Origin: Desulfamplus magnetovallimortis
GTDB taxonomy: Bacteria > Desulfobacterota > Desulfobacteria > Desulfobacterales > Desulfobacteraceae
Direction: 5' to 3'
DNA: 64,000 nt
Assembly (NCBI RefSeq): GCF_900170035.1
Contig: NZ_LT828541.1
Location: 212,172 to 276,171, forward strand
In this document: positions 1 through 64,000 of the stretch, piece by piece
How positions within the stretch are numbered: position 1 is the stretch's first letter
Layout of the letters: the number at the start of each line of letters is the position of its first letter
Program-made: the position numbers and the translations under genes
Notes under the pieces: generated by a model
Seen by the model: only the letters and a program-made list of their open reading frames with translations
Database searches by the model: none
Told to the model about the DNA's origin: nothing

Positions 1-207
1 TACTTTGGAATCCTTACCCTTGTTGGCCGTTCAGAAAATGGTGACCAGGTTTTGAAACTGCCCAACCTTCTTACAAAAAGGCTTTATGTTGACAGAATTA
101 ACGAAATGCTTCTGCCGGTACCTGTTAAACGGGATAAAGGAAAGGATGCTGCCAAAATAGGTAAAGCATTTCGTGCTCACTTCTTAAGAAAATCCGAAGG
201 ATATTGA
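1..207 (+). CDS. C-terminal part of an AAA-ATPase-like (PD-(D/E)XK-linked) family protein, 5' end outside window
   Basis: An open frame runs from base 1 to a TGA at 205-207. The 68 visible residues (YFGILTLVGRS, then PNLLTKRLYVDRI) resemble the stretch after the ATPase domain in the bacterial AAA-ATPase-like family, whose members normally continue into a PD-(D/E)XK nuclease domain. That domain would need well over 100 further residues, so this copy looks 3'-truncated. Its last 31 bases overlap tail-to-tail with the next gene on the opposite strand, consistent with an old deletion or rearrangement. The family assignment rests on recognising a short motif only. Confidence 0.45.
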   Translation, partial: YFGILTLVGRSENGDQVLKLPNLLTKRLYVDRINEMLLPVPVKRDKGKDAAKIGKAFRAHFLRKSEGY

Positions 208-953
208 AATGTTGCATGTGCATATTTATCATAGAGTTTCCTGATCTCGCCTCTCTTCAATAAATCTTCCATGCTTCTGTCAAAGATTGCTGCCAGTTTT
301 TCACCCCTCTCATCCTTTGTGAATACAACAAATAGTTTGAGTTCAAGAAGAGTCTGACGGTTAAAAAAAGATGCCTGATACTGATCCGTGTGGGTATTGA
401 AAAAATCGGTGATATCTGCCTTTGCATCAATATAAAAATCAAGCTTTCCGACATCAAAAAGCCTAAAAATCGCATCCCTGTCATTCATGCGCCTTATTTT
501 CAGTGTGGTTGTAATCTCCTCGCTGAAATAGTCGTCATAGGAGTAGCCCTTGATCCATGCAACTGTACTGTTCATAATGGATTCAAGGCCTTTCCACTGG
601 GATAGACGATCGTTTTTATATACAGCCTGTACCACATCCACTGCAAAGTGGTTCGCAGGGTATGTGCCATCCTCAATCTCCTCTTCATAGGCTCCGACCA
701 TGGCATCAACAACTTTCTGTTCCACCATTTTTACAGATGCATCATAGGACTGTTTTTTAACTTTTACAGTGTAACCTTCAGGTTCAAAAACAGCCCTGAA
801 TATATCCCAGTAAAGGCCGGTGCCATCGCTGTGGGTGGCATCTTTCCACTCTTCGCTTGCAAATGTTATGGTCATTTCATCAGCAATAACAACATCAGCC
901 AAAGTTAGTGCCATTAGTACCAGGCCGATGAAAACATATAAACATTTCTTCAT
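177..953 (-). CDS. periplasmic solute-binding protein, family 3 (amino-acid/PBPb type)
   Basis: The 258-residue protein begins with a clear signal peptide (two Lys, a hydrophobic core, VVIA before DEMTITFASEEW), so it is exported. The mature part has the PBPb pattern: an early ITFASEEW strand, a GLYWDIFRAVFE helix, and a VVDAMVGAYEEE segment. The length is normal for the family. No permease or ATPase gene lies beside it, so it is an orphan receptor; such orphans can feed an unlinked transporter or a sensor. The ligand cannot be told from the sequence. Transcription is leftward, and the 550-bp gap before recD2 holds repeats rather than a partner gene. Confidence 0.75.
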   Translation of the reverse strand: MKKCLYVFIGLVLMALTLADVVIADEMTITFASEEWKDATHSDGTGLYWDIFRAVFEPEGYTVKVKKQSYDASVKMVEQKVVDAMVGAYEEEIEDGTYPANHFAVDVVQAVYKNDRLSQWKGLESIMNSTVAWIKGYSYDDYFSEEITTTLKIRRMNDRDAIFRLFDVGKLDFYIDAKADITDFFNTHTDQYQASFFNRQTLLELKLFVVFTKDERGEKLAAIFDRSMEDLLKRGEIRKLYDKYAHATFQYPSDFLKK

Positions 954-990
954 TTCACAAAGCTCCTTAATTTAGTGTTTTCCAGTCAAT

Positions 991-1075
991 TTTATTAGAA
1001 AGTCTATATAAAATACTGATATAAAACGACTTTCATGTTTCGTTGTGATGCGTAAGCAAACATGGGGGTTATTCC
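991..1075. repeat. family A (variant A1) palindromic intergenic repeat
   Basis: The unit begins TTTATTAGAAAGTCT, has an inner GACTTTCATGTTTCGTTGTG block and ends near CAGCAAACATG-like sequence. GAAAGTC and GACTTTC can pair. Closely related copies lie at 6067-6163 and, inverted, at 22380-22620. I see no coding capacity. Confidence 0.6.
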
Positions 1076-1190
1076 AAATAGGCTCATAAAGACTGTTAAA
1101 AAATGATTTGGCTCTTAAGAAAAAACAGTTTCATAAATTTTTATTTCAAAAATATTCAGTTTATACTAAAAATAGAAGGTGCTAACAACA

Positions 1191-1457
1191 CTGGACTTTG
1201 GACAAATTTCACCCCTAATTGATTTTGAGTAAATTTTTTAACCTATTGAAAATACATATTTTTAGACATGTTTTGAATTTTAACCAAAAATATAAAGGAA
1301 TTATTCTGTGGTTTGCTCGTTTTTAGCATTGTCCAAAACCCCGAATAATATCCCCATATTGGTTTTAAGATTTGACACATGTTAAAATTTCTAATCATTT
1401 CAATACTTATCTTCACATCAAAAAATCAATGCTCCGTTAATTTTGTCCAAAGTCCGA
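1191..1457. mobile_element. MITE-like element with 14-bp terminal inverted repeats
   Basis: GGACTTTGGACAAA at 1193-1206 is exactly reverse-complemented at 1442-1455. The 7-mer AACAACA flanks the unit on both sides (1184-1190 and 1458-1464), as a target duplication would. The inside is AT-rich and non-coding. Only one copy is seen in the window, so mobility is inferred from structure. It ends about 50 bp upstream of recD2 and may carry that gene's promoter. Confidence 0.5.
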
Positions 1458-1506
1458 AACAACAGGAATTCTTAAAAAAATACCAACAGGAACACACTAT
1501 TTAAAA

Positions 1507-4041
1507 ATGCATATATCCACAACAAATTGCGGTATAATTCAAGAAAATCTAAAGGGAATTGTGGAAAGAGTCACATTCCATAATTCAGATAATGGCTGGT
1601 CAATTCTAAGGGTAATGCCCTTTTCCGATCCTGGCAGGCAGGAGACTGTTGTGGTGCATCAGACCAAAGTTTTTGCCGGAGCAACCATGGAGTTTTACGG
1701 TTCATGGACTGTACATAAAAAATATGGCCGACAATTTCATGCCACCCGTGCAGAGGAGAAGAAACCCGCCTCTTCGGCAGCCCTTGAGAAATATCTCGGC
1801 TCGGGACTTATAAAGGGGGTCGGCCCCAAAACTGCACGAAAAATTGTAAAACATTTTGATAAAAACACCCTGGATGTATTTGAAGAAGAGATTGAGAGAT
1901 TGACAGAAGTTCCTGGCATTGCCATGAAGAAACTTGAGATGATAAGCGAAGCGTGGAACGAACATAAATCCATCAGGGATGTTATGATGTTCTTGCAGTC
2001 CCACGGTATCAGTACTCTTTTTGCTGTTCGCATATATAAGGAGTATGGAGATAATGCAATCTCCATGGTGACAGAAGACCCATATCGCCTGGCAAATGAC
2101 TTTTACGGAATAGGCTTTTTTTCCGCAGACAGGGTTGCATTAAGCATCGGACTTGCCCCTGACAGTGAGCAGAGAATGATTGCCGCAATTCGTCATGTAC
2201 TTGCAGGGGCACGAAATTTTGGGCACTGTTATCTTACCTTTCCCCAGATCAACGAAGAGGTCTCATCCCTCCTTAACCTTGGCCTTGAACCTGATTACAT
2301 GGCTCAAAGGTTAAATGAGGTGCTTGAGCAGATGAAAAGTTCAAAAAAGCTCATGGTTCGCATGGTTGAACAGGAAGTGTGTTACTACTCAAGAAGCCTC
2401 TATTTTGATGAGCTTTATGTGGCATCAAGGGTGTTATCAATGTGCTCCGGAGATCCACCTGATGTTGAAAAAAACAGGATTGAACGCTGGGTATCGCTCT
2501 ACTGCAAAGCAAAAGATATTGCATTAAGTGATGAACAGAAGCGAGCTGTAATTGCCATTGCTTCTGAAAATTTTTCTGTTCTTACAGGCGGCCCTGGATG
2601 CGGCAAGACCACAACCACCCTTGTTATTGTAAAACTCATTGAGGCAATGAGCAACACCATGCCGCCATCAAAGGAGTTGAAAATCCTGCTTGCAGCACCA
2701 ACAGGAAGAGCTACCCAGAGAATGAGTGAAGTGATAGGAAGAGAAGCTAAAACCATACACCGGCTGCTGGAGTGGCAGAACGGCAAATTCAAGAAAAATG
2801 AGCACAATCCACTCAAAGCAGGATTTCTCATTGTGGATGAGTGTTCCATGCTTGATATAAGCCTTACCGCATCACTTCTTAAGGCTGTGCCAGATGGCTG
2901 TCAGGTGCTTTTCATAGGGGATGCCGACCAGCTCCCTTCTGTGGGCGCAGGAAATGTACTTAAAGATATAATTGCTTCAGGTGTTGTACCATGCTTTACA
3001 CTGACCCAAATCTTCCGCCAGGCCAAAGCTTCTCATATAATAAGATATGCCCATGAGATCAACAGCGGAAACATGCCCTGGATAGGCTCTCCATTCAATG
3101 AACCACACCTTTGGCAAAATGGTGTTGACTGCATGTTCATGGATTCAGATGAAGCCACAATGGAGCAGATGAAATTTATAAATCGCATCAAAAACGAGTG
3201 CATTGAAAGACATTCTGAAACAAAAGGAGAAAAAGAAGATGATGATTCCCAGTGCTATGAATTTAACATCAGTGAAACCATAAGACCCTATGAAACCGAG
3301 ATTAATATCCCTAAAAAATTCAGGCATGTGGATCTCAACACTCTGCTTTCAGCCGGCACAAGGGTGGAAGAGCTTGTCTCTGTTGTCAAAAAGGTACACC
3401 CCTGGTCATCCCTTCATTATGGATATTCAGCCCTTGATGTGGTGAGAATGCTATATCAGGAGTGGATTCCCAAATATTATGGAAAGGATTGTGAAATACA
3501 GATTCTTTCACCCATGACCCGTGGCTCCCTTGGAACCGTAAATTTAAACAGGGTTATACAGGAAGCATGCAACCCGCCAGGAGAGGGGAGACGCCAGATA
3601 AAGGTTGGGGAGAGAATTTTTCGGGTGGGAGACAGGGTGATTCACCGAAGGAACAACTATGACCTTGGTGTATTTAATGGGGATATCGGAAACATAATTG
3701 ATATGGATAACATGGAGCTTACCTGTTCTGTGAAATTCTTTCCTGATAACAAGGTGGTGAATTACAGTAAAGATGACATAATGGAGCTGGATCTTGCATA
3801 TGCAGTCACAATACACAAGTCACAGGGAAGCGAATTTGAGGCTGTGATTATCCCTGTTTTAACCCAGCATTTCAAAATGCTCTACCGGAACCTTATATAC
3901 ACCGGTCTTACAAGGGCAAGAAAACTTGCCGTGTTTGTGGGTACCCGCAAAGCAATGGCAATGGCTGTGAAAAATCAGGATACATCCCTTAGGCAGACAG
4001 CTTTGAGGGAGTTACTCATAAAAAGCGCAAGGATTTCGTAA
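1507..4041 (+). CDS. recD2: RecD2-type SF1 DNA helicase
   Basis: The 844-residue protein has the RecD2 architecture: an N-terminal OB-like segment (GIVERVTFHNSDNGW), tandem helix-hairpin-helix motifs at about residues 99-140 (LIKGVGPKTARKI, VPGIAMKKLEMI), Walker A GGPGCGKTT at about 361, Walker B VDECSMLD at about 443, GDADQLPSVGAG, TQIFRQA, and C-terminal TIHKSQGSEF and YTGLTRARKL. RecD2 proteins are 5'-3' helicases acting outside RecBCD, and no recB or recC lies nearby. A charged insertion of roughly 110 residues (about 540-650) separates the FRQ motif from the C-terminal helicase part. The ATG at 1507 has only a weak AGGA upstream. It is transcribed alone. Confidence 0.92.
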   Translation: MHISTTNCGIIQENLKGIVERVTFHNSDNGWSILRVMPFSDPGRQETVVVHQTKVFAGATMEFYGSWTVHKKYGRQFHATRAEEKKPASSAALEKYLGSGLIKGVGPKTARKIVKHFDKNTLDVFEEEIERLTEVPGIAMKKLEMISEAWNEHKSIRDVMMFLQSHGISTLFAVRIYKEYGDNAISMVTEDPYRLANDFYGIGFFSADRVALSIGLAPDSEQRMIAAIRHVLAGARNFGHCYLTFPQINEEVSSLLNLGLEPDYMAQRLNEVLEQMKSSKKLMVRMVEQEVCYYSRSLYFDELYVASRVLSMCSGDPPDVEKNRIERWVSLYCKAKDIALSDEQKRAVIAIASENFSVLTGGPGCGKTTTTLVIVKLIEAMSNTMPPSKELKILLAAPTGRATQRMSEVIGREAKTIHRLLEWQNGKFKKNEHNPLKAGFLIVDECSMLDISLTASLLKAVPDGCQVLFIGDADQLPSVGAGNVLKDIIASGVVPCFTLTQIFRQAKASHIIRYAHEINSGNMPWIGSPFNEPHLWQNGVDCMFMDSDEATMEQMKFINRIKNECIERHSETKGEKEDDDSQCYEFNISETIRPYETEINIPKKFRHVDLNTLLSAGTRVEELVSVVKKVHPWSSLHYGYSALDVVRMLYQEWIPKYYGKDCEIQILSPMTRGSLGTVNLNRVIQEACNPPGEGRRQIKVGERIFRVGDRVIHRRNNYDLGVFNGDIGNIIDMDNMELTCSVKFFPDNKVVNYSKDDIMELDLAYAVTIHKSQGSEFEAVIIPVLTQHFKMLYRNLIYTGLTRARKLAVFVGTRKAMAMAVKNQDTSLRQTALRELLIKSARIS

Positions 4042-4156
4042 AAAAAATAACATGGCGGATAACCACAACACAATCCAATGGATAAAAGTGGTTTTTTTAA
4101 CCGAAGCAACAAGAGCCCCCTTCTCTTTTTAACTTCATGGAAAAAGGAGATATCTG

Positions 4157-5749
4157 ATGTCGGAAGGACTACTGCAACTCATTGCCAAAGGTGAAGGCAT
4201 TGAACTTGAGTTCAAAACCTGCCGAAATAAGCTCAATCGTGATGTTTATGAAACGGTTTGTGCTTTTCTTAACCGCCATGGCGGCACCCTGTTTCTGGGA
4301 ATTAATGACAATGGTGATATTCAAGGCATTGAACCCCAGGCACTTGCACAAATCCGCAAAGACTTTGCTACATCCATAAACAATCCCCAAAAACTATCAC
4401 CGCCAACATATCTTTCAATCAATGAGGAAGAGATAGAGGGCAAAAGGCTTCTAAGGATTTATGTCCCGGAAAGCTCACAGGTGCATCGCTGCAACGGCCG
4501 AATATATGATCGCAATGAGGATGGTGATCTTGATATTACCGATCAAACAGTTCAGGTGGCATGGCTTTACCAGCGTAAACAGGCAACATACAGTGAAAAC
4601 AGGGTATATCCCTGGATAGAGATAGATGAGCTTAGAAAAGATCTGATGGAAGATTGTCGAAAATACCTGCGTATTAACGACCCCAATCATCCCTGGGGAA
4701 AAATGGATGATATGCAGATGCTCAAAAGTGCCCAGCTATATCAAAAAGATCCCGTAACCGGCAATTATGGCGTGACCCTGGCAGGTGTAATGCTTTTTGG
4801 CTCAGATCACAATATTCTACAGATCTGCCCGGCACATCGAACCGATCTTATTCTGCGTAAAGTAAATGTAGATCGTTATGATGACCGTGACCTTGTACGC
4901 ACCAATCTGATTGAAAGTTATGACAGAATTCTATCTTTTATAAAAAAACACCTTGCAGATCCCTTTTACCTTGAAGGGATAGAAAGACGGAGTTTAAGGG
5001 ATATTATTTTTCGTGAAGTTGCCTCAAACATGCTCATTCATCGTGAATATGCAAGCGGTGCCACATCCCGTATCATTATAGAGTATGGGCGAGTGGTGAC
5101 AGACAACCCCAGCCGCCCCAACGGTTTTGGCCTTCTAAACCCTGAAACATCTACTCCTTTTCAGAAAAATCCTGTTTTAAGTGCTTTCTTTCGTGTCATA
5201 GACCGTGCTGATGAGCTTGGTTCAGGTATGCGTAAGATGATGCGTTACTGCAAAAAATATGGCGGTGCCGATCCCCAGCTTATCGAAGGTGATAACTTCC
5301 GCATGATTATCCATGTACCGGAGTTTGGTGGAAACCCTGCTAAAAAAGCCACGATTGTTCATATGGATGATAATGGGGTAAAGGTTAGCCAACAAAGTGG
5401 GATGCATGATGGGGTGCATGATGGGGTGCATGATGGGGTGCATGATGGGGTGCATGATGGGGTGCATGATGGGGTGCATGATGGGGTGCATGATGGGGTG
5501 CATGATGGGGTGCATGAGCATAGTTTAACAGAAACCATGAAAACAATAATTAAACACTTAGAAACCCCCCTATCAACACCACAACTGTTGAACCTACTGG
5601 GATATCCACGAAGAACAAGAAATTATGAATCATCTATAAAATTTTTGTTAAATAAAAGCTTAATTGAAATGACTATTCCCGATAAACCCCGAAGTAAAAA
5701 TCAAAAATACCGCCTCACCGAAAAAGGCAGACAAACCATAGAGGAATGA
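4157..5749 (+). CDS. AlbA_2 (Schlafen-type) DNA-binding / RecG-like ATPase-fold regulator with (HDGV)9 linker
   Basis: The 530 residues fall into an AlbA_2 putative DNA-binding domain (about 10-125; FLNRHGGTLFLGINDNG), a RecG-like C-terminal ATP-binding region (about 270-380; REVASNMLIHREY, DELGSGMRKM), a linker of nine HDGV repeats (417-452), and a C-terminal winged-helix-like segment (about 455-530). Such proteins are usually annotated as putative transcriptional regulators or ATP-binding proteins. The start has a good SD (AAGGAG). The stop codon lies inside a family D repeat that begins at 5743, so the extreme C-terminus is contributed by the repeat. The cellular role is unknown. Confidence 0.8.
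   Translation: MSEGLLQLIAKGEGIELEFKTCRNKLNRDVYETVCAFLNRHGGTLFLGINDNGDIQGIEPQALAQIRKDFATSINNPQKLSPPTYLSINEEEIEGKRLLRIYVPESSQVHRCNGRIYDRNEDGDLDITDQTVQVAWLYQRKQATYSENRVYPWIEIDELRKDLMEDCRKYLRINDPNHPWGKMDDMQMLKSAQLYQKDPVTGNYGVTLAGVMLFGSDHNILQICPAHRTDLILRKVNVDRYDDRDLVRTNLIESYDRILSFIKKHLADPFYLEGIERRSLRDIIFREVASNMLIHREYASGATSRIIIEYGRVVTDNPSRPNGFGLLNPETSTPFQKNPVLSAFFRVIDRADELGSGMRKMMRYCKKYGGADPQLIEGDNFRMIIHVPEFGGNPAKKATIVHMDDNGVKVSQQSGMHDGVHDGVHDGVHDGVHDGVHDGVHDGVHDGVHDGVHEHSLTETMKTIIKHLETPLSTPQLLNLLGYPRRTRNYESSIKFLLNKSLIEMTIPDKPRSKNQKYRLTEKGRQTIEE
5405..5512 (+). repeat. in-frame 12-bp minisatellite, nine perfect copies
   Basis: The unit CATGATGGGGTG is repeated nine times without a mismatch and encodes HDGV. 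Because 12 is a multiple of 3, copy-number change would keep the downstream winged helix in frame and only alter linker length. Confidence 0.95.
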
Positions 5750-5842
5750 GTACGAAATAACTTTACCATTCTGATTTAAACTAAGCGGGCGAGACGCCAG
5801 CGTTCCCAGAAATGAATGGGCACGTTATTTAAAACCCATTCC
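5743..5842. repeat. family D palindromic element overlapping a stop codon
   Basis: It starts GGAATGAGTACGAAATAAC and ends with GTTATTTAAAACCCATTCC, forming imperfect inverted ends. The TGA of the upstream gene (5747-5749) is inside the left end. Relatives lie at 12227, 33002, 40057, 40226 and 59777. Confidence 0.6.
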
Positions 5843-5890
5843 GGAAAAAATAAATTCTATAAACCTTCTCAAAACCCATAAGTTCTAAAT

Positions 5891-5935
5891 ACTTGCTACC
5901 AGATAACTTGCTACCAGATAACTTTCTACCAGATA
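5891..5935 (+). repeat. 15-bp tandem repeat, three copies
   Basis: ACTTGCTACCAGATA occurs three times head to tail, with one substitution (G to T) in the third copy. Non-coding. Confidence 0.85.
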
Positions 5936-6055
5936 TTGTGTTTTTCATTGCCTTAAAATTACTATTGATGGTAGCTGATAAAAAAACTTATGACTGGTGA
6001 GGGAAAAATATATTGATGAGGAACGTTCAACATGGAATGGCTAATTTCCTTTCAT

Positions 6056-6213
6056 GGAGTTTACACTTTTTTATTAGAAAGCCTCCGTAACATACTGATA
6101 CACAACGACTTTCATGTTTCGTTGAGATGCGTCAGCAAACATGGATGTTTATTATAAATGCCTATAAATGGGCGTAGTTTCCCAAAAAGTGTAAAGCAGG
6201 AAATGTAACATCC
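6056..6213. repeat. family B element interrupted by a family A1 copy
   Basis: Family B arms (GAGTTTACACTTTT on the left, AAAAAGTGTAAAGCAGG on the right) are separated by a complete A1 repeat starting TTATTAGAAAGCC. This indicates that A inserted into B. It lies just downstream of the rpiR-type gene's stop. Confidence 0.5.
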
Positions 6214-6227
6214 TTATTTTTGCATGA

Positions 6228-7316
6228 TCACCATGACCTTATGTTAAAAAGAAGATCATTTTCAAGATAAATCTGTTCCACCCGCTCCTGGTGAATCTTG
6301 AGCATCTCTCCCTGCCCTGCTGCAACCTCCTGAACAATATACTTTATGACGCAGAGCATATTTGATGGCGTTCCAATGAATGGAACTGATTTAAGTGGCA
6401 CCACAAGGGCAAGATCAGCAAACTGGATAACAGGTGAGGTTGAGCTGTCGGTAATAACAAGCAACTTATGCCCAAGACGCCTTGTAAGCTTGCTGATTTT
6501 GATCAACTCATTGGGATAGCGGGTCGTTGCAACCAGAACCACAAGGGAATCATCAGGTGCATTGGAGAGGGTATCAATGGCTGTTGAGTCACTGCCCTTT
6601 AAAATGGAAATTCCCTTTCTCACCTTTGTCATTGCCCATCCCATGTAGTATGCAAATGCATATGATATCCTTGAACCCACGATGTAAATGTCATGGCTTG
6701 CAATCATTTGACTCACAAAATCATTCATAATATTGACATCAATCATTTCATAGAGCAGGCGAAGTTCACTCAACTCCTCAAAGACAACCCTGTGAAGCCT
6801 GTCAATTCCTGGCTCCTGGCGCATTTTCTCCATATCACTTCTGTCAGGCAGATTGACGCCGGTACTGACAAAATCCTTTAACGACTGCTGAAGGTCTCCA
6901 TATCCTTTGTAGCCCACGCCATTTGCAAAGCGAACCACAGTGGCTTCACTGGTACCACAGGCTTCAGCAAGCTGTTTTGTGGTCATTAAAACAACTTTTC
7001 CGGGATTCTGCACAATATATTTTCCAAGTATCTTTGCCTTGGGAGTCAATTCATCCATTCTGCCCATAATATTTCTTATGGCAGGGTGGGATGAATCCTG
7101 AAAGGAGTTCTCTCTTTCAGAGTCCGGAAATGCTGATTTACTTCCAGCGACTGGCGGCTCTGCATCCAGCTCTTCAGATAAAACGACCTTTGATGCCAAT
7201 GCATCTGCCCCCTCTTTATCAGAAAAAAAAGAAGCGGATTCCCTTGATGGGTTATTGCAATTACTGCCTGATGAAATAAAATCATTCATAAACTTAAATT
7301 TTTCTTGATTAAACAT
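6228..7316 (-). CDS. RpiR/MurR-family transcriptional regulator (HTH_6 + SIS)
   Basis: The protein carries an RpiR-type helix-turn-helix (LGKYIVQNPGKVVLMTTKQ, then TSEATVVRFANGVGYKGY) and a C-terminal SIS domain (IYIVGSRISYAFAYYMGW; DDSLVVLVATTRYPNEL; LLVITDSSTSPV). SIS domains in this family bind phosphosugars or other small effectors. It is transcribed away from soxB across a 200-bp gap, the usual place for a local regulator, so control of the sox genes is inferred. The start is uncertain: ATGs at 7316 and 7289 lack good SDs, and a TTG at 7361 is possible. A polar, low-complexity stretch of about 65 residues precedes the HTH, longer than usual for the family. Confidence 0.85.
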   Translation of the reverse strand: MFNQEKFKFMNDFISSGSNCNNPSRESASFFSDKEGADALASKVVLSEELDAEPPVAGSKSAFPDSERENSFQDSSHPAIRNIMGRMDELTPKAKILGKYIVQNPGKVVLMTTKQLAEACGTSEATVVRFANGVGYKGYGDLQQSLKDFVSTGVNLPDRSDMEKMRQEPGIDRLHRVVFEELSELRLLYEMIDVNIMNDFVSQMIASHDIYIVGSRISYAFAYYMGWAMTKVRKGISILKGSDSTAIDTLSNAPDDSLVVLVATTRYPNELIKISKLTRRLGHKLLVITDSSTSPVIQFADLALVVPLKSVPFIGTPSNMLCVIKYIVQEVAAGQGEMLKIHQERVEQIYLENDLLFNIRSW

Positions 7317-7430
7317 GTCAATAAAATAGATATCAATATATATAGTTGCCGTTTCTGGCAAAAAATAGCCCTCAAATTTATGAAAGTCAACGATTATTAA
7401 TTCAAAAATTATAATTTTAAAAAAAACTTC

Positions 7431-7459
7431 TTGACATAATTCATTTCATTGAGTATCAG
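7431..7459 (+). promoter_or_regulatory. candidate sigma-70 promoter for the sox genes
   Basis: TTGACA at 7431-7436 is followed after 17 bp by TATCAG at 7454-7459, about 58 bp upstream of the soxB start. The -35 is perfect and the -10 matches four of six positions. Confidence 0.4.
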
Positions 7460-7517
7460 GTAAATTATCCAGTCAGTTTTTCACTAACCTTGCAGCAAAT
7501 ATTTTAAGAGAAGGCTT

Positions 7518-8741
7518 ATGTTTGGTAAATACAAACCCATGTGGGGCGAAAAGACCCAGCTCAAATCAAGTTATGATGCGGTAATCATTGGAGGCGGACT
7601 TCACAGTCTTGCAACAGCCTATTACCTTGCAAAGGAACATGGTATCACCGATGTAGCCATAATTGAAAAAAACTACATCGGATTTGGCGGTGCTGGCAGA
7701 AACACCGCCATTGTCCGTGCCAATCAGCGTACCCAGTACAATGTTCCTCTCTATAAGGAAGCCCTTGACCTCTGGCCGGTTCTCACAAAGGAACTGGATT
7801 ACAACCTGATGTTTAACAATTGCGGCAACCTGAACCTGATGCACAGCGAGGCAGCCATGAAAGCGGCCCGCATGACCATCTGCACAGCTCAGTACCATGG
7901 GGTTGAAAGTCACCTCATTGATGCCAAAGAGGCAAAAGAACTTGTGCCTGCACTGAACATTTCAGAGGATATTACCTTTCCCATCCACGGAGCCATGTTT
8001 CATCCGCCAGGTGGTATTGTCCGTCATGATGCAGTTGTATGGGGACTTGCACGGGGTGCTTCAAAGTATGGAGTGGAAATTCATCAGCAGACTGAAGCCA
8101 CAGCCATAAATACCCGCAACGGCAAAGTTGTCTCTGTTGAAACAGATCGTGGAACTATAAACACCAGCAAGGTTCTTATCTCTGCCGGTGGCTACTCTGC
8201 ATCGCTTATTAACAAAATGATGGGAATCAGACTGCCTGTAAGTGTTCTGACCATCCAGGCAATGGTTACCCAGCCACTTAAACCTCTTTTAAACCATGTT
8301 GTTTCATCCGGTGCATACCACTGCTATGCAAATCAGACACTGAAAGGCGAGATTGCAACCGGTGCACACATGGATCAATGGCCTAACTACACAACCCAGA
8401 CCACTGCACACTACATTAAGCACCAGGCAGAAGCCCTGTCAGAGTTCCTTCCCTGTCTGAGGGGCGTAAGATTCATGAGAATCTGGGGCGGCCTTGCTGA
8501 CATGACCCCTGACATGGCCCCCATAATGGATGGAAATGATCAGGTTGAAGGTTTCTTCTTCAATTGCGGCTGGGGTTATTTTGGATTCAAATCCTGTTCG
8601 GCTGCCGGAAAGCATATGGCTGAGTTCATGGCAAACGGCGAAGCCCCGAATATCCTCAAGCCCTTTAATCTAAAGCGCTACGAAGAGCATAAACTCATGG
8701 GCGAAACTGCGGCACTTGTAACCTATACACCGGATAACTAA
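7518..8741 (+). CDS. soxB: sarcosine oxidase/dehydrogenase beta-subunit homologue
   Basis: The 407-residue protein resembles the beta subunit of heterotetrameric sarcosine oxidases throughout: an FAD-binding VIIGGGLHSLATAYYLAKEHG near the N-terminus, GRNTAIVRAN, a PPGGIVRHDAVVWG motif, and WGGLADMTPDMAPI near the C-terminus. His170 in RHDAV aligns with the histidine that carries covalent FMN in the Corynebacterium enzyme, so that flavin is probably retained. The family oxidises the N-methyl group of sarcosine. In this anaerobic-looking genome, ETF is the more likely acceptor than O2 (inference). SD AGAAGG precedes the ATG. It is the first gene of the set, followed by soxD after 210 bp. Confidence 0.88.
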   Translation: MFGKYKPMWGEKTQLKSSYDAVIIGGGLHSLATAYYLAKEHGITDVAIIEKNYIGFGGAGRNTAIVRANQRTQYNVPLYKEALDLWPVLTKELDYNLMFNNCGNLNLMHSEAAMKAARMTICTAQYHGVESHLIDAKEAKELVPALNISEDITFPIHGAMFHPPGGIVRHDAVVWGLARGASKYGVEIHQQTEATAINTRNGKVVSVETDRGTINTSKVLISAGGYSASLINKMMGIRLPVSVLTIQAMVTQPLKPLLNHVVSSGAYHCYANQTLKGEIATGAHMDQWPNYTTQTTAHYIKHQAEALSEFLPCLRGVRFMRIWGGLADMTPDMAPIMDGNDQVEGFFFNCGWGYFGFKSCSAAGKHMAEFMANGEAPNILKPFNLKRYEEHKLMGETAALVTYTPDN

Positions 8742-8951
8742 AAATTGATGAACCTGTAAAAATCCGATTCTTATTTTTTGCCGTAAAACACTCAACCTGG
8801 ATAAGCCAGAACCAAAAAGGCTATCTGATTTAATTGCCACTTGCCCAAAAAGTAAGAAAAAAACAGAAATGCGAATCTAAAGTAGAAGGATTAATACCGG
8901 CTTTTTATTCAGGATTTTTTACCAAACCATCAAAATTCATGGAGAAAAACA

Positions 8952-9212
8952 ATGGCTTTAACAATCACATGTCCGGTCTGTGGAAAACGCAACGGATATG
9001 AGTTCAGATATGGCGGGGAAGACAAGGGTCCAAGACCTGATGAAGCAGGTCTGACACCCCAGAGCTGGTGTGACTATGTACATATGAACAACTGTGTTGC
9101 AGGCGTCCAGAAGGAGTGGTGGTTCCACAAGGACGGCTGCGGCTCATGGTTTACCATTCACAGAAATACAACAACCAATCTTCAAGTGGCAACTCCGGAG
9201 GCTGACAGATGA
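8952..9212 (+). CDS. soxD: sarcosine oxidase delta-subunit homologue (zinc-binding)
   Basis: This 86-residue protein has the SoxD cysteine pattern: CPVCG at residues 6-10, then further cysteines in WCDYVHMNNC and a DGCGSWFTIHRNT tail. In known enzymes delta binds zinc and packs against the alpha subunit. The SD is GGAG, 7 bp before ATG. The stop overlaps the soxA start (ATGA at 9209-9212), so the two are translationally coupled. The 210-bp gap before it holds no gene. Confidence 0.88.
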   Translation: MALTITCPVCGKRNGYEFRYGGEDKGPRPDEAGLTPQSWCDYVHMNNCVAGVQKEWWFHKDGCGSWFTIHRNTTTNLQVATPEADR

Positions 9213-12200
9213 TGACCAGATTTAATCAGCTCCCCACGCTGAGAATTGATCCCACAAAAAAAGTGATCTTTAACTACAAGGGCAAATCCTGTGCAGGTTC
9301 CGAAGGAGATACTGTTGCCACAGCACTCTATGCCAATGGTGTCAGGGTTTTTGCCAGAAGCCTGAAATATCACCGTCCAAGGGGACTTTACAGCCTTGAT
9401 GGTGAGTGCAGCAACACCTGCATGGAAGTTGACGGTATCCCAAATGTCAGGACAGAAAATACTCTTGCAAAACAGGGTATGGAAGTAAAAGAGCAGAATG
9501 TAAAAGGCTCTGCCGAAAATGACATGATGGCATTCATTGACAAACTGGACTGGATGATGCCTGCCGGCTTCTACTACAGAACCATGCACAAGCCTGCATC
9601 CATGTGGCCTGTTGCCATGAAGCAGATCAGGAAAGCCGCAGGTCTTGGTGTAATGTCTCCTGACCATGTAACCCCTGGTAAGTTTGATGAAATTTTTCCC
9701 AGAACAGACGTTGTTGTAATAGGCGGCGGCCCTGCAGGAATGCAGGCAGCACTTGCAGCAGCAGACAAGGGTGTCAGGGTAATTATCATGGAATCACGGC
9801 CATGGCTTGGTGGTTTTTTTGACTACAGAGCAGCAGAGTACAGCAAGGGCAAACCACTTTACAGCCGTGCAAGGGAGCTTGCTGAAAAAGTTGAGGCACA
9901 TCCAGGCATAAGAGTTCTGAAACATACATCAATGGTTGGTGCATACAGCAACAATCTTGTTACCGGTTTCCAGATTGGTGGTGAGGGCGACAGCTTTACA
10001 GAAAGATATGTGGAAATTCGTGCAAATGCCGTTGTTGTGGCAGTTGGGTGCATTGAGCGTCCCCTGATTTTTGACAACAACGAACGCCCTGGTGTAATGC
10101 AGGTTGCATGCGCCCATCGTCTGGCACGAACCTATGGAATCCTTGCAGGAGAAAAGGCTCTCTTCAGTGTAGGTCACGACCTTGGCCTTGAAGCAGCAAT
10201 TGATCTGTATGACCTTGGAATGAAGATTGCCTGTGTTGCAGATATAAGAGAAGATGGACAGAATCCCGAGCTTCTGCTGGAACTTGCCAAACGCAACATC
10301 CCTGTATTAAAGGGATGGGTTGTCACAAAGGCACATGGTTCAAAACAGGTCAAAAAAGCAACCATTGCAACCATTGACGGCACAATAACCCGTGATTTCA
10401 ACTGCAATGTAATTGTAGCATCCGCAGGTTTTACACCAATTACAGGCCCTTTGACACTTGCCGGTGCAAAACTTCGTTACGACTCTCACACAAACTTTTT
10501 CATTCCAGAGACCCTTCCTGAAAAGACACATATTGCAGGCCGCATGACAGGTCTTGAGGATTCAATGGCCATTGAGGCATCAGGAACCCTTGCAGGTATC
10601 AAAGCTGCCATGGATTCTCTTGCTTGTACATGTTGCGGTTCTGAAAGCGCTTCCGAAGGTGATTCTGAGGGGGATTCCAAAGAAAAATCCAGCAGTTCAT
10701 CCTGCTGTGAGGCATGTGACGATGCTGCTCTCAAGGCTGCTGAGGAGGCTTTAAAAGCACTTCCCGGCCCTTCAAGGGGCACCAAACTTGTCACAGCTCC
10801 TGTAAAGGGAAGAAAAAGTTTCATCTGCTTTGATGAGGATACAACAATCAAGAACATTAAACAGGCCATTGAGATGGGTTTTGATGTTCCTGAACTTATC
10901 AAACGTTTCACATCTGCAGGAACAGGCCCTGGACAGGGAGGCATCCCTGGACACAACCTGCCGCTTTTTGTAGCAAAATATGAAGCTCTTTCCGGAGTTC
11001 CCGCTCCTGTACGTCCCACAACGGTAAGGCCTCCACTTGTACCCACACTTATTGCCACCTATGCAGGTACCAATCATATAATGATGAAACGTACCCCAAT
11101 GGACGAGATGCAGAGATCTGACGGTGGTATCTTCAGAAAAATCGGTGTCTGGGAGCGTGCCCGCTACTTTTCAGATGATTTTGAGTGCAAGGCAGAGATT
11201 GAAAATGTCCGTAACAATGTTGGAATGCTTGACGGCTCAACCCTTGGAAAATTCCGCATACATGGACCCGATGCTCTCAAAGCTCTTCAGAGAGTATATA
11301 CAAGTGACATGTCCAAAATAAAACCTGGCAGAGTCAAATATTCAGCCATGTGTAATGATGATGGATGTGTAATTGATGACGGTGTTGTCATTAAAATTGC
11401 TGAGAACGACTACTATTTCACCACCTCCACAGGTCGTGCAGGCCAGACCGTTGAGTGGGTAAGATACCATACCCGTTATGACGGCTGGGATTTCAACATG
11501 GTAAACCTCACTGACTCAATGGGTGTTATCAACCTTTCAGGTCCCAATGCCCGCAAGGTACTCCAGAAGATAACCGATGAAGATGTGAGCAATGAGGCAT
11601 TCCCCTTCTCCGCCTACAAGGAGTTCATGGTAAAGGATACAATTCCGGTAAAAGCCATGCGTCTTGGTTTTGTGGGAGAACTCTCCTATGAGTTCCATGT
11701 ACCATCTTCATACATGGTATCTTTGTGGAACATGCTCAAAGAGGCAGGAAAAGAGTTTGGCATCAAAAACTTTGGTGTGGAAGCCCAGAATGTTCTGCGT
11801 ATGGAAAAATGCCACATCATTCTTGGCCAGGAGTCGGAACAGCGTACAAACCTTCTTGATCTTGGGCTTGGTTTCCTCTGGGATCGCAAAAAAACCGATG
11901 CCAAAACAGTTGGTGCTGTTGCCCTTGCACAGGCTGAAAAAGATCAAACCCGTTTCAGACTTGTGGGTTTCAAGATGGAGAACAATGGCCGGGCACCAAA
12001 AGATGGCTCTCTCATAGTTGATGACAAGGTTCGAGGTTATATATGTACTGCCCGTGACAGCTTCTCACTCAATGAGGCTGTGGGTATGGCACTTGTGGAG
12101 TCGCACATGGCAAAAATCGGCACCCGTCTTGAGATATTTGAAGATGAGTGTGGTGACCAGCGAATCTACGGCAAGGTAGTTCCCATGCCTTTCTATGACC

Positions 12201-12226
12201 CTGATGGTTCCAGAATGAAAAGCTAA
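9209..12226 (+). CDS. soxA: sarcosine oxidase/dehydrogenase alpha-subunit homologue with Cys-rich insertion
   Basis: The 1005-residue protein has an N-terminal Fer2_4-like domain (about 1-95) with most [2Fe-2S] ligands missing, a dinucleotide-binding domain (VVVIGGGPAGMQAA at about 168-181), a linker, a degenerate BFD-like stretch (IKQAIEMGFDVPELIKRF), and a C-terminal GcvT-like folate domain (about 620-1000; LRMEKCHIILGQE). Alpha subunits pass the methyl-group carbon to tetrahydrofolate. Unusual here is a Ser/Asp/Glu-rich insertion with six cysteines: Cys473, 475, 476, 499, 500 and 503. It is coupled to soxD by ATGA, and a family D repeat starts directly after its TAA. Confidence 0.9.
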   Translation: MMTRFNQLPTLRIDPTKKVIFNYKGKSCAGSEGDTVATALYANGVRVFARSLKYHRPRGLYSLDGECSNTCMEVDGIPNVRTENTLAKQGMEVKEQNVKGSAENDMMAFIDKLDWMMPAGFYYRTMHKPASMWPVAMKQIRKAAGLGVMSPDHVTPGKFDEIFPRTDVVVIGGGPAGMQAALAAADKGVRVIIMESRPWLGGFFDYRAAEYSKGKPLYSRARELAEKVEAHPGIRVLKHTSMVGAYSNNLVTGFQIGGEGDSFTERYVEIRANAVVVAVGCIERPLIFDNNERPGVMQVACAHRLARTYGILAGEKALFSVGHDLGLEAAIDLYDLGMKIACVADIREDGQNPELLLELAKRNIPVLKGWVVTKAHGSKQVKKATIATIDGTITRDFNCNVIVASAGFTPITGPLTLAGAKLRYDSHTNFFIPETLPEKTHIAGRMTGLEDSMAIEASGTLAGIKAAMDSLACTCCGSESASEGDSEGDSKEKSSSSSCCEACDDAALKAAEEALKALPGPSRGTKLVTAPVKGRKSFICFDEDTTIKNIKQAIEMGFDVPELIKRFTSAGTGPGQGGIPGHNLPLFVAKYEALSGVPAPVRPTTVRPPLVPTLIATYAGTNHIMMKRTPMDEMQRSDGGIFRKIGVWERARYFSDDFECKAEIENVRNNVGMLDGSTLGKFRIHGPDALKALQRVYTSDMSKIKPGRVKYSAMCNDDGCVIDDGVVIKIAENDYYFTTSTGRAGQTVEWVRYHTRYDGWDFNMVNLTDSMGVINLSGPNARKVLQKITDEDVSNEAFPFSAYKEFMVKDTIPVKAMRLGFVGELSYEFHVPSSYMVSLWNMLKEAGKEFGIKNFGVEAQNVLRMEKCHIILGQESEQRTNLLDLGLGFLWDRKKTDAKTVGAVALAQAEKDQTRFRLVGFKMENNGRAPKDGSLIVDDKVRGYICTARDSFSLNEAVGMALVESHMAKIGTRLEIFEDECGDQRIYGKVVPMPFYDPDGSRMKS

Positions 12227-12330
12227 GTAATTGGGTTTAATTATCTTACCCGAACGTCCCATCCCAAAGTCTGTAAAATGTGGCAGGGGGCGAGGTGAAT
12301 GGGCAAGTTATTAAAAATCAATTCCTAAAA
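12227..12330. repeat. family D palindromic element directly after soxA
   Basis: It starts at the base after the soxA stop and ends with GGTGAATGGGCAAGTTATTA. In the reverse orientation it matches the copy at 40057-40145. It separates soxA from soxG. Confidence 0.55.
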
Positions 12331-12416
12331 ATGTAAAAATAGCTGACGGAATAAAAACAGGATCAGAAAAGGCCCGAAAAAAGGGATAACGGAAAGGAAA
12401 ATCAAGGGATAAAAAA

Positions 12417-13049
12417 ATGGTAGAAATTAGACGATATTCACCAGTTTCCTTCAAGGCTTCAGCCAAAAGAAGTGAAGTGAGGGATAACTGGAAAGTGGTA
12501 CTTGAATATGAAGGTGAAGGGAAAGGTCCCCACCTTGTTGACCTGAGTCACATGACCCGTCTGGATGTGCAGGATGCCAATGTGGGAGCAATTACACCCT
12601 TTGGAGTAACCATACCAGAAGTGCCAGGGGAGTCAGTCCTTAAAGATAATGTCCTGATCAACCGCATGAACCGGATTCAGGCATCAGTCTTCTGTCTTGA
12701 TGGTCATAAACCGGAAATACCTAAAGAGTCTGCTTATACAGAGACTACGGAAGTTGGGATGTGTCTTGCAATTATCGGAAAGGAAGTCTTTTCAATTCTT
12801 GAAAAACTCTCTTCCCTGGATTTTACGGATCCTGCAAGGAAAGCACCGTTTCTTTTTCAGGGCCCCATGTCCCATGTGCCCTGCCAGATCATCACATTGA
12901 GCAAAGATGGTGCAAAATCAGGTGTTCTCTTCACTGCATCCCGAGGTTATGGCAAAGATATGGTTCACGCAATCATGGATGCAGGAGCAGAATTTGGATT
13001 AAAACCGGCAGGAGAAGAAAAATTTTCCTCATGGATAGCCAGTTTGTAA
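12417..13049 (+). CDS. soxG: sarcosine oxidase gamma-subunit homologue
   Basis: The 210-residue protein has the SoxG/GcvT-like small-subunit pattern: VDLSHMTRLDVQ, then VGMCLAIIGKEVFSIL. It is poorly conserved as usual for gamma, and the identification relies partly on its place after soxA. With soxB, soxD and soxA it completes a four-subunit set, in the order B-D-A-G also used by aerobic sox operons. SD-like AAGGGA lies 8 bp before the ATG. There is no membrane segment or signal peptide. Confidence 0.75.
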   Translation: MVEIRRYSPVSFKASAKRSEVRDNWKVVLEYEGEGKGPHLVDLSHMTRLDVQDANVGAITPFGVTIPEVPGESVLKDNVLINRMNRIQASVFCLDGHKPEIPKESAYTETTEVGMCLAIIGKEVFSILEKLSSLDFTDPARKAPFLFQGPMSHVPCQIITLSKDGAKSGVLFTASRGYGKDMVHAIMDAGAEFGLKPAGEEKFSSWIASL

Positions 13050-13182
13050 AAAATATATTTAAACTCAAACGTTGTAAGTTCTCAAAAAATAGCATCTGTG
13101 GGGTGTTTTTTTAAAATATTACATACAAGTGGTTATTATTGGGAACTTATGGCTGACGGGATTTTAAGGAGAAATTTTAAAA

Positions 13183-14520
13183 ATGAACAAAAAATATGAT
13201 GCTATTATCATTGGTGCAGGTGTAATTGGTTGTCCCATTGCCTACGAACTTTGTAAAATGGGCTACAAGACCCTTAATGTGGATAAACTTCCTGATGCAG
13301 GAGAAGGTTCAACTGCTGGTTCCTGTGCAATTGTAAGAGCGCATTACTCCACAGAAGACGGTGTTGCCATGGCATATGAAGGCTTCAAATACTGGCTGGA
13401 CTGGGAAAATTATCTTGATAACGTCAAAGATGAAAAAGGTCTTGCCAAATATATGAATACAGGCTCTCTTCTTATTAAATCAGAAGGCCATGACTGGAAA
13501 AAAGTTAAAAAGAATTACGATGCTGTTGGCGTAAAATATGAAGAAGTTGATAACGACAAAATCAAGGAGATGGTTCCCCCAATTGATCTTCATAAATACT
13601 GGCCGGTAAGACGTCCTGAAGATCCCACATTTTACGATGAGCCAACAGAGATGCTTGAAGGCGGAATCTTCTGCCCCGAAGGTGGATATGTAAACGACCC
13701 TGCCCTTTCTGCCCATAATATCATGAGAGCTGCCGAAGCAAAGGGCGGAGAGTTCATCTTCAACGCAGAGGTTGTGGATATCAGAAGCCAGGATGGAAAA
13801 GTTGTGGGAATCACACTTAAAGATGGAACCCAGATTGATGCTCCTGTTGTTGTCAATGTTGGCGGACCTCACTCCTTTAAAATCAACAAGATGGCAGAAG
13901 GCGTATGGGAAGGCTGCAACATAAAGACAAAATCCCTTCGTCACGAAGTAATGTACTGCCCATCCCCTGAAGGGTATGATTATCTCAATGATGGTTATCA
14001 CATGTCTGATGGAGATATTGGATGCTATGTTCGCCCGGAAGTTGGCAACACCTTTCTCATCGGAAGCGAAGATCCCGAGTGTGACCCACAAGAGTGGGTA
14101 GATCCAGATGAGTTCTATGCAGGCAAAGGTGGAACCGGCAGGGATAACCAGCTCACAGAACCCCAGTGGAAAGCACAGTGCTACAGACTTGGAAAACGCA
14201 TTCCATCACTTCAGGTACCTAACCAGCCAAAGGGTGTTGTTGATCTTTATGACTGCTCTGATGACTGGATTCCAATATATGACAAGTCTGATCTTGGCGG
14301 TTTCTACATGGCAATCGGTACCAGCGGCAATCAGTATAAGAACGCACCTGTTGTAGGTCGTATGATGGCAGAGCTTATTGATGCATGTGAAAAAGGTCTT
14401 GATCATGACAAGGAGCCTTTCCAGTTTACATATCAGTACACCGGACGCACAATGAATGTAGGCTTTTTCTCACGTAAAAGAGAGATCAACTACAACTCAA
14501 GCTTCTCTGTAAATGGATAA
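13183..14520 (+). CDS. DAO-family FAD-dependent oxidoreductase (glycine/sarcosine oxidase-like)
   Basis: The 445-residue cytoplasmic flavoprotein opens with the FAD-binding DAIIIGAGVIGCPIAYELCK, followed by GSTAGSCAIVRAHYS and a C-terminal GGFYMAIGTSGNQYKNAPVVG. These mark the D-amino-acid-oxidase superfamily, close to single-chain sarcosine and dimethylglycine oxidoreductases. It has no GcvT domain, so it would release formaldehyde or an imine rather than load folate. It follows soxG by 133 bp and precedes EtfBA pair 1, suggesting an ETF-linked dehydrogenase. SD AAGGAG lies 12 bp upstream. The substrate is not determinable; N-methylated amino acids are likely. Confidence 0.8.
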   Translation: MNKKYDAIIIGAGVIGCPIAYELCKMGYKTLNVDKLPDAGEGSTAGSCAIVRAHYSTEDGVAMAYEGFKYWLDWENYLDNVKDEKGLAKYMNTGSLLIKSEGHDWKKVKKNYDAVGVKYEEVDNDKIKEMVPPIDLHKYWPVRRPEDPTFYDEPTEMLEGGIFCPEGGYVNDPALSAHNIMRAAEAKGGEFIFNAEVVDIRSQDGKVVGITLKDGTQIDAPVVVNVGGPHSFKINKMAEGVWEGCNIKTKSLRHEVMYCPSPEGYDYLNDGYHMSDGDIGCYVRPEVGNTFLIGSEDPECDPQEWVDPDEFYAGKGGTGRDNQLTEPQWKAQCYRLGKRIPSLQVPNQPKGVVDLYDCSDDWIPIYDKSDLGGFYMAIGTSGNQYKNAPVVGRMMAELIDACEKGLDHDKEPFQFTYQYTGRTMNVGFFSRKREINYNSSFSVNG

Positions 14521-14640
14521 TAATCATGACCGCAAAGAGGCAGCCTGATAATCTTTTTTTCCGTAATGAAGCGAGTGGAGAGCTTTCTTATCCAAAAAAA
14601 AGCCATCGGGCTACCTTGTTTTAATTAGTTTAAAAAATGG

Positions 14641-14672
14641 AGGGGTTTGTTGTTTTTCAGCAAACCCCTTTT
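14641..14672 (+). terminator. rho-independent terminator downstream of the DAO gene
   Basis: AGGGGTTTG pairs with CAAACCCCT around an 11-base loop, followed by TTTT. It lies about 120 bp after the stop at 14520 and would separate the sox cluster from etfB1. Confidence 0.7.
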
Positions 14673-14697
14673 CCATATTTGCAGACAATCAAAACCT

Positions 14698-14788
14698 GGT
14701 GGTGTCCCAAATATGTTGATGAGCTCTTCACAAACCTTGATTCAGCAGGGCTTTCACAAAAAGATATCAACACTTTTATGACACTACC
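14698..14788. mobile_element. 91-bp MITE, copy 1, with perfect 8-bp target duplication
   Basis: The element starts GGTGGTGTC and ends GACACTACC. Its ends form imperfect inverted repeats of about 23 bp (GGTRGTGTC, then AAA, then TGTTGAT). It is flanked by CAAAACCT at 14690-14697 and 14789-14796. An identical inverted copy is at 59568-59658. It sits 35 bp upstream of the etfB1 start. Confidence 0.9.
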
Positions 14789-14823
14789 CAAAACCTTTTA
14801 TGAACCAATGCAGGATTGCAGAG

Positions 14824-15627
14824 ATGAAAATATATGTCTGTGTAAAACATGTACCAGATTCCGCAGCAAATATTGCCCTAAAGGACAGCAAACATATAGA
14901 TGACAATGTAACATTACTTCTAAATCCCTATGATGAATATGCTGTTACAGAGGCGGTATCCTTCAAAAAATACCTGAATGAGAAAACGTCTCTATGTGGT
15001 ACAGATGATGATACCGAGGTCATTGTGGTATCCCTTGGCAAAAAGGATGCAGAAAAGACTCTTCGCTCTGCCATGGCCATGGGTGCTGACAGAGGCATTC
15101 TTATAGAAACAGAAAAAATTGAAGATAGCATAACCACAGCCCGTCTGTTGAAAGCTGCCATTGAAAAGGATGGGGTTCCGGGTATTATTTTTACAGGCAG
15201 GGAATCCATTGATATGGCAGGCATGCAGACAATGTTTCGCCTTGGGGCAAACTTTGGATTTCCGGTTGCAAACAATGTTGTGAAATTCACCCCTGACATA
15301 ACAAACAACAGTGTTGAGGTGGAAACATTGACAGAAGCCTCGGGCCGTGATCTCTATCAGCTTTCACTGCCATGTGTTCTGGGTGCTGGACGCGGCCTGA
15401 ACTCTCCGGCTTATCCAACATTTCCCGATGTGGTAAAAGCCAAAAAAAAGCAGATCCTATCTGTTTCCAAAAATGAACTTAATATTGATAAACCCCAAGC
15501 TTCCACAGAAATCATTGAGTTAAAACTTTTTGCAGGAAAACGAACACCTGAAGAGATAAAGGGTGACCTTTCACAAAAAATCACTAGCCTTGTAAAAATT
15601 CTCAAAGAAGAGGCCAAAATTATTTAA
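14824..15627 (+). CDS. etfB: electron transfer flavoprotein beta subunit (copy 1)
   Basis: From the ATG at 14824 the protein starts MKIYVCVKHVPDSAANIAL, matching the second EtfB in this window at the same point. An upstream in-frame ATG at 14800 would add eight residues without a better SD. Family motifs include NPYDEYAVTEAVS, the SAMAMGADRGILIE segment, IIFTGRESIDM, and PAYPTFPDVVKAKKK. EtfB with EtfA carries electrons from flavin dehydrogenases to a quinone reductase. Position after a DAO-family dehydrogenase suggests that enzyme as donor. It carries an insertion around KYLNEKTSLCGTDDD absent from copy 2. A MITE lies just upstream, so its promoter may be partly transposon-derived. Confidence 0.92.
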   Translation: MKIYVCVKHVPDSAANIALKDSKHIDDNVTLLLNPYDEYAVTEAVSFKKYLNEKTSLCGTDDDTEVIVVSLGKKDAEKTLRSAMAMGADRGILIETEKIEDSITTARLLKAAIEKDGVPGIIFTGRESIDMAGMQTMFRLGANFGFPVANNVVKFTPDITNNSVEVETLTEASGRDLYQLSLPCVLGAGRGLNSPAYPTFPDVVKAKKKQILSVSKNELNIDKPQASTEIIELKLFAGKRTPEEIKGDLSQKITSLVKILKEEAKII

Positions 15628-15651
15628 TGCCCCAACCTGGATAAGCAAAAA

Positions 15652-15887
15652 TATAGCATTCCAGATTAATATATTTTCCAGTATGAATGTTAGGAGTACG
15701 GCGCTCCGTGACCTTACAAAAAAGTTATTTATATAGAAATCCATAGAAATGTTTTTGTGTATCCCATTTTCCAGGAAGCAGTGAAATAAGAGAAAAAAAT
15801 TCAAGGATAAGGGCTTGCCTGTACACACAACAGCCAAGACGCCTTGTATTATGGAGAACTTCAAGGATAAGGACTTTGCCTGTACAC
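15652..15887. repeat. family E element and a local 28-bp duplication before etfA1
   Basis: A family E unit (TATAGCATTCCAGAT start) occupies about 15652-15746. Further on, TTCAAGGATAAGG and CTTGCCTGTACACA occur together at 15800-15827 and again at 15860-15887, 60 bp apart. The second copy includes the ribosome-binding region of etfA1. Confidence 0.55.
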
Positions 15888-16883
15888 ATGAAAAAAACCG
15901 GAATAATAATTGAATTCAAAAATGGCGCTGTAAAGGATGCCAGTTACGGAATGATTGCCTGCGCCCGAAATGGCGGAGGAGACTCCCTGTATGCATTTGT
16001 AATCAACGAAGATGCTCAAGTTCATAAAGAGGCACTTGAAGCCCACGGTATCCACAATATTGTGGATATCTGCCTGCCCGAGATCGGGACTTGCAAAGAG
16101 TCGGGATCACAGGCCGGCTGGAATCCGGTCATATGGTCACAGGCAGTTATGGAGGCAATGCAAATACATGGCATTTCTGAGCTTTTCGGACTCACAACAC
16201 CCATGGGCCGTGAACTTCTGCCCCGCATCGCGGCAAAGCTTGATGCTCCACTTGTCATGGACTGCATTGAGGTCAACTGCAGTGAAGGGATAGTGCAGAA
16301 CTATCTCTACTCGGGAAAAACCCTTGCCACAATAAAGGTTAAAGGCGATATCAGGATATATGGAATCCGCCCCAATGTAATAGAACCGGCTCCTGCTCCG
16401 GTCTCCGCATCTATGTTTACTGTTACATATTCCAATGCCCATAAAAATGAACCTGACTGCGGGAAAATAACTCTTCTTGAAAGCAGACCGGGTGACAATT
16501 CTGATGGTGATCTGCTTGAAGCTGATGTTATTATTTCAGGCGGGAGAGGTATGCAAAACGGCGAAAACTTCAAATTGCTTCACCAATGCGCCCGATATCT
16601 TGGTGCAAAGGTTGGCGCATCAAGGGTTGCAGTTGATCTTGGATGGGTGCCCTACAGTATGCAGGTGGGACAAACAGGGGAAAAAGTAAGCCCCAGGGTC
16701 TATATTGCCTGTGGGCTGTCGGGATCGGTGCAGCACTTTGCAGGAATGAAAATGTCAGGCATGATCATTGCGATTAATAACAATCCCAATGCAGCAATCA
16801 TGGCAAATTGCGATTATTTTATCGAAGGTGATCTGTTTGATGTGATACCGGCATTAACCGAAGCGCTGAGCAAAGCAAAATAG
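15888..16883 (+). CDS. etfA: electron transfer flavoprotein alpha subunit (copy 1)
   Basis: The 331-residue EtfA starts MKKTGIIIEFKNG, aligned with the second EtfA. A TTG at 15876 has a better-spaced AAGGA and is an alternative start. The C-terminal FAD-binding part is typical: GASRVAVDLGWVPYSMQVG, GEKVSPRVYIACGLSG, and QHFAGMKMSGMI. The stop is TAG, backed up by a TAA two codons later, which limits readthrough if UAG can be decoded as pyrrolysine. A 260-bp repeat-containing gap separates it from etfB1, unusual because etfBA genes are normally adjacent. Confidence 0.92.
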   Translation: MKKTGIIIEFKNGAVKDASYGMIACARNGGGDSLYAFVINEDAQVHKEALEAHGIHNIVDICLPEIGTCKESGSQAGWNPVIWSQAVMEAMQIHGISELFGLTTPMGRELLPRIAAKLDAPLVMDCIEVNCSEGIVQNYLYSGKTLATIKVKGDIRIYGIRPNVIEPAPAPVSASMFTVTYSNAHKNEPDCGKITLLESRPGDNSDGDLLEADVIISGGRGMQNGENFKLLHQCARYLGAKVGASRVAVDLGWVPYSMQVGQTGEKVSPRVYIACGLSGSVQHFAGMKMSGMIIAINNNPNAAIMANCDYFIEGDLFDVIPALTEALSKAK

Positions 16884-16924
16884 AACTAAGTGTACCCTTC
16901 TAACCTTGAAAAAAGGGCTTTCCC

Positions 16925-18604
16925 ATGGTTCACCCTGACAATGCGAAACATAAAGAGTACCAGAATACTTTTAACAATGCAGATTTTTTATCTGTATTTG
17001 ATAAATTCAGTGAAGGTGTTATTCTGACAAATGTCGATGGTCTCATCATATATTATAACACCGCCATGTCACGCATTGATGAGTTAAAACCAGAGGAAGT
17101 TTTATTTAAAAAAATTACAGATGTCTATCATCTTACAGAAGAAAAAAGCATTATCATGCGCTGCCTTAAAAAAAGGCAGCCGATTATTGACGAACCAATT
17201 TATTACCGCACCCGCATGGGTAAATTTGCCAATACAATTCACAGTGCTTTTCCCCTGAGCAGAGAGGGTATATTGATCGGGGCAATATGCTTTATCAGGG
17301 ACTACAACCTGCTGACAGAAACAATTGAAGATATGCCGGTACCCAAGAATATATTTGAAGACGATATTTTCTTTGAAAGCATAATAGGCAATGATCCTGA
17401 ATTGATCAAAGCCATTGATTCTGCAAGAATGGCTGCAAATACACCTTCTCCTGTAATGCTTTATGGTGAGACTGGCACAGGCAAAGAACTTTTTGCAAGG
17501 GCAATCCACAACCACAGTATCCGAAGCAACAGCAAATATACCCCTGTAAACTGCGCTGCAATTCCTGAAAATCTTCTCGAAGGAATCCTGTTTGGCACAT
17601 CTAAAGGAGCATTTACAGGAGCATTAAACAAAGCAGGACTATTTGAAAGAACCAACGGGGGCACAATTTTTCTGGATGAGATCAACTCAATGCCTGTGGG
17701 GCTTCAAAGCAAGATCCTAAGGGTTCTTCAGGAGCGCAGGGTACGCAGAGTCGGTGCACTTAAAGAGATTGAAATCAATGTTAAGATTGTAAGCTCAGTG
17801 AACACAGACCCTTACACAGCCATAAATAACGGCACTCTCCGATCGGATCTTTTTTATCGCCTTGGTGTTGTTTTTATACATATTGTACCTCTTGCAAGGC
17901 GAATTGGCGATATTGAACTTCTGGTTTCACATTTCATTGCAAAACACAACAGAATTCTTGGAAGAGATGTAGAAAGGGTCTCTAACGATATCCTGGATCT
18001 CTTTAAAATATACAACTGGCCAGGCAATGTCCGTGAACTTGAACATGTTATTGAAGGTGCCATGAATATTGTTGGAAACGATACTGTAATAAGCATGAAA
18101 CACCTTCAGTCGCATTTTTCAAACTGGTCTGTCAACAACACCGCTTTCTCCGGCACATTGGGCAATTCGCCATCTTCCCGACAATACCGCAACAAAACAT
18201 CGGAAAATATCGTCACAAGACCAGATAGAGAGAATGAATTTAACATAAACACCATTCATCCAGACAAGCCAGATCAAAAAGCCACACTCCCTCTTGCCCC
18301 TTTTATGGATGACAACAATAACAAAGATGCCACCACAAGAGAATATAGCGCCAACACATCTATTACTAATATTCAGAGTGGTGTTAAAACAAAGCAAGAT
18401 CTTAACGAATACAGAAACAATATGGATATCCCTAAAAATAACCTTTTTCACAGCAGGGATGAACAGGAAAAAAAACTTGTACATGCAACACTTTCAGGCA
18501 CAAATGGCAACATTGCAAGAGCTGCAAAAAATCTGGGGATTTCACGCCAGTTGCTATACTATAAAATGAAAAAATATAACCTGAAGAGGGTTGATTATAT
18601 CTGA
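16925..18604 (+). CDS. sigma-54-dependent transcriptional activator (PAS + AAA+ + Fis-type HTH)
   Basis: The 559-residue protein has a PAS domain (about 20-130), the sigma-54 AAA+ core (about 150-390) with GETGTGKE at about 181 and GAFTGA at about 229, and a C-terminal Fis-type HTH (NGNIARAAKNLGISRQLLYY). The GAFTGA loop is intact, so it should contact sigma-54. A linker of about 120 Asn/Ser-rich residues separates AAA+ and HTH, longer than usual. There is no receiver domain, so sensing is presumably through PAS ligand binding, as in RocR-like activators. It lies 41 bp after etfA1, and a GG-N10-GC site precedes the ABC binding-protein gene downstream, its likely target. Confidence 0.9.
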   Translation: MVHPDNAKHKEYQNTFNNADFLSVFDKFSEGVILTNVDGLIIYYNTAMSRIDELKPEEVLFKKITDVYHLTEEKSIIMRCLKKRQPIIDEPIYYRTRMGKFANTIHSAFPLSREGILIGAICFIRDYNLLTETIEDMPVPKNIFEDDIFFESIIGNDPELIKAIDSARMAANTPSPVMLYGETGTGKELFARAIHNHSIRSNSKYTPVNCAAIPENLLEGILFGTSKGAFTGALNKAGLFERTNGGTIFLDEINSMPVGLQSKILRVLQERRVRRVGALKEIEINVKIVSSVNTDPYTAINNGTLRSDLFYRLGVVFIHIVPLARRIGDIELLVSHFIAKHNRILGRDVERVSNDILDLFKIYNWPGNVRELEHVIEGAMNIVGNDTVISMKHLQSHFSNWSVNNTAFSGTLGNSPSSRQYRNKTSENIVTRPDRENEFNINTIHPDKPDQKATLPLAPFMDDNNNKDATTREYSANTSITNIQSGVKTKQDLNEYRNNMDIPKNNLFHSRDEQEKKLVHATLSGTNGNIARAAKNLGISRQLLYYKMKKYNLKRVDYI

Positions 18605-18608
18605 AAAT

Positions 18609-18962
18609 CAAAGCATCCTTCATATCAACTCAAAATAAGTTTACACTTTTCGAAAAATTCTGAACCATGATTAAAGAATTTAAGGATTAACACGATTAAA
18701 AATCGGCATCCTTCATATCAGCTTAAAAGTAGTTTACACTTTTCTTTAATTATCTGAATCACGGATTGCCACAGATTACGCTGATTACACAGATTTTTTC
18801 AATCAGTGTAATCTTTTAATCCGTTTAATCCGTGATTCAGACAAAAGAATAAGCCTCAAAAAGTGTAATCCGATAAATGAAGGATGCCTAAAAATCAAGG
18901 TAATCCCTTAATCATGAAAATCATGGTTCAAAAAAAGTGTAAACCGACAAATGAAAGATGCC
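18609..18962. repeat. nested ~350-bp palindrome of family B arms around a GGATTA-type repeat
   Basis: Going in from the left: GCATCCTTCATATCAAC, AAGTTTACACTTTT, a second GGCATCCTTCATATCAG, AGTTTACACTTTTC, then CTGAATCACGGATT. The right half returns AATCCGTGATTCAG, AAAAAGTGTAATCCG, ATGAAGGATGCC, AAAAAGTGTAAACCG and ATGAAAGATGCC. The whole could fold as a long imperfect hairpin centred near 18800. It begins five bases after the activator's stop. Confidence 0.7.
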
Positions 18963-19179
18963 AAAATCCGCAGGTGTAAAATTGAACATGTAAAATATTT
19001 TGACATAAATACTTAAATATTTTTACATATAATGTAAAAACTTTTTGACATCAAAAGCAAATCTCATGCTATTGCATTTTATAATATAAAAAAAATTTAA
19101 AAACGGTTCTGCAATATTCATAAGACTTTCCATTCATTATAATGCCATTCATTAAATTCTCCCCTCTTTTTTTATGAAA

Positions 19180-19195
19180 TGGTTTATTTATTGCA
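19180..19195 (+). promoter_or_regulatory. candidate sigma-54 promoter for the ABC transporter operon
   Basis: TGG at 19180-19182 and TTGCA at 19191-19195 give the exact GG-N10-GC spacing of -24/-12 promoters, in an AT-rich region. The site is about 157 bp upstream of the binding-protein ATG and lies just after the gene for a sigma-54 activator. Confidence 0.5.
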
Positions 19196-19351
19196 TTAAG
19201 GGTACCGAAGAGTTTATCGAGAATAGAACTGTTATCAGGGCGGGAACCCGGTTGTCGCAAGCTTTTTAAACTTGTCTGTCATTTTTGACAAAAAAGTCAG
19301 GGATCAGGAGATTAACCGGAATAATATTATCTTTTTTTGGAGGAGTTGTTT

Positions 19352-20614
19352 ATGAAAACAGGAAGACGCTTATCGTTTATAGCTTTTGCAGTTGCATCGT
19401 TGCTCATCATTGGAGGAACAACATTCGCTGCAGACAAAACCCTTAAAATTGGAGTACTGGGACCGTTTACAGGCCCTTCTGCCCAGACAGGAAAAGAGTT
19501 CCAGGCATCTGTTGAGATGGCAATGGAAAAGATAGACTCCACAGTGGGTGATTACAAGATTGAAGTTGTATGGGTGGATTCCCAGTCTGATCCTGCAAAA
19601 GCATCCAGTGCATATGCAGAAGCTGTGGAGGGGAAAGGAATCCAGGCAGGTGTTTTAAACTGGCACAGCTCTGTTGCCGTGGCAGTAATGGATGTTGCAG
19701 CCCAGTACAAGATTCCCCACATGTTCGGATTTGGCGCAAGTGAAGTTGTAAATGAAAAATGGCTTGCAGATCCTGAAAAATACAGCTATTGGGGCGGAAA
19801 AGGCTGGCCTGTACCTGCCAAGCTTGAAGGTAATTACATTGAGTGCCTCAATGCAGCAATTGAAAATGGCACCTGGAAGCCAGCAAAGAAACTTGCAGCA
19901 ATCTACGGAGAAGATACAGACTGGGGCAGAAGTGCCGGCGGCGCTTACAAACAAGCACTTGTTGACAGTGGATGGGAGATCTATTCTGAAGAGTATTTTC
20001 CAATCACACAAACTGACTTTTATCCCCTTTTGAGCAAATATAAAAAAGCAGGTGTTGAGCTTCTTTGCGGAACATCTGCATCTCCACCTGCTTTAACTGC
20101 ATTTGTAAAGCAGTTTTCAGAAGTTGGTCTTAAAAGCACACTTGTGGCATCAGGCCTTGGCTGGATAGGTGACTGGTACAAAATGACAGGCAGAAGCTCT
20201 GATTATGTTCTTGACAGTATTCCCCAGTTGACAACTCCTGAAGCCCAGCAGTGGGCCAAAGATGTTAATGCAAAATTTGGGTTTAACCCAAGCCCCTCTG
20301 CCGGAGGACTCTCATATGACGGCATCAATATGTTCATCAAACTTCTGAACAAAACCCATGAGAAATATGGAGAGTTGAACAAAGAAACAATTCACAAAAC
20401 CATGGTGGAAGAGGTAAATACCGGCAAACTCACATATGGCCGTAAAGATGGTGCTGTTATCATGAACGAATATCGTTATAACGCAGAGACAATGCCTGAT
20501 ATGGTTGTTGCAAGTGATGCATATTTTTTCCCAATCCTTCAATATAAAGAGGGCAAAGCCTCTATAATCTATCCTGATTCATGGAAAGTTAAGGATTTTG
20601 AGCCTAAAAAGTAA
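19352..20614 (+). CDS. ABC transporter substrate-binding protein, branched-chain amino acid type (LivK-like)
   Basis: GGAGG precedes the ATG at 19352. The 420-residue protein has a signal peptide (MKTGRRLSFIAFAVASLL, cleavage near TTFA-ADKT) and a Peripla_BP_6 fold pattern: LKIGVLGPFTGPSAQTGKE, a central AAIYGEDTDWGRSAGGAYK and a C-terminal LSYDGINMFIKLL. It heads an operon with two ATPases and two permeases. Such systems import branched-chain amino acids, amides, urea or other small polar solutes. The surrounding flavoenzymes suggest an N-methylated glycine or betaine-like ligand, but no binding residue proves this. Confidence 0.88.
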   Translation: MKTGRRLSFIAFAVASLLIIGGTTFAADKTLKIGVLGPFTGPSAQTGKEFQASVEMAMEKIDSTVGDYKIEVVWVDSQSDPAKASSAYAEAVEGKGIQAGVLNWHSSVAVAVMDVAAQYKIPHMFGFGASEVVNEKWLADPEKYSYWGGKGWPVPAKLEGNYIECLNAAIENGTWKPAKKLAAIYGEDTDWGRSAGGAYKQALVDSGWEIYSEEYFPITQTDFYPLLSKYKKAGVELLCGTSASPPALTAFVKQFSEVGLKSTLVASGLGWIGDWYKMTGRSSDYVLDSIPQLTTPEAQQWAKDVNAKFGFNPSPSAGGLSYDGINMFIKLLNKTHEKYGELNKETIHKTMVEEVNTGKLTYGRKDGAVIMNEYRYNAETMPDMVVASDAYFFPILQYKEGKASIIYPDSWKVKDFEPKK

Positions 20615-20645
20615 TCTGTTGTCACTTTCAGTTACCTGATTTTTT

Positions 20646-20672
20646 GCAGAGTCAGGCATCCCCTGGCTCTGC
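20646..20672 (+). other. hairpin between binding-protein and ATPase genes
   Basis: GCAGAGTCAGG pairs with CCTGGCTCTGC (one mismatch) around a 5-base loop, without a T-run after it. It is placed where ABC operons often have an mRNA-stabilising or attenuating stem that raises binding-protein levels over the rest. Confidence 0.55.
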
Positions 20673-20760
20673 TCTGCAAAACCTACTGCTTGTCAAGACT
20701 AAAATTAAGCTTTGACAAAGCACTACAATACCACAATAAATGAAGGACACTGCAAATATA

Positions 20761-21525
20761 ATGATTGTACTGGAAACCAAAAACCTAACCAAACAGTTTG
20801 GTGGACTGACAGCAGTTAATGCAGTCTCCATGACCCTGTACAAGGGAGATGTAATGGGTCTTATCGGCCCAAATGGTGCAGGAAAAACAACCTTTATCAA
20901 TGCCATTACAGGTCTTAACCCACCCACTTCCGGCGATGTCATTTTTTTTGGAGAAAACACCACCGGACTTCCTCCCGAAAAAATGTGCCGCAAAGGAATC
21001 TCCCGTACATTTCAGATCCCAAGCCCCTTTCCCAAAATGAGCGCCATAGAGAGCGTCATGACTGCAACAGTTTTTGGCAACCCGCCAGGGACAATCAAAG
21101 ATCCTGTGGCCCACAGCAGAAAGATGCTTGAATTTGTTGAATTTCCCATGTCAGAAGACGTTATTTCCGAACAGCTCAATACTGTTCAGCTCAAACGACT
21201 GGATCTTGCAAGGGCGCTTGCAAGCAACCCAAAAGTTCTTTTCATGGACGAAATGGCATCTGGACTGAGCGAGGGAGAGCTTCTGGATATAATGAAGATC
21301 ATCCGGAAAATAACAGGCCAGGGTATATCCATACTCATGGTTGAACATATCATGCAGTTGATAATGGCCGTGTGCAACCGTCTGCTTTGTATTCAGTTTG
21401 GAACAAAAATAGCTGAAGGCCCCAAAGACGAAGTAGCCAACGACCCAAAAGTTACAAAAGCTTATCTTGGAAGCAACACGGATGAAAAGAACAAAGCTGA
21501 AGAACTTGTTGCAGAAGACAACTAA
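20761..21525 (+). CDS. ABC transporter ATP-binding protein, LivG type
   Basis: The ATPase has Walker A GPNGAGKTT, a Q-loop region with SRTFQIPSPFPKMSAIESV, a divergent signature LNTVQLKRLDLARAL, and Walker B VLFMDEMASG. The C-terminal end is acidic, as in LivG proteins. The start is taken as ATG 20761 (IVLETKNLTKQFGG follows). An in-frame ATG at 20740 would add seven residues, but the only SD-like AAGGA lies between the two. It pairs with the LivF-type ATPase to energise the two permeases. Confidence 0.88.
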   Translation: MIVLETKNLTKQFGGLTAVNAVSMTLYKGDVMGLIGPNGAGKTTFINAITGLNPPTSGDVIFFGENTTGLPPEKMCRKGISRTFQIPSPFPKMSAIESVMTATVFGNPPGTIKDPVAHSRKMLEFVEFPMSEDVISEQLNTVQLKRLDLARALASNPKVLFMDEMASGLSEGELLDIMKIIRKITGQGISILMVEHIMQLIMAVCNRLLCIQFGTKIAEGPKDEVANDPKVTKAYLGSNTDEKNKAEELVAEDN

Positions 21526-21529
21526 TGCT

Positions 21530-21620
21530 TTTTCAAGTCTAAACTGTCGGGAGTTTTTCAAACCGTTAAAAGGCTCAAGGATTTCTCTACACGACAATCA
21601 AGCCTTGAAGGAACACTAAC
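21530..21620. repeat. family G palindromic repeat
   Basis: Contains AAACTGTCGGGAGTTT and, further on, CGACAATCAAGCCTTGAA, which can partly pair through TGTCGGG/CGACA. The reverse orientation is seen at 55040-55140 with the same blocks. It fills the livG-livF gap. Confidence 0.45.
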
Positions 21621-21631
21621 TAATTGGAGAT

Positions 21632-22342
21632 ATGATGCTGCTTGAAGTAAAAGAACTTGATGCAGGCTATGGATACCTGCAGATACTGCGCAAGGTCTCC
21701 CTGCAAGTGGATACTGGGGAGTATGTATGCATTGTCGGGCCGAATGGCGCTGGAAAAAGCACCACAATGAAGTCCATTTCCGGTCTTTTAAAGCCCATGG
21801 GGGGTAAAATCTATTTTAACGGGGAAGATATCACAGGACTTCCTGCCTATGAGGTGACCCAGAAGGGCATAGCCTTTGTTTCAGAAGAGATGAATCTTTT
21901 TGTCAATATGTCGGTGCAGGAGAACCTTCTAATGGGTGCCTATACCATCAAGGATAAAAATGCTCAACAGGATCGTATGGAGTTTGTATATGATCTTTTT
22001 CCAAGACTTGCCGAAAGAAAAAGCCAGCTTGCCGGAACCATGAGCGGTGGCGAGAGAAAGATGCTGGCAATAGGCAGGGGTATGATGTCCAAACCCACCC
22101 TGATGCTTGTGGATGAACCATCCTTTGGTCTTGCCCCTCAATTGACAGAAACTGTTTTTGAATCCCTTGATATACTTATAAAAAATGGCGTCACCATCAT
22201 GCTTGTAGAACAGAACGTAAACAAGACACTCTCTGTTACTGACAGAGCATATGTACTTGAAAACGGGAGGATTGGCCTTGATGGAAAAAGCAGTGATGTG
22301 GCAAATGACAGCTATGTGAAAAAAGTCTTTCTTGGTGTCTGA
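21632..22342 (+). CDS. ABC transporter ATP-binding protein, LivF type
   Basis: The 236-residue ATPase has Walker A GPNGAGKSTT, a signature AGTMSGGERKMLAIGRGMM, Walker B LMLVDEPSFGLAP, and the switch-histidine region replaced by the usual LivF form MLVEQN. Its length and the GYGYLQILRKVSL start are typical of LivF. GGAG precedes the ATG. About 290 bp of inverted family A repeats separate it from the permease genes, an unusual interruption within a transporter operon. Confidence 0.9.
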   Translation: MMLLEVKELDAGYGYLQILRKVSLQVDTGEYVCIVGPNGAGKSTTMKSISGLLKPMGGKIYFNGEDITGLPAYEVTQKGIAFVSEEMNLFVNMSVQENLLMGAYTIKDKNAQQDRMEFVYDLFPRLAERKSQLAGTMSGGERKMLAIGRGMMSKPTLMLVDEPSFGLAPQLTETVFESLDILIKNGVTIMLVEQNVNKTLSVTDRAYVLENGRIGLDGKSSDVANDSYVKKVFLGV

Positions 22343-22379
22343 TTCCCGTAAAAGCCATGCAGGACAACGGATAAGGTTT

Positions 22380-22620
22380 AACCCTTTTCAACAAAAACTT
22401 ATTACGGAGACTTTCATAACACCTCTCATGATTGCGAGGACATCATAACGATGCATGAAAGTCTTTATATGTCAGTATATTACGGAGACTTTCTAATAAA
22501 AGTCTTTATATGTCAGTATATTACGGAGACTTTCTAATAAACCACCATGTTTGCTGACGCATCACAACGAAACATTAAAGTCGTTGTATATCAGTATGTT
22601 ATAGAGACTTTCTAATAAAC
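22380..22620. repeat. array of inverted family A1 repeats inside the ABC operon
   Basis: At least three partial or full copies occur in the reverse orientation to those at 991 and 6067. The string CAGTATATTACGGAGACTTT occurs twice, and TTTGCTGACGCATCACAACG lies in the last copy. No coding capacity. Confidence 0.65.
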
Positions 22621-22635
22621 CTGGAGAAACAATCT

Positions 22636-23661
22636 ATGTATATTAATTTCAAGGCCATTGCCAACTGGGCAAAATCAGCCGCTGGGATTACAATAACCAT
22701 ATCCATTGCTGTGGCTCTTTATGCCACCATCAACAGCGGGCCGTATGTACTTGTCAATACCATTATAACAGGCGGCATGCTGGCTCTTGTGGCAACGGGG
22801 CTAACCCTTATGCTGGGAGTTCTCAATATTGCCATGTTTGCCCATGGTGAGTATTTCATGATAGGCTCCCTTACTGCATTTTACGTATTTACACCCATCA
22901 GCAACTATATTATGGAGAATCCTGACTCATTTCTGGTTATAATCGGACCTGTGATTGCCATTGTGCTCTCCATGGTGTCAGGTGCAATTGCAGGGGTCAT
23001 ATCTGAAAAACTTGTATTTGGGCCATTAAGGCGCAGATCCACAGACAACTGGGTCATGAACTCCTTCCTTCTGACTGTGGGTTTAAGCGTTCTTCTAATA
23101 AACCTTCATCAGCTTATTTTTGGTGCAGACTTCAAAGGTATAGTTCGTTACTGGGGTGGTATGCCGGTTTCCATTGCAGGAGCATTTATTTCCAGAGACA
23201 GGATAATGGCATTTTTGATCTCTGGACTTATCGTCTTTCTTTTCTGGTTTTTCATGACATATACAAGGACAGGAAGAGCCATCAGGGCTGTCTCCCAGGA
23301 TGCAACAGGTGCCCAAATTGTGGGTATAAACATTGAAAACATTGTATTGCTTACAATTGCCCTGAGCTGTGCCCTTGCAGGTGTGGCAGGCGGAAGTCTT
23401 CTGTTTATGTACCCATCATATCCAACCATGGGACTTGAACCCCTCTATATGGCCTGGTTTGTTGTAATCCTATCTGGCCTTGGCAACATACTTGGTGCAG
23501 TGGCCGGTGCTTTTATGGTGGCTCTTCTTAAAGTTGTTACAGTTGAATATATAGGAGCTGGATGGGATTTTGTTGTGCCCTCTGCTCTGATCATGCTCAT
23601 TCTGATCTTTAAACCCAGCGGAATATTTGGCTCTGAAGTCCGTGGCGTACTGGACAAATAG
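22636..23661 (+). CDS. ABC transporter permease, LivH type
   Basis: The 341-residue membrane protein has about eight to nine hydrophobic segments and the LivH hallmark LMLGVLNIAMFAHGEYFMIG near residue 70, plus AGVAGGSLLFMYPSYPTMG and IVILSGLGNILGAVAGAFM-like C-terminal motifs. It ends with TAG. The next codon begins the reading frame of the LivM-type gene in the same frame, with no further stop, so amber readthrough would fuse the two permeases. SD GGAG lies 11 bp upstream. Confidence 0.9.
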   Translation: MYINFKAIANWAKSAAGITITISIAVALYATINSGPYVLVNTIITGGMLALVATGLTLMLGVLNIAMFAHGEYFMIGSLTAFYVFTPISNYIMENPDSFLVIIGPVIAIVLSMVSGAIAGVISEKLVFGPLRRRSTDNWVMNSFLLTVGLSVLLINLHQLIFGADFKGIVRYWGGMPVSIAGAFISRDRIMAFLISGLIVFLFWFFMTYTRTGRAIRAVSQDATGAQIVGINIENIVLLTIALSCALAGVAGGSLLFMYPSYPTMGLEPLYMAWFVVILSGLGNILGAVAGAFMVALLKVVTVEYIGAGWDFVVPSALIMLILIFKPSGIFGSEVRGVLDK

Positions 23662-23670
23662 GTGGTGCAA

Positions 23671-24846
23671 ATGGAAAACATACAAAAGAGACAACCGGTT
23701 AATACTGAAAAATCCAGGGAGAAAGAAAATAATTCTTCCATCTCGAAAGAGAGCAATCAATCGCTCTCAAAAAAGGGGAATCAATCCCTCTCGAAAGAGA
23801 GGAATCAATCTATCTTGAAAGAGGGAGATCAATCTATCTCTACACTGGATGTTTTCCTTGAAAAAACAGGCTTTACCCCTGTGGGACTTCTTGGAGTAAT
23901 ATTGCTTCTGATAATGCCGTTTATTCCGCCATTTAACCAGGAATACCTGTTAAGATGGCTAATTTATGCAGCATTTATTGCAGCCATGTCCGTGGGATTT
24001 GATTTCACAGCCGGCTATATCAATATTGTAAACTTTGGTTATGCTGCCGTTATGGGCTATGGAGGATATACATCTTCCATTCTTGCAATAAATCTTGGCC
24101 TGACGCCCTGGATCGGTATTTTGATCGGCGGACTCAACTCTGCCATTCTGGGTCTTATCATAGGCATGATTTCACTTCGGTTGAGGGGAATTTTTGCAGC
24201 GTGTCTATCCTGGTTCTTTGGCCTTGCCCTTATGGGGCTTGCCACAAAACTTGTGTGGCTAACAAGGGGGCCTCTTGGTCTCAGGGTTCCAAGAATGTTT
24301 GCAACTGAATCCAATATTCCTTTTTACTATCTTGTAATCATTCTGCTGGTGGCAATGTACATTCTATGCAAATGGGTGGTTAAATCAAAAATAGGTCTTG
24401 CATTCCAGGCAATTGGACAGAATATGGATGCTGCAAGAACATCCGGGATAAACCCTGTTTTCTACAGAGTATTCAACTTTACCCTTTCCTGTGCGCTGGC
24501 TGGAATTCTGGGAGGCTTTTATGCACACTACTATGCCATTTTAACCCCTGAGGTAATGCATACGAGTAAAACCGTAGAAGTCCTTGCCGTGGCCTATATC
24601 GGCGGCAGGGGAAGCCTTTGGGGAGGAGCGGTTATTGCTTTTCCATTTATATTCATTATGGAGATCATACGTTCAACCCTGTCAAACCTGCCTGGACTTA
24701 ACCTCATTATATATGCCATGCTGTTGATTCTGGTAATGATCTATTACCCTGGCGGCTTTTCATATTTCTTTGATACCCACATAAGAAAACCAAAGAACAA
24801 GGCATTGAGGTATTTTTTAAATGGAAGGGAAACCTCTGCTTCCTGA
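23671..24846 (+). CDS. ABC transporter permease, LivM type, with repeat-bearing N-terminal extension
   Basis: The C-terminal 320 residues are LivM-like (SVGFDFTAGYINIVNFGYAAV; VEVLAVAYIGGRGSLWGGA; LVMIYYPGGFSYFF). The N-terminal 60 or so residues are hydrophilic and contain four copies of an 8-residue repeat (SISKESNQ type), which I have not seen in LivM proteins. AGGTGG lies 5 bp before the ATG at 23671, overlapping the livH stop. GTG codons at 23662 and 23665 are alternatives. The livH TAG directly precedes this frame, so the extension could also be a linker in an amber-readthrough fusion. Confidence 0.88.
   Translation: MENIQKRQPVNTEKSREKENNSSISKESNQSLSKKGNQSLSKERNQSILKEGDQSISTLDVFLEKTGFTPVGLLGVILLLIMPFIPPFNQEYLLRWLIYAAFIAAMSVGFDFTAGYINIVNFGYAAVMGYGGYTSSILAINLGLTPWIGILIGGLNSAILGLIIGMISLRLRGIFAACLSWFFGLALMGLATKLVWLTRGPLGLRVPRMFATESNIPFYYLVIILLVAMYILCKWVVKSKIGLAFQAIGQNMDAARTSGINPVFYRVFNFTLSCALAGILGGFYAHYYAILTPEVMHTSKTVEVLAVAYIGGRGSLWGGAVIAFPFIFIMEIIRSTLSNLPGLNLIIYAMLLILVMIYYPGGFSYFFDTHIRKPKNKALRYFLNGRETSAS
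23737..23832 (+). repeat. in-frame 24-bp repeat, four degenerate copies, in the LivM N-terminus
   Basis: The units encode SISKESNQ, SLSKKGNQ, SLSKERNQ and SILKEGDQ, followed by a partial SIS. Each unit carries a CTCGAAAGAGAG-like palindrome. Confidence 0.85.
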
Positions 24847-24889
24847 AACTGACAACATATAAAATATAACGTAAATGGCGGATCACCGC

Positions 24890-25030
24890 CACAATCGAAT
24901 GAATGAAAGTCGTTTTAAAAACATGCCCTTACGGAGACTTTCATACAAAAAACTGTAAAAAGCCCGATATCAGGAGTGATAACCCACACACAACTGAATA
25001 TATCAACAGTTACATTGTTGCTTCGGACTT
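24890..25030. repeat. partial family A repeat in the livM-dehydrogenase gap
   Basis: GAAAGTCGTTTTAAAAACAT and TTACGGAGACTTTCATAC form a reversed, shortened family A unit at about 24905-24945. I see no promoter I can support in the rest of the gap. Confidence 0.45.
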
Positions 25031-25066
25031 TTTATGACACCATCAACAAAGGAGAAGAGAGTCAAT

Positions 25067-27484
25067 ATGAAAACTAATGCACGTGCAGTTGTAATTGGTG
25101 GCGGTGCAATCGGTGTAAGCATTGCATATCACCTTGCAAAATATGGATGGAAAGATGTTGTACTTGTGGAAAAACATGAGCTGACATCAGGTTCTACATG
25201 GATGGCAGCAGGTAATGTCTCCTTTTTCCATTCCAGCTACTACGGCACCCAGGTAAACATGAAAAGTATCGAGATTTTCAAAAATCTTGAGAAGGAAACT
25301 GGACAGTCAACGGGCTGGCACACTACAGGTTCAATCAGAACAGCGGACAACAAAGACAGAATGGATGAACTTGGATACTTCTACTCCATGAGCAAGTGCC
25401 TTGGCCTTGATGTTGACTGGGTTGATACTGCAAAAATGAAAGAGCTTCACCCCCTGATGAATACAGAAGGACTTCTTGGTGGACTCTACTGGCCTGATGA
25501 TGGAGACGTTGACCCCAACAGCATGACCCAGGCCATGGCAGCAGGTGCAAGAAAATATGGAGCAGAACTTAATCTTCATACACTTGTAACAGCCATTGAG
25601 CAGAAACCCAATGGTGAATGGCTTGTAAAAACTGACAAGGGCGATATAACATGCGAAAATGTTATCAATGCCGCAGGACTCTGGGCACCTGAAGTTGCAA
25701 GGATGGTCGGTCTTGAAATTCCATCCATTGCCATTGCACATACACACATTCTCTATGAAAAGATCAATGCTGTTGAGGAAAGGGATGTAATGCTTCCGCT
25801 TGTCCGTGACCCTGACCGCTCCATCTACCTGCGTCAGGAGATGGACAGCCTGATCCTTGGAATGTACGAAAAATATGGTCAACAGTGGAAAGCAACTGGA
25901 GTTCCATGGGATTATGCCCAGACAGAGCTGAATGCCGACATTGACAATATTGCAGAAAACATTGAACATGGTATCCACCGTTTTCCGGTTCTTGGTGATA
26001 CCGGCTTCAAACATGTGACAGCAGGCCCCATAACATATACTCCCAATGGAGATCCCCTTGTAGGTCCTGCATATCCTCTTAAAAACTTCTACCATGCCTG
26101 CGGCTACAGCTTTGGTATAACCCAGGCAGGCGGAATTGGTCACCATCTTGCAGGATGGATAATGAACGGCGAACCAGAGATTGATCTGTGGAACATGGAC
26201 AGCCGCCGTTATGGTTCCTATGCCAACTGGGCATACAACCGCGAAAAAATCGCTGACACATATCCAAGACTTTACAGCATAATCTATCCAAATGAGTGGA
26301 GAGATGCTGCAAGACCAAACAAGACAAGCCCAATCTATGAATACCAGAAACAGGCAGGTGGGGCATTTGCAGACTATTATGGATGGGAGTGCCCTAACTA
26401 TTTTGCAGATAACGAAGAAGATACCAAAGAGAAACCAAGCTGGCGTCGCAACAACTCTTTTAAGTATGTTGATGCAGAGTGCAAGCATGTAATGAACAAT
26501 GTAGGGCTTCTTGATCTTACCCGTTTTGTAAAAACACGCATAAGCGGCCCGGGAGCAAGGGCATGGCTTGACAAAATGACCTGTCAGAAGCTTCCTGCAA
26601 AGGATGGAGGACTTGCACTATCTCCGATGCTTGACAATGATGGAAAGTTCAAAACAGACATGACAGTTTCACGCACCAGTGAAAATGACTATTTCTGTGT
26701 CACAGCAAGTGTTGGAAAACGTCATGACCAGCACTGGATGATCCAGAACCTGCCATCTGATGGCTCTGTTATAATGGAAGATCTCACCTACAAAATGGGC
26801 TGTCTTGTCATTGCAGGCCCAAAAAGCCGCGACCTTCTGGCAAAGGCATCCCATGGTGATGTATCCAACGAAGGGTTCAAGTTCAGCACAACAAAAGAGC
26901 TATATGTTGGGCGTGTAAAATGCCGTGTAAACCGCATGAACTATGTGGGTGAGCTTGGATTTGAAATCTTCCATCCAATTGATCAACAGATTCCACTTTT
27001 CAACCACCTTATGGAAATTGGAAAAGAGTTTGATCTCAAGATGTTCGGCATGCATGCAATGGAGTCAATGCGTATAGAAAAGGGATATCTTGCATGGAAA
27101 TGCGAAATGAACAGACACCACACTCCGCTTGAAACAAATGTGGCGTGGACTGTAAAGATGGACAAAGATTTCATTGGCAAGGAAGCTCTTCAAAAACAGA
27201 AAGAAGAAGGCATCAAACAGAAACTTGCCTGCATGGTTGTGGAAGTCAAGGATTCAGACCCCTATGGATACAACGGAATATACAAGGGTGATGAAAGGGT
27301 TGGTATTACATCTGCCGGAGCCTATGGCCACAGGGTTGACAAAAGTATTGCCCTTGGTTATGTCTCACCTGAGCTTGCTGTTCCCGGAACAAAGCTTGAA
27401 GTGGAGATCCTTGGAAAAAAACGTCCGGCAGAGGTTGTTGCCATGCCGCTTTATGATCCGAAAAATGAGAAAACAAAAGCATAA
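25067..27484 (+). CDS. dimethylglycine/sarcosine dehydrogenase-like FAD + GcvT protein
   Basis: The 805-residue protein has an N-terminal DAO-type FAD domain (AVVIGGGAIGVSIAYHLAK) and a C-terminal GcvT/folate domain (about 430-800; GPKSRDLLAKAS, MESMRIEKGYLAWKCEMNR). This is the layout of dimethylglycine and sarcosine dehydrogenases, which pass electrons to ETF and the methyl carbon to tetrahydrofolate. In animal enzymes a histidine in the STWHAAG motif holds FAD covalently. Here the motif reads STWMAAG (Met46), so FAD should be non-covalent. ATG 25067 is preferred; an ATG at 25034 would add 11 residues. It lies upstream of EtfBA pair 2, its likely electron acceptor. Confidence 0.87.
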   Translation: MKTNARAVVIGGGAIGVSIAYHLAKYGWKDVVLVEKHELTSGSTWMAAGNVSFFHSSYYGTQVNMKSIEIFKNLEKETGQSTGWHTTGSIRTADNKDRMDELGYFYSMSKCLGLDVDWVDTAKMKELHPLMNTEGLLGGLYWPDDGDVDPNSMTQAMAAGARKYGAELNLHTLVTAIEQKPNGEWLVKTDKGDITCENVINAAGLWAPEVARMVGLEIPSIAIAHTHILYEKINAVEERDVMLPLVRDPDRSIYLRQEMDSLILGMYEKYGQQWKATGVPWDYAQTELNADIDNIAENIEHGIHRFPVLGDTGFKHVTAGPITYTPNGDPLVGPAYPLKNFYHACGYSFGITQAGGIGHHLAGWIMNGEPEIDLWNMDSRRYGSYANWAYNREKIADTYPRLYSIIYPNEWRDAARPNKTSPIYEYQKQAGGAFADYYGWECPNYFADNEEDTKEKPSWRRNNSFKYVDAECKHVMNNVGLLDLTRFVKTRISGPGARAWLDKMTCQKLPAKDGGLALSPMLDNDGKFKTDMTVSRTSENDYFCVTASVGKRHDQHWMIQNLPSDGSVIMEDLTYKMGCLVIAGPKSRDLLAKASHGDVSNEGFKFSTTKELYVGRVKCRVNRMNYVGELGFEIFHPIDQQIPLFNHLMEIGKEFDLKMFGMHAMESMRIEKGYLAWKCEMNRHHTPLETNVAWTVKMDKDFIGKEALQKQKEEGIKQKLACMVVEVKDSDPYGYNGIYKGDERVGITSAGAYGHRVDKSIALGYVSPELAVPGTKLEVEILGKKRPAEVVAMPLYDPKNEKTKA

Positions 27485-27500
27485 CCATTTGGCATTATCC

Positions 27501-27593
27501 TATAGCATTCCAGATAATTAAATTTTCCGATGTGCATGTAGGGGCGTGGCGCTTGGTGTTCTTACATGCAAGATGTTTATCTGGAAATCTATA
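27501..27593. repeat. family E MITE-like repeat
   Basis: The 93-bp unit starts TATAGCATTCCAGATAATTA and ends TTTATCTGGAAATCTATA, giving matching inverted ends. It lies 16 bp after the dehydrogenase stop. Relatives: 15652 and 32871. Confidence 0.65.
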
Positions 27594-27760
27594 CAAATGA
27601 GAAAACAAACGCATAACTATTTGGCATTATTACTATTTTTTTACACTTTCAGTAAAATAAGGATGCCACTATTATTTGCTATTTTCATTTGAAGTATGCT
27701 AATAATTAAGAAAAAATATATATAATAGCAAATGCCTTGTCTAACGGGCTGAACAAAAAA

Positions 27761-27798
27761 AAGAGGAAGTGAAAACCTGGAAACACTTCCTCTTTTTT
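27761..27798 (+). terminator. strong rho-independent terminator upstream of etfB2
   Basis: AAGAGGAAGTG pairs with CACTTCCTCTT around a 12-base loop, with an A-run before and a T-run after, so it could work in both directions. It separates the dehydrogenase transcript from etfB2. Confidence 0.8.
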
Positions 27799-27835
27799 GT
27801 AAAAAAAATGGGCTTCTCTCATATTAATCCCCAAA

Positions 27836-27922
27836 AATTTTACACTTTCTTGATCGTGACTTCCAAATAAAATGTTCATCTATCCCGAAAAGTGTGAAAC
27901 GGAACAATTGAGGTTGCCAAAA
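27836..27922. repeat. family B element upstream of etfB2
   Basis: The arms ATTTTACACTTTC and GAAAAGTGTGAAACGG, then AATTGAGGTTGCC at the right end. It lies directly upstream of etfB2, so any promoter for that gene would be inside or next to it. A further half unit (TTTTTACACTTTC, then AAGGATGCC) is near 27640-27665. Confidence 0.5.
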
Positions 27923-27944
27923 TGGATTCAAAAGGAAAATTGAC

Positions 27945-28715
27945 ATGAAAATCTGTGTGTGTATCAAACATGTTCCAGACACGGCAGCCAACATAAAGCT
28001 GGCTGGAGAACAAGGTTTTGAAGATTCAGAATGCAAATTTGTTGTAAACCCCTATGACGAATATGGACTTGAAGAGTCTGTAAGCCTGGTTGAAAAAAAC
28101 GGCGGCGAGGTTGTTGTTGTAACTGTTGGTAAAGAGGCAGCAACTGCAACCATCCGAAGCGCCATGGCAATGGGTGCCCATAGGGCCATACTTGTTAAAA
28201 CAGAAGGACAGTTCCTTGACAGCGCACTTACCTGCAAGGCTCTTAAGGCTGCAATTGAAAAGGATGGCACTCCGGATATTATCTTTACCGGAAAAGGCTC
28301 TGTGGATACAGAAGGGTTCCAGACCCAGTACAGACTTGCGGCTGCCCTGGGGATTCCTGTGGTAAACGAGGTATCCAAGCTCACTGTTGATGGCTCAAAA
28401 GCTGTTATGGAGCGTGAAACAGGAAGTGGAGAAAGGGAAGTTGTTGAGATGACACTGCCTGGTATTATCGGAGCCACAAAGGGACTTAACGAGCCACGTT
28501 ACCCAAAATTTCCGGATATCATGAAAGCCAAAAAGAAACCCATTGATGTTATTCCCCTGTCCGATCTCGGCATTGATGAAGGAGCCGGAAAGAGTGTTCT
28601 TGTGAAACTTGAGGCAACACCTGAAAGATCCGGTGCAAAAATGCTGGAAGGTTCTGTTACAGAGCAGGTTGCACAACTTGTAAAAATTCTTAAAGAAGAA
28701 GAAAAAGTGATATAA
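27945..28715 (+). CDS. etfB: electron transfer flavoprotein beta subunit (copy 2)
   Basis: The 256-residue EtfB starts MKICVCIKHVPDTAANIKL and contains NPYDEYGLEESVS, the SAMAMGAHRAILVK segment, DIIFTGKGSVDTEGFQ and EPRYPKFPDIMKAKKKP. It differs clearly from copy 1, so the pair is not a recent duplication. It is followed 18 bp later by its EtfA and sits downstream of the dimethylglycine dehydrogenase-like gene, which suggests a dedicated electron carrier for that enzyme. Confidence 0.95.
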   Translation: MKICVCIKHVPDTAANIKLAGEQGFEDSECKFVVNPYDEYGLEESVSLVEKNGGEVVVVTVGKEAATATIRSAMAMGAHRAILVKTEGQFLDSALTCKALKAAIEKDGTPDIIFTGKGSVDTEGFQTQYRLAAALGIPVVNEVSKLTVDGSKAVMERETGSGEREVVEMTLPGIIGATKGLNEPRYPKFPDIMKAKKKPIDVIPLSDLGIDEGAGKSVLVKLEATPERSGAKMLEGSVTEQVAQLVKILKEEEKVI

Positions 28716-28733
28716 CTCAAGGGGGATGTTAAA

Positions 28734-29681
28734 ATGGCAAAAACAGGTGTATTGATTGAACTTGGAGACGGTAAGGTTAAAGAGACAAACTTTGGGGTTC
28801 TTACGGCTGCAAGGGGGGCATCAGGGGACAACGAGGTATGTGCTTTTGTAATGAATGCAGATGCAGAGGCCATAAAAAGTGAACTGTCAGCATACGGAGC
28901 ATCAAAAATTGTAAATATCACTTCTTCAGGTGACCTTGGTGCAAGCCCTGATCTTCAGGCAGCTTCCCTTGCTGCTGCTGCAAAGGAGTATGGACTGGAT
29001 GCCCTTTTAGGTCTTTTCAGTGCCACCGGACGGGATATTTTTGCCCGTGTTGCAGCAATCATGGACGAGCCAATGATTTCTGACTGCATTTCAGTTGATA
29101 TTGACGGAAAAACAGGTGTAAAATCTCATTTTTCAGGTAAAACATTTGCAACCATAAAACTTGACTGCGGTATTATGCTTGCCACGGTAAGACCAAATGC
29201 CATAGAACCTGCAGAAGCTTCCGTGGATGCAGAAGTTATATCGTTTTCCCCTTCTGTTGAAAATAACTCAACCGTAAAAATTATTGAGGTGAAAAAGGGC
29301 GGAACAGAGAAACTGGATCTCACCGAAGCTCCGGTTATTGTCACCGGAGGAAGGGCAATAAAGGCATCCGAGAACTACAAGATGCTTGAGGAGTGTGCAG
29401 CGCTTCTTGGGGCGGCTGTGGGAGCTTCGAGAGCTGCCGTTGATGCTGGATATGCCCCCCACTCCATGCAGGTTGGACAGACCGGAAAGACAGTAAGCCC
29501 GAAACTGTATATTGCCTGCGGAGTTTCAGGTGCGGTTCAGCACTTTGCAGGTATGAAAACATCAAAAATCATTGTGGGTATCAATACAGATAAGGATGCC
29601 CCAATATTTGCAAAGTGTGACTATGGTATTGTCGGGGATATATTTGAGGTTGTTCCAGCACTAACTGAAGCGTTAAGATAA
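28734..29681 (+). CDS. etfA: electron transfer flavoprotein alpha subunit (copy 2)
   Basis: The 315-residue EtfA shows the C-terminal FAD-binding signature GASRAAVDAGYAPHSMQVGQ, TVSPKLYIACGVSGAVQHFA and FAKCDYGIVGDIFEVVPAL. GGGG precedes the ATG. It is cotranscribed with etfB2 and followed by a terminator hairpin about 135 bp downstream. The membrane oxidoreductase that probably accepts its electrons begins 525 bp further on, beyond a repeat array. Confidence 0.95.
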   Translation: MAKTGVLIELGDGKVKETNFGVLTAARGASGDNEVCAFVMNADAEAIKSELSAYGASKIVNITSSGDLGASPDLQAASLAAAAKEYGLDALLGLFSATGRDIFARVAAIMDEPMISDCISVDIDGKTGVKSHFSGKTFATIKLDCGIMLATVRPNAIEPAEASVDAEVISFSPSVENNSTVKIIEVKKGGTEKLDLTEAPVIVTGGRAIKASENYKMLEECAALLGAAVGASRAAVDAGYAPHSMQVGQTGKTVSPKLYIACGVSGAVQHFAGMKTSKIIVGINTDKDAPIFAKCDYGIVGDIFEVVPALTEALR

Positions 29682-29816
29682 ACAATGTCTGTAATACTCA
29701 AAATATCAAACAGGTGTCATCTTTGAGTATAATAATTTTCTGACTTTTCTCTTTGTTTATCTGGAGCACCATGTCATCAAAATATCCTGAATCCGTACCA
29801 TGCATTCAGGGTCATT

Positions 29817-29852
29817 AAAAGCCCCCTGGAAAAAACCATGGGGCTTTTATTA
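29817..29852 (+). terminator. rho-independent terminator after etfA2
   Basis: AAAAGCCCC pairs with GGGGCTTTT around a 14-base loop, followed by ATTATTTTTTT. Confidence 0.8.
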
Positions 29853-29869
29853 TTTTTTTATATGAAAGT

Positions 29870-30140
29870 CCCCGCAAATGGCTGTTTTCATAAAGACTTT
29901 CATCTCTTCGATTGTGGCGGTCATCAGCCATGTACGTTTATATGAAAGTCCCCGTCTTTTAAGGATCTATAGGACTTTCATGCTTCGCTGTGGCAGATGG
30001 ATCTGTCATGGCCGTTTATATGAAAGTCTCGGTAACAGCCTGTTTTTAAAACGACTTTCATCTCTTCGATTGTGGCGGGCATCCGCCATGTACGTTATTA
30101 GAAAGTCACTTTAACGGCCTGTTTTTTTAAAGGACTTTCA
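29870..30140 (+). repeat. tandem array of four family A2 repeats (about 78 bp each)
   Basis: Each unit has TATATGAAAGTCCCCG, a spacer, GGACTTTCATGCTTCG and a second small hairpin of the type TGGCAG...CTGCCA or GGCGGGCATCCGCC. The units follow head to tail from 29870; the fourth is truncated. They fill the gap between the etfA2 terminator and the oxidoreductase gene. Confidence 0.75.
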
Positions 30141-30205
30141 AGATTAGTTATGATGCCCTCGCAATCACGAGGGTTTATTACTGTACTGTAAAGGAATTAA
30201 TATCT

Positions 30206-32212
30206 ATGGGTTTTTACTATTTTATCAAATCATTACTTATGCTGGCTGCCCTTGTGTATGCCTTCAGGTATTTCTTTTTCAAGGTACGTCACCTTTACAC
30301 CATCATGATGTCAGTTGAAGGTGAACTTGAAAAACCTGTTGACCGCATAAAGGATCGCATCAAGGTTCTTTTCACAGATGTACTGGGACAATCCAATGTA
30401 CGCAGAAAGACGCTTCCCGGTATTTCACATACACTGATTTTTTTCGGATTTCTTGCCATCCAGGTTCACTCACTTGAACTGATGATAAGAGGGGTTATTC
30501 CGGCTTTTGATTTAATGCATTTTATCCCCTTTATTTACAGCAAATATCTCTTCCTTGCCGATATTTTTGCATTTTTTGTATTAATCGGCTTTGCCTATGC
30601 ACTCTACAGAAGAGTTGTAATAAAGCCTCCATACCTGACAATGGGCAGGGATGCCAACCTAATTATACTTTTTACCTGCGTCATTATCATATCTTTTCAT
30701 TTCATAAATGCCTTCCAGATGATTATGCCTGTTGAAGAAGGAGCTGTCGAATACCTCGGTATTTTTCCGGTATCCGGAATTCTCATGTCAATGCTGGGAC
30801 TTGATACACTGTCACCAGGGCAAATCATCTTCTTTTATGAACTCTCCTACTATATCCATATCGGTACCATCCTTGGTTTTCTGATGTATATTCCAGGTTC
30901 CAAGCATCTTCATCTTTTGGCAGCAGCTCCCAATGTCTTTATGAAACCCCTTGAGGTTGAAAAGGCCATCAAAAAAACCGACATTGAGGATGAAAATGCA
31001 GAGACCTTCGGCCTTTCAAAGGTAAGTGAGTTCAACTGGCACAATGTTTTAAATCTTTTTGCATGCACAGAGTGCGGAAGATGTGAAGAGCTTTGTCCTG
31101 CGGCCTCTACTGGCAAACCACTTTCTCCAAAACAGATTATCCACGATTTTAAAATCGACCTCTTTGATCAAGCTGATAAAATCATTTCCAAAAAAATGGA
31201 CGAAGTGGAGCCTATTATCCGTGAAGGATCGCCTGTTACAGAAGAAGTCATCTGGTCATGCACAACATGCCGTGCATGTGAAGATGTGTGCCCTGTGAAC
31301 AACCAGCATCTTGATTTTATCCCTGAGATCCGAAAACATCGAGTATTGATGGAAGCAAGCTTTCCAGCAGAGATGCAGGAGACATTTACAAACCTTGAAA
31401 ATCAGTCAAACCCATGGGGCTTCAGCGCTGACACCAGAGGAGACTGGGCAAAGGGCATGGGTATTTCCCTTATGACAGATAAGCCCAATGCTGATGTTCT
31501 CTATTTTGTAGGGTGTGCTGGCTCATTTGATGACAGAGGCAAAAAAATTGCCCAGGCCACAGCAAGGGTACTTCAGAAGGCAGGGATTAACTTTGCCATA
31601 CTTGGGCCTGAAGAGAGCTGTAATGGAGATCTTGCAAGGCGTGCCGGAAATGAATATCTTGCCCAGATGCTGATGATGCAGAACGCCGAGGTTCTTAATC
31701 AATACAAGCCATCCATGATTCTCACAGGATGCCCCCATTGCTACAACATCATCAAAAATGAGTATCACCAATTTGATGCAACATATAAGGTGGTTCACCA
31801 TACTGAATACATGCTGGAGCTTATCAAAAAAGGACGTTTAAGTTACAACAACAAAAAATTTGGTGATATAACATTCCATGACTCATGCTATCTTGGAAGA
31901 TGGAACCATATATATGAGGCCCCAAGAAAAATCCTGACAGAGATGAACCCTGCCGGTAAAATTCTTGAGATGGAGAAAAACATGTCAAGGGGTATGTGCT
32001 GCGGTGCAGGTGGTGCCAGAATGTTCATGGAAGAGACCATTGGTGAACGCATAAACAATGTAAGGGCAAAAGAGGCTGTAGATACCGGAGCTTCAGCCGT
32101 ATGCGCTGCATGCCCCTTCTGTGCCACCATGCTAAATGACGGTATAATGGAAACAAAAAAACAGATTCCGGTTAAAGATATTGCCGAAATTGTGGATGAA
32201 GCCACAATATAA
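30206..32212 (+). CDS. membrane FeS oxidoreductase, EtfAB:menaquinone oxidoreductase-like (DUF224/CCG family)
   Basis: The 668-residue protein has an N-terminal NarI-like membrane part of about six helices (residues 1-240) with several histidines suited to heme b, two [4Fe-4S] motifs (CTECGRCEELCP at about 287, CTTCRACEDVCP at about 351), and two cysteine-rich CCG domains (VGCAGSFDD; GCPHCYN; MCCGAGGARMF at about 595). This matches the EMO-type proteins that move electrons between EtfAB and menaquinone in syntrophs and other anaerobes. The position after EtfBA pair 2 supports that role: electrons from N-methyl oxidation enter the quinone pool here. The catalytic centre is cytoplasmic by topology (inferred). 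Confidence 0.85.
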   Translation: MGFYYFIKSLLMLAALVYAFRYFFFKVRHLYTIMMSVEGELEKPVDRIKDRIKVLFTDVLGQSNVRRKTLPGISHTLIFFGFLAIQVHSLELMIRGVIPAFDLMHFIPFIYSKYLFLADIFAFFVLIGFAYALYRRVVIKPPYLTMGRDANLIILFTCVIIISFHFINAFQMIMPVEEGAVEYLGIFPVSGILMSMLGLDTLSPGQIIFFYELSYYIHIGTILGFLMYIPGSKHLHLLAAAPNVFMKPLEVEKAIKKTDIEDENAETFGLSKVSEFNWHNVLNLFACTECGRCEELCPAASTGKPLSPKQIIHDFKIDLFDQADKIISKKMDEVEPIIREGSPVTEEVIWSCTTCRACEDVCPVNNQHLDFIPEIRKHRVLMEASFPAEMQETFTNLENQSNPWGFSADTRGDWAKGMGISLMTDKPNADVLYFVGCAGSFDDRGKKIAQATARVLQKAGINFAILGPEESCNGDLARRAGNEYLAQMLMMQNAEVLNQYKPSMILTGCPHCYNIIKNEYHQFDATYKVVHHTEYMLELIKKGRLSYNNKKFGDITFHDSCYLGRWNHIYEAPRKILTEMNPAGKILEMEKNMSRGMCCGAGGARMFMEETIGERINNVRAKEAVDTGASAVCAACPFCATMLNDGIMETKKQIPVKDIAEIVDEATI

Positions 32213-32265
32213 CCGAGGACGTTTTATAACCGTTAAAAGCTAAAAAAACAATTTTTTGACCTGCC

Positions 32266-32306
32266 AAGCAAGGTGTTACTGGAGTAATGCCTTGCTTATT
32301 TTTTTG
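32266..32306 (+). terminator. rho-independent terminator after the EMO-like gene
   Basis: AAGCAAGG pairs with CCTTGCTT around a 16-base loop and is followed by ATTTTTTT, 54 bp after the stop. Confidence 0.8.
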
Positions 32307-32395
32307 GCTCTTGTTAAAAGAAAATCTGAATCCTGAATTATAGATTTGACAAACCAGCAACTAATCATTCAATTGACTTAAAAGGGGATTTAATA

Positions 32396-32788
32396 ATGAA
32401 AATTTTGGTCAGCTACGACAAGGATGTCAGAACAACAACAGTAATGGAAAAGGCTTTGCAGAGGGCTGTAGAGTCTGGTGCATATGCTTATCTTGTAAAA
32501 ACATGTGCATCTGATGCCAAACAGGAAGAGATTATTGAGATTGAAAAAAAACTCAACTACCACAAGGATGAATTTGACAAAAAGGGCATTCAGTGCGAAA
32601 CCCATGTTTTAATAAGAGGACTTGCCCCTGGTGAGGATATTGTAAAATTTGCCAAGGAAAAACAGGTTGATGAGATAATTTACGGAATGAAAAAGGAGTC
32701 AAGGGTTGGCAAACTTGTTTTTGGTTCCAATGTTCAGTTCATCATTCTTGAAGCTCATTGCCCTGTACTTACGGTGAAGCAGGTATAA
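32396..32788 (+). CDS. universal stress protein (UspA family)
   Basis: The 130-residue protein starts MKILVSYDKDVRTTTVMEKAL and has the C-terminal nucleotide-loop pattern SRVGKLVFGSN, then HCPVLTV, typical of UspA proteins that bind ATP. AAGGGG precedes the ATG. It is preceded by a terminator, so it probably has its own promoter. Single-domain Usp genes often accompany anaerobic catabolic loci, but the link here is positional only. Confidence 0.82.
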   Translation: MKILVSYDKDVRTTTVMEKALQRAVESGAYAYLVKTCASDAKQEEIIEIEKKLNYHKDEFDKKGIQCETHVLIRGLAPGEDIVKFAKEKQVDEIIYGMKKESRVGKLVFGSNVQFIILEAHCPVLTVKQV

Positions 32789-32870
32789 AAAATTCTTTGG
32801 ATGGGGGCTAACCCTGGAAAACTAAAAAGAGAATTGCCCCAAAACATAGTAACTTCATAAAAATGATTGC

Positions 32871-32972
32871 TATAGATTTCCAGAAAAATATTTTGGCATT
32901 CTCAATTCTGAAGGGCAACCACAAGGGATTGCCCCTACACTGCCTGCCAATTTAATTACCTGGAACAGTATA
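32871..32972. repeat. family E MITE-like repeat
   Basis: It starts TATAGATTTCCAGAAAAATA and ends TACCTGGAACAGTATA, with an inner GGGCAACC...GGATTGCCC hairpin. Compare 27501-27593. Confidence 0.55.
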
Positions 32973-33001
32973 TCAACTCCGAAAATAAAAATCCTAAAAT
33001 T

Positions 33002-33107
33002 TTAGGAATGAGCATAAAATCATTGTCCCTTTTAAACAACGGGGACAGATTCAAAATCTGTCCCCAAAGTAAACAAATGGACAATTTATTTAAGACTCAT
33101 TCCTTAA
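33002..33107. repeat. family D element adjacent to a stop codon
   Basis: It starts TTAGGAATGAG and ends GACTCATTCCTTAA, touching the TAA of the leftward EamA gene. It holds the palindrome GGGGACAGATT/AATCTGTCCCC, also seen at 49322-49346. Confidence 0.65.
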
Positions 33108-34007
33108 TTATATTTCCGAAGCTGCACGATACTCTCCAGCCGAAATAACTATAAGTCCTGCAAAAATAAGTAACGACCCAATTGCAGCATTAAGTGTAAA
33201 AACTTCCCCAAGAAGCAGTACCCCCAAAAGACATCCTGTTAAAGGTTCTGCAAGCATCATAATTGCCGTACGTGAGACCGGAATCACGGAAAGTCCCTTT
33301 GCCAGCAGAAGATATGATCCTGCGGTGGCCACAAGGCCAAGATAGAGCACAACTGTCATGCCGTGAAGTGTCATCACCTGTGATATATCCTCATAAAAAA
33401 GACCTGGCAAAACCATCAATGCTCCGGTACATAAAATAACTGATATTCCAAGAGCAGGAGACCTGTCAGCTATGACAGCTTTGCTTGCCACAAGGGAGAC
33501 AGCATACCCAAATCCTGCTCCGGCTGCCAGAAGAATGCCTGTTGGGTTTATCTTCAACTCACCACCTCCTGCCATTGCCAACATAATGCAGCCGGAAACA
33601 GCAAGAAGAGATGAGATCAGCCAGATGCGGTTGAGTTGCTCTTTCTGAAAAATCGCACTTAAAAGCCCTGCAATAACAGGTGCCACACAGATTGCAATGA
33701 TGGTTCCAAGTGCAACACCTGTTTTTGCCACAGCCTCAAAAAAACAGAGCTGAAACATTACAATCCCGCAGGCTGCAATAAAAGTGGGAAGCAGAGGCGG
33801 CCGAAATGTAAACGGATTGACTCTGCTGAAAATGACCGTCATAAGAAGAAGAGCAGGCCCTCCAATGACAAGCCTGAAAGAGCCAATAACCTTGGGAGAT
33901 ATTCCTGCCGGTGCAAGTGCCTGGGATGTTCCGGTGGTTCCGAAAAGCACCGCAGCAAAAATAACCAGCAAAACCCCTCTGTAAAACATACGCCTGTCAG
34001 TCATCAT
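33108..34007 (-). CDS. EamA/DMT-superfamily transporter
   Basis: About ten hydrophobic helices in two EamA repeats are visible: LFGTTGTSQALAPAGISPKV and FRLVIGGPALLL in the first half, AAGAGFGYAVSLVASKAVIA and MMLAEPLTGCLLGVLLLGE in the second. DMT proteins export amino acids, nucleotides or other metabolites; the substrate is unknown. AAGGA lies before two adjacent ATGs (34007 and 34004). A TTG further upstream at 34052 is unlikely. It is transcribed alone and leftward, divergent from azlC. Confidence 0.85.
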   Translation of the reverse strand: MMTDRRMFYRGVLLVIFAAVLFGTTGTSQALAPAGISPKVIGSFRLVIGGPALLLMTVIFSRVNPFTFRPPLLPTFIAACGIVMFQLCFFEAVAKTGVALGTIIAICVAPVIAGLLSAIFQKEQLNRIWLISSLLAVSGCIMLAMAGGGELKINPTGILLAAGAGFGYAVSLVASKAVIADRSPALGISVILCTGALMVLPGLFYEDISQVMTLHGMTVVLYLGLVATAGSYLLLAKGLSVIPVSRTAIMMLAEPLTGCLLGVLLLGEVFTLNAAIGSLLIFAGLIVISAGEYRAASEI

Positions 34008-34152
34008 TTTTTCCTTAATAGCCTTTTCCACGTTATAGTCAAACCTTGACAAAATATCATGACGGCATCAATATATTCAGGTTCCGGCTTTTCCAGCCCC
34101 TAAAAAATCAGTAAATTGACACAGATAAAATCATCTACCCTTTTATTATGAT

Positions 34153-34902
34153 ATGGGCAATAAAATTATGCAAAACCATGAATTAAAAAACCAAGGCAGT
34201 TCATCTCCCTTCAACCAATTCCTTTCAGGCGCAAGGGATACTTTCCCTCTTATTGTCGGAGCTATCCCCTTTGGAATTATATTCGGAACCCTTGCAGCCA
34301 CAGCCGGACTCTCCTTTGCTGCCACAATGGGGATGTCTATTTTTGTATTTGCCGGCTCTTCACAGTTTATTAGTGTAAGTCTTGTGGCAGCAGGTACAGC
34401 ATGGCCCATGATCGTACTTACCACATTTGTGGTTAACCTGCGTCACATGCTCTATGGTGCCACAATGGTTCCCTTTTACAAAAATCTTGGCCCGGTATGG
34501 AAAGCGGTTCTGGCTTTTGGCCTGACAGATGAAACTTTTGCAGTTGCAATAAACCGGTTCAACCAAAAGGATGAGTCACCTTACAAGCACTACTATAACC
34601 TCGGCTCAATGATTTTCATGTACACAAACTGGAATCTGTGCACATTTATAGGCCTCACAGCAGGCAGAACATTTCCGGAGATATCGAAATGGGGGCTTGA
34701 TTTTGCAATGCCTGCAACATTCATAGGCATGGTAATTCCCTACCTTGTGACAAGACCCATGTGGGCTTCTGTTATTACTGCCGGAGTTGTATCAATAATT
34801 GCAGGAGGGTTGCCCCACAAACTTGGGCTTATGGTTGCTGCAATTTCAGGTGTTGCGGCAGGGATTTTCTGTGAAATTAATACTCAAAAACGACACCTAT
34901 GA
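34153..34902 (+). CDS. azlC: AzlC-family branched-chain amino acid exporter subunit
   Basis: The 249-residue membrane protein has the AzlC motifs [36 protein letters not shown] and [16 protein letters not shown]. AzlC works with the small AzlD protein to export branched-chain amino acids or analogues. The last seven codons and the stop (Q-K-R-H-L, TGA) come from the left end of a family C element starting at 34881, so the natural C-terminus was probably replaced by a transposon end. A second ATG lies at 34168. Confidence 0.88.
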
Positions 34903-35147
34903 CCTTATGAACCTTGTTAATAATCTCTGAATCAGAGATATCCAGGATTAACAGGATAAAGCAAGATTATTTATCGTGAGCATCCTGTAAATCTTGGTTA
35001 TCTTTTATATGAAAGTCTCTGTAACAGCCTGTTTTAAAAACGACTTTCACTCCTTAGATTGTGGCAGGTATCCGCCATGTACGTTATTCAAACAAATGCA
35101 ATAATGCAATAAATGCCAAAAAGCCATAAAGATTTCGATTTTGAGTA
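34881..35147. mobile_element. family C MITE-like element with a nested family A2 repeat
   Basis: The left end TACTCAAAAACGACACC and right end TTTCGATTTTGAGTA are near-perfect inverted repeats. The inner CAGGATTAACAGGATAAAG and GAGCATCCTGTAAATC arms form a large palindrome. A family A2 unit (about 35008-35088) interrupts the right arm. The element separates azlC from azlD. Other copies: 48516, 60864, 63531. Confidence 0.7.
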
Positions 35148-35225
35148 AATAACGGCATGTTCATATCGTCTCAAAAGAACTTTATCCTTTGTGAGCGAAC
35201 TATCCAAAATATGGAGAGCGAAAAA

Positions 35226-35579
35226 ATGACAGTGTTTGATTTAACTATTAATACAGATGAGATATATATGATTGCCGGAATGGCTATTGTCACATTTTTA
35301 ATACGTTACATCATGTTTCCTATTTCAGGAAAAGTAGAATTCCCTCCGCTTTTTGAAAAGGGCCTGCAATATGTTCCTCCTGCGGTGTTGTCGGCCATTA
35401 TCGTACCATCTGTGCTTATCCCAACAGGTGACAGCATTAATTTTACACTTTCCAATCCCTATCTAATAGGTGCCATTGCAGCCTGTACAGTGGGATGGAT
35501 GTTTAAAAACCTTCTTATGACAATTGTTGTAAGCATGACGATCTTTCTTGGTTTTCAGTGGTTTTTGACAGCGGGATAA
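35226..35579 (+). CDS. azlD: AzlD-family small membrane partner of AzlC
   Basis: From the ATG at 35226 (GGAG 9 bp upstream) the protein has 117 residues with about four hydrophobic helices. The AzlD pattern is clear: VTFLIRYIMFPISGK, FEKGLQYVPPAVLSAIIVP and AIAACTVGWMFKNLLMTIVV. It acts with AzlC. The pair is normally overlapping or adjacent; here a nested repeat element of about 270 bp separates them, so azlD needs its own expression signals or readthrough across a large hairpin. Confidence 0.87.
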   Translation: MTVFDLTINTDEIYMIAGMAIVTFLIRYIMFPISGKVEFPPLFEKGLQYVPPAVLSAIIVPSVLIPTGDSINFTLSNPYLIGAIAACTVGWMFKNLLMTIVVSMTIFLGFQWFLTAG

Positions 35580-35591
35580 GAAAAGCGAGTA

Positions 35592-35624
35592 ATTTCAGGG
35601 GAGAAAAGCCATCACCCCTGAAAT
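35592..35624 (+). terminator. hairpin after azlD
   Basis: ATTTCAGGGG pairs perfectly with CCCCTGAAAT around a 13-base loop, 12 bp after the azlD stop. There is no T-run, so factor-independent termination is uncertain. Confidence 0.5.
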
Positions 35625-35745
35625 ATCTACATAAGAAATGAGTCTGAAAAAGCGGCTACTGCATTTTTAAAGACTATGTAACTCTCCGCACTACATATTA
35701 GTCTTGACAATGCACTACTTTGAAAAACAACATCAGAAAAAAGTA

Positions 35746-36489
35746 TCACATTGCATTCAGGACATCATCTGAAATATCTGCATTTGTATAGAATTTCTGA
35801 ATGTCATCGCAATCCTCAAGTGCATCCAGAAATTTAATCATCTGCTCTGCCTCTTTCCCCTCCAGAGCAGTCTGGGTCTGGGGGATCATGGTAATTTCAG
35901 CAACTTCATACTCTATGGATGCTGCCTCAACCGCCTCTTTTACTGCCTCAAAATCTGCCGGATCAGTTATGACTTCAAAGCAGTCGTCCTCATCCTTGAC
36001 ATCTTCAGCACCTGCTTCAAGGGCAATTTCCATAAGGGTCTCTTCATCTGCGACTGATTTATCAACAGAGATTAATCCCTTTTTATCAAACATCCAGGAT
36101 ACACAGCCATCTGTGCCGATATTACCGCCGGCTTTATTAAAAATATACCGGACATCTGCAATTGTCCTGTTTTTATTGTCAGTGAGACACTCCACAAGTA
36201 CTGCCACACCTCCCGGACCATACCCTTCATAGACAAGCTCTTCGTAATCAACGCCTTCAAGCTCTCCTGTTCCCTTTTTAATGGCACGCTCAAGGTTGTC
36301 CTTGGGCATATTTTGTGCTTTTGCAGCAGCGACTGCTGTCCTCAATCGAGGATTGGATGCAATATCTCCTCCCCCCATCCGGGCTGCCACAGTTATCTCC
36401 TTTATGAGCTTTGTGAAAATCTTACCGCGCTTGGCATCGGCAGCTCCTTTTTTGTGCTTAATTGTTGACCATTTACTATGTCCTGACAT
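35746..36489 (-). CDS. yebC: YebC/PmpR family protein (probable translation or transcription regulator)
   Basis: The 247-residue protein starts [20 protein letters not shown], followed by [32 protein letters not shown] and a C-terminal [17 protein letters not shown]. These are diagnostic of the YebC/TACO1 family. Members have been linked to transcription control and, more recently, to relief of ribosome stalling. AGGAGG lies 8 bp before the ATG. It is separated from rlmE by a hairpin at 36573-36603. Confidence 0.95.
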
Positions 36490-36572
36490 CAGTTATTCCT
36501 CCTGAAATTATGGAGAGTTGCCCAAAGGCCACTCCCTTCTTTTTTGAATAAATCAAAACCATTACTGCTGCA

Positions 36573-36603
36573 AAGGGGATGACTTAAATAAAGTCACCCC
36601 CTT
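36573..36603 (-). terminator. hairpin between rlmE and yebC
   Basis: AAGGGG-TGACTT pairs with AAGTCA-CCCCTT with one mismatch around a 5-base loop. On the minus strand it would end the radA-rlmE transcript; the T-run is short. Confidence 0.45.
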
Positions 36604-36659
36604 CCGATACAAAAATAATATTTTTAAAGCAAACACAAGAACATCTTCTGTCAGCTTAA

Positions 36660-37340
36660 CTATTTTCTGCCTTTTCCAATTATATATATTTCCTTGCTGG
36701 ATTTTCTGCAACTTTCCGGCCTAAAAATTGAGTGGCTACTGAAGATGGCCTTAAAATCATTTTCAAAATGTTTAAAATCTCCACCCTGAAATATTTTGCA
36801 GACAAAATTGCCGCCTGTTTCAAGAAGATCAGAGGCTGCTTTGAGAGCTGCCTGGCACAAAGCTATGGAGCGGGCTTCATCCACATCCTTTCTGCCTGTT
36901 GTGGCCGGAGCCATATCACTTAATATTACATCATAACCTTTTCCCACAACTGCGGCAAGCTCTTCATTCATATCAAAGATATCCCCAACAAAGGCAGTTG
37001 CATTTGAAGGAAGCTCTATCTCAACGCTTTTAAGGTCAATGCCATTTACCCGGCCATTTTCCCCTGCTGTTTTTGCTGCATAAAGCAGCCAGGAACCCGG
37101 AGCGCAACCAAAATCCAGCACTCTGCTGCCTTTTTGTATTATGGTAAATTTTTTCTGGATCTCCATCAGTTTATATACGGAACGTGCAGGATAGTTCTCC
37201 TGTTTTGCCTTTTCAGTCAGATGATCAGCCCACTGCTGTCTCCCTTTTACGACTCTATTCACTTTGTTAGCAGATTTTTTATTTCCTGAAGATTGATTTT
37301 TTTTATCCTGAGTTTTTCCTGTTTTTCTATTTCTTTTCAT
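36660..37340 (-). CDS. rlmE: 23S rRNA (uridine-2'-O)-methyltransferase RlmE
   Basis: The 226-residue enzyme shows the FtsJ/RlmE fold: RSVYKLMEIQKKF, the SAM site VLDFGCAPGSWLLY, ILSDMAPATTGRK, FVCKIFQGGDF and SSKEIYIIGKG. The K-D-K-E catalytic residues are present. RlmE methylates U2552 of 23S rRNA late in 50S assembly. A Lys/Asn-rich N-terminal tail of about 30 residues precedes the core. The start overlaps the radA stop (ATGA), so translation is coupled. The gene ends in TAG, with TGA three codons further on. Confidence 0.93.
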   Translation of the reverse strand: MKRNRKTGKTQDKKNQSSGNKKSANKVNRVVKGRQQWADHLTEKAKQENYPARSVYKLMEIQKKFTIIQKGSRVLDFGCAPGSWLLYAAKTAGENGRVNGIDLKSVEIELPSNATAFVGDIFDMNEELAAVVGKGYDVILSDMAPATTGRKDVDEARSIALCQAALKAASDLLETGGNFVCKIFQGGDFKHFENDFKAIFSSHSIFRPESCRKSSKEIYIIGKGRK

Positions 37341-38701
37341 GGGAAAAGAGTCTCCATGACATGCTTAAGTGAAGTTGTACCTTCAATTATAATATCTTTC
37401 ATGGCTGGAAGCTGTTTCAAACTGTTCGCTGGTACAATACAGCGGGCAAAACCCATCTTGGCAGCTTCCTTGATTCTTGCCTCCACATGGCCTGCTGCCC
37501 TAATCTCTCCTGTAAGGCCGATCTCGCCAATAACAGTTGTACCCTCGGGTACAGGGATATCAAGAAAACTTGAAGCAAGAGCCACAGCAACACCAAGATC
37601 AACAGCAGGTTCAACAACCTTGACCCCGCCTGTGACATTCATGAAAATATCAAGGCCAGACAGATTAATACCAAGGCGCTTCTCCATCACAGCAGCAATA
37701 AGAGCTACCCGGTTGGGATCAAGCCCAAGGACAGTCCTTCTCGGGTTTCCAAATCCTGAGCTGCTGGCAAGTCCCTGAATTTCAATTAAAATCGGCCTTG
37801 TACCCTCCATACTGGCAGTTACAACAGAACCCGGGGCATTGACAGAGCGCTCCTCAAGAAAAACAGCAGAAGGATTTGGTACCTCCTGAAGCCCCTTCTC
37901 CTTCATCTCAAAGACACCTATCTCATTTGTGGAGCCAAACCTGTTTTTAACTGCTCTCAGGATTCTGAACACATGGCTTCTGTCCCCCTCAAAATAGAGT
38001 ACTGTATCCACCATATGCTCCATGATACGAGGCCCTGCAATTGCCCCCACCTTAGTAACATGTCCCACCAAAAAAAGGGGAATCCCAGACTGTTTTGCCA
38101 TATTCATGAGACGGATGGATGCTTCCCTGATCTGATTTACGCTGCCCGGAGTTGAAGCCATTTCCGGATTATAAACTGTCTGGATGGAGTCCACCACCAT
38201 TACATGGGGCTTTTCTGATTCAGCCATGGATATAATGGTGTCAAGATCTGTTTCTGCTGCCACAAGCATTGTAGAAGCACCTGATGAGAGACGCATCCCC
38301 CTCATTTTAAGCTGACGTATGGACTCTTCTCCTGATACATACAAAGCTTTTTTGCCCTGTTCTGCTATCCTTGAAAGTACCTGAAGCATCAGAGTTGATT
38401 TACCAATACCAGGATCTCCGCCAATGAGAATAAGGGTGCCTGCCACAATACCACCCCCAAGTACCCTGTCAAACTCTGCAATCTGTGTACTCATACGGGG
38501 CTCTTCATCAAAGGTTATGGCATCCATTGGCACAGGTGCAGATCGGGGTCTGGAAAACTTTGCTCCGGCAGCAGGAGAGTTTTCAATTTTTTCTGCCACA
38601 AGGGTATCCCAGTCACTGCAACCTGGACACTTTCCCATCCACTGAAGTGTCTGGTGTCCACAGCTCTGGCAACGAAATATCATTTTTTCTTTTTTTTTCA
38701 A
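37337..38701 (-). CDS. radA: DNA repair protein RadA
   Basis: The protein has the N-terminal zinc motif CQSCGHQTLQWMGKCPGC, Walker A GGDPGIGKST, the RadA-specific KNRFGSTNEIGVFEM motif and a C-terminal Lon-like domain (GVKVVEPAVDLGVAVALASS). RadA promotes branch migration during recombination. A TTG at 38701 has GGAAGGAG at a good distance, while the first ATG (38683) has none, so the TTG start is preferred. It is coupled to rlmE by a 4-bp overlap. Confidence 0.94.
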   Translation of the reverse strand: MKKKEKMIFRCQSCGHQTLQWMGKCPGCSDWDTLVAEKIENSPAAGAKFSRPRSAPVPMDAITFDEEPRMSTQIAEFDRVLGGGIVAGTLILIGGDPGIGKSTLMLQVLSRIAEQGKKALYVSGEESIRQLKMRGMRLSSGASTMLVAAETDLDTIISMAESEKPHVMVVDSIQTVYNPEMASTPGSVNQIREASIRLMNMAKQSGIPLFLVGHVTKVGAIAGPRIMEHMVDTVLYFEGDRSHVFRILRAVKNRFGSTNEIGVFEMKEKGLQEVPNPSAVFLEERSVNAPGSVVTASMEGTRPILIEIQGLASSSGFGNPRRTVLGLDPNRVALIAAVMEKRLGINLSGLDIFMNVTGGVKVVEPAVDLGVAVALASSFLDIPVPEGTTVIGEIGLTGEIRAAGHVEARIKEAAKMGFARCIVPANSLKQLPAMKDIIIEGTTSLKHVMETLFP

Positions 38702-38898
38702 CAGCACTCTCCTTCCAACACTTCGGACAGTTTTTGCAGGTCATCAATCTTCTAATTAATATGGCGACTTATACCAGTTTGCCCATTAACGATCAAGATG
38801 ATGATGCATTTCAATATTTTTTTAATGCATTATAACAAGAAATAAGCTATAAAATCAGTATAAATCGACAACATGACAAGGGAGGTAAAACTATATTT

Positions 38899-39807
38899 AT
38901 GGGAAAAAATATCAACACCCACAATTGCCGGTTACTCATCCCCAGATTTTTGATGATTACCATAATGACAATCACACTCTTTATAGCACCTTTTGATGGA
39001 GTATATTGCAAAAAGGCACTGGCAGAGGATACAGATTTTAATGACCTTAAAAATCGTCTTGCAAAAGACGGCTTTGACATCCAAACAATCAACTCTATAT
39101 ATGACAAACCGTCTGTACTTTTTGAAACTAAAGGAGTTTCCCTTTTCTTTGTTCACTCTGAAGGAAAACTTGACTATGATCAGTTTCTTTCAAAAAAATC
39201 CATCAACAGCGCCAAACAATACTTGAAAAGCCACGCAGGGGATCTTGAAAATGCCCAAAAGATTTACGGAGTTGACAAAACCATTATTACTGCAATTATC
39301 CTTGTGGAGACACGACTTGGCACATATATCGGAAACCGCAAGGTGATTAATACACTCTCAACAATGGCAGCCCTTTCAGATCCAGCCAAACGTGAAATTC
39401 TCTGGAGATCACTTCCTGATGACCGGAAAATGGAAAAAAGCGCATTTGAAAAAAAAGCTGACAAAAAATCGGCATGGGCATATGAAGAGTTAAAGGCTCT
39501 TTTGAGATTCACATCAAAAGAAGGAGTTGATCCTGTTAGCATAAAAGGTTCATATGCAGGCGCCATGGGAATCTCTCAATTCATGCCAAGTAATGTCCTG
39601 ACACTTGCAAAAGATGGGAACGGAGACGGCAAAATAGACCTTTTCACCCATGCAGATGCAATACACAGCATTGCCAACTACCTTAAAAATTATGGATGGG
39701 AGCCTTCCATCAACCGTCAGAAAGCCCACAAGGTACTCTACCAGTACAACCACAGCAACTTCTATGTGGATACATTACTTAAAATATCAGATAGACTTAA
39801 GGATTAA
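38899..39807 (+). CDS. lytic murein transglycosylase, MltB type (SLT_2)
   Basis: The 302-residue protein has an N-terminal hydrophobic segment (LLIPRFLMITIMTITLFIA), probably a signal peptide. The catalytic region reads DKTIITAIILVETRLGTYIG, where the Glu of VETRLG is the expected catalytic acid, then SYAGAMGISQFMPSN and ANYLKNYGW. A DGNGDGKIDLF loop resembles the calcium-binding loop of MltB. MltB enzymes cleave peptidoglycan strands to 1,6-anhydromuropeptides in the periplasm. No lipobox is evident. Confidence 0.87.
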   Translation: MGKNINTHNCRLLIPRFLMITIMTITLFIAPFDGVYCKKALAEDTDFNDLKNRLAKDGFDIQTINSIYDKPSVLFETKGVSLFFVHSEGKLDYDQFLSKKSINSAKQYLKSHAGDLENAQKIYGVDKTIITAIILVETRLGTYIGNRKVINTLSTMAALSDPAKREILWRSLPDDRKMEKSAFEKKADKKSAWAYEELKALLRFTSKEGVDPVSIKGSYAGAMGISQFMPSNVLTLAKDGNGDGKIDLFTHADAIHSIANYLKNYGWEPSINRQKAHKVLYQYNHSNFYVDTLLKISDRLKD

Positions 39808-39818
39808 TACGAAATATT

Positions 39819-40052
39819 ATGGATCATACAACTTTTATTGTTGCAGGGCTTGGACTCATCTTCTGGCTTCTGACTATCCTGGCAATGATGAATGTGGTTT
39901 TAAAGGATTTTGGCTCGGTTCAGAAAAAAGCCATATGGGGAATCGTCTCCCTTATCCCATTTGTTGGGTGGCTGATATATTTTCTTTTTGGGGCAAAAAG
40001 AGGAATAAGGAAAAATTTAAAAAACAACGCAGACCTTCAAAAAGATACTTAA
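39819..40052 (+). CDS. small PLDc_N-type membrane protein
   Basis: The 77-residue protein has two hydrophobic helices (FIVAGLGLIFWLLTILAMM and IWGIVSLIPFVGWLIYFLFG) followed by a Lys/Arg-rich tail. This is the pattern of the PLDc_N domain found alone or before phospholipase D domains. It starts 12 bp after the transglycosylase stop and may be cotranscribed. The SD is poor. A family D repeat begins five bases after its stop. Confidence 0.6.
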   Translation: MDHTTFIVAGLGLIFWLLTILAMMNVVLKDFGSVQKKAIWGIVSLIPFVGWLIYFLFGAKRGIRKNLKNNADLQKDT

Positions 40053-40056
40053 GAAT

Positions 40057-40330
40057 CGGTTTTTAATAACTTGCCCATTCACCTCACCCACCGGCCCCTC
40101 TCCATGACTGGAAAGGGGGAATCTGGGTAAGTTAATTAAACCCTGTTACTTAGGATCTGCTCTTAAATCAGAGGCTCGTGCATAAATTGATATGAAAAAA
40201 GTGCCCTCATGTGCCGAGCTTTGACTTAGGAATGAGTCTTAAATAATTTGCCCATTTCAAAACAGGCGACCACTTTAAGCCGTACTTTTGAGAGTTCTAA
40301 TTGGACACCTTATTTCGTACTCATTCCTTA
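40057..40330. repeat. two family D elements
   Basis: The first (about 40057-40145) starts GAATCGGTTTTTAATAACTT just after a stop codon. The second (40226-40330) starts TTAGGAATGAGTCTTAAATA and ends TTATTTCGTACTCATTCCTT, with about 20-bp inverted ends. Between them nothing is recognised. Confidence 0.65.
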
Positions 40331-40370
40331 ATTCTTCCTCACAGGGTCAGGATGCACTACGGAGAAAAAG

Positions 40371-40925
40371 ATGTCATCAGTATCTACCTGTTGTTTAACC
40401 CCATGTTCCGGAAATCTTTTTGTTTACACATATAAAGAAGGAGTGTTAAGCCATGCAGCTCACGATTTGCTGCTGAAGGCTACTGATTTTAAAATAGACC
40501 TTAACATTCCGGATGGTGATTTCACCTCAGCCAGCTTGAATATGGAACTCAAATCAGATTCCATAGACGTTTTGTACGCCATGAAGGAAGGCAAACCGCA
40601 ACCGAATCTGCTTAAAAAAAAAGATAAATCAGAAATTAAAGCTTTTATGGAAAAAGATGTCCTGCATGTGTCAAAATACAGGACAATCACATTTGAATCT
40701 ATCATGATTCAGCAAAAAGAGACATACTATATGGTAAAGGGAAAATTGTCTCTGCATGGTACCGTGAGAATTATAACCTTTAAGGTAAAAAGTGATGACG
40801 GAAAGCGGTTTAAAGGCACTGTAATTCTGGCACAGACAAATTTCGGCATTAAGCCTTTTAATGCGTTGATGGGCGCTTTAAAAGTACGTAACAGAGTAAA
40901 GATCGGCTTTGATTTTGAGATATAG
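40371..40925 (+). CDS. YceI-family protein, cytoplasmic form
   Basis: The 184-residue protein matches the YceI beta-barrel pattern: VLSHAAHDLLLKATDFKIDL near the start, SEIKAFMEKDVLHVSKYRTI, and TVILAQTNFGIKPFNALMGA with a terminal VRNRVKIGFDFEI. YceI proteins bind long-chain isoprenoids or amphiphiles. Unlike E. coli YceI it has no signal peptide. It ends in TAG, and the frame then stays open for 11 codons into the start region of the next gene, in the same frame, so amber readthrough would fuse them. Confidence 0.8.
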   Translation: MSSVSTCCLTPCSGNLFVYTYKEGVLSHAAHDLLLKATDFKIDLNIPDGDFTSASLNMELKSDSIDVLYAMKEGKPQPNLLKKKDKSEIKAFMEKDVLHVSKYRTITFESIMIQQKETYYMVKGKLSLHGTVRIITFKVKSDDGKRFKGTVILAQTNFGIKPFNALMGALKVRNRVKIGFDFEI

Positions 40926-40973
40926 CCGAAATTTAAAAACATAGCCAGAAACCAGCACATGCAAGGAGGAGTT

Positions 40974-42944
40974 ATGGGACTTTCCAGTTACTGGGCAGAT
41001 GATTACGTAAAAAAACAAAGAAGCGTAGAAAATGCAGTAAAAGCGATAAAGTCAGGCCACAGGGTTTTTATAGGCTCCTACTGTGGTGAGCCTCAATCCC
41101 TTGTCAGCGGACTTGCAAAGGCATCTGAAAGCTTAAACGATATTGAGATCATCCGCCTCATGTCAAGGGAGACAACACCTCTGACAAGAATTGCAGACCG
41201 CACATTGGATCAGAGCCTTACAATACGTTCCATATATCTTGGTGCTGCACGATCTAAAGCACTTGCCGGCAATAAAAGGTTCTATACACCTGTCAACATG
41301 GCTGAGGTTCCACGACTTTTTAGCAACAGAAGGATTCACCTTGATGTTGCCATGATACAGGTAAGCCCTCCGGATGACTTTGGTTGGATGAGCCTTGGGG
41401 TTTCTGTGGATGTCACCCTTGCTGCTGCCCTTGCAGCGGATTTTGTCATAGCCCAGGTTAATGAACGGATGCCCATGGTACTTGGACAGAGTTTCATCCA
41501 TGTAAATGATGTGGATATCATTGTTGAAAAAAATGAAGAGCTGATGACAATTCAGCTTGACCCTCCATCCCAGAAAGCCTCCCGAATAGGAGAGCATATT
41601 GTCCGCCTCATTGAAGATGGCTCAACTCTACAGATCGGTCTTGATGCTGCATCCCAGGCCACAAGCCAGGCTCTATCCAACAAAAATGATCTTGGCATAC
41701 ACTCACAATTTCTCACACAGGACATGATGCATCTTTATTCTAAAGGGGTGATAAACAACCGGAAAAAGGGATTTAACGATGGAAAAATGGTTGCAGGATG
41801 TTCGGTTGGTACCGAAGCCCTTTATGAATTTCTGCATATCAATCCAGCAGTGGAGTTTCACTCATTCGACTACGTAAATGACATTGATATTATATCAAGG
41901 CACAACAAGATGATATCAATGAATGTGGCCCAGCAGGTTGACCTTTTTGGACAGATATCCTGCGATGCACAGGAATCAACTCTTTTTGCAGGTGTTTCAG
42001 GTATCTCCGATTTTGTAAGAGGAGCCAACAGATCAAAGGGGGGCAAATCCATAATAATGCTCAACTCCACCATTGAAGTTGAAGATGATCACGAAGGAGG
42101 GAAGGAGATTGATGGAGAAGACATTGATGGAAAAGATGAAAAAAAACAAAAACAATCTGACAACCCCAACAAAAAAACAAAAAAACGGGTCAGCGCACTT
42201 GTTCCATGCCTTAACGGCCTTGTAACCATTCCAAGGGAAGATGTCCGCTATGTGGTTACAGAGTTTGGTGCTGTGAACCTTTTTGGCAAAAGCACACAGG
42301 AGCGTACCTTTGCCCTGATAAGCATTGCACACCCGGAATTTAGGGATGAACTGCTGGAGCAGGCCAAGGATATGGGAATGATAGGAAAGGACAGAACCCT
42401 TGGTGAATCAGTATATGGTATATACCCTGTCAAACTTGAGGAGATAATTGATATAAATGGGGAAACCATAACCTTCCGGCCGGCCAAACCGGTTGATGAA
42501 CGCCGCATTCAGGAACACTTCTATCATATGGATAAGCAGGATATCATATCACGCTTTTTCCATGAAAAGACCCGCTTCATACGTAATGACGTTGAAGTAA
42601 TGAGCCAGATAGACTATAAAAGAAATCTCACCATCATTGCCCTTATTGGTGAAGTCGGCTTTGACAGCGTTATAGGAGTTGGAAGCTACTATCTTGAACC
42701 TGCCACCAACATGGCTGAAGTTGCTTTTTCCATCAGCAAGGATCATCAGAGCAAGGGACTTGGAAGAATCCTGCTTCGCAAACTTGCCGAGGCGGCACGG
42801 GACAGGGGAATAAACGGCCTTTTTGCAGTAACATCATCCGGCAACAAAAAGATGATGAAACTTTTCAAGACCCTGCCCTACAAGATTCATTCAGAAATTG
42901 ACGAGGATATGCTTTTAAGCTGTCGTTTCAATCAGCCTGCCTGA
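40974..42944 (+). CDS. acetyl-CoA hydrolase/CoA-transferase fused to GNAT acetyltransferase
   Basis: The 656-residue protein has an acetyl-CoA hydrolase/transferase part (about 1-510; LQIGLDAASQATSQALSNKN, KGFNDGKMVAGCSVGTEALY, DVRYVVTEFGAVNLFGKS) and a C-terminal GNAT domain (about 540-650; HQSKGLGRILLRKLAEAARD). This fusion occurs in several Deltaproteobacteria. In active CoA-transferases of this family a Glu follows H-[ST]; here the motif is HSQ with Gln245. A very acidic/basic insertion (about 367-405) interrupts the C-terminal transferase half. AAGGAGGAG lies just before the ATG at 40974; an ATG at 40959 is possible. Confidence 0.87.
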   Translation: MGLSSYWADDYVKKQRSVENAVKAIKSGHRVFIGSYCGEPQSLVSGLAKASESLNDIEIIRLMSRETTPLTRIADRTLDQSLTIRSIYLGAARSKALAGNKRFYTPVNMAEVPRLFSNRRIHLDVAMIQVSPPDDFGWMSLGVSVDVTLAAALAADFVIAQVNERMPMVLGQSFIHVNDVDIIVEKNEELMTIQLDPPSQKASRIGEHIVRLIEDGSTLQIGLDAASQATSQALSNKNDLGIHSQFLTQDMMHLYSKGVINNRKKGFNDGKMVAGCSVGTEALYEFLHINPAVEFHSFDYVNDIDIISRHNKMISMNVAQQVDLFGQISCDAQESTLFAGVSGISDFVRGANRSKGGKSIIMLNSTIEVEDDHEGGKEIDGEDIDGKDEKKQKQSDNPNKKTKKRVSALVPCLNGLVTIPREDVRYVVTEFGAVNLFGKSTQERTFALISIAHPEFRDELLEQAKDMGMIGKDRTLGESVYGIYPVKLEEIIDINGETITFRPAKPVDERRIQEHFYHMDKQDIISRFFHEKTRFIRNDVEVMSQIDYKRNLTIIALIGEVGFDSVIGVGSYYLEPATNMAEVAFSISKDHQSKGLGRILLRKLAEAARDRGINGLFAVTSSGNKKMMKLFKTLPYKIHSEIDEDMLLSCRFNQPA

Positions 42945-43005
42945 TAGTGATACCCCCAACATGTTATGAGTGTACCCTTTTTTGAATATCCGGTGTAAAT
43001 TGTTT

Positions 43006-43136
43006 ATAAGAAAGTCCCCGTATTTCAAGGTTTTTTTCAGGGCTTTCATGCTTCGTTGTGGCAAGATGGGTTTGCCATGGCCGTTATGTGAAACATACCC
43101 CTCCACCCCCCTCTCGCAGAGTTGCGAGGGGGGAGA
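43006..43136. repeat. family A2 repeat followed by a GC-rich hairpin
   Basis: A2 runs from TATAAGAAAGTCCCCG to TTTGCCATGGCCGTTA (43006-43083). The hairpin CCCCCCTCTCGCA / TGCGAGGGGGG follows at about 43105-43134. The rest of the 436-bp gap to 43380 is AT-rich with nothing recognised. Confidence 0.65.
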
Positions 43137-43380
43137 ATAGTTCAAAAAGGATACACTCAAAGATTATAGGGACACCCATTTGTGCTTGCCCTTCAATTAA
43201 GAATTTTCCAAAGATAACACATTGAAATTACTGATGTTGTTTTTTACAACTCCTATTTTTTTCAATTTAATAAAATTTTATTAATGCCTTATTTCCATCT
43301 TTCTGATAAAGAGTTCAAATTTACCACTCTGCCCATATATATAGGGGCATTTCAATCACAATCAACCGGAGGTTATTTTT

Positions 43381-44356
43381 ATGAAAAGAATTAGTTTGTC
43401 CATTTGTGTTATCTTTGTATTGGGACTTCTCTTTTCCGCAAACTCATTTGCAGCAGACAGAATATTTTTTGGAATTGCAACAGGAGGCACAGGGGGTACC
43501 TATTATCCACTTGGAGGGATGCTGGCACAGATGATCTCCAACAATGTTGATATTAACGGCAAAAAAACTCTCTGCCACAGCAGAAACCGGAAATGCATCA
43601 GTTGCCAACGCAACTCTTCTTGGCCGTAATGGAATTGAATCTGCTTTTGTTGCAGCAGATATACTGGATGCAGCATACAAGGGAACCAAGCAGTTTGAGG
43701 GAAAAGAGATCAAAAACCTCAGAGCGCTTGGAGCACTCTATCCTGAAACAGTACAGCTTGTTGTACGCGCAAATGCAGGTGTAAAAACATTTATGGATCT
43801 TAAGGGCAAATCCATCTCCTCAGGCTCTCCAGGTTCAGGTCAGTGGCAGCTTCTTGGTGATCTTTTGGAAGCACACGGTATGGACAGAACAACCGATATT
43901 TCTGAAGACTACTCCTCATTTTCCCAGTCAGTTGAAAAAATTAAAGACGGTAACCTTGATGCATCCCTGATTACAGCAGGCACACCAACAGCATCAGTTC
44001 TTGAGCTTGCAAACTACCATGATATAATAATTCTTCCACTGACAGGCCCTGCCATCAAGGAGCTTCAGAAAGTTCAGCCTTACTATGCCAACGCAACCCT
44101 TCCTGCCAACACATATAAAGGCCAGACTGAAGATGTTGAAACAATTGCCGTAAGAGCCATCTGGGCAACCCATGATCAGCTTGACGAAGAGACTGCCTAC
44201 AATGTTGTAAAGGCTCTTTATGAAAATACAGAAACCCTTGCAAAGGTACATGTCAAAGGGAAAGAGATATCCCTTGAAAAGGCCCTTGAATCAGTATCCA
44301 TTCCACTCCATCCAGGAGCTGAAAAATACTATCGTGAAAAGGGTATGATAAAATAG
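43381..44356 (+). pseudogene. TAXI-family TRAP transporter solute-binding protein, frameshifted at an A7 tract
   Basis: The signal peptide (KRISLSICVIFVLGLLFSAN) and FFGIATGGTGGTYYPLGGML are in one frame. The rest (TAETGNASVANATLLGRNGI, SISSGSPGSGQWQLLGDLLE, down to GAEKYYREKGMIK) is in the +1 frame. The switch occurs at AAAAAAA, 43561-43567; six A's would restore the expected protein. Everything else looks intact, so this may be a recent mutation, a sequencing error or polymerase slippage at the run. TAXI proteins deliver solutes to TRAP permeases, here the fused one downstream. The TAG stop abuts the next start. Confidence 0.8.
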
Positions 44357-44357
44357 T

Positions 44358-45047
44358 ATGAAAGGATTTATTGCAGGGATTCTTGGAATTTTCATATTCA
44401 CCTGCATTTCCACCGGAGAGGAGATCAGGGTAAAATGCCCTGGAACCTCCGCTCCGGGTATAAGTTCACCCTCCCCTGCCCTCTTATCACCTCCAAAGGA
44501 GACAGAAACCAAGGAAGACCGGAATAGCGTCACCTCCCCGATATCAGGTAAAACAAAAAACGTAAGTTCTCAATTAGTCAGGGTAAACGCCCTGATATCT
44601 GACAAAACAAATAACTCCCTGATATCCGCCAGAACAAAAAATTGTACAACATGCGGCCACCTTGTCATAACTGAGTTTCCAGTCAAAAAGGTGCTGGGAC
44701 GCTATCCTCTGGACAAAGATCAAACATTTGCCCTCACCTTCATCCATTCTGTTTCCAAAACCAGAGTAAAGGATATCTTTGAGATCCGATCGGGTCAAAT
44801 CATACAGACAAAGGAGTTTTTCCAAACCCACGGCGCTGGCCTGCCATCCGCACCAGATGAACCAGGAGGAACTTCATGGGAAAAAACCAGCGAAGGTTTT
44901 ATCCTGAACATGGAAAGACCAATCATAAAACTTGTGGTTAGAACAGATAGCCTGTACGAAAACCGTCTTGTTCTGCCTTCCGGTACTCTCAATCTTAATC
45001 AATGGGGTGATCAGGCTATTTTAATTTTCTTTGAAAAATCCATATAA
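44358..45047 (+). CDS. DUF1850 protein of a TAXI-TRAP operon
   Basis: The 229-residue protein begins with a hydrophobic signal-like segment and ends in a DUF1850 domain (about 100-229; FALTFIHSVSKTRVKDIFEI, THGAGLPSAPDE). DUF1850 genes commonly lie between TAXI binding-protein and permease genes; their role is unknown. Between signal and domain there are about 70 Ser/Thr/Lys-rich residues with three related motifs (PISGKTKN, LISDKTNN, LISARTKN). The start lies one base after the binding-protein stop. Confidence 0.78.
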   Translation: MKGFIAGILGIFIFTCISTGEEIRVKCPGTSAPGISSPSPALLSPPKETETKEDRNSVTSPISGKTKNVSSQLVRVNALISDKTNNSLISARTKNCTTCGHLVITEFPVKKVLGRYPLDKDQTFALTFIHSVSKTRVKDIFEIRSGQIIQTKEFFQTHGAGLPSAPDEPGGTSWEKTSEGFILNMERPIIKLVVRTDSLYENRLVLPSGTLNLNQWGDQAILIFFEKSI

Positions 45048-45051
45048 TGAA

Positions 45052-45270
45052 TTGTTTTTAAAGGATCTTCAAGATTCGTTGTGGCAGATAGTTCTGCCAT
45101 GGCCGTTTTTATATGAAAGTCCCCGTAGTTTAGGGATTTTCATCTATTCGATTGTGGCGGTAATGCCGCCATGGCCGTTTATAAGAAAGTCCCCGTCTTT
45201 TAAGGAGCTATAGGACTTTCATGCTTCGTTGTGGCAGATGGATCTGCCATGGCCGTTATATAAAACTTTC
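45052..45270. repeat. array of family A2 repeats between DUF1850 and permease genes
   Basis: Three units, the first truncated, follow one another (TATATGAAAGTCCCCGTAG; TATAAGAAAGTCCCCGTC). Each includes a TGGCAGA-N-TCTGCCA or GGCGGTAATGCCGCC hairpin. They interrupt an operon. Confidence 0.7.
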
Positions 45271-45314
45271 TGTAACTGACGACTGGCAGCCATGTTTATT
45301 AATAAGGAGAAAAA

Positions 45315-47582
45315 ATGAGTCTTGCTGAAACAACTCAGGAGAAGAGCCCTGATATCAAAATTTCCAACCAAGATGCGGATGATTTCATTGATGATTCCCA
45401 GATTGATACCATTATAAAAAAATTTGATGCAGAATCCAACTTCAGAAACCTTGGTGGAATCACTGCAAAGATAACAGGATTCCTCTGTATTGTATTAAGC
45501 CTTTTCCACGTTTATACAGCAGGTTTCGGACTTTTGAACGAGGTGACCCACAGGACAGTTCACCTCACACTTGTACTTGGACTTGTTTTTCTGGTTTTTC
45601 CCAGGCAAAAACCCAAAAAAATGTTGACTGACTGGGGATTCGGCATCTTTTTTGCCATATTTTATATTTTCCTCACCTGGCAGCTTACAAACCGCCTTGC
45701 TGACCAGTTCTCCCCATGGGGACAAACTGCACTGATAGGCATGAGCATTTTCATAGCAATTACAGCACTGCCCATTCGTCAGCTTGGAGGAGAAGGAGAC
45801 AAGCTCTCATTTGCAGACTGGCCACTTGCCATTGCTGCCGGAGGATTTTCTCTATACCTTATCGTCTTTTTCAAAGAGATTTTCATCATCAACATAGGCT
45901 TTCCCCAGCTTGCCGATTACATCATGGGACTGATTGCTGTCATGATGGTAACAGAGGCGTGCCGCCGAGTTATGGGAAACACGTTGCCTGTTATTGGAGC
46001 AGGAGCCCTTTTATACGGCCTTATGGGGCCATTTCTCCCCGGAGTTCTTGCACACAGAGGTTATGACATAGTAAGAATTGTTGAGCATCTATACCTTGGA
46101 ACTGAAGGTATATACGGCGTTGCTGTGGGTGTTGTTGCAACATATGTATTCCACTTTGTTCTCTTTGGTGTAATGGCACAGGCATCAGGGCTTGGACAGC
46201 TTTTTATTGACCTTGCCATGATTCTTGCCGGAAAATATTCAGGTGGTCCTGCCAAGGTATCAGTCCTCTCTTCTGCCTTCTTCGGCATGATATCTGGCTC
46301 TCCAATTGCTAACACTGCAACAACAGGCTCTTTTACCATTCCCATGATGAAGAAAAACGGTTTTTCACCAAGCTTTGCATCTGCTGTTGAGGCATCTGCA
46401 TCCTGTGGTGGACAGGTAACACCGCCAATAATGGGGGCATCTGCCTTTGTAATGACGGAAATGTTGGGAGTGCCCTATAATGAAATCATTCTGATTGCCA
46501 TTATACCGGCTCTTTTTCACTACCTTGCCATTTTCAGCATGGTTCACCTTGAAGCAAGGCGTCTTGGTCTTAAAGGCATGGCACAGGAGCAGATCCCCCA
46601 GTTAATGTATGTTCTTAAACGTTCTTGGCATCTGATGATTCCGCTTACCACCATGGTAACCCTTCTTCTGATGCAGTTCACACCATATCTTGCAGCTTTC
46701 TGGGGAATAATTCTTACCATTATCTGCTCCTATATCCCACCGATTATGCACAAACTGGGCATAGGAGACCTTGACGACTCAAAAACACTTACCCCCAAAA
46801 GAATTGCCGAAGGGCTTGATGAAGGTGCAAGATATGCCCTGGCCATTGGTGCAGCATGTGCATGTGTCGGTTTTATTCTTGGAATGCTCACCCTTACCGG
46901 AATGGGATTCAAGTTCTCAGGTGCGGTTCTGGAACTTTCATCCACTGCCGGAACCTTTCTTTCAGGTATTATACCTTTTGGTCTTCTTTCAGCAAATGGA
47001 TGCACGCTTTTCTTTGGTCTTATCATGGTGGCTGTGGCCTGTATAATCATGGGAGCCGGTATTCCCACAACTCCATGCTATATTATCCTTGCTTCCATTG
47101 CAGGCCCTGCCTTAAGTGATCTTGGAGTGCCCCTTATTGCCACACACTTTTTTGTATTCTATTACGGCGTTCTTGCTGACGTCACTCCTCCTGTTGCACT
47201 GGCAGCATATGCAGGTGCAGGCATAGGAGGTGCCGACCCCATGGAAACAGGAATGACTGCATTCAGACTTTCAATGGGCAAGGCTCTTGTTCCCTTTATG
47301 TTCGTATATGCTCCAAGCATGCTTCTTATCGATTTCAACTGGCCTGAGTTTTCAATAGCCATAATAAGCGGCATCCTGGGTGTAATTGCCTTATCTGTTG
47401 CCTATATCGGATATTTCAAAACAGAAGTTTCCCTGTGGGGTAAAACTCTTCTTACTGTGGGTGGTCTTCTGATGGTTTCAAGCAACATCGCCATCATTCT
47501 TACCGGAACCGCCCTTGTACTCTCTGTGTTGCTTCCAAGACTTTTAGGAATTGGAACACATAAAACTGCAACAAACTGGTAA
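45315..47582 (+). CDS. TRAP transporter fused permease (4TM/12TM, TAXI type)
   Basis: The 755-residue protein fuses the small (DctQ-like) and large (DctM-like) TRAP permease domains, as usual for TAXI systems, with about 16-18 hydrophobic helices. Typical segments are IDLAMILAGKYSGGPAKVSV, SGSPIANTATTGSFTIPMMK, VEASASCGGQVTPPIMGASA and the C-terminal YYGVLADVTPPVALAAYAGA. TRAP systems import organic acids, amino acids or similar solutes by ion symport. A good SD (AAGGAG) precedes the ATG. pylS follows after 20 bp and is probably cotranscribed. Confidence 0.92.
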   Translation: MSLAETTQEKSPDIKISNQDADDFIDDSQIDTIIKKFDAESNFRNLGGITAKITGFLCIVLSLFHVYTAGFGLLNEVTHRTVHLTLVLGLVFLVFPRQKPKKMLTDWGFGIFFAIFYIFLTWQLTNRLADQFSPWGQTALIGMSIFIAITALPIRQLGGEGDKLSFADWPLAIAAGGFSLYLIVFFKEIFIINIGFPQLADYIMGLIAVMMVTEACRRVMGNTLPVIGAGALLYGLMGPFLPGVLAHRGYDIVRIVEHLYLGTEGIYGVAVGVVATYVFHFVLFGVMAQASGLGQLFIDLAMILAGKYSGGPAKVSVLSSAFFGMISGSPIANTATTGSFTIPMMKKNGFSPSFASAVEASASCGGQVTPPIMGASAFVMTEMLGVPYNEIILIAIIPALFHYLAIFSMVHLEARRLGLKGMAQEQIPQLMYVLKRSWHLMIPLTTMVTLLLMQFTPYLAAFWGIILTIICSYIPPIMHKLGIGDLDDSKTLTPKRIAEGLDEGARYALAIGAACACVGFILGMLTLTGMGFKFSGAVLELSSTAGTFLSGIIPFGLLSANGCTLFFGLIMVAVACIIMGAGIPTTPCYIILASIAGPALSDLGVPLIATHFFVFYYGVLADVTPPVALAAYAGAGIGGADPMETGMTAFRLSMGKALVPFMFVYAPSMLLIDFNWPEFSIAIISGILGVIALSVAYIGYFKTEVSLWGKTLLTVGGLLMVSSNIAIILTGTALVLSVLLPRLLGIGTHKTATNW

Positions 47583-47602
47583 TCAAAAAAAGGAGTATTT
47601 TA

Positions 47603-48457
47603 TTGAATAATCCAGACTCCTTCAACTGGACAGATACCCAGCAGAGGCGCCTGAAGGAGCTTGGGGCAGAAGAGAGTGTTTTTTCAGAAAAGCTCTCTTC
47701 TGCTTCTGAAAAAAACAGGCGATTTCAGGAAATTGAAAAAAGACTTGTAAAGCAGCAGCAGAAAAAACTTAATGATTTTATTGCAAATGCATCAACACCA
47801 CGTCTTCACCAGCTTGAGCGAAAACTTGCTGCTATTCTAAAGCAAAACGGTTTTGCCCGGGTTTCAACCCCTCTCATTATATCAAGAGCAGCACTTGCAA
47901 AAATGTCCATAGACAATGACCATCAGCTTTTCAGGCAGATTTACTGGCTCAATGAGAGGCAATGCCTCCGTCCAATGCTTGCCCCAGGTCTTTACAGCCT
48001 TATGATTGATTTTCAAAGGCTAAAACATCGACCTGTCCGTTTCTTTGAAATTGGCTCATGCTTTCGCAGGGAAACAGACGGTGCAAAACACAACAGCGAA
48101 TTTACAATGCTCAACCTTGTGGAGATGGGACTTCCTGAAAATGAACGTCTGGAACGCCTTCAAGCCCTGGGCAGACTCATTGCCGACACAGCGGGCATTG
48201 ATGATTATCGCTTTGAGACGGAAGATTCTGTGGTATATGGAGATACTCTGGATATTGTTGCCGGCAAAGAAGGAATAGAGATTGCTTCAGGAGCAATTGG
48301 CCCACACCCCCTTGACACTGCCTGGAAAATCACAGAGACCTGGGTAGGGCTTGGATTTGGACTTGAACGTTTAGTGATGATATCAGAAAAAGAGACATCA
48401 ATCGGCAAGTGGTGTAAAAGCACAGCGTATCTTGATGGAATTCGTCTTAACATATGA
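47603..48457 (+). CDS. pylS: pyrrolysyl-tRNA synthetase catalytic protein (bacterial PylSc type)
   Basis: The 284-residue protein matches bacterial PylSc in length and motifs: ALAKMSIDNDHQLF, CLRPMLAPGLYSL (motif 2 region), FFEIGSCFRRETDG, EFTMLNLVEMG, VVYGDTLDI and GLGFGLERLVMI. Asn171, Tyr212 and Trp247 correspond to pyrrolysine-pocket residues Asn346, Tyr384 and Trp417 of the Methanosarcina mazei enzyme. The N-terminal tRNA-binding domain is absent, as expected where pylSn is a separate gene. The start is TTG at 47603 with AGGAG 7 bp upstream. The enzyme charges tRNA-Pyl that reads UAG. No pylT, pylSn or pylBCD is visible in the window. Confidence 0.93.
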   Translation: MNNPDSFNWTDTQQRRLKELGAEESVFSEKLSSASEKNRRFQEIEKRLVKQQQKKLNDFIANASTPRLHQLERKLAAILKQNGFARVSTPLIISRAALAKMSIDNDHQLFRQIYWLNERQCLRPMLAPGLYSLMIDFQRLKHRPVRFFEIGSCFRRETDGAKHNSEFTMLNLVEMGLPENERLERLQALGRLIADTAGIDDYRFETEDSVVYGDTLDIVAGKEGIEIASGAIGPHPLDTAWKITETWVGLGFGLERLVMISEKETSIGKWCKSTAYLDGIRLNI

Positions 48458-48515
48458 GCAACTTAATACCCTGCTGATCTCATGAATGTGTTTTTCAATC
48501 AGACAGAGACTTGCA

Positions 48516-48694
48516 TACTCAAAAACGACACCTATGACCTCATGAGCCTTGTTAATACTGTCTGAATCAGGATGCCCAGGATAACCAGGATTTACAGGAT
48601 AAAAATCTTGAGCATCCTGTAAATCCTGGTTATCCTGATTCAGACAAATGGAATAAATGACAAAAAAGCCAACAACCTGTCGATGTTGATTGCA
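48516..48694. mobile_element. family C MITE-like element between pylS and the Uma2 gene
   Basis: It starts TACTCAAAAACGACACC and contains the large palindrome CTGAATCAGGATGCCCAGG ... ATCCTGATTCAGAC. The right end (TGTCGATGTTGAT) is degraded. Confidence 0.65.
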
Positions 48695-48748
48695 TAAAAT
48701 TGCATGAATAGCCATAAAAACTGGTCAAGGGAAAAAATGGAGGTAAAA

Positions 48749-49336
48749 ATGCTACCACAGACAAAGAACAAAATGACCCGTGAAGAGTATCTTGAGTTTG
48801 AAAAAGATTCAGAGTTTCGGAATGAATATTATGGCGGTGAAATATTTGCAATGGTTGGGGCAAGGAGAAACCATAATCGAATCAGCTCCAACACCTCAAG
48901 TATTTTATGGAACAAGTTGCTCTCAACACCATGTGAAGTTTTTTCAAGCGACATGCGGGTAAAGATTGAAGCTATAGAAAAATACACCTATCCGGATATC
49001 GTTGTTGCCTGCGACAGAATCAATTTTCTGGAAGATGAGCTTGATTCACTGCTTAACCCGGTTGTCATTATTGAAATTTTGTCCGAATCCACAGAGAGTT
49101 ATGACAGGGGCTTGAAGTTTACACATTACCGCCTTATTGAATCACTTCAAGAATATATCCTCATTTCCCAGTACCATTGCCAGGTGGAAAAGTTTAAACG
49201 TGACCAGGGTGGTTTCTGGGTTTACTCATCAACTGAGTCTCTGGAGAAGATTGTAAAGCTTGACTCCATAGAGTGTGAGCTTCCTCTTTCAGAAATTTAC
49301 CATCGGGTGGAATTTAAAGAACAGGGACAGATTTAA
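48749..49336 (+). CDS. Uma2-family (DUF820) putative PD-(D/E)XK endonuclease
   Basis: From the ATG at 48749 (GGAGG 5 bp upstream) the protein has 195 residues. It shows the Uma2 pattern: MTREEYLEFEKDSEFRNEY, YPDIVVACD (catalytic Asp), and VVIIEILSESTESYDRGLKF (catalytic Glu followed by the helix). Uma2 proteins are abundant in cyanobacteria and other repeat-rich genomes, are restriction-endonuclease-like in fold, and often lie near mobile DNA; their function is not settled. It is transcribed alone between repeats. Confidence 0.8.
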   Translation: MLPQTKNKMTREEYLEFEKDSEFRNEYYGGEIFAMVGARRNHNRISSNTSSILWNKLLSTPCEVFSSDMRVKIEAIEKYTYPDIVVACDRINFLEDELDSLLNPVVIIEILSESTESYDRGLKFTHYRLIESLQEYILISQYHCQVEKFKRDQGGFWVYSSTESLEKIVKLDSIECELPLSEIYHRVEFKEQGQI

Positions 49337-49424
49337 AATCTGTCCCCAAATCATACAAGATACAAAAAAAACAGGGGGGACAAGATACACAAATAGGAAA
49401 TTTTTTTAAGGCTCACTCCTTAAC
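49322..49424. repeat. GGGACAGATT palindrome and degraded family D end
   Basis: GGGACAGATTT/AAATCTGTCCC at 49322-49346 overlaps the stop of the Uma2 gene and matches the hairpin inside the family D copy at 33045. TTTTTTTAAGGCTCACTCCTT near 49400-49423 looks like a family D end. Confidence 0.5.
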
Positions 49425-49464
49425 GTGGAATCATGTCCAGATTATATGAGCCATAATTATCTAC

Positions 49465-52400
49465 TCAGCTTGTCATATCCACCCTGCTCTTCTCAAACCC
49501 GATTACAAAGGCAAGCAGTGCCGGAATTACAAAAAGGGTAAAAAGGGTGGAGATACTCAATCCCCCCAAAAGAATACTTCCCAATCCGCGATAAAGCTCA
49601 CTACCGGAACCTGTTGATACCACAAGGGGTGCCATTGCAAGCACACTTGTTGTGGCACTCATGAAAATAGGTCGTATTCTTGTACGAACAGAATCTGAAA
49701 TAGCATCAAGGCCAGCAAGTCCGTTATAGCGGACATTATTAAGGGATTGATGAACAATCAAAATAGCATTGTTCACAACAGTACCTATAAGAATTATAAA
49801 GCCAAGCATTGCAAGAACATCAAATCCCTGACGGGTAATAAAGGTATTGACTGCTGTAATACCAATAAATCCACCTGCTGCTGCAAGGGGCACTGTAAAA
49901 AGAATTATCACAGGATAGAAAAAATTCTCAAAAAGTGCTGATAGAAGAAGATAGGTTATCAAAAGAGCCAGAAGAAGATTCCATTTAAGGGCTTCACCTG
50001 TCTCCAGAAGCTTGTCTGCATTGCCGCCGATGGAAATTGAAACATCCTTTAACTTTCCCCCTTCCGTCATAGGCTTTACAAGATCATTTTCTATAATTTC
50101 CATGGCACTCTGCAAAGGCAGGTCTTCAGGGGGTGTCACCTGAAGCGTTATGTTTCTTTTACGCTCCAGATGATTTATTTGGGACATGCTCTGGCTGTAT
50201 TTTAGGGAAGCCACATCCCCGGTCTTTATAAGATCTCCAAAGCTGTTGACTATGGTTGCCTGCATTATCTCTTCCGGACTTCCAAAATCCCTGTCACTTC
50301 CCTTTACAACAAGGTCAATCTGCTTTACCCCTTCAGGGCCGTAATCATCAACTCTTCTGCCATCCATGAGAATATCAACATATACTCCAAGATCACTTTC
50401 TGAAAGGCCGTTTGCAGCAAGTTTTTCCTTATCAGGTACAACAAGAATCTCAGGATAACTTGTCTCTATGGATGGAACAGGCCTTACTTGTGCCCCCTCA
50501 ATTTTCTGTTTGATGGCTCCAAAAAGTGCCATTGACGCAGCAGCAATGGATTCAATTTTCTCACCGGAAACATTTACCTCAACTGTTCTTCCCTCTCCCA
50601 GACCCTGTTCAAAGATACTTGCCTGAAGACTTACTCCAAATATACCCGGAATGGAGTTCATTATGCCGGAAAAAAGAGGTATCAGCTCCGAGGCCCTGGT
50701 TTCATGTATGGATATGGCACCAAAAAGGGTGAACCTGTCTGCACCAACAAAAAACATCTGTTTTAACTTTGGAAAACCATCTTTTCCATCTTCTTCAAAA
50801 TAGGGTTCTGATGCCTTGTATATCCCCTCTCCCATCTCCCTGAACTTCTCCACAGAATATCCTGGTGGAGGTATCAGGATATTAAGAATAAGGTTTCTGT
50901 TTCCCTGTGGCAGGTATTCGGCAGGTGGCCTCAAAACTGCAATTATATAAACGGACATGGAAGTAAAAAGCGCTACAGTGATCAACCTTGTAAAAAAATT
51001 TTTCAGACACAGATTAGAGACAGCCATAACAAAAGATGCAAAAAGAGGCCCCACATAGCTTTTTTGTATCCAGTTGGGCTTTTTAAGCTTTGAATTTCTG
51101 TACAAAAGGTTGATCATGGCAGGAATCACAGATATTGAGACGATAAGGCTAAGAATGATGGAAAATGTTATGGCAATGGCAATATCCCTAAATAGCTGAC
51201 CTGCCTCTTCCTGCATAAAAATTACCGGCAAAAAAACAGCAACAGTTGTTGCCGTGGATGCAAAGACAGCCCCCCAGACCTCCTTTGCACCTTCAAGTGC
51301 TGCCTTATATGCACTTTTACCAAGTTTTCGGTGGCGGTCAATGTTCTCAAGCACAACAATGGAATTATCCACAAGCATTCCGACGGCAAAAGAGATACCA
51401 GCAAGACTTACAACATTAAGGTTTCTGCCTGCAAGCCACAAAAAAATAAAGGTTCCTATGACAGAAATGGGTATGGCAACAGCAGTTGTGATTGTGGTTC
51501 TGACGCTTCTCAAAAATGCCAGAAGAACTCCAATTGCAAGAAGTGCCCCGATAACAACATTTTTCTGAACAAGATCAATTGCTGTATTTATATATGCCCG
51601 CTGGTCATAAACAAGTTCAATGGAAAGCCCCTTTTCTGCCATGATACCGGCATTAAGTCGGTTTACCTCCTCCTCAACACGGTCGCTCATCTCAAGAACA
51701 TTGGCACCGGTCTCCTTTCTGAGGCCAATTACGATGATCTGTTTACCATTATGGAGAACCGCAGAAGAAGGTTTTTCATACCCCCTTGAAACAGTTGCAA
51801 TATCGCGCAGATAGACCTTTTTAAGGCCATCGTTGTACAAAACTGTATTAAGCACATCCTCATGTGTCTGGAACTGCCCGAGGGTACGAATCCTGTAATT
51901 TTTCCTGCCAACACCAAGAACTCCTGCGGAAGTTGTTTTGTTGGCCTGCTGGATTGCACCTGTTATCTGATTTATGGTGATGTTATTTCTGGCCATCTTC
52001 TCCATATTGAGGGTTACATGAAGCTCATCTTCAGTGCCCCCGAAAATAAACATGGAGCCAACCCCTTTAATACGCTCAAAATGCTGGCGCACATTGTCCT
52101 CAAACCAGGTCATGTAGTGGGTTATGCTTTCACTATTGCCTTCTGCCGGTTTAATGACCATCCAAACAATTGGAGAGCTGTTGGCTCCTGCTGCTTCAAT
52201 AACAGGTTTTTCGGCATTTTCAGGATAATTTGATACTTCGTTGAGCTTGTTGGATACCCTGAGCAGAGCATCTTCCACAACTGTTTCAAGCTCAAAAGAA
52301 AGTGTCACCTCTCCAAAGCTGTTATAACTTGAGCTTTCCAGTCGGCTCAGCCCCTGCAAACCTTTTAATGCCTCTTCCTGCTTCTCTATGATCTCTTTTT

Positions 52401-52581
52401 CTATTTCAAAGGGTGTAGCCCCGCCCCATACTGTCTGAACTGTAATTTCAGGTGTCTCAACATCAGGTGTCAACTGCACTGGCAAACGCCCCAGACCAAT
52501 AAGCCCAAAAGTGACAACAAGAATAACAGCAACTGCCACACTTACGGGCTTGTTTAAAGAGTACTTGACAATATCCATCAA
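49465..52581 (-). CDS. RND-family multidrug efflux permease (AcrB/HAE1 type)
   Basis: The 1038-residue inner-membrane protein has the RND layout of 12 helices and two large periplasmic loops. Characteristic segments are KPVSVAVAVILVVTFGLIGL, the transmembrane GISFAVGMLVDNSIVVLENI with the DN proton-relay pair, VFLPVIFMQEEAGQLFRDIA, and the C-terminal GFIILIGTVVNNAILIVHQS. It overlaps the adaptor gene by 4 bp (ATGA). No outer-membrane TolC-type gene is present in the window, so an unlinked channel must be used. The substrate is unknown. Confidence 0.92.
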   Translation of the reverse strand: MMDIVKYSLNKPVSVAVAVILVVTFGLIGLGRLPVQLTPDVETPEITVQTVWGGATPFEIEKEIIEKQEEALKGLQGLSRLESSSYNSFGEVTLSFELETVVEDALLRVSNKLNEVSNYPENAEKPVIEAAGANSSPIVWMVIKPAEGNSESITHYMTWFEDNVRQHFERIKGVGSMFIFGGTEDELHVTLNMEKMARNNITINQITGAIQQANKTTSAGVLGVGRKNYRIRTLGQFQTHEDVLNTVLYNDGLKKVYLRDIATVSRGYEKPSSAVLHNGKQIIVIGLRKETGANVLEMSDRVEEEVNRLNAGIMAEKGLSIELVYDQRAYINTAIDLVQKNVVIGALLAIGVLLAFLRSVRTTITTAVAIPISVIGTFIFLWLAGRNLNVVSLAGISFAVGMLVDNSIVVLENIDRHRKLGKSAYKAALEGAKEVWGAVFASTATTVAVFLPVIFMQEEAGQLFRDIAIAITFSIILSLIVSISVIPAMINLLYRNSKLKKPNWIQKSYVGPLFASFVMAVSNLCLKNFFTRLITVALFTSMSVYIIAVLRPPAEYLPQGNRNLILNILIPPPGYSVEKFREMGEGIYKASEPYFEEDGKDGFPKLKQMFFVGADRFTLFGAISIHETRASELIPLFSGIMNSIPGIFGVSLQASIFEQGLGEGRTVEVNVSGEKIESIAAASMALFGAIKQKIEGAQVRPVPSIETSYPEILVVPDKEKLAANGLSESDLGVYVDILMDGRRVDDYGPEGVKQIDLVVKGSDRDFGSPEEIMQATIVNSFGDLIKTGDVASLKYSQSMSQINHLERKRNITLQVTPPEDLPLQSAMEIIENDLVKPMTEGGKLKDVSISIGGNADKLLETGEALKWNLLLALLITYLLLSALFENFFYPVIILFTVPLAAAGGFIGITAVNTFITRQGFDVLAMLGFIILIGTVVNNAILIVHQSLNNVRYNGLAGLDAISDSVRTRIRPIFMSATTSVLAMAPLVVSTGSGSELYRGLGSILLGGLSISTLFTLFVIPALLAFVIGFEKSRVDMTS

Positions 52582-53789
52582 TTTTCCCCTGTAGATGCAT
52601 CCTTGTTATGTTTGGAATCTTCATTTTTATCATCTTGAGAATCAGCCGATTTATCATCTGGTAACTCAGACGATTTATTATCTGATGAATAAGGTGCTTT
52701 CCCATCCGTAGAGGCAATGTCAACAACATTCTGAAGTGAATCAACCACAACAACTGCCTGATCCGGCCGCAGGCGCTCATTGCCCTCAATCACAACCGGA
52801 GTACCATGAACCATATCAGGATTATCAACACCAACCTTATTTCCAAGATAGGCTACAACATTAACAGGGCGCAATGATGCCCTGCTCTCATTTATTACAT
52901 ATACAAAATCCCTGCCCTGAAATTTTACAACAGCCGCCCTGCTTAAAGTGGTAAGCTGCCTCTTTTCGCTGTCAGGCACAAAAACAGATACAGACATATT
53001 CTGGGCAACCATCTTCATGGGGGGAATTCTTATTTTAATAAAAATATTTTTTGTTTTAAGATCTGCCACAGGATCAATACCCTCAATTATCCCATTTACC
53101 TCACGATTATAGGCATTTATGAGTACCTGAACAGACTCACCTTCCTTGATGAACCTGACCATCTCCTCAGCAATGGGAGCCTTTACAAAAAGATCATTGC
53201 TTGATCCTATTGTCATAAGATCCTTTCCCTGCTGCACCCATGCTCCGGAGTCAACATTTTTATCCATTATTATTCCATCAAAAGGAGCCTTGATTACAGC
53301 TCTTCCGTGCTGAATAAGCAATCTGGCAAGGCTATCTTTTAAAGCCTGCTTCTCTTTGACAGCATCCTGGTAGGCATATAGTGCATCATCATAATCCTTT
53401 TCGCTTGAGACTGAACTTTTATAAAGCCTTTCAATACGCCTGTAGTTCTTCTCTGCGTGCTGAATGCGAAGATCAATCTGCTGAATACGCGTTTTTGTAA
53501 GGGAAATCTCTTTTTCCAAAAGCTCTGTATTCAGATGAACAAGGATATCTCCCTTTTTGACTTGATCTCCCTGGCTAACAGCCACACTTTCAACAAGACC
53601 TGAAACTTCAGTTGAAAGCTGACTTGAACGCTCATAATAGATAACTCCTGTTACAGATCTGTTGGTTGAAATCTCTTCAGTAACAGCCTTACCCACAACA
53701 ACCCTTGCAGGAGGTGGCTCCTGGGAATAAACCCGGGAACATAAAGCCACCACTCCAACAACAATTACAATATTTATTATTTTTTTCAT
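52578..53789 (-). CDS. RND efflux periplasmic adaptor (MFP/HlyD family)
   Basis: The 403-residue protein has a signal peptide (IINIVIVVGVVALCSRVYSQ), a barrel-sandwich part (GLVESVAVSQGDQVKKGDIL; APFDGIIMDKNVDSGAWVQQ), a coiled-coil hairpin (about 95-160), and a Lys/Asp/Ser-rich C-terminal tail of about 45 residues (DDKSADSQDDKNEDSKHNK) that is unusual for adaptors. It is the first gene of the adaptor-permease pair and lies 18 bp downstream of the THUMP methyltransferase gene, so all three may share a transcript. Confidence 0.9.
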   Translation of the reverse strand: MKKIINIVIVVGVVALCSRVYSQEPPPARVVVGKAVTEEISTNRSVTGVIYYERSSQLSTEVSGLVESVAVSQGDQVKKGDILVHLNTELLEKEISLTKTRIQQIDLRIQHAEKNYRRIERLYKSSVSSEKDYDDALYAYQDAVKEKQALKDSLARLLIQHGRAVIKAPFDGIIMDKNVDSGAWVQQGKDLMTIGSSNDLFVKAPIAEEMVRFIKEGESVQVLINAYNREVNGIIEGIDPVADLKTKNIFIKIRIPPMKMVAQNMSVSVFVPDSEKRQLTTLSRAAVVKFQGRDFVYVINESRASLRPVNVVAYLGNKVGVDNPDMVHGTPVVIEGNERLRPDQAVVVVDSLQNVVDIASTDGKAPYSSDNKSSELPDDKSADSQDDKNEDSKHNKDASTGEN

Positions 53790-53807
53790 TTTATTGTTTT
53801 TATCCTT

Positions 53808-55007
53808 TTAAAAATCAAGAATTGCAGCATGAAGTTCAAGACCTCCATGGAAAATGGGGATAAGCGAACCTGAGACAGGAAAAGAGTTCATAAGATTTCT
53901 CTCCGGCAAAATAATGGCTGCCCTCCAGCCTTTAAAGTCAGATGCAAGTTTTGACCCGATATCCCTGAACATTTTCCTTGTAATATCAGGAGAGCCAATA
54001 CGTTTCCCATAAGGAGGATTAAGAATAACAATGCCTTTATCCTTTGTCAGGATTTCAGGACGAAGATCAAAGAAATCCTGAGTCATTACCATAACAGAAG
54101 ATGCGAGTCCATGCTCAATTACTCTTCTTTCAAGCTCTTCTGCAATAGTTCCATCCTGATCGACTGCAAAAATTGAAGGCGTTTTCAGATAATTAATCTG
54201 CTCTGATGCCTTTTTTTTAAGATAATTCCAGCCAAGAGAGTTAAAGCATGGCCAATGCTCAAAGGCAAATCTTCTGAAATATCCCGCAGGTATGTTACAG
54301 GCCATCATTGCAGCTTCAATTGAAAACGAACCCGAGCCGCACATGCCGTCAATAAGTGGTAACTCCCTTGAATATCCGGCAGCAGAAAGAATGGCAAAGG
54401 CAATGGTCTCCCTGAGAGGTGCTACCCCAACACAGGTTCTTATGCCCCTTTTATGCAAAAGCGCTCCGCTGCTGTCTAAAGAAATTTCAAAACGGTCGTT
54501 TTCTCCTCTCACCATAACAGTCTGCCCGGCAGACTCGGCTGTAACGCTTTCATGGGGCAACAATTTATCAAAACGATCCATAATGCTTTGATGAACTCTC
54601 TGGGCAACTGCATCCTTATGATAAAGCCTTGAATTTCTAGTTGACACTTCGCAATGAACCACAGCTGAAGCCTGGAGATAAAGCTCCCATTCAAATGCAG
54701 ATAAAGTTTTTTTAAGTGTTCTGAAATTTTCAGCTTTGAATTTGCCAATGCGCATAATTACTCTTGAAGGGCTGCGCAACAAAAGATTGGCAGCACGGCA
54801 TGACTCAACCGTTCCTGTAAATTCAACTCCACCCGGAATCATACTGATCTCATCAAGTGGCAACGACAACTCCTGAAACATCGGCAACAAACTTGTCATC
54901 TCCCGATGGCAAAGACGTTTAAGCCCGGGAGCACACACTGCAAAAAAACGATGATTGCGGGCAGCGACCCTTCTTTTTACTCTTTTTTCAAAGGCACTTT
55001 TGGCCAT
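53808..55007 (-). CDS. THUMP-domain class I RNA methyltransferase (RlmL-N/Trm14-like)
   Basis: The 399-residue protein has an N-terminal THUMP-like part (CAPGLKRLCHREMTSLLP, GGVEFTGT) and a C-terminal SAM methyltransferase with PLIDGMCGSGSFSIEAAMMA, FAVDQD and the catalytic NPPYGKRIG motif (N-P-P-Y of N2-guanine methylases). Proteins of this type modify rRNA or tRNA guanines. The name RlmL would be too specific, because the second domain of E. coli RlmKL is missing. AGGAAAG precedes the ATG. Confidence 0.87.
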   Translation of the reverse strand: MAKSAFEKRVKRRVAARNHRFFAVCAPGLKRLCHREMTSLLPMFQELSLPLDEISMIPGGVEFTGTVESCRAANLLLRSPSRVIMRIGKFKAENFRTLKKTLSAFEWELYLQASAVVHCEVSTRNSRLYHKDAVAQRVHQSIMDRFDKLLPHESVTAESAGQTVMVRGENDRFEISLDSSGALLHKRGIRTCVGVAPLRETIAFAILSAAGYSRELPLIDGMCGSGSFSIEAAMMACNIPAGYFRRFAFEHWPCFNSLGWNYLKKKASEQINYLKTPSIFAVDQDGTIAEELERRVIEHGLASSVMVMTQDFFDLRPEILTKDKGIVILNPPYGKRIGSPDITRKMFRDIGSKLASDFKGWRAAIILPERNLMNSFPVSGSLIPIFHGGLELHAAILDF

Positions 55008-55039
55008 TATATCTTTCCTGTTTTAAATTTTTATAAAGC

Positions 55040-55458
55040 TGTCATGCTGCTGTTCTTTCAAGGTTTGATTGTCGGGTAAAAAACACTTCAAACCTTTGCA
55101 TTGCCTGTAAACTCACCCGACAGTTTCAACTTGAAGAAACACTACTTTGTTAGATTCATATTTCTGATTCTCGTGTTCTTTTGGCAAGAGAATCAGAAAA
55201 CCTCTTTGGCTCTGGCTTGTCCAGGTTAGGATACAACCAATTTATAATTGATGCAAAAAAAAATAATCTTCCTTCACCAATCCTGCGAACTGAACAAGTT
55301 ACAGCTTGCAGCACCCCCGAAAGGTGTAAGGAAGATATATCAATATACGGCACTTTTGATCCTTTTACCAAGCGGATCATCAACAAAAGATGCTTTTTAA
55401 AACATTCATCATCTCATACCCGGACATCTCAGCTTTCAGGCATCTTTCATATCATCTA
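55040..55458. repeat. family G repeat, hairpin and unassigned DNA before the GAF gene
   Basis: Family G (about 55040-55140) has TTCAAGGTTTGATTGTCGGG and CTCACCCGACAGTTTCAA, inverted relative to 21530-21620. A perfect hairpin TTCTGATTCTC/GAGAATCAGAA lies at 55162-55198. A family B half unit (GGCATCTTTCATATCATC) at about 55439 runs into the GAF gene's stop. A short frame in between is not convincing. Confidence 0.45.
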
Positions 55459-56070
55459 TTAAATATCCTTTACAGGAAAACTTACAGGAACCCCCTCATA
55501 TGGTGTTCTTCGGCGTGATGCAATGAATTGGGGATCCCTCATGGTCTTGAGAATTTCGATACTTTCTTTCATTCCCTTGTAATTTCTCGCCATTTCAATA
55601 GCCATGCCTGTCATCTGTGCCATTGCCTGGACAAAATTTACATCATCAAGGGTAAATTCCCACTTTTCTGCTGTATAGATACGAAGAGCACCGATCACAA
55701 GACTTCTGCAAACAATGGGAACAGAAAGAATTGATGAAATACCTTCCTTCTGTGCAGCATCAGGATACTGAAGCCTTGGATCATCAGACGTATCATAAAT
55801 TGCAACAGGTCCATCTTCAAGGGAAGCGGCAATGGATTTCAACGCACTGACAGGCCCCTTGTTAAGATAGTCTTCACTGAGCCCATAAGAAGCAGCCAAC
55901 TCAAGTTCCTCTGTTTTACGATTGACAAGAAAGACAGCACACCCTTTAACATCAAGGGTAGATTTGATGCTTTCCGTTGTAAGCAGAACAACTTCCTCTG
56001 GATCCTTGGAATGGGAAATTGCCCTGGTTACCTTAAGCAGGGTTTCGTAGTTGATAACTTGTTTTTTCAT
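55459..56070 (-). CDS. GAF-domain protein
   Basis: The 203-residue cytoplasmic protein is essentially one GAF domain (about 10-170): KGCAVFLVNRKTEELELAAS, an ISSILSVPIVCRSLVIGALR core and a closing FVQAMAQMTGMAIEMAR helix. There is no output domain, so it may be a stand-alone sensor or redox/ligand-binding partner. AGGAGG lies just before the ATG at 56070; an ATG at 56094 is less likely. Its TAA stop lies at the end of a family B repeat arm. Confidence 0.82.
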   Translation of the reverse strand: MKKQVINYETLLKVTRAISHSKDPEEVVLLTTESIKSTLDVKGCAVFLVNRKTEELELAASYGLSEDYLNKGPVSALKSIAASLEDGPVAIYDTSDDPRLQYPDAAQKEGISSILSVPIVCRSLVIGALRIYTAEKWEFTLDDVNFVQAMAQMTGMAIEMARNYKGMKESIEILKTMRDPQFIASRRRTPYEGVPVSFPVKDI

Positions 56071-56283
56071 TGTTCCTCCTTTTCTCATTCTCATATCTTC
56101 GAATGATAACAGAAGACAAGAACGCTTTCAGATTAACTTCAAAATGTCAATCAAGGCACAACAATGCTGTATATTGAATTTGCCGTCACTTTCTGTCACA
56201 AATTAAAATTATGCCGGACTTGCATGGAGGCGGGAATGTGTAAAAATATGCATATACGGCGTATCATAGATAACGGCAAAAAA

Positions 56284-56394
56284 TGGGCATCCTTCATTAT
56301 GACCTCGAAAGTACTTTACACTTTGAAGATGATACTCCTTAAAAATGGGGTTACCTTTCTGAAAAGTGTAAAGAGGTGAATGAAGCATGCCAAA
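56284..56394. repeat. family B element (complete copy)
   Basis: It starts GGCATCCTTCATTATG and ends GTGAATGAAGCATGCC, with inner arms CTTTACACTTTG and GAAAAGTGTAAAG. At 111 bp it is the clearest single family B unit. The remaining part of the 56071-56439 gap shows nothing I recognise. Confidence 0.7.
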
Positions 56395-56439
56395 AAATGT
56401 TGAAAGATCAGGGTGATATCCAAAAACATGTCGTTAATA

Positions 56440-58209
56440 TCACGATCCCATATACCATACTATTTTTTCAGACGTTCCAATCGTATTATTTTTACAAAAC
56501 AACAAAGCATCATGGGTAAAACCACCTGTGGAAAAAAAAGCAGGCAAAACAGTTTGGTCTTTTGAAAGGTCTGTTTTATCCTTTGAATAAGCAGCATAAA
56601 ATCTGAATTTCTCATAAAAGTGTTCTACAGAATCAAGACCGATTTTATCCTTTGTCTTTTTCACCTCCACAACCAAAACCCTTCCGCAATCGGATTCAGC
56701 CAGAATATCTATCTCCATCTCCTTACCATCCGGCCTTTGAAATTTTACACGTAGCTTTACATCAACAATGTTCAGCTCCACACTCTTAATTTCATCGGGA
56801 AAACCATCAAAATATGTCGAGGGGGTGAATCTTTTGCGGCTTCTGAAATCCGTTGCAAGCTGATATTCTGCAAATTTACCCACAAGATTATTGAGCCTTC
56901 CCTGAAGGGATTTTTTATCCCTTTGAAGACGATCAAGCTCTTCATGAAAATCCTTTCTCAAATCAGGCTCAAAGCTACTGATCTCCTTTTCAAAGCGGTT
57001 TCTTAAAATCAGATAAAGGGTGCCGTCCTGAAGCCCCCTGAAATCAATGTCTGAAACACCTTCTGTAAGAAGATCCGCCTTCACAAGGGTTCTTAATTTA
57101 TGCTGAATCTCCTGAACTGTGATATCAAGCCCTAAAGTTTCCTTAAGCTCCTTTGGAGTCCAGTAGCGGTCTGCATGTTTACTCGTATGGAGAAGAATCG
57201 TCTTGGCGTGGATGTCGTTTACACGCTGGAGCGTAAGTTCAATATATTCTCCCCAGGTCATGGACATCTCTGATTTTCTGTCTGATATCTCAAAATTTAC
57301 AGTATCAACAACTCCTTCACGGGTTGTTAAATCCTTGCCTTCAAACTCGCTTCCCATTACGCAAGATATGAAAAATGGATCTGACTGACATAGCTGATTG
57401 ATCTGAATCGCTGCTTCACTGGTCACTGCTTCTTCATAGTATTCAGAATATTTAAAAACTGCCTCAAGACCCTCTTCAGGAGTAAGGTAAGGGTTCAGGA
57501 AAAAGCGTTTCAACCGACCTGCTTCAAGGTATTGATCTAAAATTCCCACAAGCCAGCCAACATAGGAGCCGGTTACAAGCATGGGCGCTATTTTGGATTC
57601 TGATACTCCGTGAAAGCTGCCGGCAAGGGTTTCATCCTTTGCTGTTTCACAGCCTTCATCACGATATATGTATTCAGTTATATTCTGAAATTCATCAATT
57701 ATGACAAGAAAACGAATATCAAAAATCGCTGCATAGGATTCAGGTGCAGTGTAAGCAGTCTTCCACATTAAATCATATGCCCTGTTTTTTTTGTCATTTA
57801 GCAGTGAATCCACATCACTTACAAGATAATCATTGCCGTTGGCTTCAGCCCAGACTCTTATCTGTTTTAAATTTAATGGTTTTCTAATAAGCGTATCATC
57901 TCTTTCCACAAAAGATATATATTGAGATACAAAATTGCAAAAATAGTCAATGGCAAAAATAGGAAACCATTTTTTTGTTTCCGTTATTTCAAAAAAAAAT
58001 GGTATAATCTTACCATTTTCATTCCATAACTGGTTGAAAAGCCTCTGAATAAATGCTGTCTTTCCGCTTTTTCTTCGTGCAAGGATTACACGGGATTTGG
58101 AAATACGCTTTGGTATGCCACCAATCCATTTGTGGAAAAGGGCAAACTCTTTTTCACGGCCAACAAGAAGTTCCGGCTCGCCAATTCTCTCCGGCAAAGG
58201 GTATTTCAT
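56440..58209 (-). CDS. AAA ATPase with C-terminal PD-(D/E)XK nuclease-like domain
   Basis: The 589-residue protein has an N-terminal P-loop ATPase (about 10-260): LLVGREKEFALFHKW, Walker A ARRKSGKTAF and Walker B FLVIIDEFQ. A middle helical and winged-helix-like part follows (WTPKELKETLGLDI), then a coiled coil (about 425-455) and a C-terminal nuclease-like core EMEIDILAESDCGRVLVVEV-KK with the D...ExK pattern. This resembles archaeal-type ATPases with DUF234-like nuclease tails. Its role is unknown; a genome-defence or mobile-element function is possible but unproven. It stands alone between repeats. Confidence 0.75.
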   Translation of the reverse strand: MKYPLPERIGEPELLVGREKEFALFHKWIGGIPKRISKSRVILARRKSGKTAFIQRLFNQLWNENGKIIPFFFEITETKKWFPIFAIDYFCNFVSQYISFVERDDTLIRKPLNLKQIRVWAEANGNDYLVSDVDSLLNDKKNRAYDLMWKTAYTAPESYAAIFDIRFLVIIDEFQNITEYIYRDEGCETAKDETLAGSFHGVSESKIAPMLVTGSYVGWLVGILDQYLEAGRLKRFFLNPYLTPEEGLEAVFKYSEYYEEAVTSEAAIQINQLCQSDPFFISCVMGSEFEGKDLTTREGVVDTVNFEISDRKSEMSMTWGEYIELTLQRVNDIHAKTILLHTSKHADRYWTPKELKETLGLDITVQEIQHKLRTLVKADLLTEGVSDIDFRGLQDGTLYLILRNRFEKEISSFEPDLRKDFHEELDRLQRDKKSLQGRLNNLVGKFAEYQLATDFRSRKRFTPSTYFDGFPDEIKSVELNIVDVKLRVKFQRPDGKEMEIDILAESDCGRVLVVEVKKTKDKIGLDSVEHFYEKFRFYAAYSKDKTDLSKDQTVLPAFFSTGGFTHDALLFCKNNTIGTSEKIVWYMGS

Positions 58210-58242
58210 GTTTTTTATCCATTCAATTTGATGGTATCAATA

Positions 58243-58592
58243 AATGCCAAATATAGCTTTCCAGAAAAATATTTTGTTTTTTGGTAACCTGTCATGGCCG
58301 GAGTCCGGCCACCCCCGAATATGAAAATTTGTATCCATTTTCAAGGTAAACGGACATGATTGCGTATCAATCACCCCCAAATATAAAAATGATAGTCATT
58401 TTCACGGTAAACGGTCATGGCCGGCATTCAGCCACCCCCGAATATGGAAATTTGTATCTATTTCCACGGTAAAAAAATTAGGCATCTTTCATTTCCCAGT
58501 TTACACTTTCCCGAAAAGAATGCCCGTTTTTCGGGGATACTGTTATGGAAAGTGTAAAGTACTTTCTGTATGATATGAAGAATGCCCTAAAA
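58243..58592. repeat. family E fragment, family F array and family B copy
   Basis: Family F units alternate TGGCCG...CGGCCACCCCCGAATATG with TTTCACGGTAAACGGTCATGG (58280-58475). A family B unit follows (GGCATCTTTCATTTCCCAG to GATATGAAGAATGCC, 58482-58590). Family F reappears inverted on the other side of the next gene. Confidence 0.6.
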
Positions 58593-58677
58593 AAGCACTA
58601 AAATGTTATTTTTGAGAACATCACTTTTAGTATGTTACAGCTTGAAAAATCTTGAAGTAAGACTTTTAACAGACTTA

Positions 58678-59469
58678 TCAACTCTTTTTATTCTTTGATT
58701 TAAAAAAATCAGGATAGAGTTTTCTTGCACAGTCAGGGCAAATTCCGTGGCTGAATTGTGCATCAGAGTGTCTGCTTATATAGGCTTCGATCTGATTCCA
58801 GTATCCCTGGTCATCTCTGATCTGCTTACAGTTTGCACATATAGGTATCAAACCACTGAGCATTTTTACCTTTGCAAGCGCATCCTGAAGCTGAACCAGA
58901 AGCTTCTCCCTCTCCTCTTCAGCAGTCATCTCCTTAGTAACATCTGTAAGAGAACCAAGGGAAACATATATGCCATCTTCCTGATACCATTCAATATTGG
59001 CTTTATCATTCAACCATATCTCACCACGATTCTGAAGAGACATTTTATAAACTGCTTCTGTAACACCAGCAGAAACGCTTTCGCTTCTGAGGTGTTCTCT
59101 TTCACAGTTCAATGCATTTTGGGGAATCTGCTCCTTCCGGATGGTAGTGTCATCATTTTCATGCTTAACACCATATTTGTATATCCGGCTTTCAATGACG
59201 CTTCTGCAGAAAGCACCGGCTGTCTCTCCAGGCTCACATCCGAGAATTGAAGTTATCTTGTGGCATACATACTCATACCATATCTGCTTTTCATCCTCCT
59301 GCCATGCAGCAATATAAAGCATTGCAGGAGTGCCTGTTTTTTCTATGAGCTGAAAGGCATTGATACACTCAAGAATCCGGCCCTGAAGCATCTGACTGTA
59401 ATCTCCATTTAGAATACGGCCATGGTATCTGTAATCATTTGATGCTTTTTGAATTGAATTTGATATCAT
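58678..59469 (-). CDS. PAS-like sensor protein with C-terminal CxxC...CxxC tail
   Basis: The first 200 residues include a PAS/PAC-like ending (GEIWLNDKANIEWYQEDGIY, VSLGSLTDVTKEMTAEEERE). A short coiled coil leads to LSGLIPICANCKQIRDDQGY, then FSHGICPDCARKLYP. This tail with two CxxC pairs recurs at the end of many PAS and response-regulator proteins in Desulfobacterota and may bind metal. There is no kinase or GGDEF domain, so the output is unclear. The gene is bracketed by inverted family F repeats, as if moved or trapped as a cassette. Confidence 0.7.
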   Translation of the reverse strand: MISNSIQKASNDYRYHGRILNGDYSQMLQGRILECINAFQLIEKTGTPAMLYIAAWQEDEKQIWYEYVCHKITSILGCEPGETAGAFCRSVIESRIYKYGVKHENDDTTIRKEQIPQNALNCEREHLRSESVSAGVTEAVYKMSLQNRGEIWLNDKANIEWYQEDGIYVSLGSLTDVTKEMTAEEEREKLLVQLQDALAKVKMLSGLIPICANCKQIRDDQGYWNQIEAYISRHSDAQFSHGICPDCARKLYPDFFKSKNKKS

Positions 59470-59487
59470 GAGTTATCTTCTCTGCTT

Positions 59488-59770
59488 TTTACCGTGGAAA
59501 TGGATACATTATTTTCATGGTCGGGGGTGGCTGAGCGCCAGCCATGTCCGTTTACCGTGAAAATGACGGTAGTGTCATAAAAGTGTTGATATCTTTTTGT
59601 GAAAGCCCTGCTGAATCAAGGTTTGTGAAGAGCTCATCAACATATTTGGGACACCACCAAAATGACTATCATTTTTATATGTGGAGGTGATTGATACGTA
59701 ATCAATCATGCCTGTTTATCGTGGAAATGGATATATATTTACATCTTTTGTGGGGCTGCATTGAAGCCAT
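59488..59770. repeat. inverted family F array containing the second 91-bp MITE
   Basis: Compared with 58280-58475 this array is reverse-complemented (CCATGTCCGTTTACCGTGAA; ATATGTGGAGGTGATTGATA). Removing 59568-59666 (MITE plus one 8-bp duplication) restores a continuous family F unit. Confidence 0.7.
59568..59658. mobile_element. 91-bp MITE, copy 2, with perfect 8-bp target duplication
   Basis: Base-for-base the reverse complement of 14698-14788. It starts GGTAGTGTC, ends GACACCACC, and is flanked by AAAATGAC at 59560-59567 and 59659-59666. Confidence 0.92.
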
Positions 59771-59776
59771 GTCCAC

Positions 59777-59880
59777 TTAGGAATTAGTCTTAAATAACTT
59801 GCCCATTTGAGTACTTTGGGACTGATTTTAAACCTGTCTCAGTTCTTGAAAAGGGAAAGTGATTTCGTACTCATTCTTTA
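59777..59880. repeat. family D element next to a stop codon
   Basis: Starts TTAGGAATTAGTCTTAAATA and ends GATTTCGTACTCATTCTTTA, six bases from the TAA of the leftward 5'-nucleotidase gene. Confidence 0.65.
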
Positions 59881-59885
59881 GCCAA

Positions 59886-60854
59886 TTACATGGCAGCTTC
59901 ATCAGGACGGCTCAGGATGGATTCACTTCTGTACAGCACACGGCCTGAAGGTACAATTTTGGAGGCAGCATCAAGATGTATGATTTTATCATCAAAAAAT
60001 ATGTGTGGTCTGAATGCCTTCAAAACCTTATCTTTTCCAACTCCGCCAAGAAAAAAAGCCTCATCAATATAGACCCCCCAGTGTCTGAGGGTCTTTATCA
60101 CCCGCATCTCGGCAGGGCTGCTTCTTGCTGTGACAAGGGCTATTCTTACAGGAGAAAATTCCATTCGTATGGGAAGACGATCCTGCAGCCTGGAAAGTTT
60201 TTTCAAAAGAGTGGCATATGGCCCCTCTTCAAGGGGAATATTCTGTTTTTCATCCTCATCTTTCTGAAATTCAGATAGACCCTTTGTCTTATATACAATT
60301 TCACTGCTTTCATCAAAAAGGACAGCATCACCATCAAAAGCAATTCTCACCTGATCGGTCTCCATACCATCAATCTGCTCCGGAGGCGGAGTTACAACGG
60401 CTGCGGCACACGCACGGCTGTCAATCACCTTCTGAGCATCCTCTGCATTGGTGGTCAGAAAGAGGTCAACATCAAAGGCATCAAGATAGTCAACAACCGA
60501 CTCGCCTGCTGTAAAAGCAGACCTTGATATTGCAAGTTTATGATGTCTTATTGAGTTGAGTACACATATACCTGAATCAGGGCTGTTGCGTGACATAACT
60601 ACAACTTCAACAAGGGGAGGCTGATTTTCAACCTGATAACGGTTCAGATTGAGAAGGGCTTTAACCAATGGGTAACCTGTACCGGCAGCAAGGGGTTGCT
60701 CTTCAGTGGCCATCATCTGTTTTCGGTAAACTTCAATTGCGTTATCAGGGTTAAGCCTTGATGTTTCCCTGAAAACCCTGTCGATTTCACTTAAATCAAA
60801 TAGAGCGGTTGCAGAAATACCAACGACAAAAGTATCTGATAAATCCAAAGGCAT
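59886..60854 (-). CDS. 5'-nucleotidase, NT5C1-like family
   Basis: From the ATG at 60854 (GAGGA upstream) the protein has 322 residues. It matches the bacterial members of the cytosolic 5'-nucleotidase family: VVGISATALFDLSEIDRVFR, PLVEVVVMSRNSPDSGICVL, VRIAFDGDAVLFDESSEIVY with the catalytic DGDAVLFD aspartates, and IFFDDKIIHLDAA. The family dephosphorylates nucleoside monophosphates in the cytosol. An ATG at 60878 would start inside a family C repeat, whose left end also supplies part of the leader and SD. Confidence 0.85.
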   Translation of the reverse strand: MPLDLSDTFVVGISATALFDLSEIDRVFRETSRLNPDNAIEVYRKQMMATEEQPLAAGTGYPLVKALLNLNRYQVENQPPLVEVVVMSRNSPDSGICVLNSIRHHKLAISRSAFTAGESVVDYLDAFDVDLFLTTNAEDAQKVIDSRACAAAVVTPPPEQIDGMETDQVRIAFDGDAVLFDESSEIVYKTKGLSEFQKDEDEKQNIPLEEGPYATLLKKLSRLQDRLPIRMEFSPVRIALVTARSSPAEMRVIKTLRHWGVYIDEAFFLGGVGKDKVLKAFRPHIFFDDKIIHLDAASKIVPSGRVLYRSESILSRPDEAAM

Positions 60855-60863
60855 AATATTAAT

Positions 60864-61040
60864 CCTCAAAGTCCACACCTATGATCTTGTAAGCCTTGTA
60901 AACACTGTCTGAATCAGGATTCCCAAGATTAACAAGATAAGGCAGGATTATCTATCCTGAGCATCCTATCCATCCTGGTTATCCTGGTTCAGACAACTGC
61001 AATAACTTCTGAAAAAGCAATAAGATGTCGATTTTGAGTT
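60864..61040. mobile_element. family C MITE-like element upstream of the nucleotidase gene
   Basis: Left end CCTCAAAGTCCACACC, right end TGTCGATTTTGAGTTAA, inner palindrome CTGAATCAGGATTCCCAAG ... ATCCTGGTTCAGAC. A family B half unit follows (GACATCCTTCATATCATCCC, TTTTACACTTTTT; 61057-61095) and ends close to the kinase stop. Confidence 0.65.
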
Positions 61041-61114
61041 AATCATCCTGATTTGACATCCTTCATATCATCCCGAAACTATTTTACACTTTTTTTGATG
61101 GGAATGCGCCGACT

Positions 61115-63400
61115 TTATGTCAAAATTAACTTTATCTTTTCAGAGATTTCATCTATTGTATATGGTTTTTTCATATAACACTGTATATTGTATTCCCTGC
61201 ATCTTTTTTCATTGATCTGGGTGTTAAATCCGGATGCGACTATTACAGGCAATTCCGGTCGAATCTCCCTTATATTCTTTAAAAGCTGAAGACCTGTCAT
61301 TTGAGGCATTGTCATGTCTGTGACAAGAAGATCAAAACTCTGGGGTGACTGAGAAAAGACTTTCAAAGCTTCAACAGGGCTTTCCATTGCTGTCATACGA
61401 TATCCAAGCAGATTGAGAAGACTTTTCATCATTTTTGTAATTGCCGGATCATCATCCACCAGAAGAATTCTTTCTCCATTGCCCCTGACCGGATTCACTT
61501 TTCTTTCAGAAGGCAATTCAAGTTGAGGCTTTTCAGCTACTGGAAAATATATATAAAAACTTGCCCCTTTGCCAATGTCACTTTCAACGGTAATATAACC
61601 ACTCATGCTCTTTACAATGCTGTTAACCATTGAGAGGCCAAGCCCTGTACCTTTTTCCTGGGTTTTGGTTGTAAAATAGGGTTCAAATATTTTCTGTTGA
61701 AGACCTTTCTCAATACCCGTGCCTGTATCCCTGACAACAATAGTGACATATCTTCCGGGCAGCATCTCTGGCAGATGCCTGTTTTCCGTTTTAACATCCA
61801 CACACTTGTAGATTATCTCCAGAACACCTCCATTATCTTCCATGGCGTGAAATGCATTTGTAGCAAGATTCATGATAATCTGATGAACCCTTGTGGGATC
61901 AGCCATGACAGCACCACACTTTTCGTCAATGTTTTTACGGATATCAATGGTTGTGGGAATTGACGATCGAAGAAGCTTAAGGCACTCTTTTATTATGGTA
62001 TGAAGATAAATTGGAGCAACAGGCTGCTGCCTGGTACGACTGAATGAAAGTATCTGGTTGATAAGTTCCTTTGCACGTATTCCTGCCTTTGATATCTCCT
62101 TTATGCCGTTCTGTATTATGGTCTGATCATTGGGCACCATCTCAATAAGTTCGGCATATCCAAGCATCGGAGAGAGTATATTATTGAAATCATGTGCAAT
62201 TCCACCGGCCAGAGTGCCTATGGCTTCCATCTTCTGTGCCTGATTCAGGCGCTCCTCCATTTTTACGTCAGAAGAGATATCCTTAAGAATTGCCACAACA
62301 TGCTCTTCATCACAGGGAACCATCCTGGCCTCAAAGGTTCTAAGAGTGCCTTCAACATCAAGGTTAAGCTGGTATTGATGCCGCTTTCTCATCTCAAGTG
62401 TTCTGTCAACATACTGCTCATTGAGTATGGCCAGATCAAGGGGAAGACGCTGACGTAGCGTTCTGCCCACAAGCTTCTCCCTTGGAAGAATAAAGTCGGC
62501 AGGATCAGATGCATGGCACTCAACAAAACGATAATCCCTGCTGATCATGAAAAGAAGATCAGGCATTACAGATATCATTGCCTCATTGCGGCTTTTGATA
62601 CTTTTAAGAGCCTGACTTGATTTTTCAAACTCCGTAATATCAAACATTGCGGTCATGATACACTGTTCGCCATCAAGTGTAAGAACTTCAGCAGACAAAA
62701 TGCTTTCACGACGTTCTCCAGCCCTGTTAAGGTATGTCATATGCCTGTTTCGTAACGGAACACCTTTGGATAGAGCAGCCACAAAATTTTCACGCTCAAC
62801 CGGTTCTGCCCAGAATCCAAGCTCAAGGGATGTTTTGCCAATACACTCACTGCATGTGTAGCCACAAAAACCTGCCATGCTTTCATTAACTTCAATCACC
62901 CTGCCATCCTTAAGGGATGTAATGGCAAGTCCTGCAGGATTTGTATGAAAAAAAGCTGCATATTTTTTCTGACTCTCCTCCATCTTTATCTCTGCAATTT
63001 TCTGTTCAGTTATATCCTCATGGTTCCCGATCATAAGGAGAATATCCCCACTTTCATCCCGCTCAACTACCTTGCCCCTTGAACGAATCCATCTGTAATC
63101 TCCTGATTTTGTCCTCAAACGAAATACATTATGATAAACAATTGATTTTGTTTCCAGAAAGTGATCTGCAACAGCCTTTGCCTGCTGTCGGTCGTCGGGA
63201 TGTATAAGATTCAACCAGTTCTCATAAGTTGCTGAAAAGGCATCTGGTTCATACCCAAGCATTGTATAATAGCGGGGGCTGAATGTCATGACGCTTGTTG
63301 TAAAATTCCAGGTCCAGATACCATCTGTTGTTGTATCAAGAATTACACCAAGAACCTTCTGAATCTGCTTTATCTCTTCATTTTGTGACTGATCATCCAT
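61115..63400 (-). CDS. hybrid sensor histidine kinase (PAS-PAS-PAS-HisKA-HATPase-REC)
   Basis: The 761-residue protein has three PAS/PAC units (about 10-385; TTDGIWTWNFTTSVMTFSPR, YAAFFHTNPAGLAITSLKDG), a HisKA domain with the phosphoacceptor His in LAGGIAHDFNNILSPMLGYA (about 400), an ATPase domain (MNLATNAFHAMEDN; GTGLGLSMVNSIV) and a C-terminal receiver (ILLVDDDPAITKMM; LLVTDMTMPQMTG with phosphoacceptor Asp at about 692; Lys in YMKKPY). There are no transmembrane helices, so sensing is cytoplasmic. No partner response regulator is adjacent. ATG 63400 has AGGT upstream; 63418 is an alternative. Confidence 0.9.
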   Translation of the reverse strand: MDDQSQNEEIKQIQKVLGVILDTTTDGIWTWNFTTSVMTFSPRYYTMLGYEPDAFSATYENWLNLIHPDDRQQAKAVADHFLETKSIVYHNVFRLRTKSGDYRWIRSRGKVVERDESGDILLMIGNHEDITEQKIAEIKMEESQKKYAAFFHTNPAGLAITSLKDGRVIEVNESMAGFCGYTCSECIGKTSLELGFWAEPVERENFVAALSKGVPLRNRHMTYLNRAGERRESILSAEVLTLDGEQCIMTAMFDITEFEKSSQALKSIKSRNEAMISVMPDLLFMISRDYRFVECHASDPADFILPREKLVGRTLRQRLPLDLAILNEQYVDRTLEMRKRHQYQLNLDVEGTLRTFEARMVPCDEEHVVAILKDISSDVKMEERLNQAQKMEAIGTLAGGIAHDFNNILSPMLGYAELIEMVPNDQTIIQNGIKEISKAGIRAKELINQILSFSRTRQQPVAPIYLHTIIKECLKLLRSSIPTTIDIRKNIDEKCGAVMADPTRVHQIIMNLATNAFHAMEDNGGVLEIIYKCVDVKTENRHLPEMLPGRYVTIVVRDTGTGIEKGLQQKIFEPYFTTKTQEKGTGLGLSMVNSIVKSMSGYITVESDIGKGASFYIYFPVAEKPQLELPSERKVNPVRGNGERILLVDDDPAITKMMKSLLNLLGYRMTAMESPVEALKVFSQSPQSFDLLVTDMTMPQMTGLQLLKNIREIRPELPVIVASGFNTQINEKRCREYNIQCYMKKPYTIDEISEKIKLILT

Positions 63401-63530
63401 GATATTACCTATATACATTTACCATTATGAGGAGAATCTTTAAAAAGAATAATTTTGGAAATTTTAAAGCATTAAACTACTGAGTTATTAATGATGGTCT
63501 CGTAAAAAGTCGAAAATGTCAAAATCGCTA

Positions 63531-63709
63531 TTATTCAAAATCGACATCTTATTATTTTTTTGTAGTTGCTGAATTTGTCTGAATCAGGATAATCAGGATA
63601 AAAAGGATGTTCAGTATAGATAATCCTGCCTTATCCTGTTAATCTTGGGCATCCTGATCCAGACAATATTGACAATGGTCAAGAGATTATAGGTTTCAAA
63701 TTTGAGTAT
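63531..63709. mobile_element. family C MITE-like element (inverted copy)
   Basis: Starts TTATTCAAAATCGACATC and ends TTCAAATTTGAGTATT. Inside are TGTCTGAATCAGGATAATC and GGCATCCTGATCCAGACAAT. A degraded family A unit (TGGCAGACACATCTGCCA) follows at about 63848-63865. I see no gene in the last 300 bp. Confidence 0.65.
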
Positions 63710-64000
63710 TAATAATTTCTGAAGGTTATGACTGAAATATTCTCAAAATCGGATTTTTTACAGGTTCATAAGCTTTTGACGAATGAGCTTTTTGACGGTT
63801 CATCATATATTCATTCAATGTTTTCACGGGAAATGCTATAATAACTGACATGGCAGACACATCTGCCACAACAAAGTATGAAATACTTTTAAACAAAGTA
63901 CACTCACACATTTTTTTTATCAAGATTTGTTTAAAATGAACATAGTGCCCTTTGGGTGGGCTTTTCCATAACTACTTGCTTTTGCATCATATAAAATGGA

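Follow-up and report, generated by a model that had tools for sequence, protein, structure and literature searches.

The pyl genes are generally clustered, an arrangement that is usual but not required. In the split form of pyrrolysyl-tRNA synthetase (PylRS), tRNA-Pyl is bound by PylSn and aminoacylated by PylSc, and the D. hafniense enzyme (PDB 3dsq, 2zni), which belongs to the 'sN' class made up of PylSn and PylSc, is the described system closest to the one considered here. A complete pyl set in which one member is distant has been described in 'Ca. M. alvus', where pylB lies ~0.7 Mb from a pylTSCD cluster (PMC3941956), and Deltaproteobacteria whose code is expanded with both pyrrolysine and selenocysteine have been reported in a survey that includes a genome from a Californian brackish spring (PMC8318568). 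Here we describe a pylSc gene of Desulfamplus magnetovallimortis that lies within a 64,000-nucleotide stretch of contig NZ_LT828541.1 (hereafter, the window). Its product has in common with the D. hafniense enzyme its length, the class II core, motif 2 and the pocket residues, and, as is the case for bacterial split enzymes of the 'sN' class, a separate PylSn is encoded in the same genome. Unlike its counterpart in D. hafniense-type systems, however, the gene is located behind a TRAP transporter operon and not within a pyl cluster. The genome resembles that of 'Ca. M. alvus' in having a complete pyl set with a gene far off, except that pylB stands apart there and pylSc and pylBCD stand apart here (PMC3941956). 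It also resembles the surveyed Deltaproteobacteria in combining Pyl genes with TMA and DMA methyltransferases that contain in-frame TAG codons; we found no statement on the placement of pylSc in that survey (PMC8318568).

The gene (47603..48457, plus strand) begins with a TTG start codon and encodes a protein of 284 amino acids, the catalytic subunit of PylRS. When compared to the NCBIfam profile TIGR02367 (PylS_Cterm), for which the curated cut-off is 178.15 bits, the product scores 309.6 bits, and the closest solved structure is that of D. hafniense PylSc (3dsq; E 1.1e-85, residues 4-284). In an alignment of 34 PylSc sequences, residues N171, Y212, W247, A127, L130, Y131, R155 and R256 never vary, and the arginines of motif 2 and motif 3 are likewise invariant. 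(Note that N171, Y212 and W247, which are residues of the pyrrolysine pocket, correspond to N346, Y384 and W417 in M. mazei numbering.) A previous sequence-only reading of the window had identified the protein as PylSc, and these results, which include the presence of every pocket residue that it named, bear out that identification. The window gene encodes the single PylSc of the 6.68-Mb genome; a profile search of the genome revealed no second copy, the remaining matches being far under the cut-off.

The other components of the pyrrolysine system are encoded elsewhere in the genome. The pylSn gene (C2:553613-553879; 120 bits against a cut-off of 51) is located ~294 kb from pylSc on the same contig, and is followed by a gene for tRNA-Pyl (L014:10477-10549) that carries CTA, corresponding to the anticodon CUA. 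This tRNA folds into a cloverleaf whose anticodon stem has 6 bp and in which a single nucleotide separates the acceptor stem from the D stem, both of which are described features of tRNA-Pyl (PMC8318568); an Rfam search of the pylT region gave no match above the gathering score. The pylB, pylC and pylD genes are consecutive on another contig (C15), and their products score 459, 390 and 224 bits, respectively, all over the corresponding cut-offs. (Note that PylB, encoded at L013:9169-10557 on the minus strand, contains a tandem-like insert, HLHENTYK..., that separates the two segments matching the PylB profile, and that PylC and PylD are longer than usual.) Approximately 6 kb from pylBCD are the dimethylamine and trimethylamine methyltransferase genes mtbB and mttB, each of which is full-length when read through an in-frame TAG (TIGR02368, 515.8 bits, and TIGR02369, 734 bits, respectively). 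The TAG of mttB is codon 328, which agrees with the reported Pyl position in MttB, 327 of 485 (PMC8318568). A copy of MttB with TAA (L016) was set aside as a non-Pyl paralogue, and its sequence aligns across the Pyl site without a stop. Of the three methyltransferase genes in which the sequence-only reading had envisaged an in-frame TAG, mttB and mtbB were therefore found, and the monomethylamine methyltransferase gene mtmB is absent from the genome. Because pylSc, pylSn, tRNA-Pyl(CUA), pylBCD and two TAG-bearing methyltransferase genes are all present, the earlier prediction that UAG is decoded as pyrrolysine in this organism is well supported by gene content; both pylT and pylBCD, whose absence had been named as evidence against that prediction, were found by the genome-wide search. 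We entertained the idea that the window gene encodes a PylS-like enzyme that has diverged, or that it is a remnant which has fallen out of pyrrolysine use, as its distance from the remaining pyl genes and the insertions in PylB, PylC and PylD could suggest. The full-length open reading frame, the conservation of all pocket and motif residues, the single copy, the presence of all partner genes and the intact state of the two TAG-containing target genes make this very unlikely.

The pyl genes of this genome are thus found at three loci (pylSn-pylT, pylBCD and a lone pylSc) and not in one cluster. Among the 86 family genomes searched, 28 contain pylSc. The sequence preceding the gene can be read in 24 of these, and in 20 of the 24 the gene immediately before it is pylD, which usually belongs to a series that also includes pylT, pylSn, pylB and pylC. 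The family-standard cluster, pylT-pylSn-(other genes)-pylB-pylC-pylD-pylSc, comprises the same genes as are present in the window genome, with pylSc normally last; compared with this cluster, the window genome is split into its three loci, and pylT follows pylSn instead of preceding it, a second sign of rearrangement. The four exceptions among the 24 are the window gene, which has a TRAP permease gene upstream, and the pylSc genes of G030, G037 and G060. Other genes precede pylSc in G030 and G037, with pylC downstream in G037, and in G060 a lone pylSc is separated by ~13 kb from pylSn and pylB, and pylD is found on a different contig. G060 therefore represents a second, differently broken pyl cluster, in which the lone pylSc lies downstream of genes that, judged by sequence, specify a sensor and an ABC transporter of the glycine-betaine type (L102, L072). 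A separate peculiarity was seen in G081, where one pyl cluster (L070) contains two tRNA-Pyl genes, at 2870-2942 and 5696-5768, within 3 kb. No TRAP gene is directly upstream of any of five further pylSc genes from elsewhere in the phylum, and beyond the window no TRAP-pylSc linkage was found in the 86 family genomes or in the five other phylum members with a match. (A scan of contigs for close relatives returned two, both cut at contig edges.)

In the window, the genes are ordered, 5' to 3', as follows: a TAXI substrate-binding protein gene (43381..44356, plus strand; PF16868), a gene for the DUF1850 protein of the TRAP operon (44358..45047, plus strand; PF08905, 62 bits), a gene for a fused TAXI-TRAP membrane permease of 755 amino acids (45315..47582, plus strand; TIGR02123, 667 bits), and pylSc. 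As a correction to the first reading, we note that an A7 run at 43561-43567 frameshifts the TAXI binding-protein gene in the assembly, giving the open reading frame pieces 43381-43629 and 43544-44356; the orthologues in L096, L098, L099 and L101 are intact, and the frameshift may be a sequencing error, a true pseudogene or a site of slippage. The gap between the permease gene and pylSc (47583..47602, plus strand) is 20 bp long and contains a good Shine-Dalgarno sequence, AAAGGAG, and a scan of it found no terminator-like site between the permease stop codon and the TTG start. The junction is thus just as had been described from the sequence, and the shortness of the gap, the presence of this Shine-Dalgarno sequence and the absence of a terminator make it likely that pylSc and the permease gene are co-transcribed.

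Six family genomes in which the flanks can be read encode permease orthologues of 81-83% identity, and in none of these six orthologous TRAP operons does pylSc follow the permease gene. The gene in this position encodes an IclR regulator in G058 and G059, is glutamate formimidoyltransferase-like, as judged by sequence, in G016, and is unrelated or convergent in G019, G056 and G060. Within the flanks that were fetched, no match to Pyl or methyltransferase genes was found near any of the six operons, and four of the six genomes (G016, G019, G056 and G060) carry pylSc elsewhere. Since the TRAP-pylSc junction is absent both from the TRAP operons and from the pylSc loci of relatives, it is peculiar to the window genome among those available.

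These comparisons bear on the suggestion, made in the sequence-only reading, of a regulatory or substrate link between the transporter and pyrrolysine. According to this idea, placement of pylSc in the TRAP operon would cause the capacity to decode UAG to rise with the substrate of the transporter, a methylated amine or betaine. The 20-bp gap, the shared strand and the absence of a terminator would be in keeping with such coupling, as would the occurrence of sarcosine-oxidase-like genes elsewhere in the window and that of the ABC transporter genes upstream of the lone pylSc of G060. We nevertheless consider it improbable, because the junction occurs in only one of the genomes examined, the six orthologous operons lack methylamine, methyltransferase or Pyl genes in the flanks that were fetched, pylSn, pylT and pylBCD lie outside the TRAP operon, and the TAXI binding-protein gene is frameshifted in the window assembly. 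Moreover, the TAXI-TRAPs that have been characterised have glutamate or alpha-ketoglutarate as their substrate (PMC11574862), and import of methylamine or betaine by this transporter, as had been proposed, therefore gains no support. The N-methyl oxidation locus noted in the earlier reading does exist, in the form of sarcosine-oxidase-like genes at 9.2-27.5 kb of the window, but these are 20-38 kb away from the pylSc operon and are not part of it. In several relatives, a gene for an 821-amino-acid FAD/aminomethyltransferase protein (dimethylglycine or sarcosine dehydrogenase-like) is found beside pyl genes, often together with mttB (L061, L073, L074, L075, L076, L079 and L080), and is ~34% identical to the window gene at 25034-27484. 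The theme of sarcosine and dimethylglycine oxidation thus fits with pyrrolysine use, but not by way of the TAXI-TRAP transporter. With the sole pylSc under the control of an uptake operon, decoding of UAG as pyrrolysine might even be confined to times when the TRAP operon is expressed, and given that about one-tenth of sampled genes end in TAG (a rough count, from a sample of overlapping stretches), the cell could benefit from such conditional decoding. If true, control of decoding by operon placement would provide code expansion with a natural switch; the evidence is not in its favour, and we hold it to be improbable.

How pylSc came to lie behind the TRAP operon is suggested by its phylogeny. 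In a maximum-likelihood tree, the window PylSc falls inside the main pylSc clade of the family (support 99/98), and relocation of a family gene therefore explains the arrangement better than does import from outside. Horizontal acquisition, whereby the pylSc now in the TRAP operon came from a donor outside the family, would be consistent with the patchy occurrence of the gene in the genus, where it was found in one of nine other members (G003, at a contig edge; the same-genus genomes are incomplete), but is highly improbable in light of the position of the gene within the main clade and of its G+C content (44%), which resembles that of the permease gene (45%). We think it very probable, from the sequence comparisons, that an ancestral cluster, pylT-pylSn-pylB-pylC-pylD-pylSc, was broken into three places, that pylSc, encoding a working PylSc, moved behind an unrelated, conserved TAXI-TRAP operon, and that there is no dedicated link between transporter and pyrrolysine. 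(Note that the direction of change, cluster first and then split, is inferred from the majority arrangement and not from a dated tree.)

Just after pylSc is a palindromic dispersed repeat of 116 bp (48545..48660, no strand assigned), which has ~40 near-full copies in the genome and may act as a hairpin terminator. Its 16-mer core has 554 matches with at most one mismatch on both strands of the 6.7 Mb (~1 per 12 kb; control, 0), and further copies are present in the window at 34912-35002, 60892-61005 and 63573-63675. This palindromic repeat family, with several hundred copies in the genome, yields spurious 'QDxQDxQD' open reading frames. Copies are found downstream of pylSc, in the interval that separates pylSn from pylT and in the contig stretch with pylBCD, and recombination between them was considered as a cause of the break-up; as core matches occur at ~1 per 12 kb in this genome, the placement of the repeat beside the pyl pieces is not telling and provides no evidence for a mechanism.

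Under the rearrangement reading, the family pyl cluster would have split into three loci with pylSc ending up as the last gene behind the TAXI-TRAP operon, with which it would then probably be transcribed. PylBCD would make pyrrolysine, PylSc together with the tRNA-binding PylSn would charge tRNA-Pyl(CUA) with it, and the in-frame UAG codons of MtbB and MttB would be read as pyrrolysine by the charged tRNA. The neighbourhood of pylSc and the transporter would be an accident of rearrangement, and a shared transcript with the transporter could still matter to the cell. Dispersed pyl genes were already known, and the present case is one of unusual gene order and not of a new mechanism. It adds a genome in which a complete pyrrolysine cassette is scattered over three loci; pylSc therefore need not co-locate with pylT, pylSn and pylBCD. 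For annotation of the genome of this organism, UAG is to be treated as a possible sense codon.
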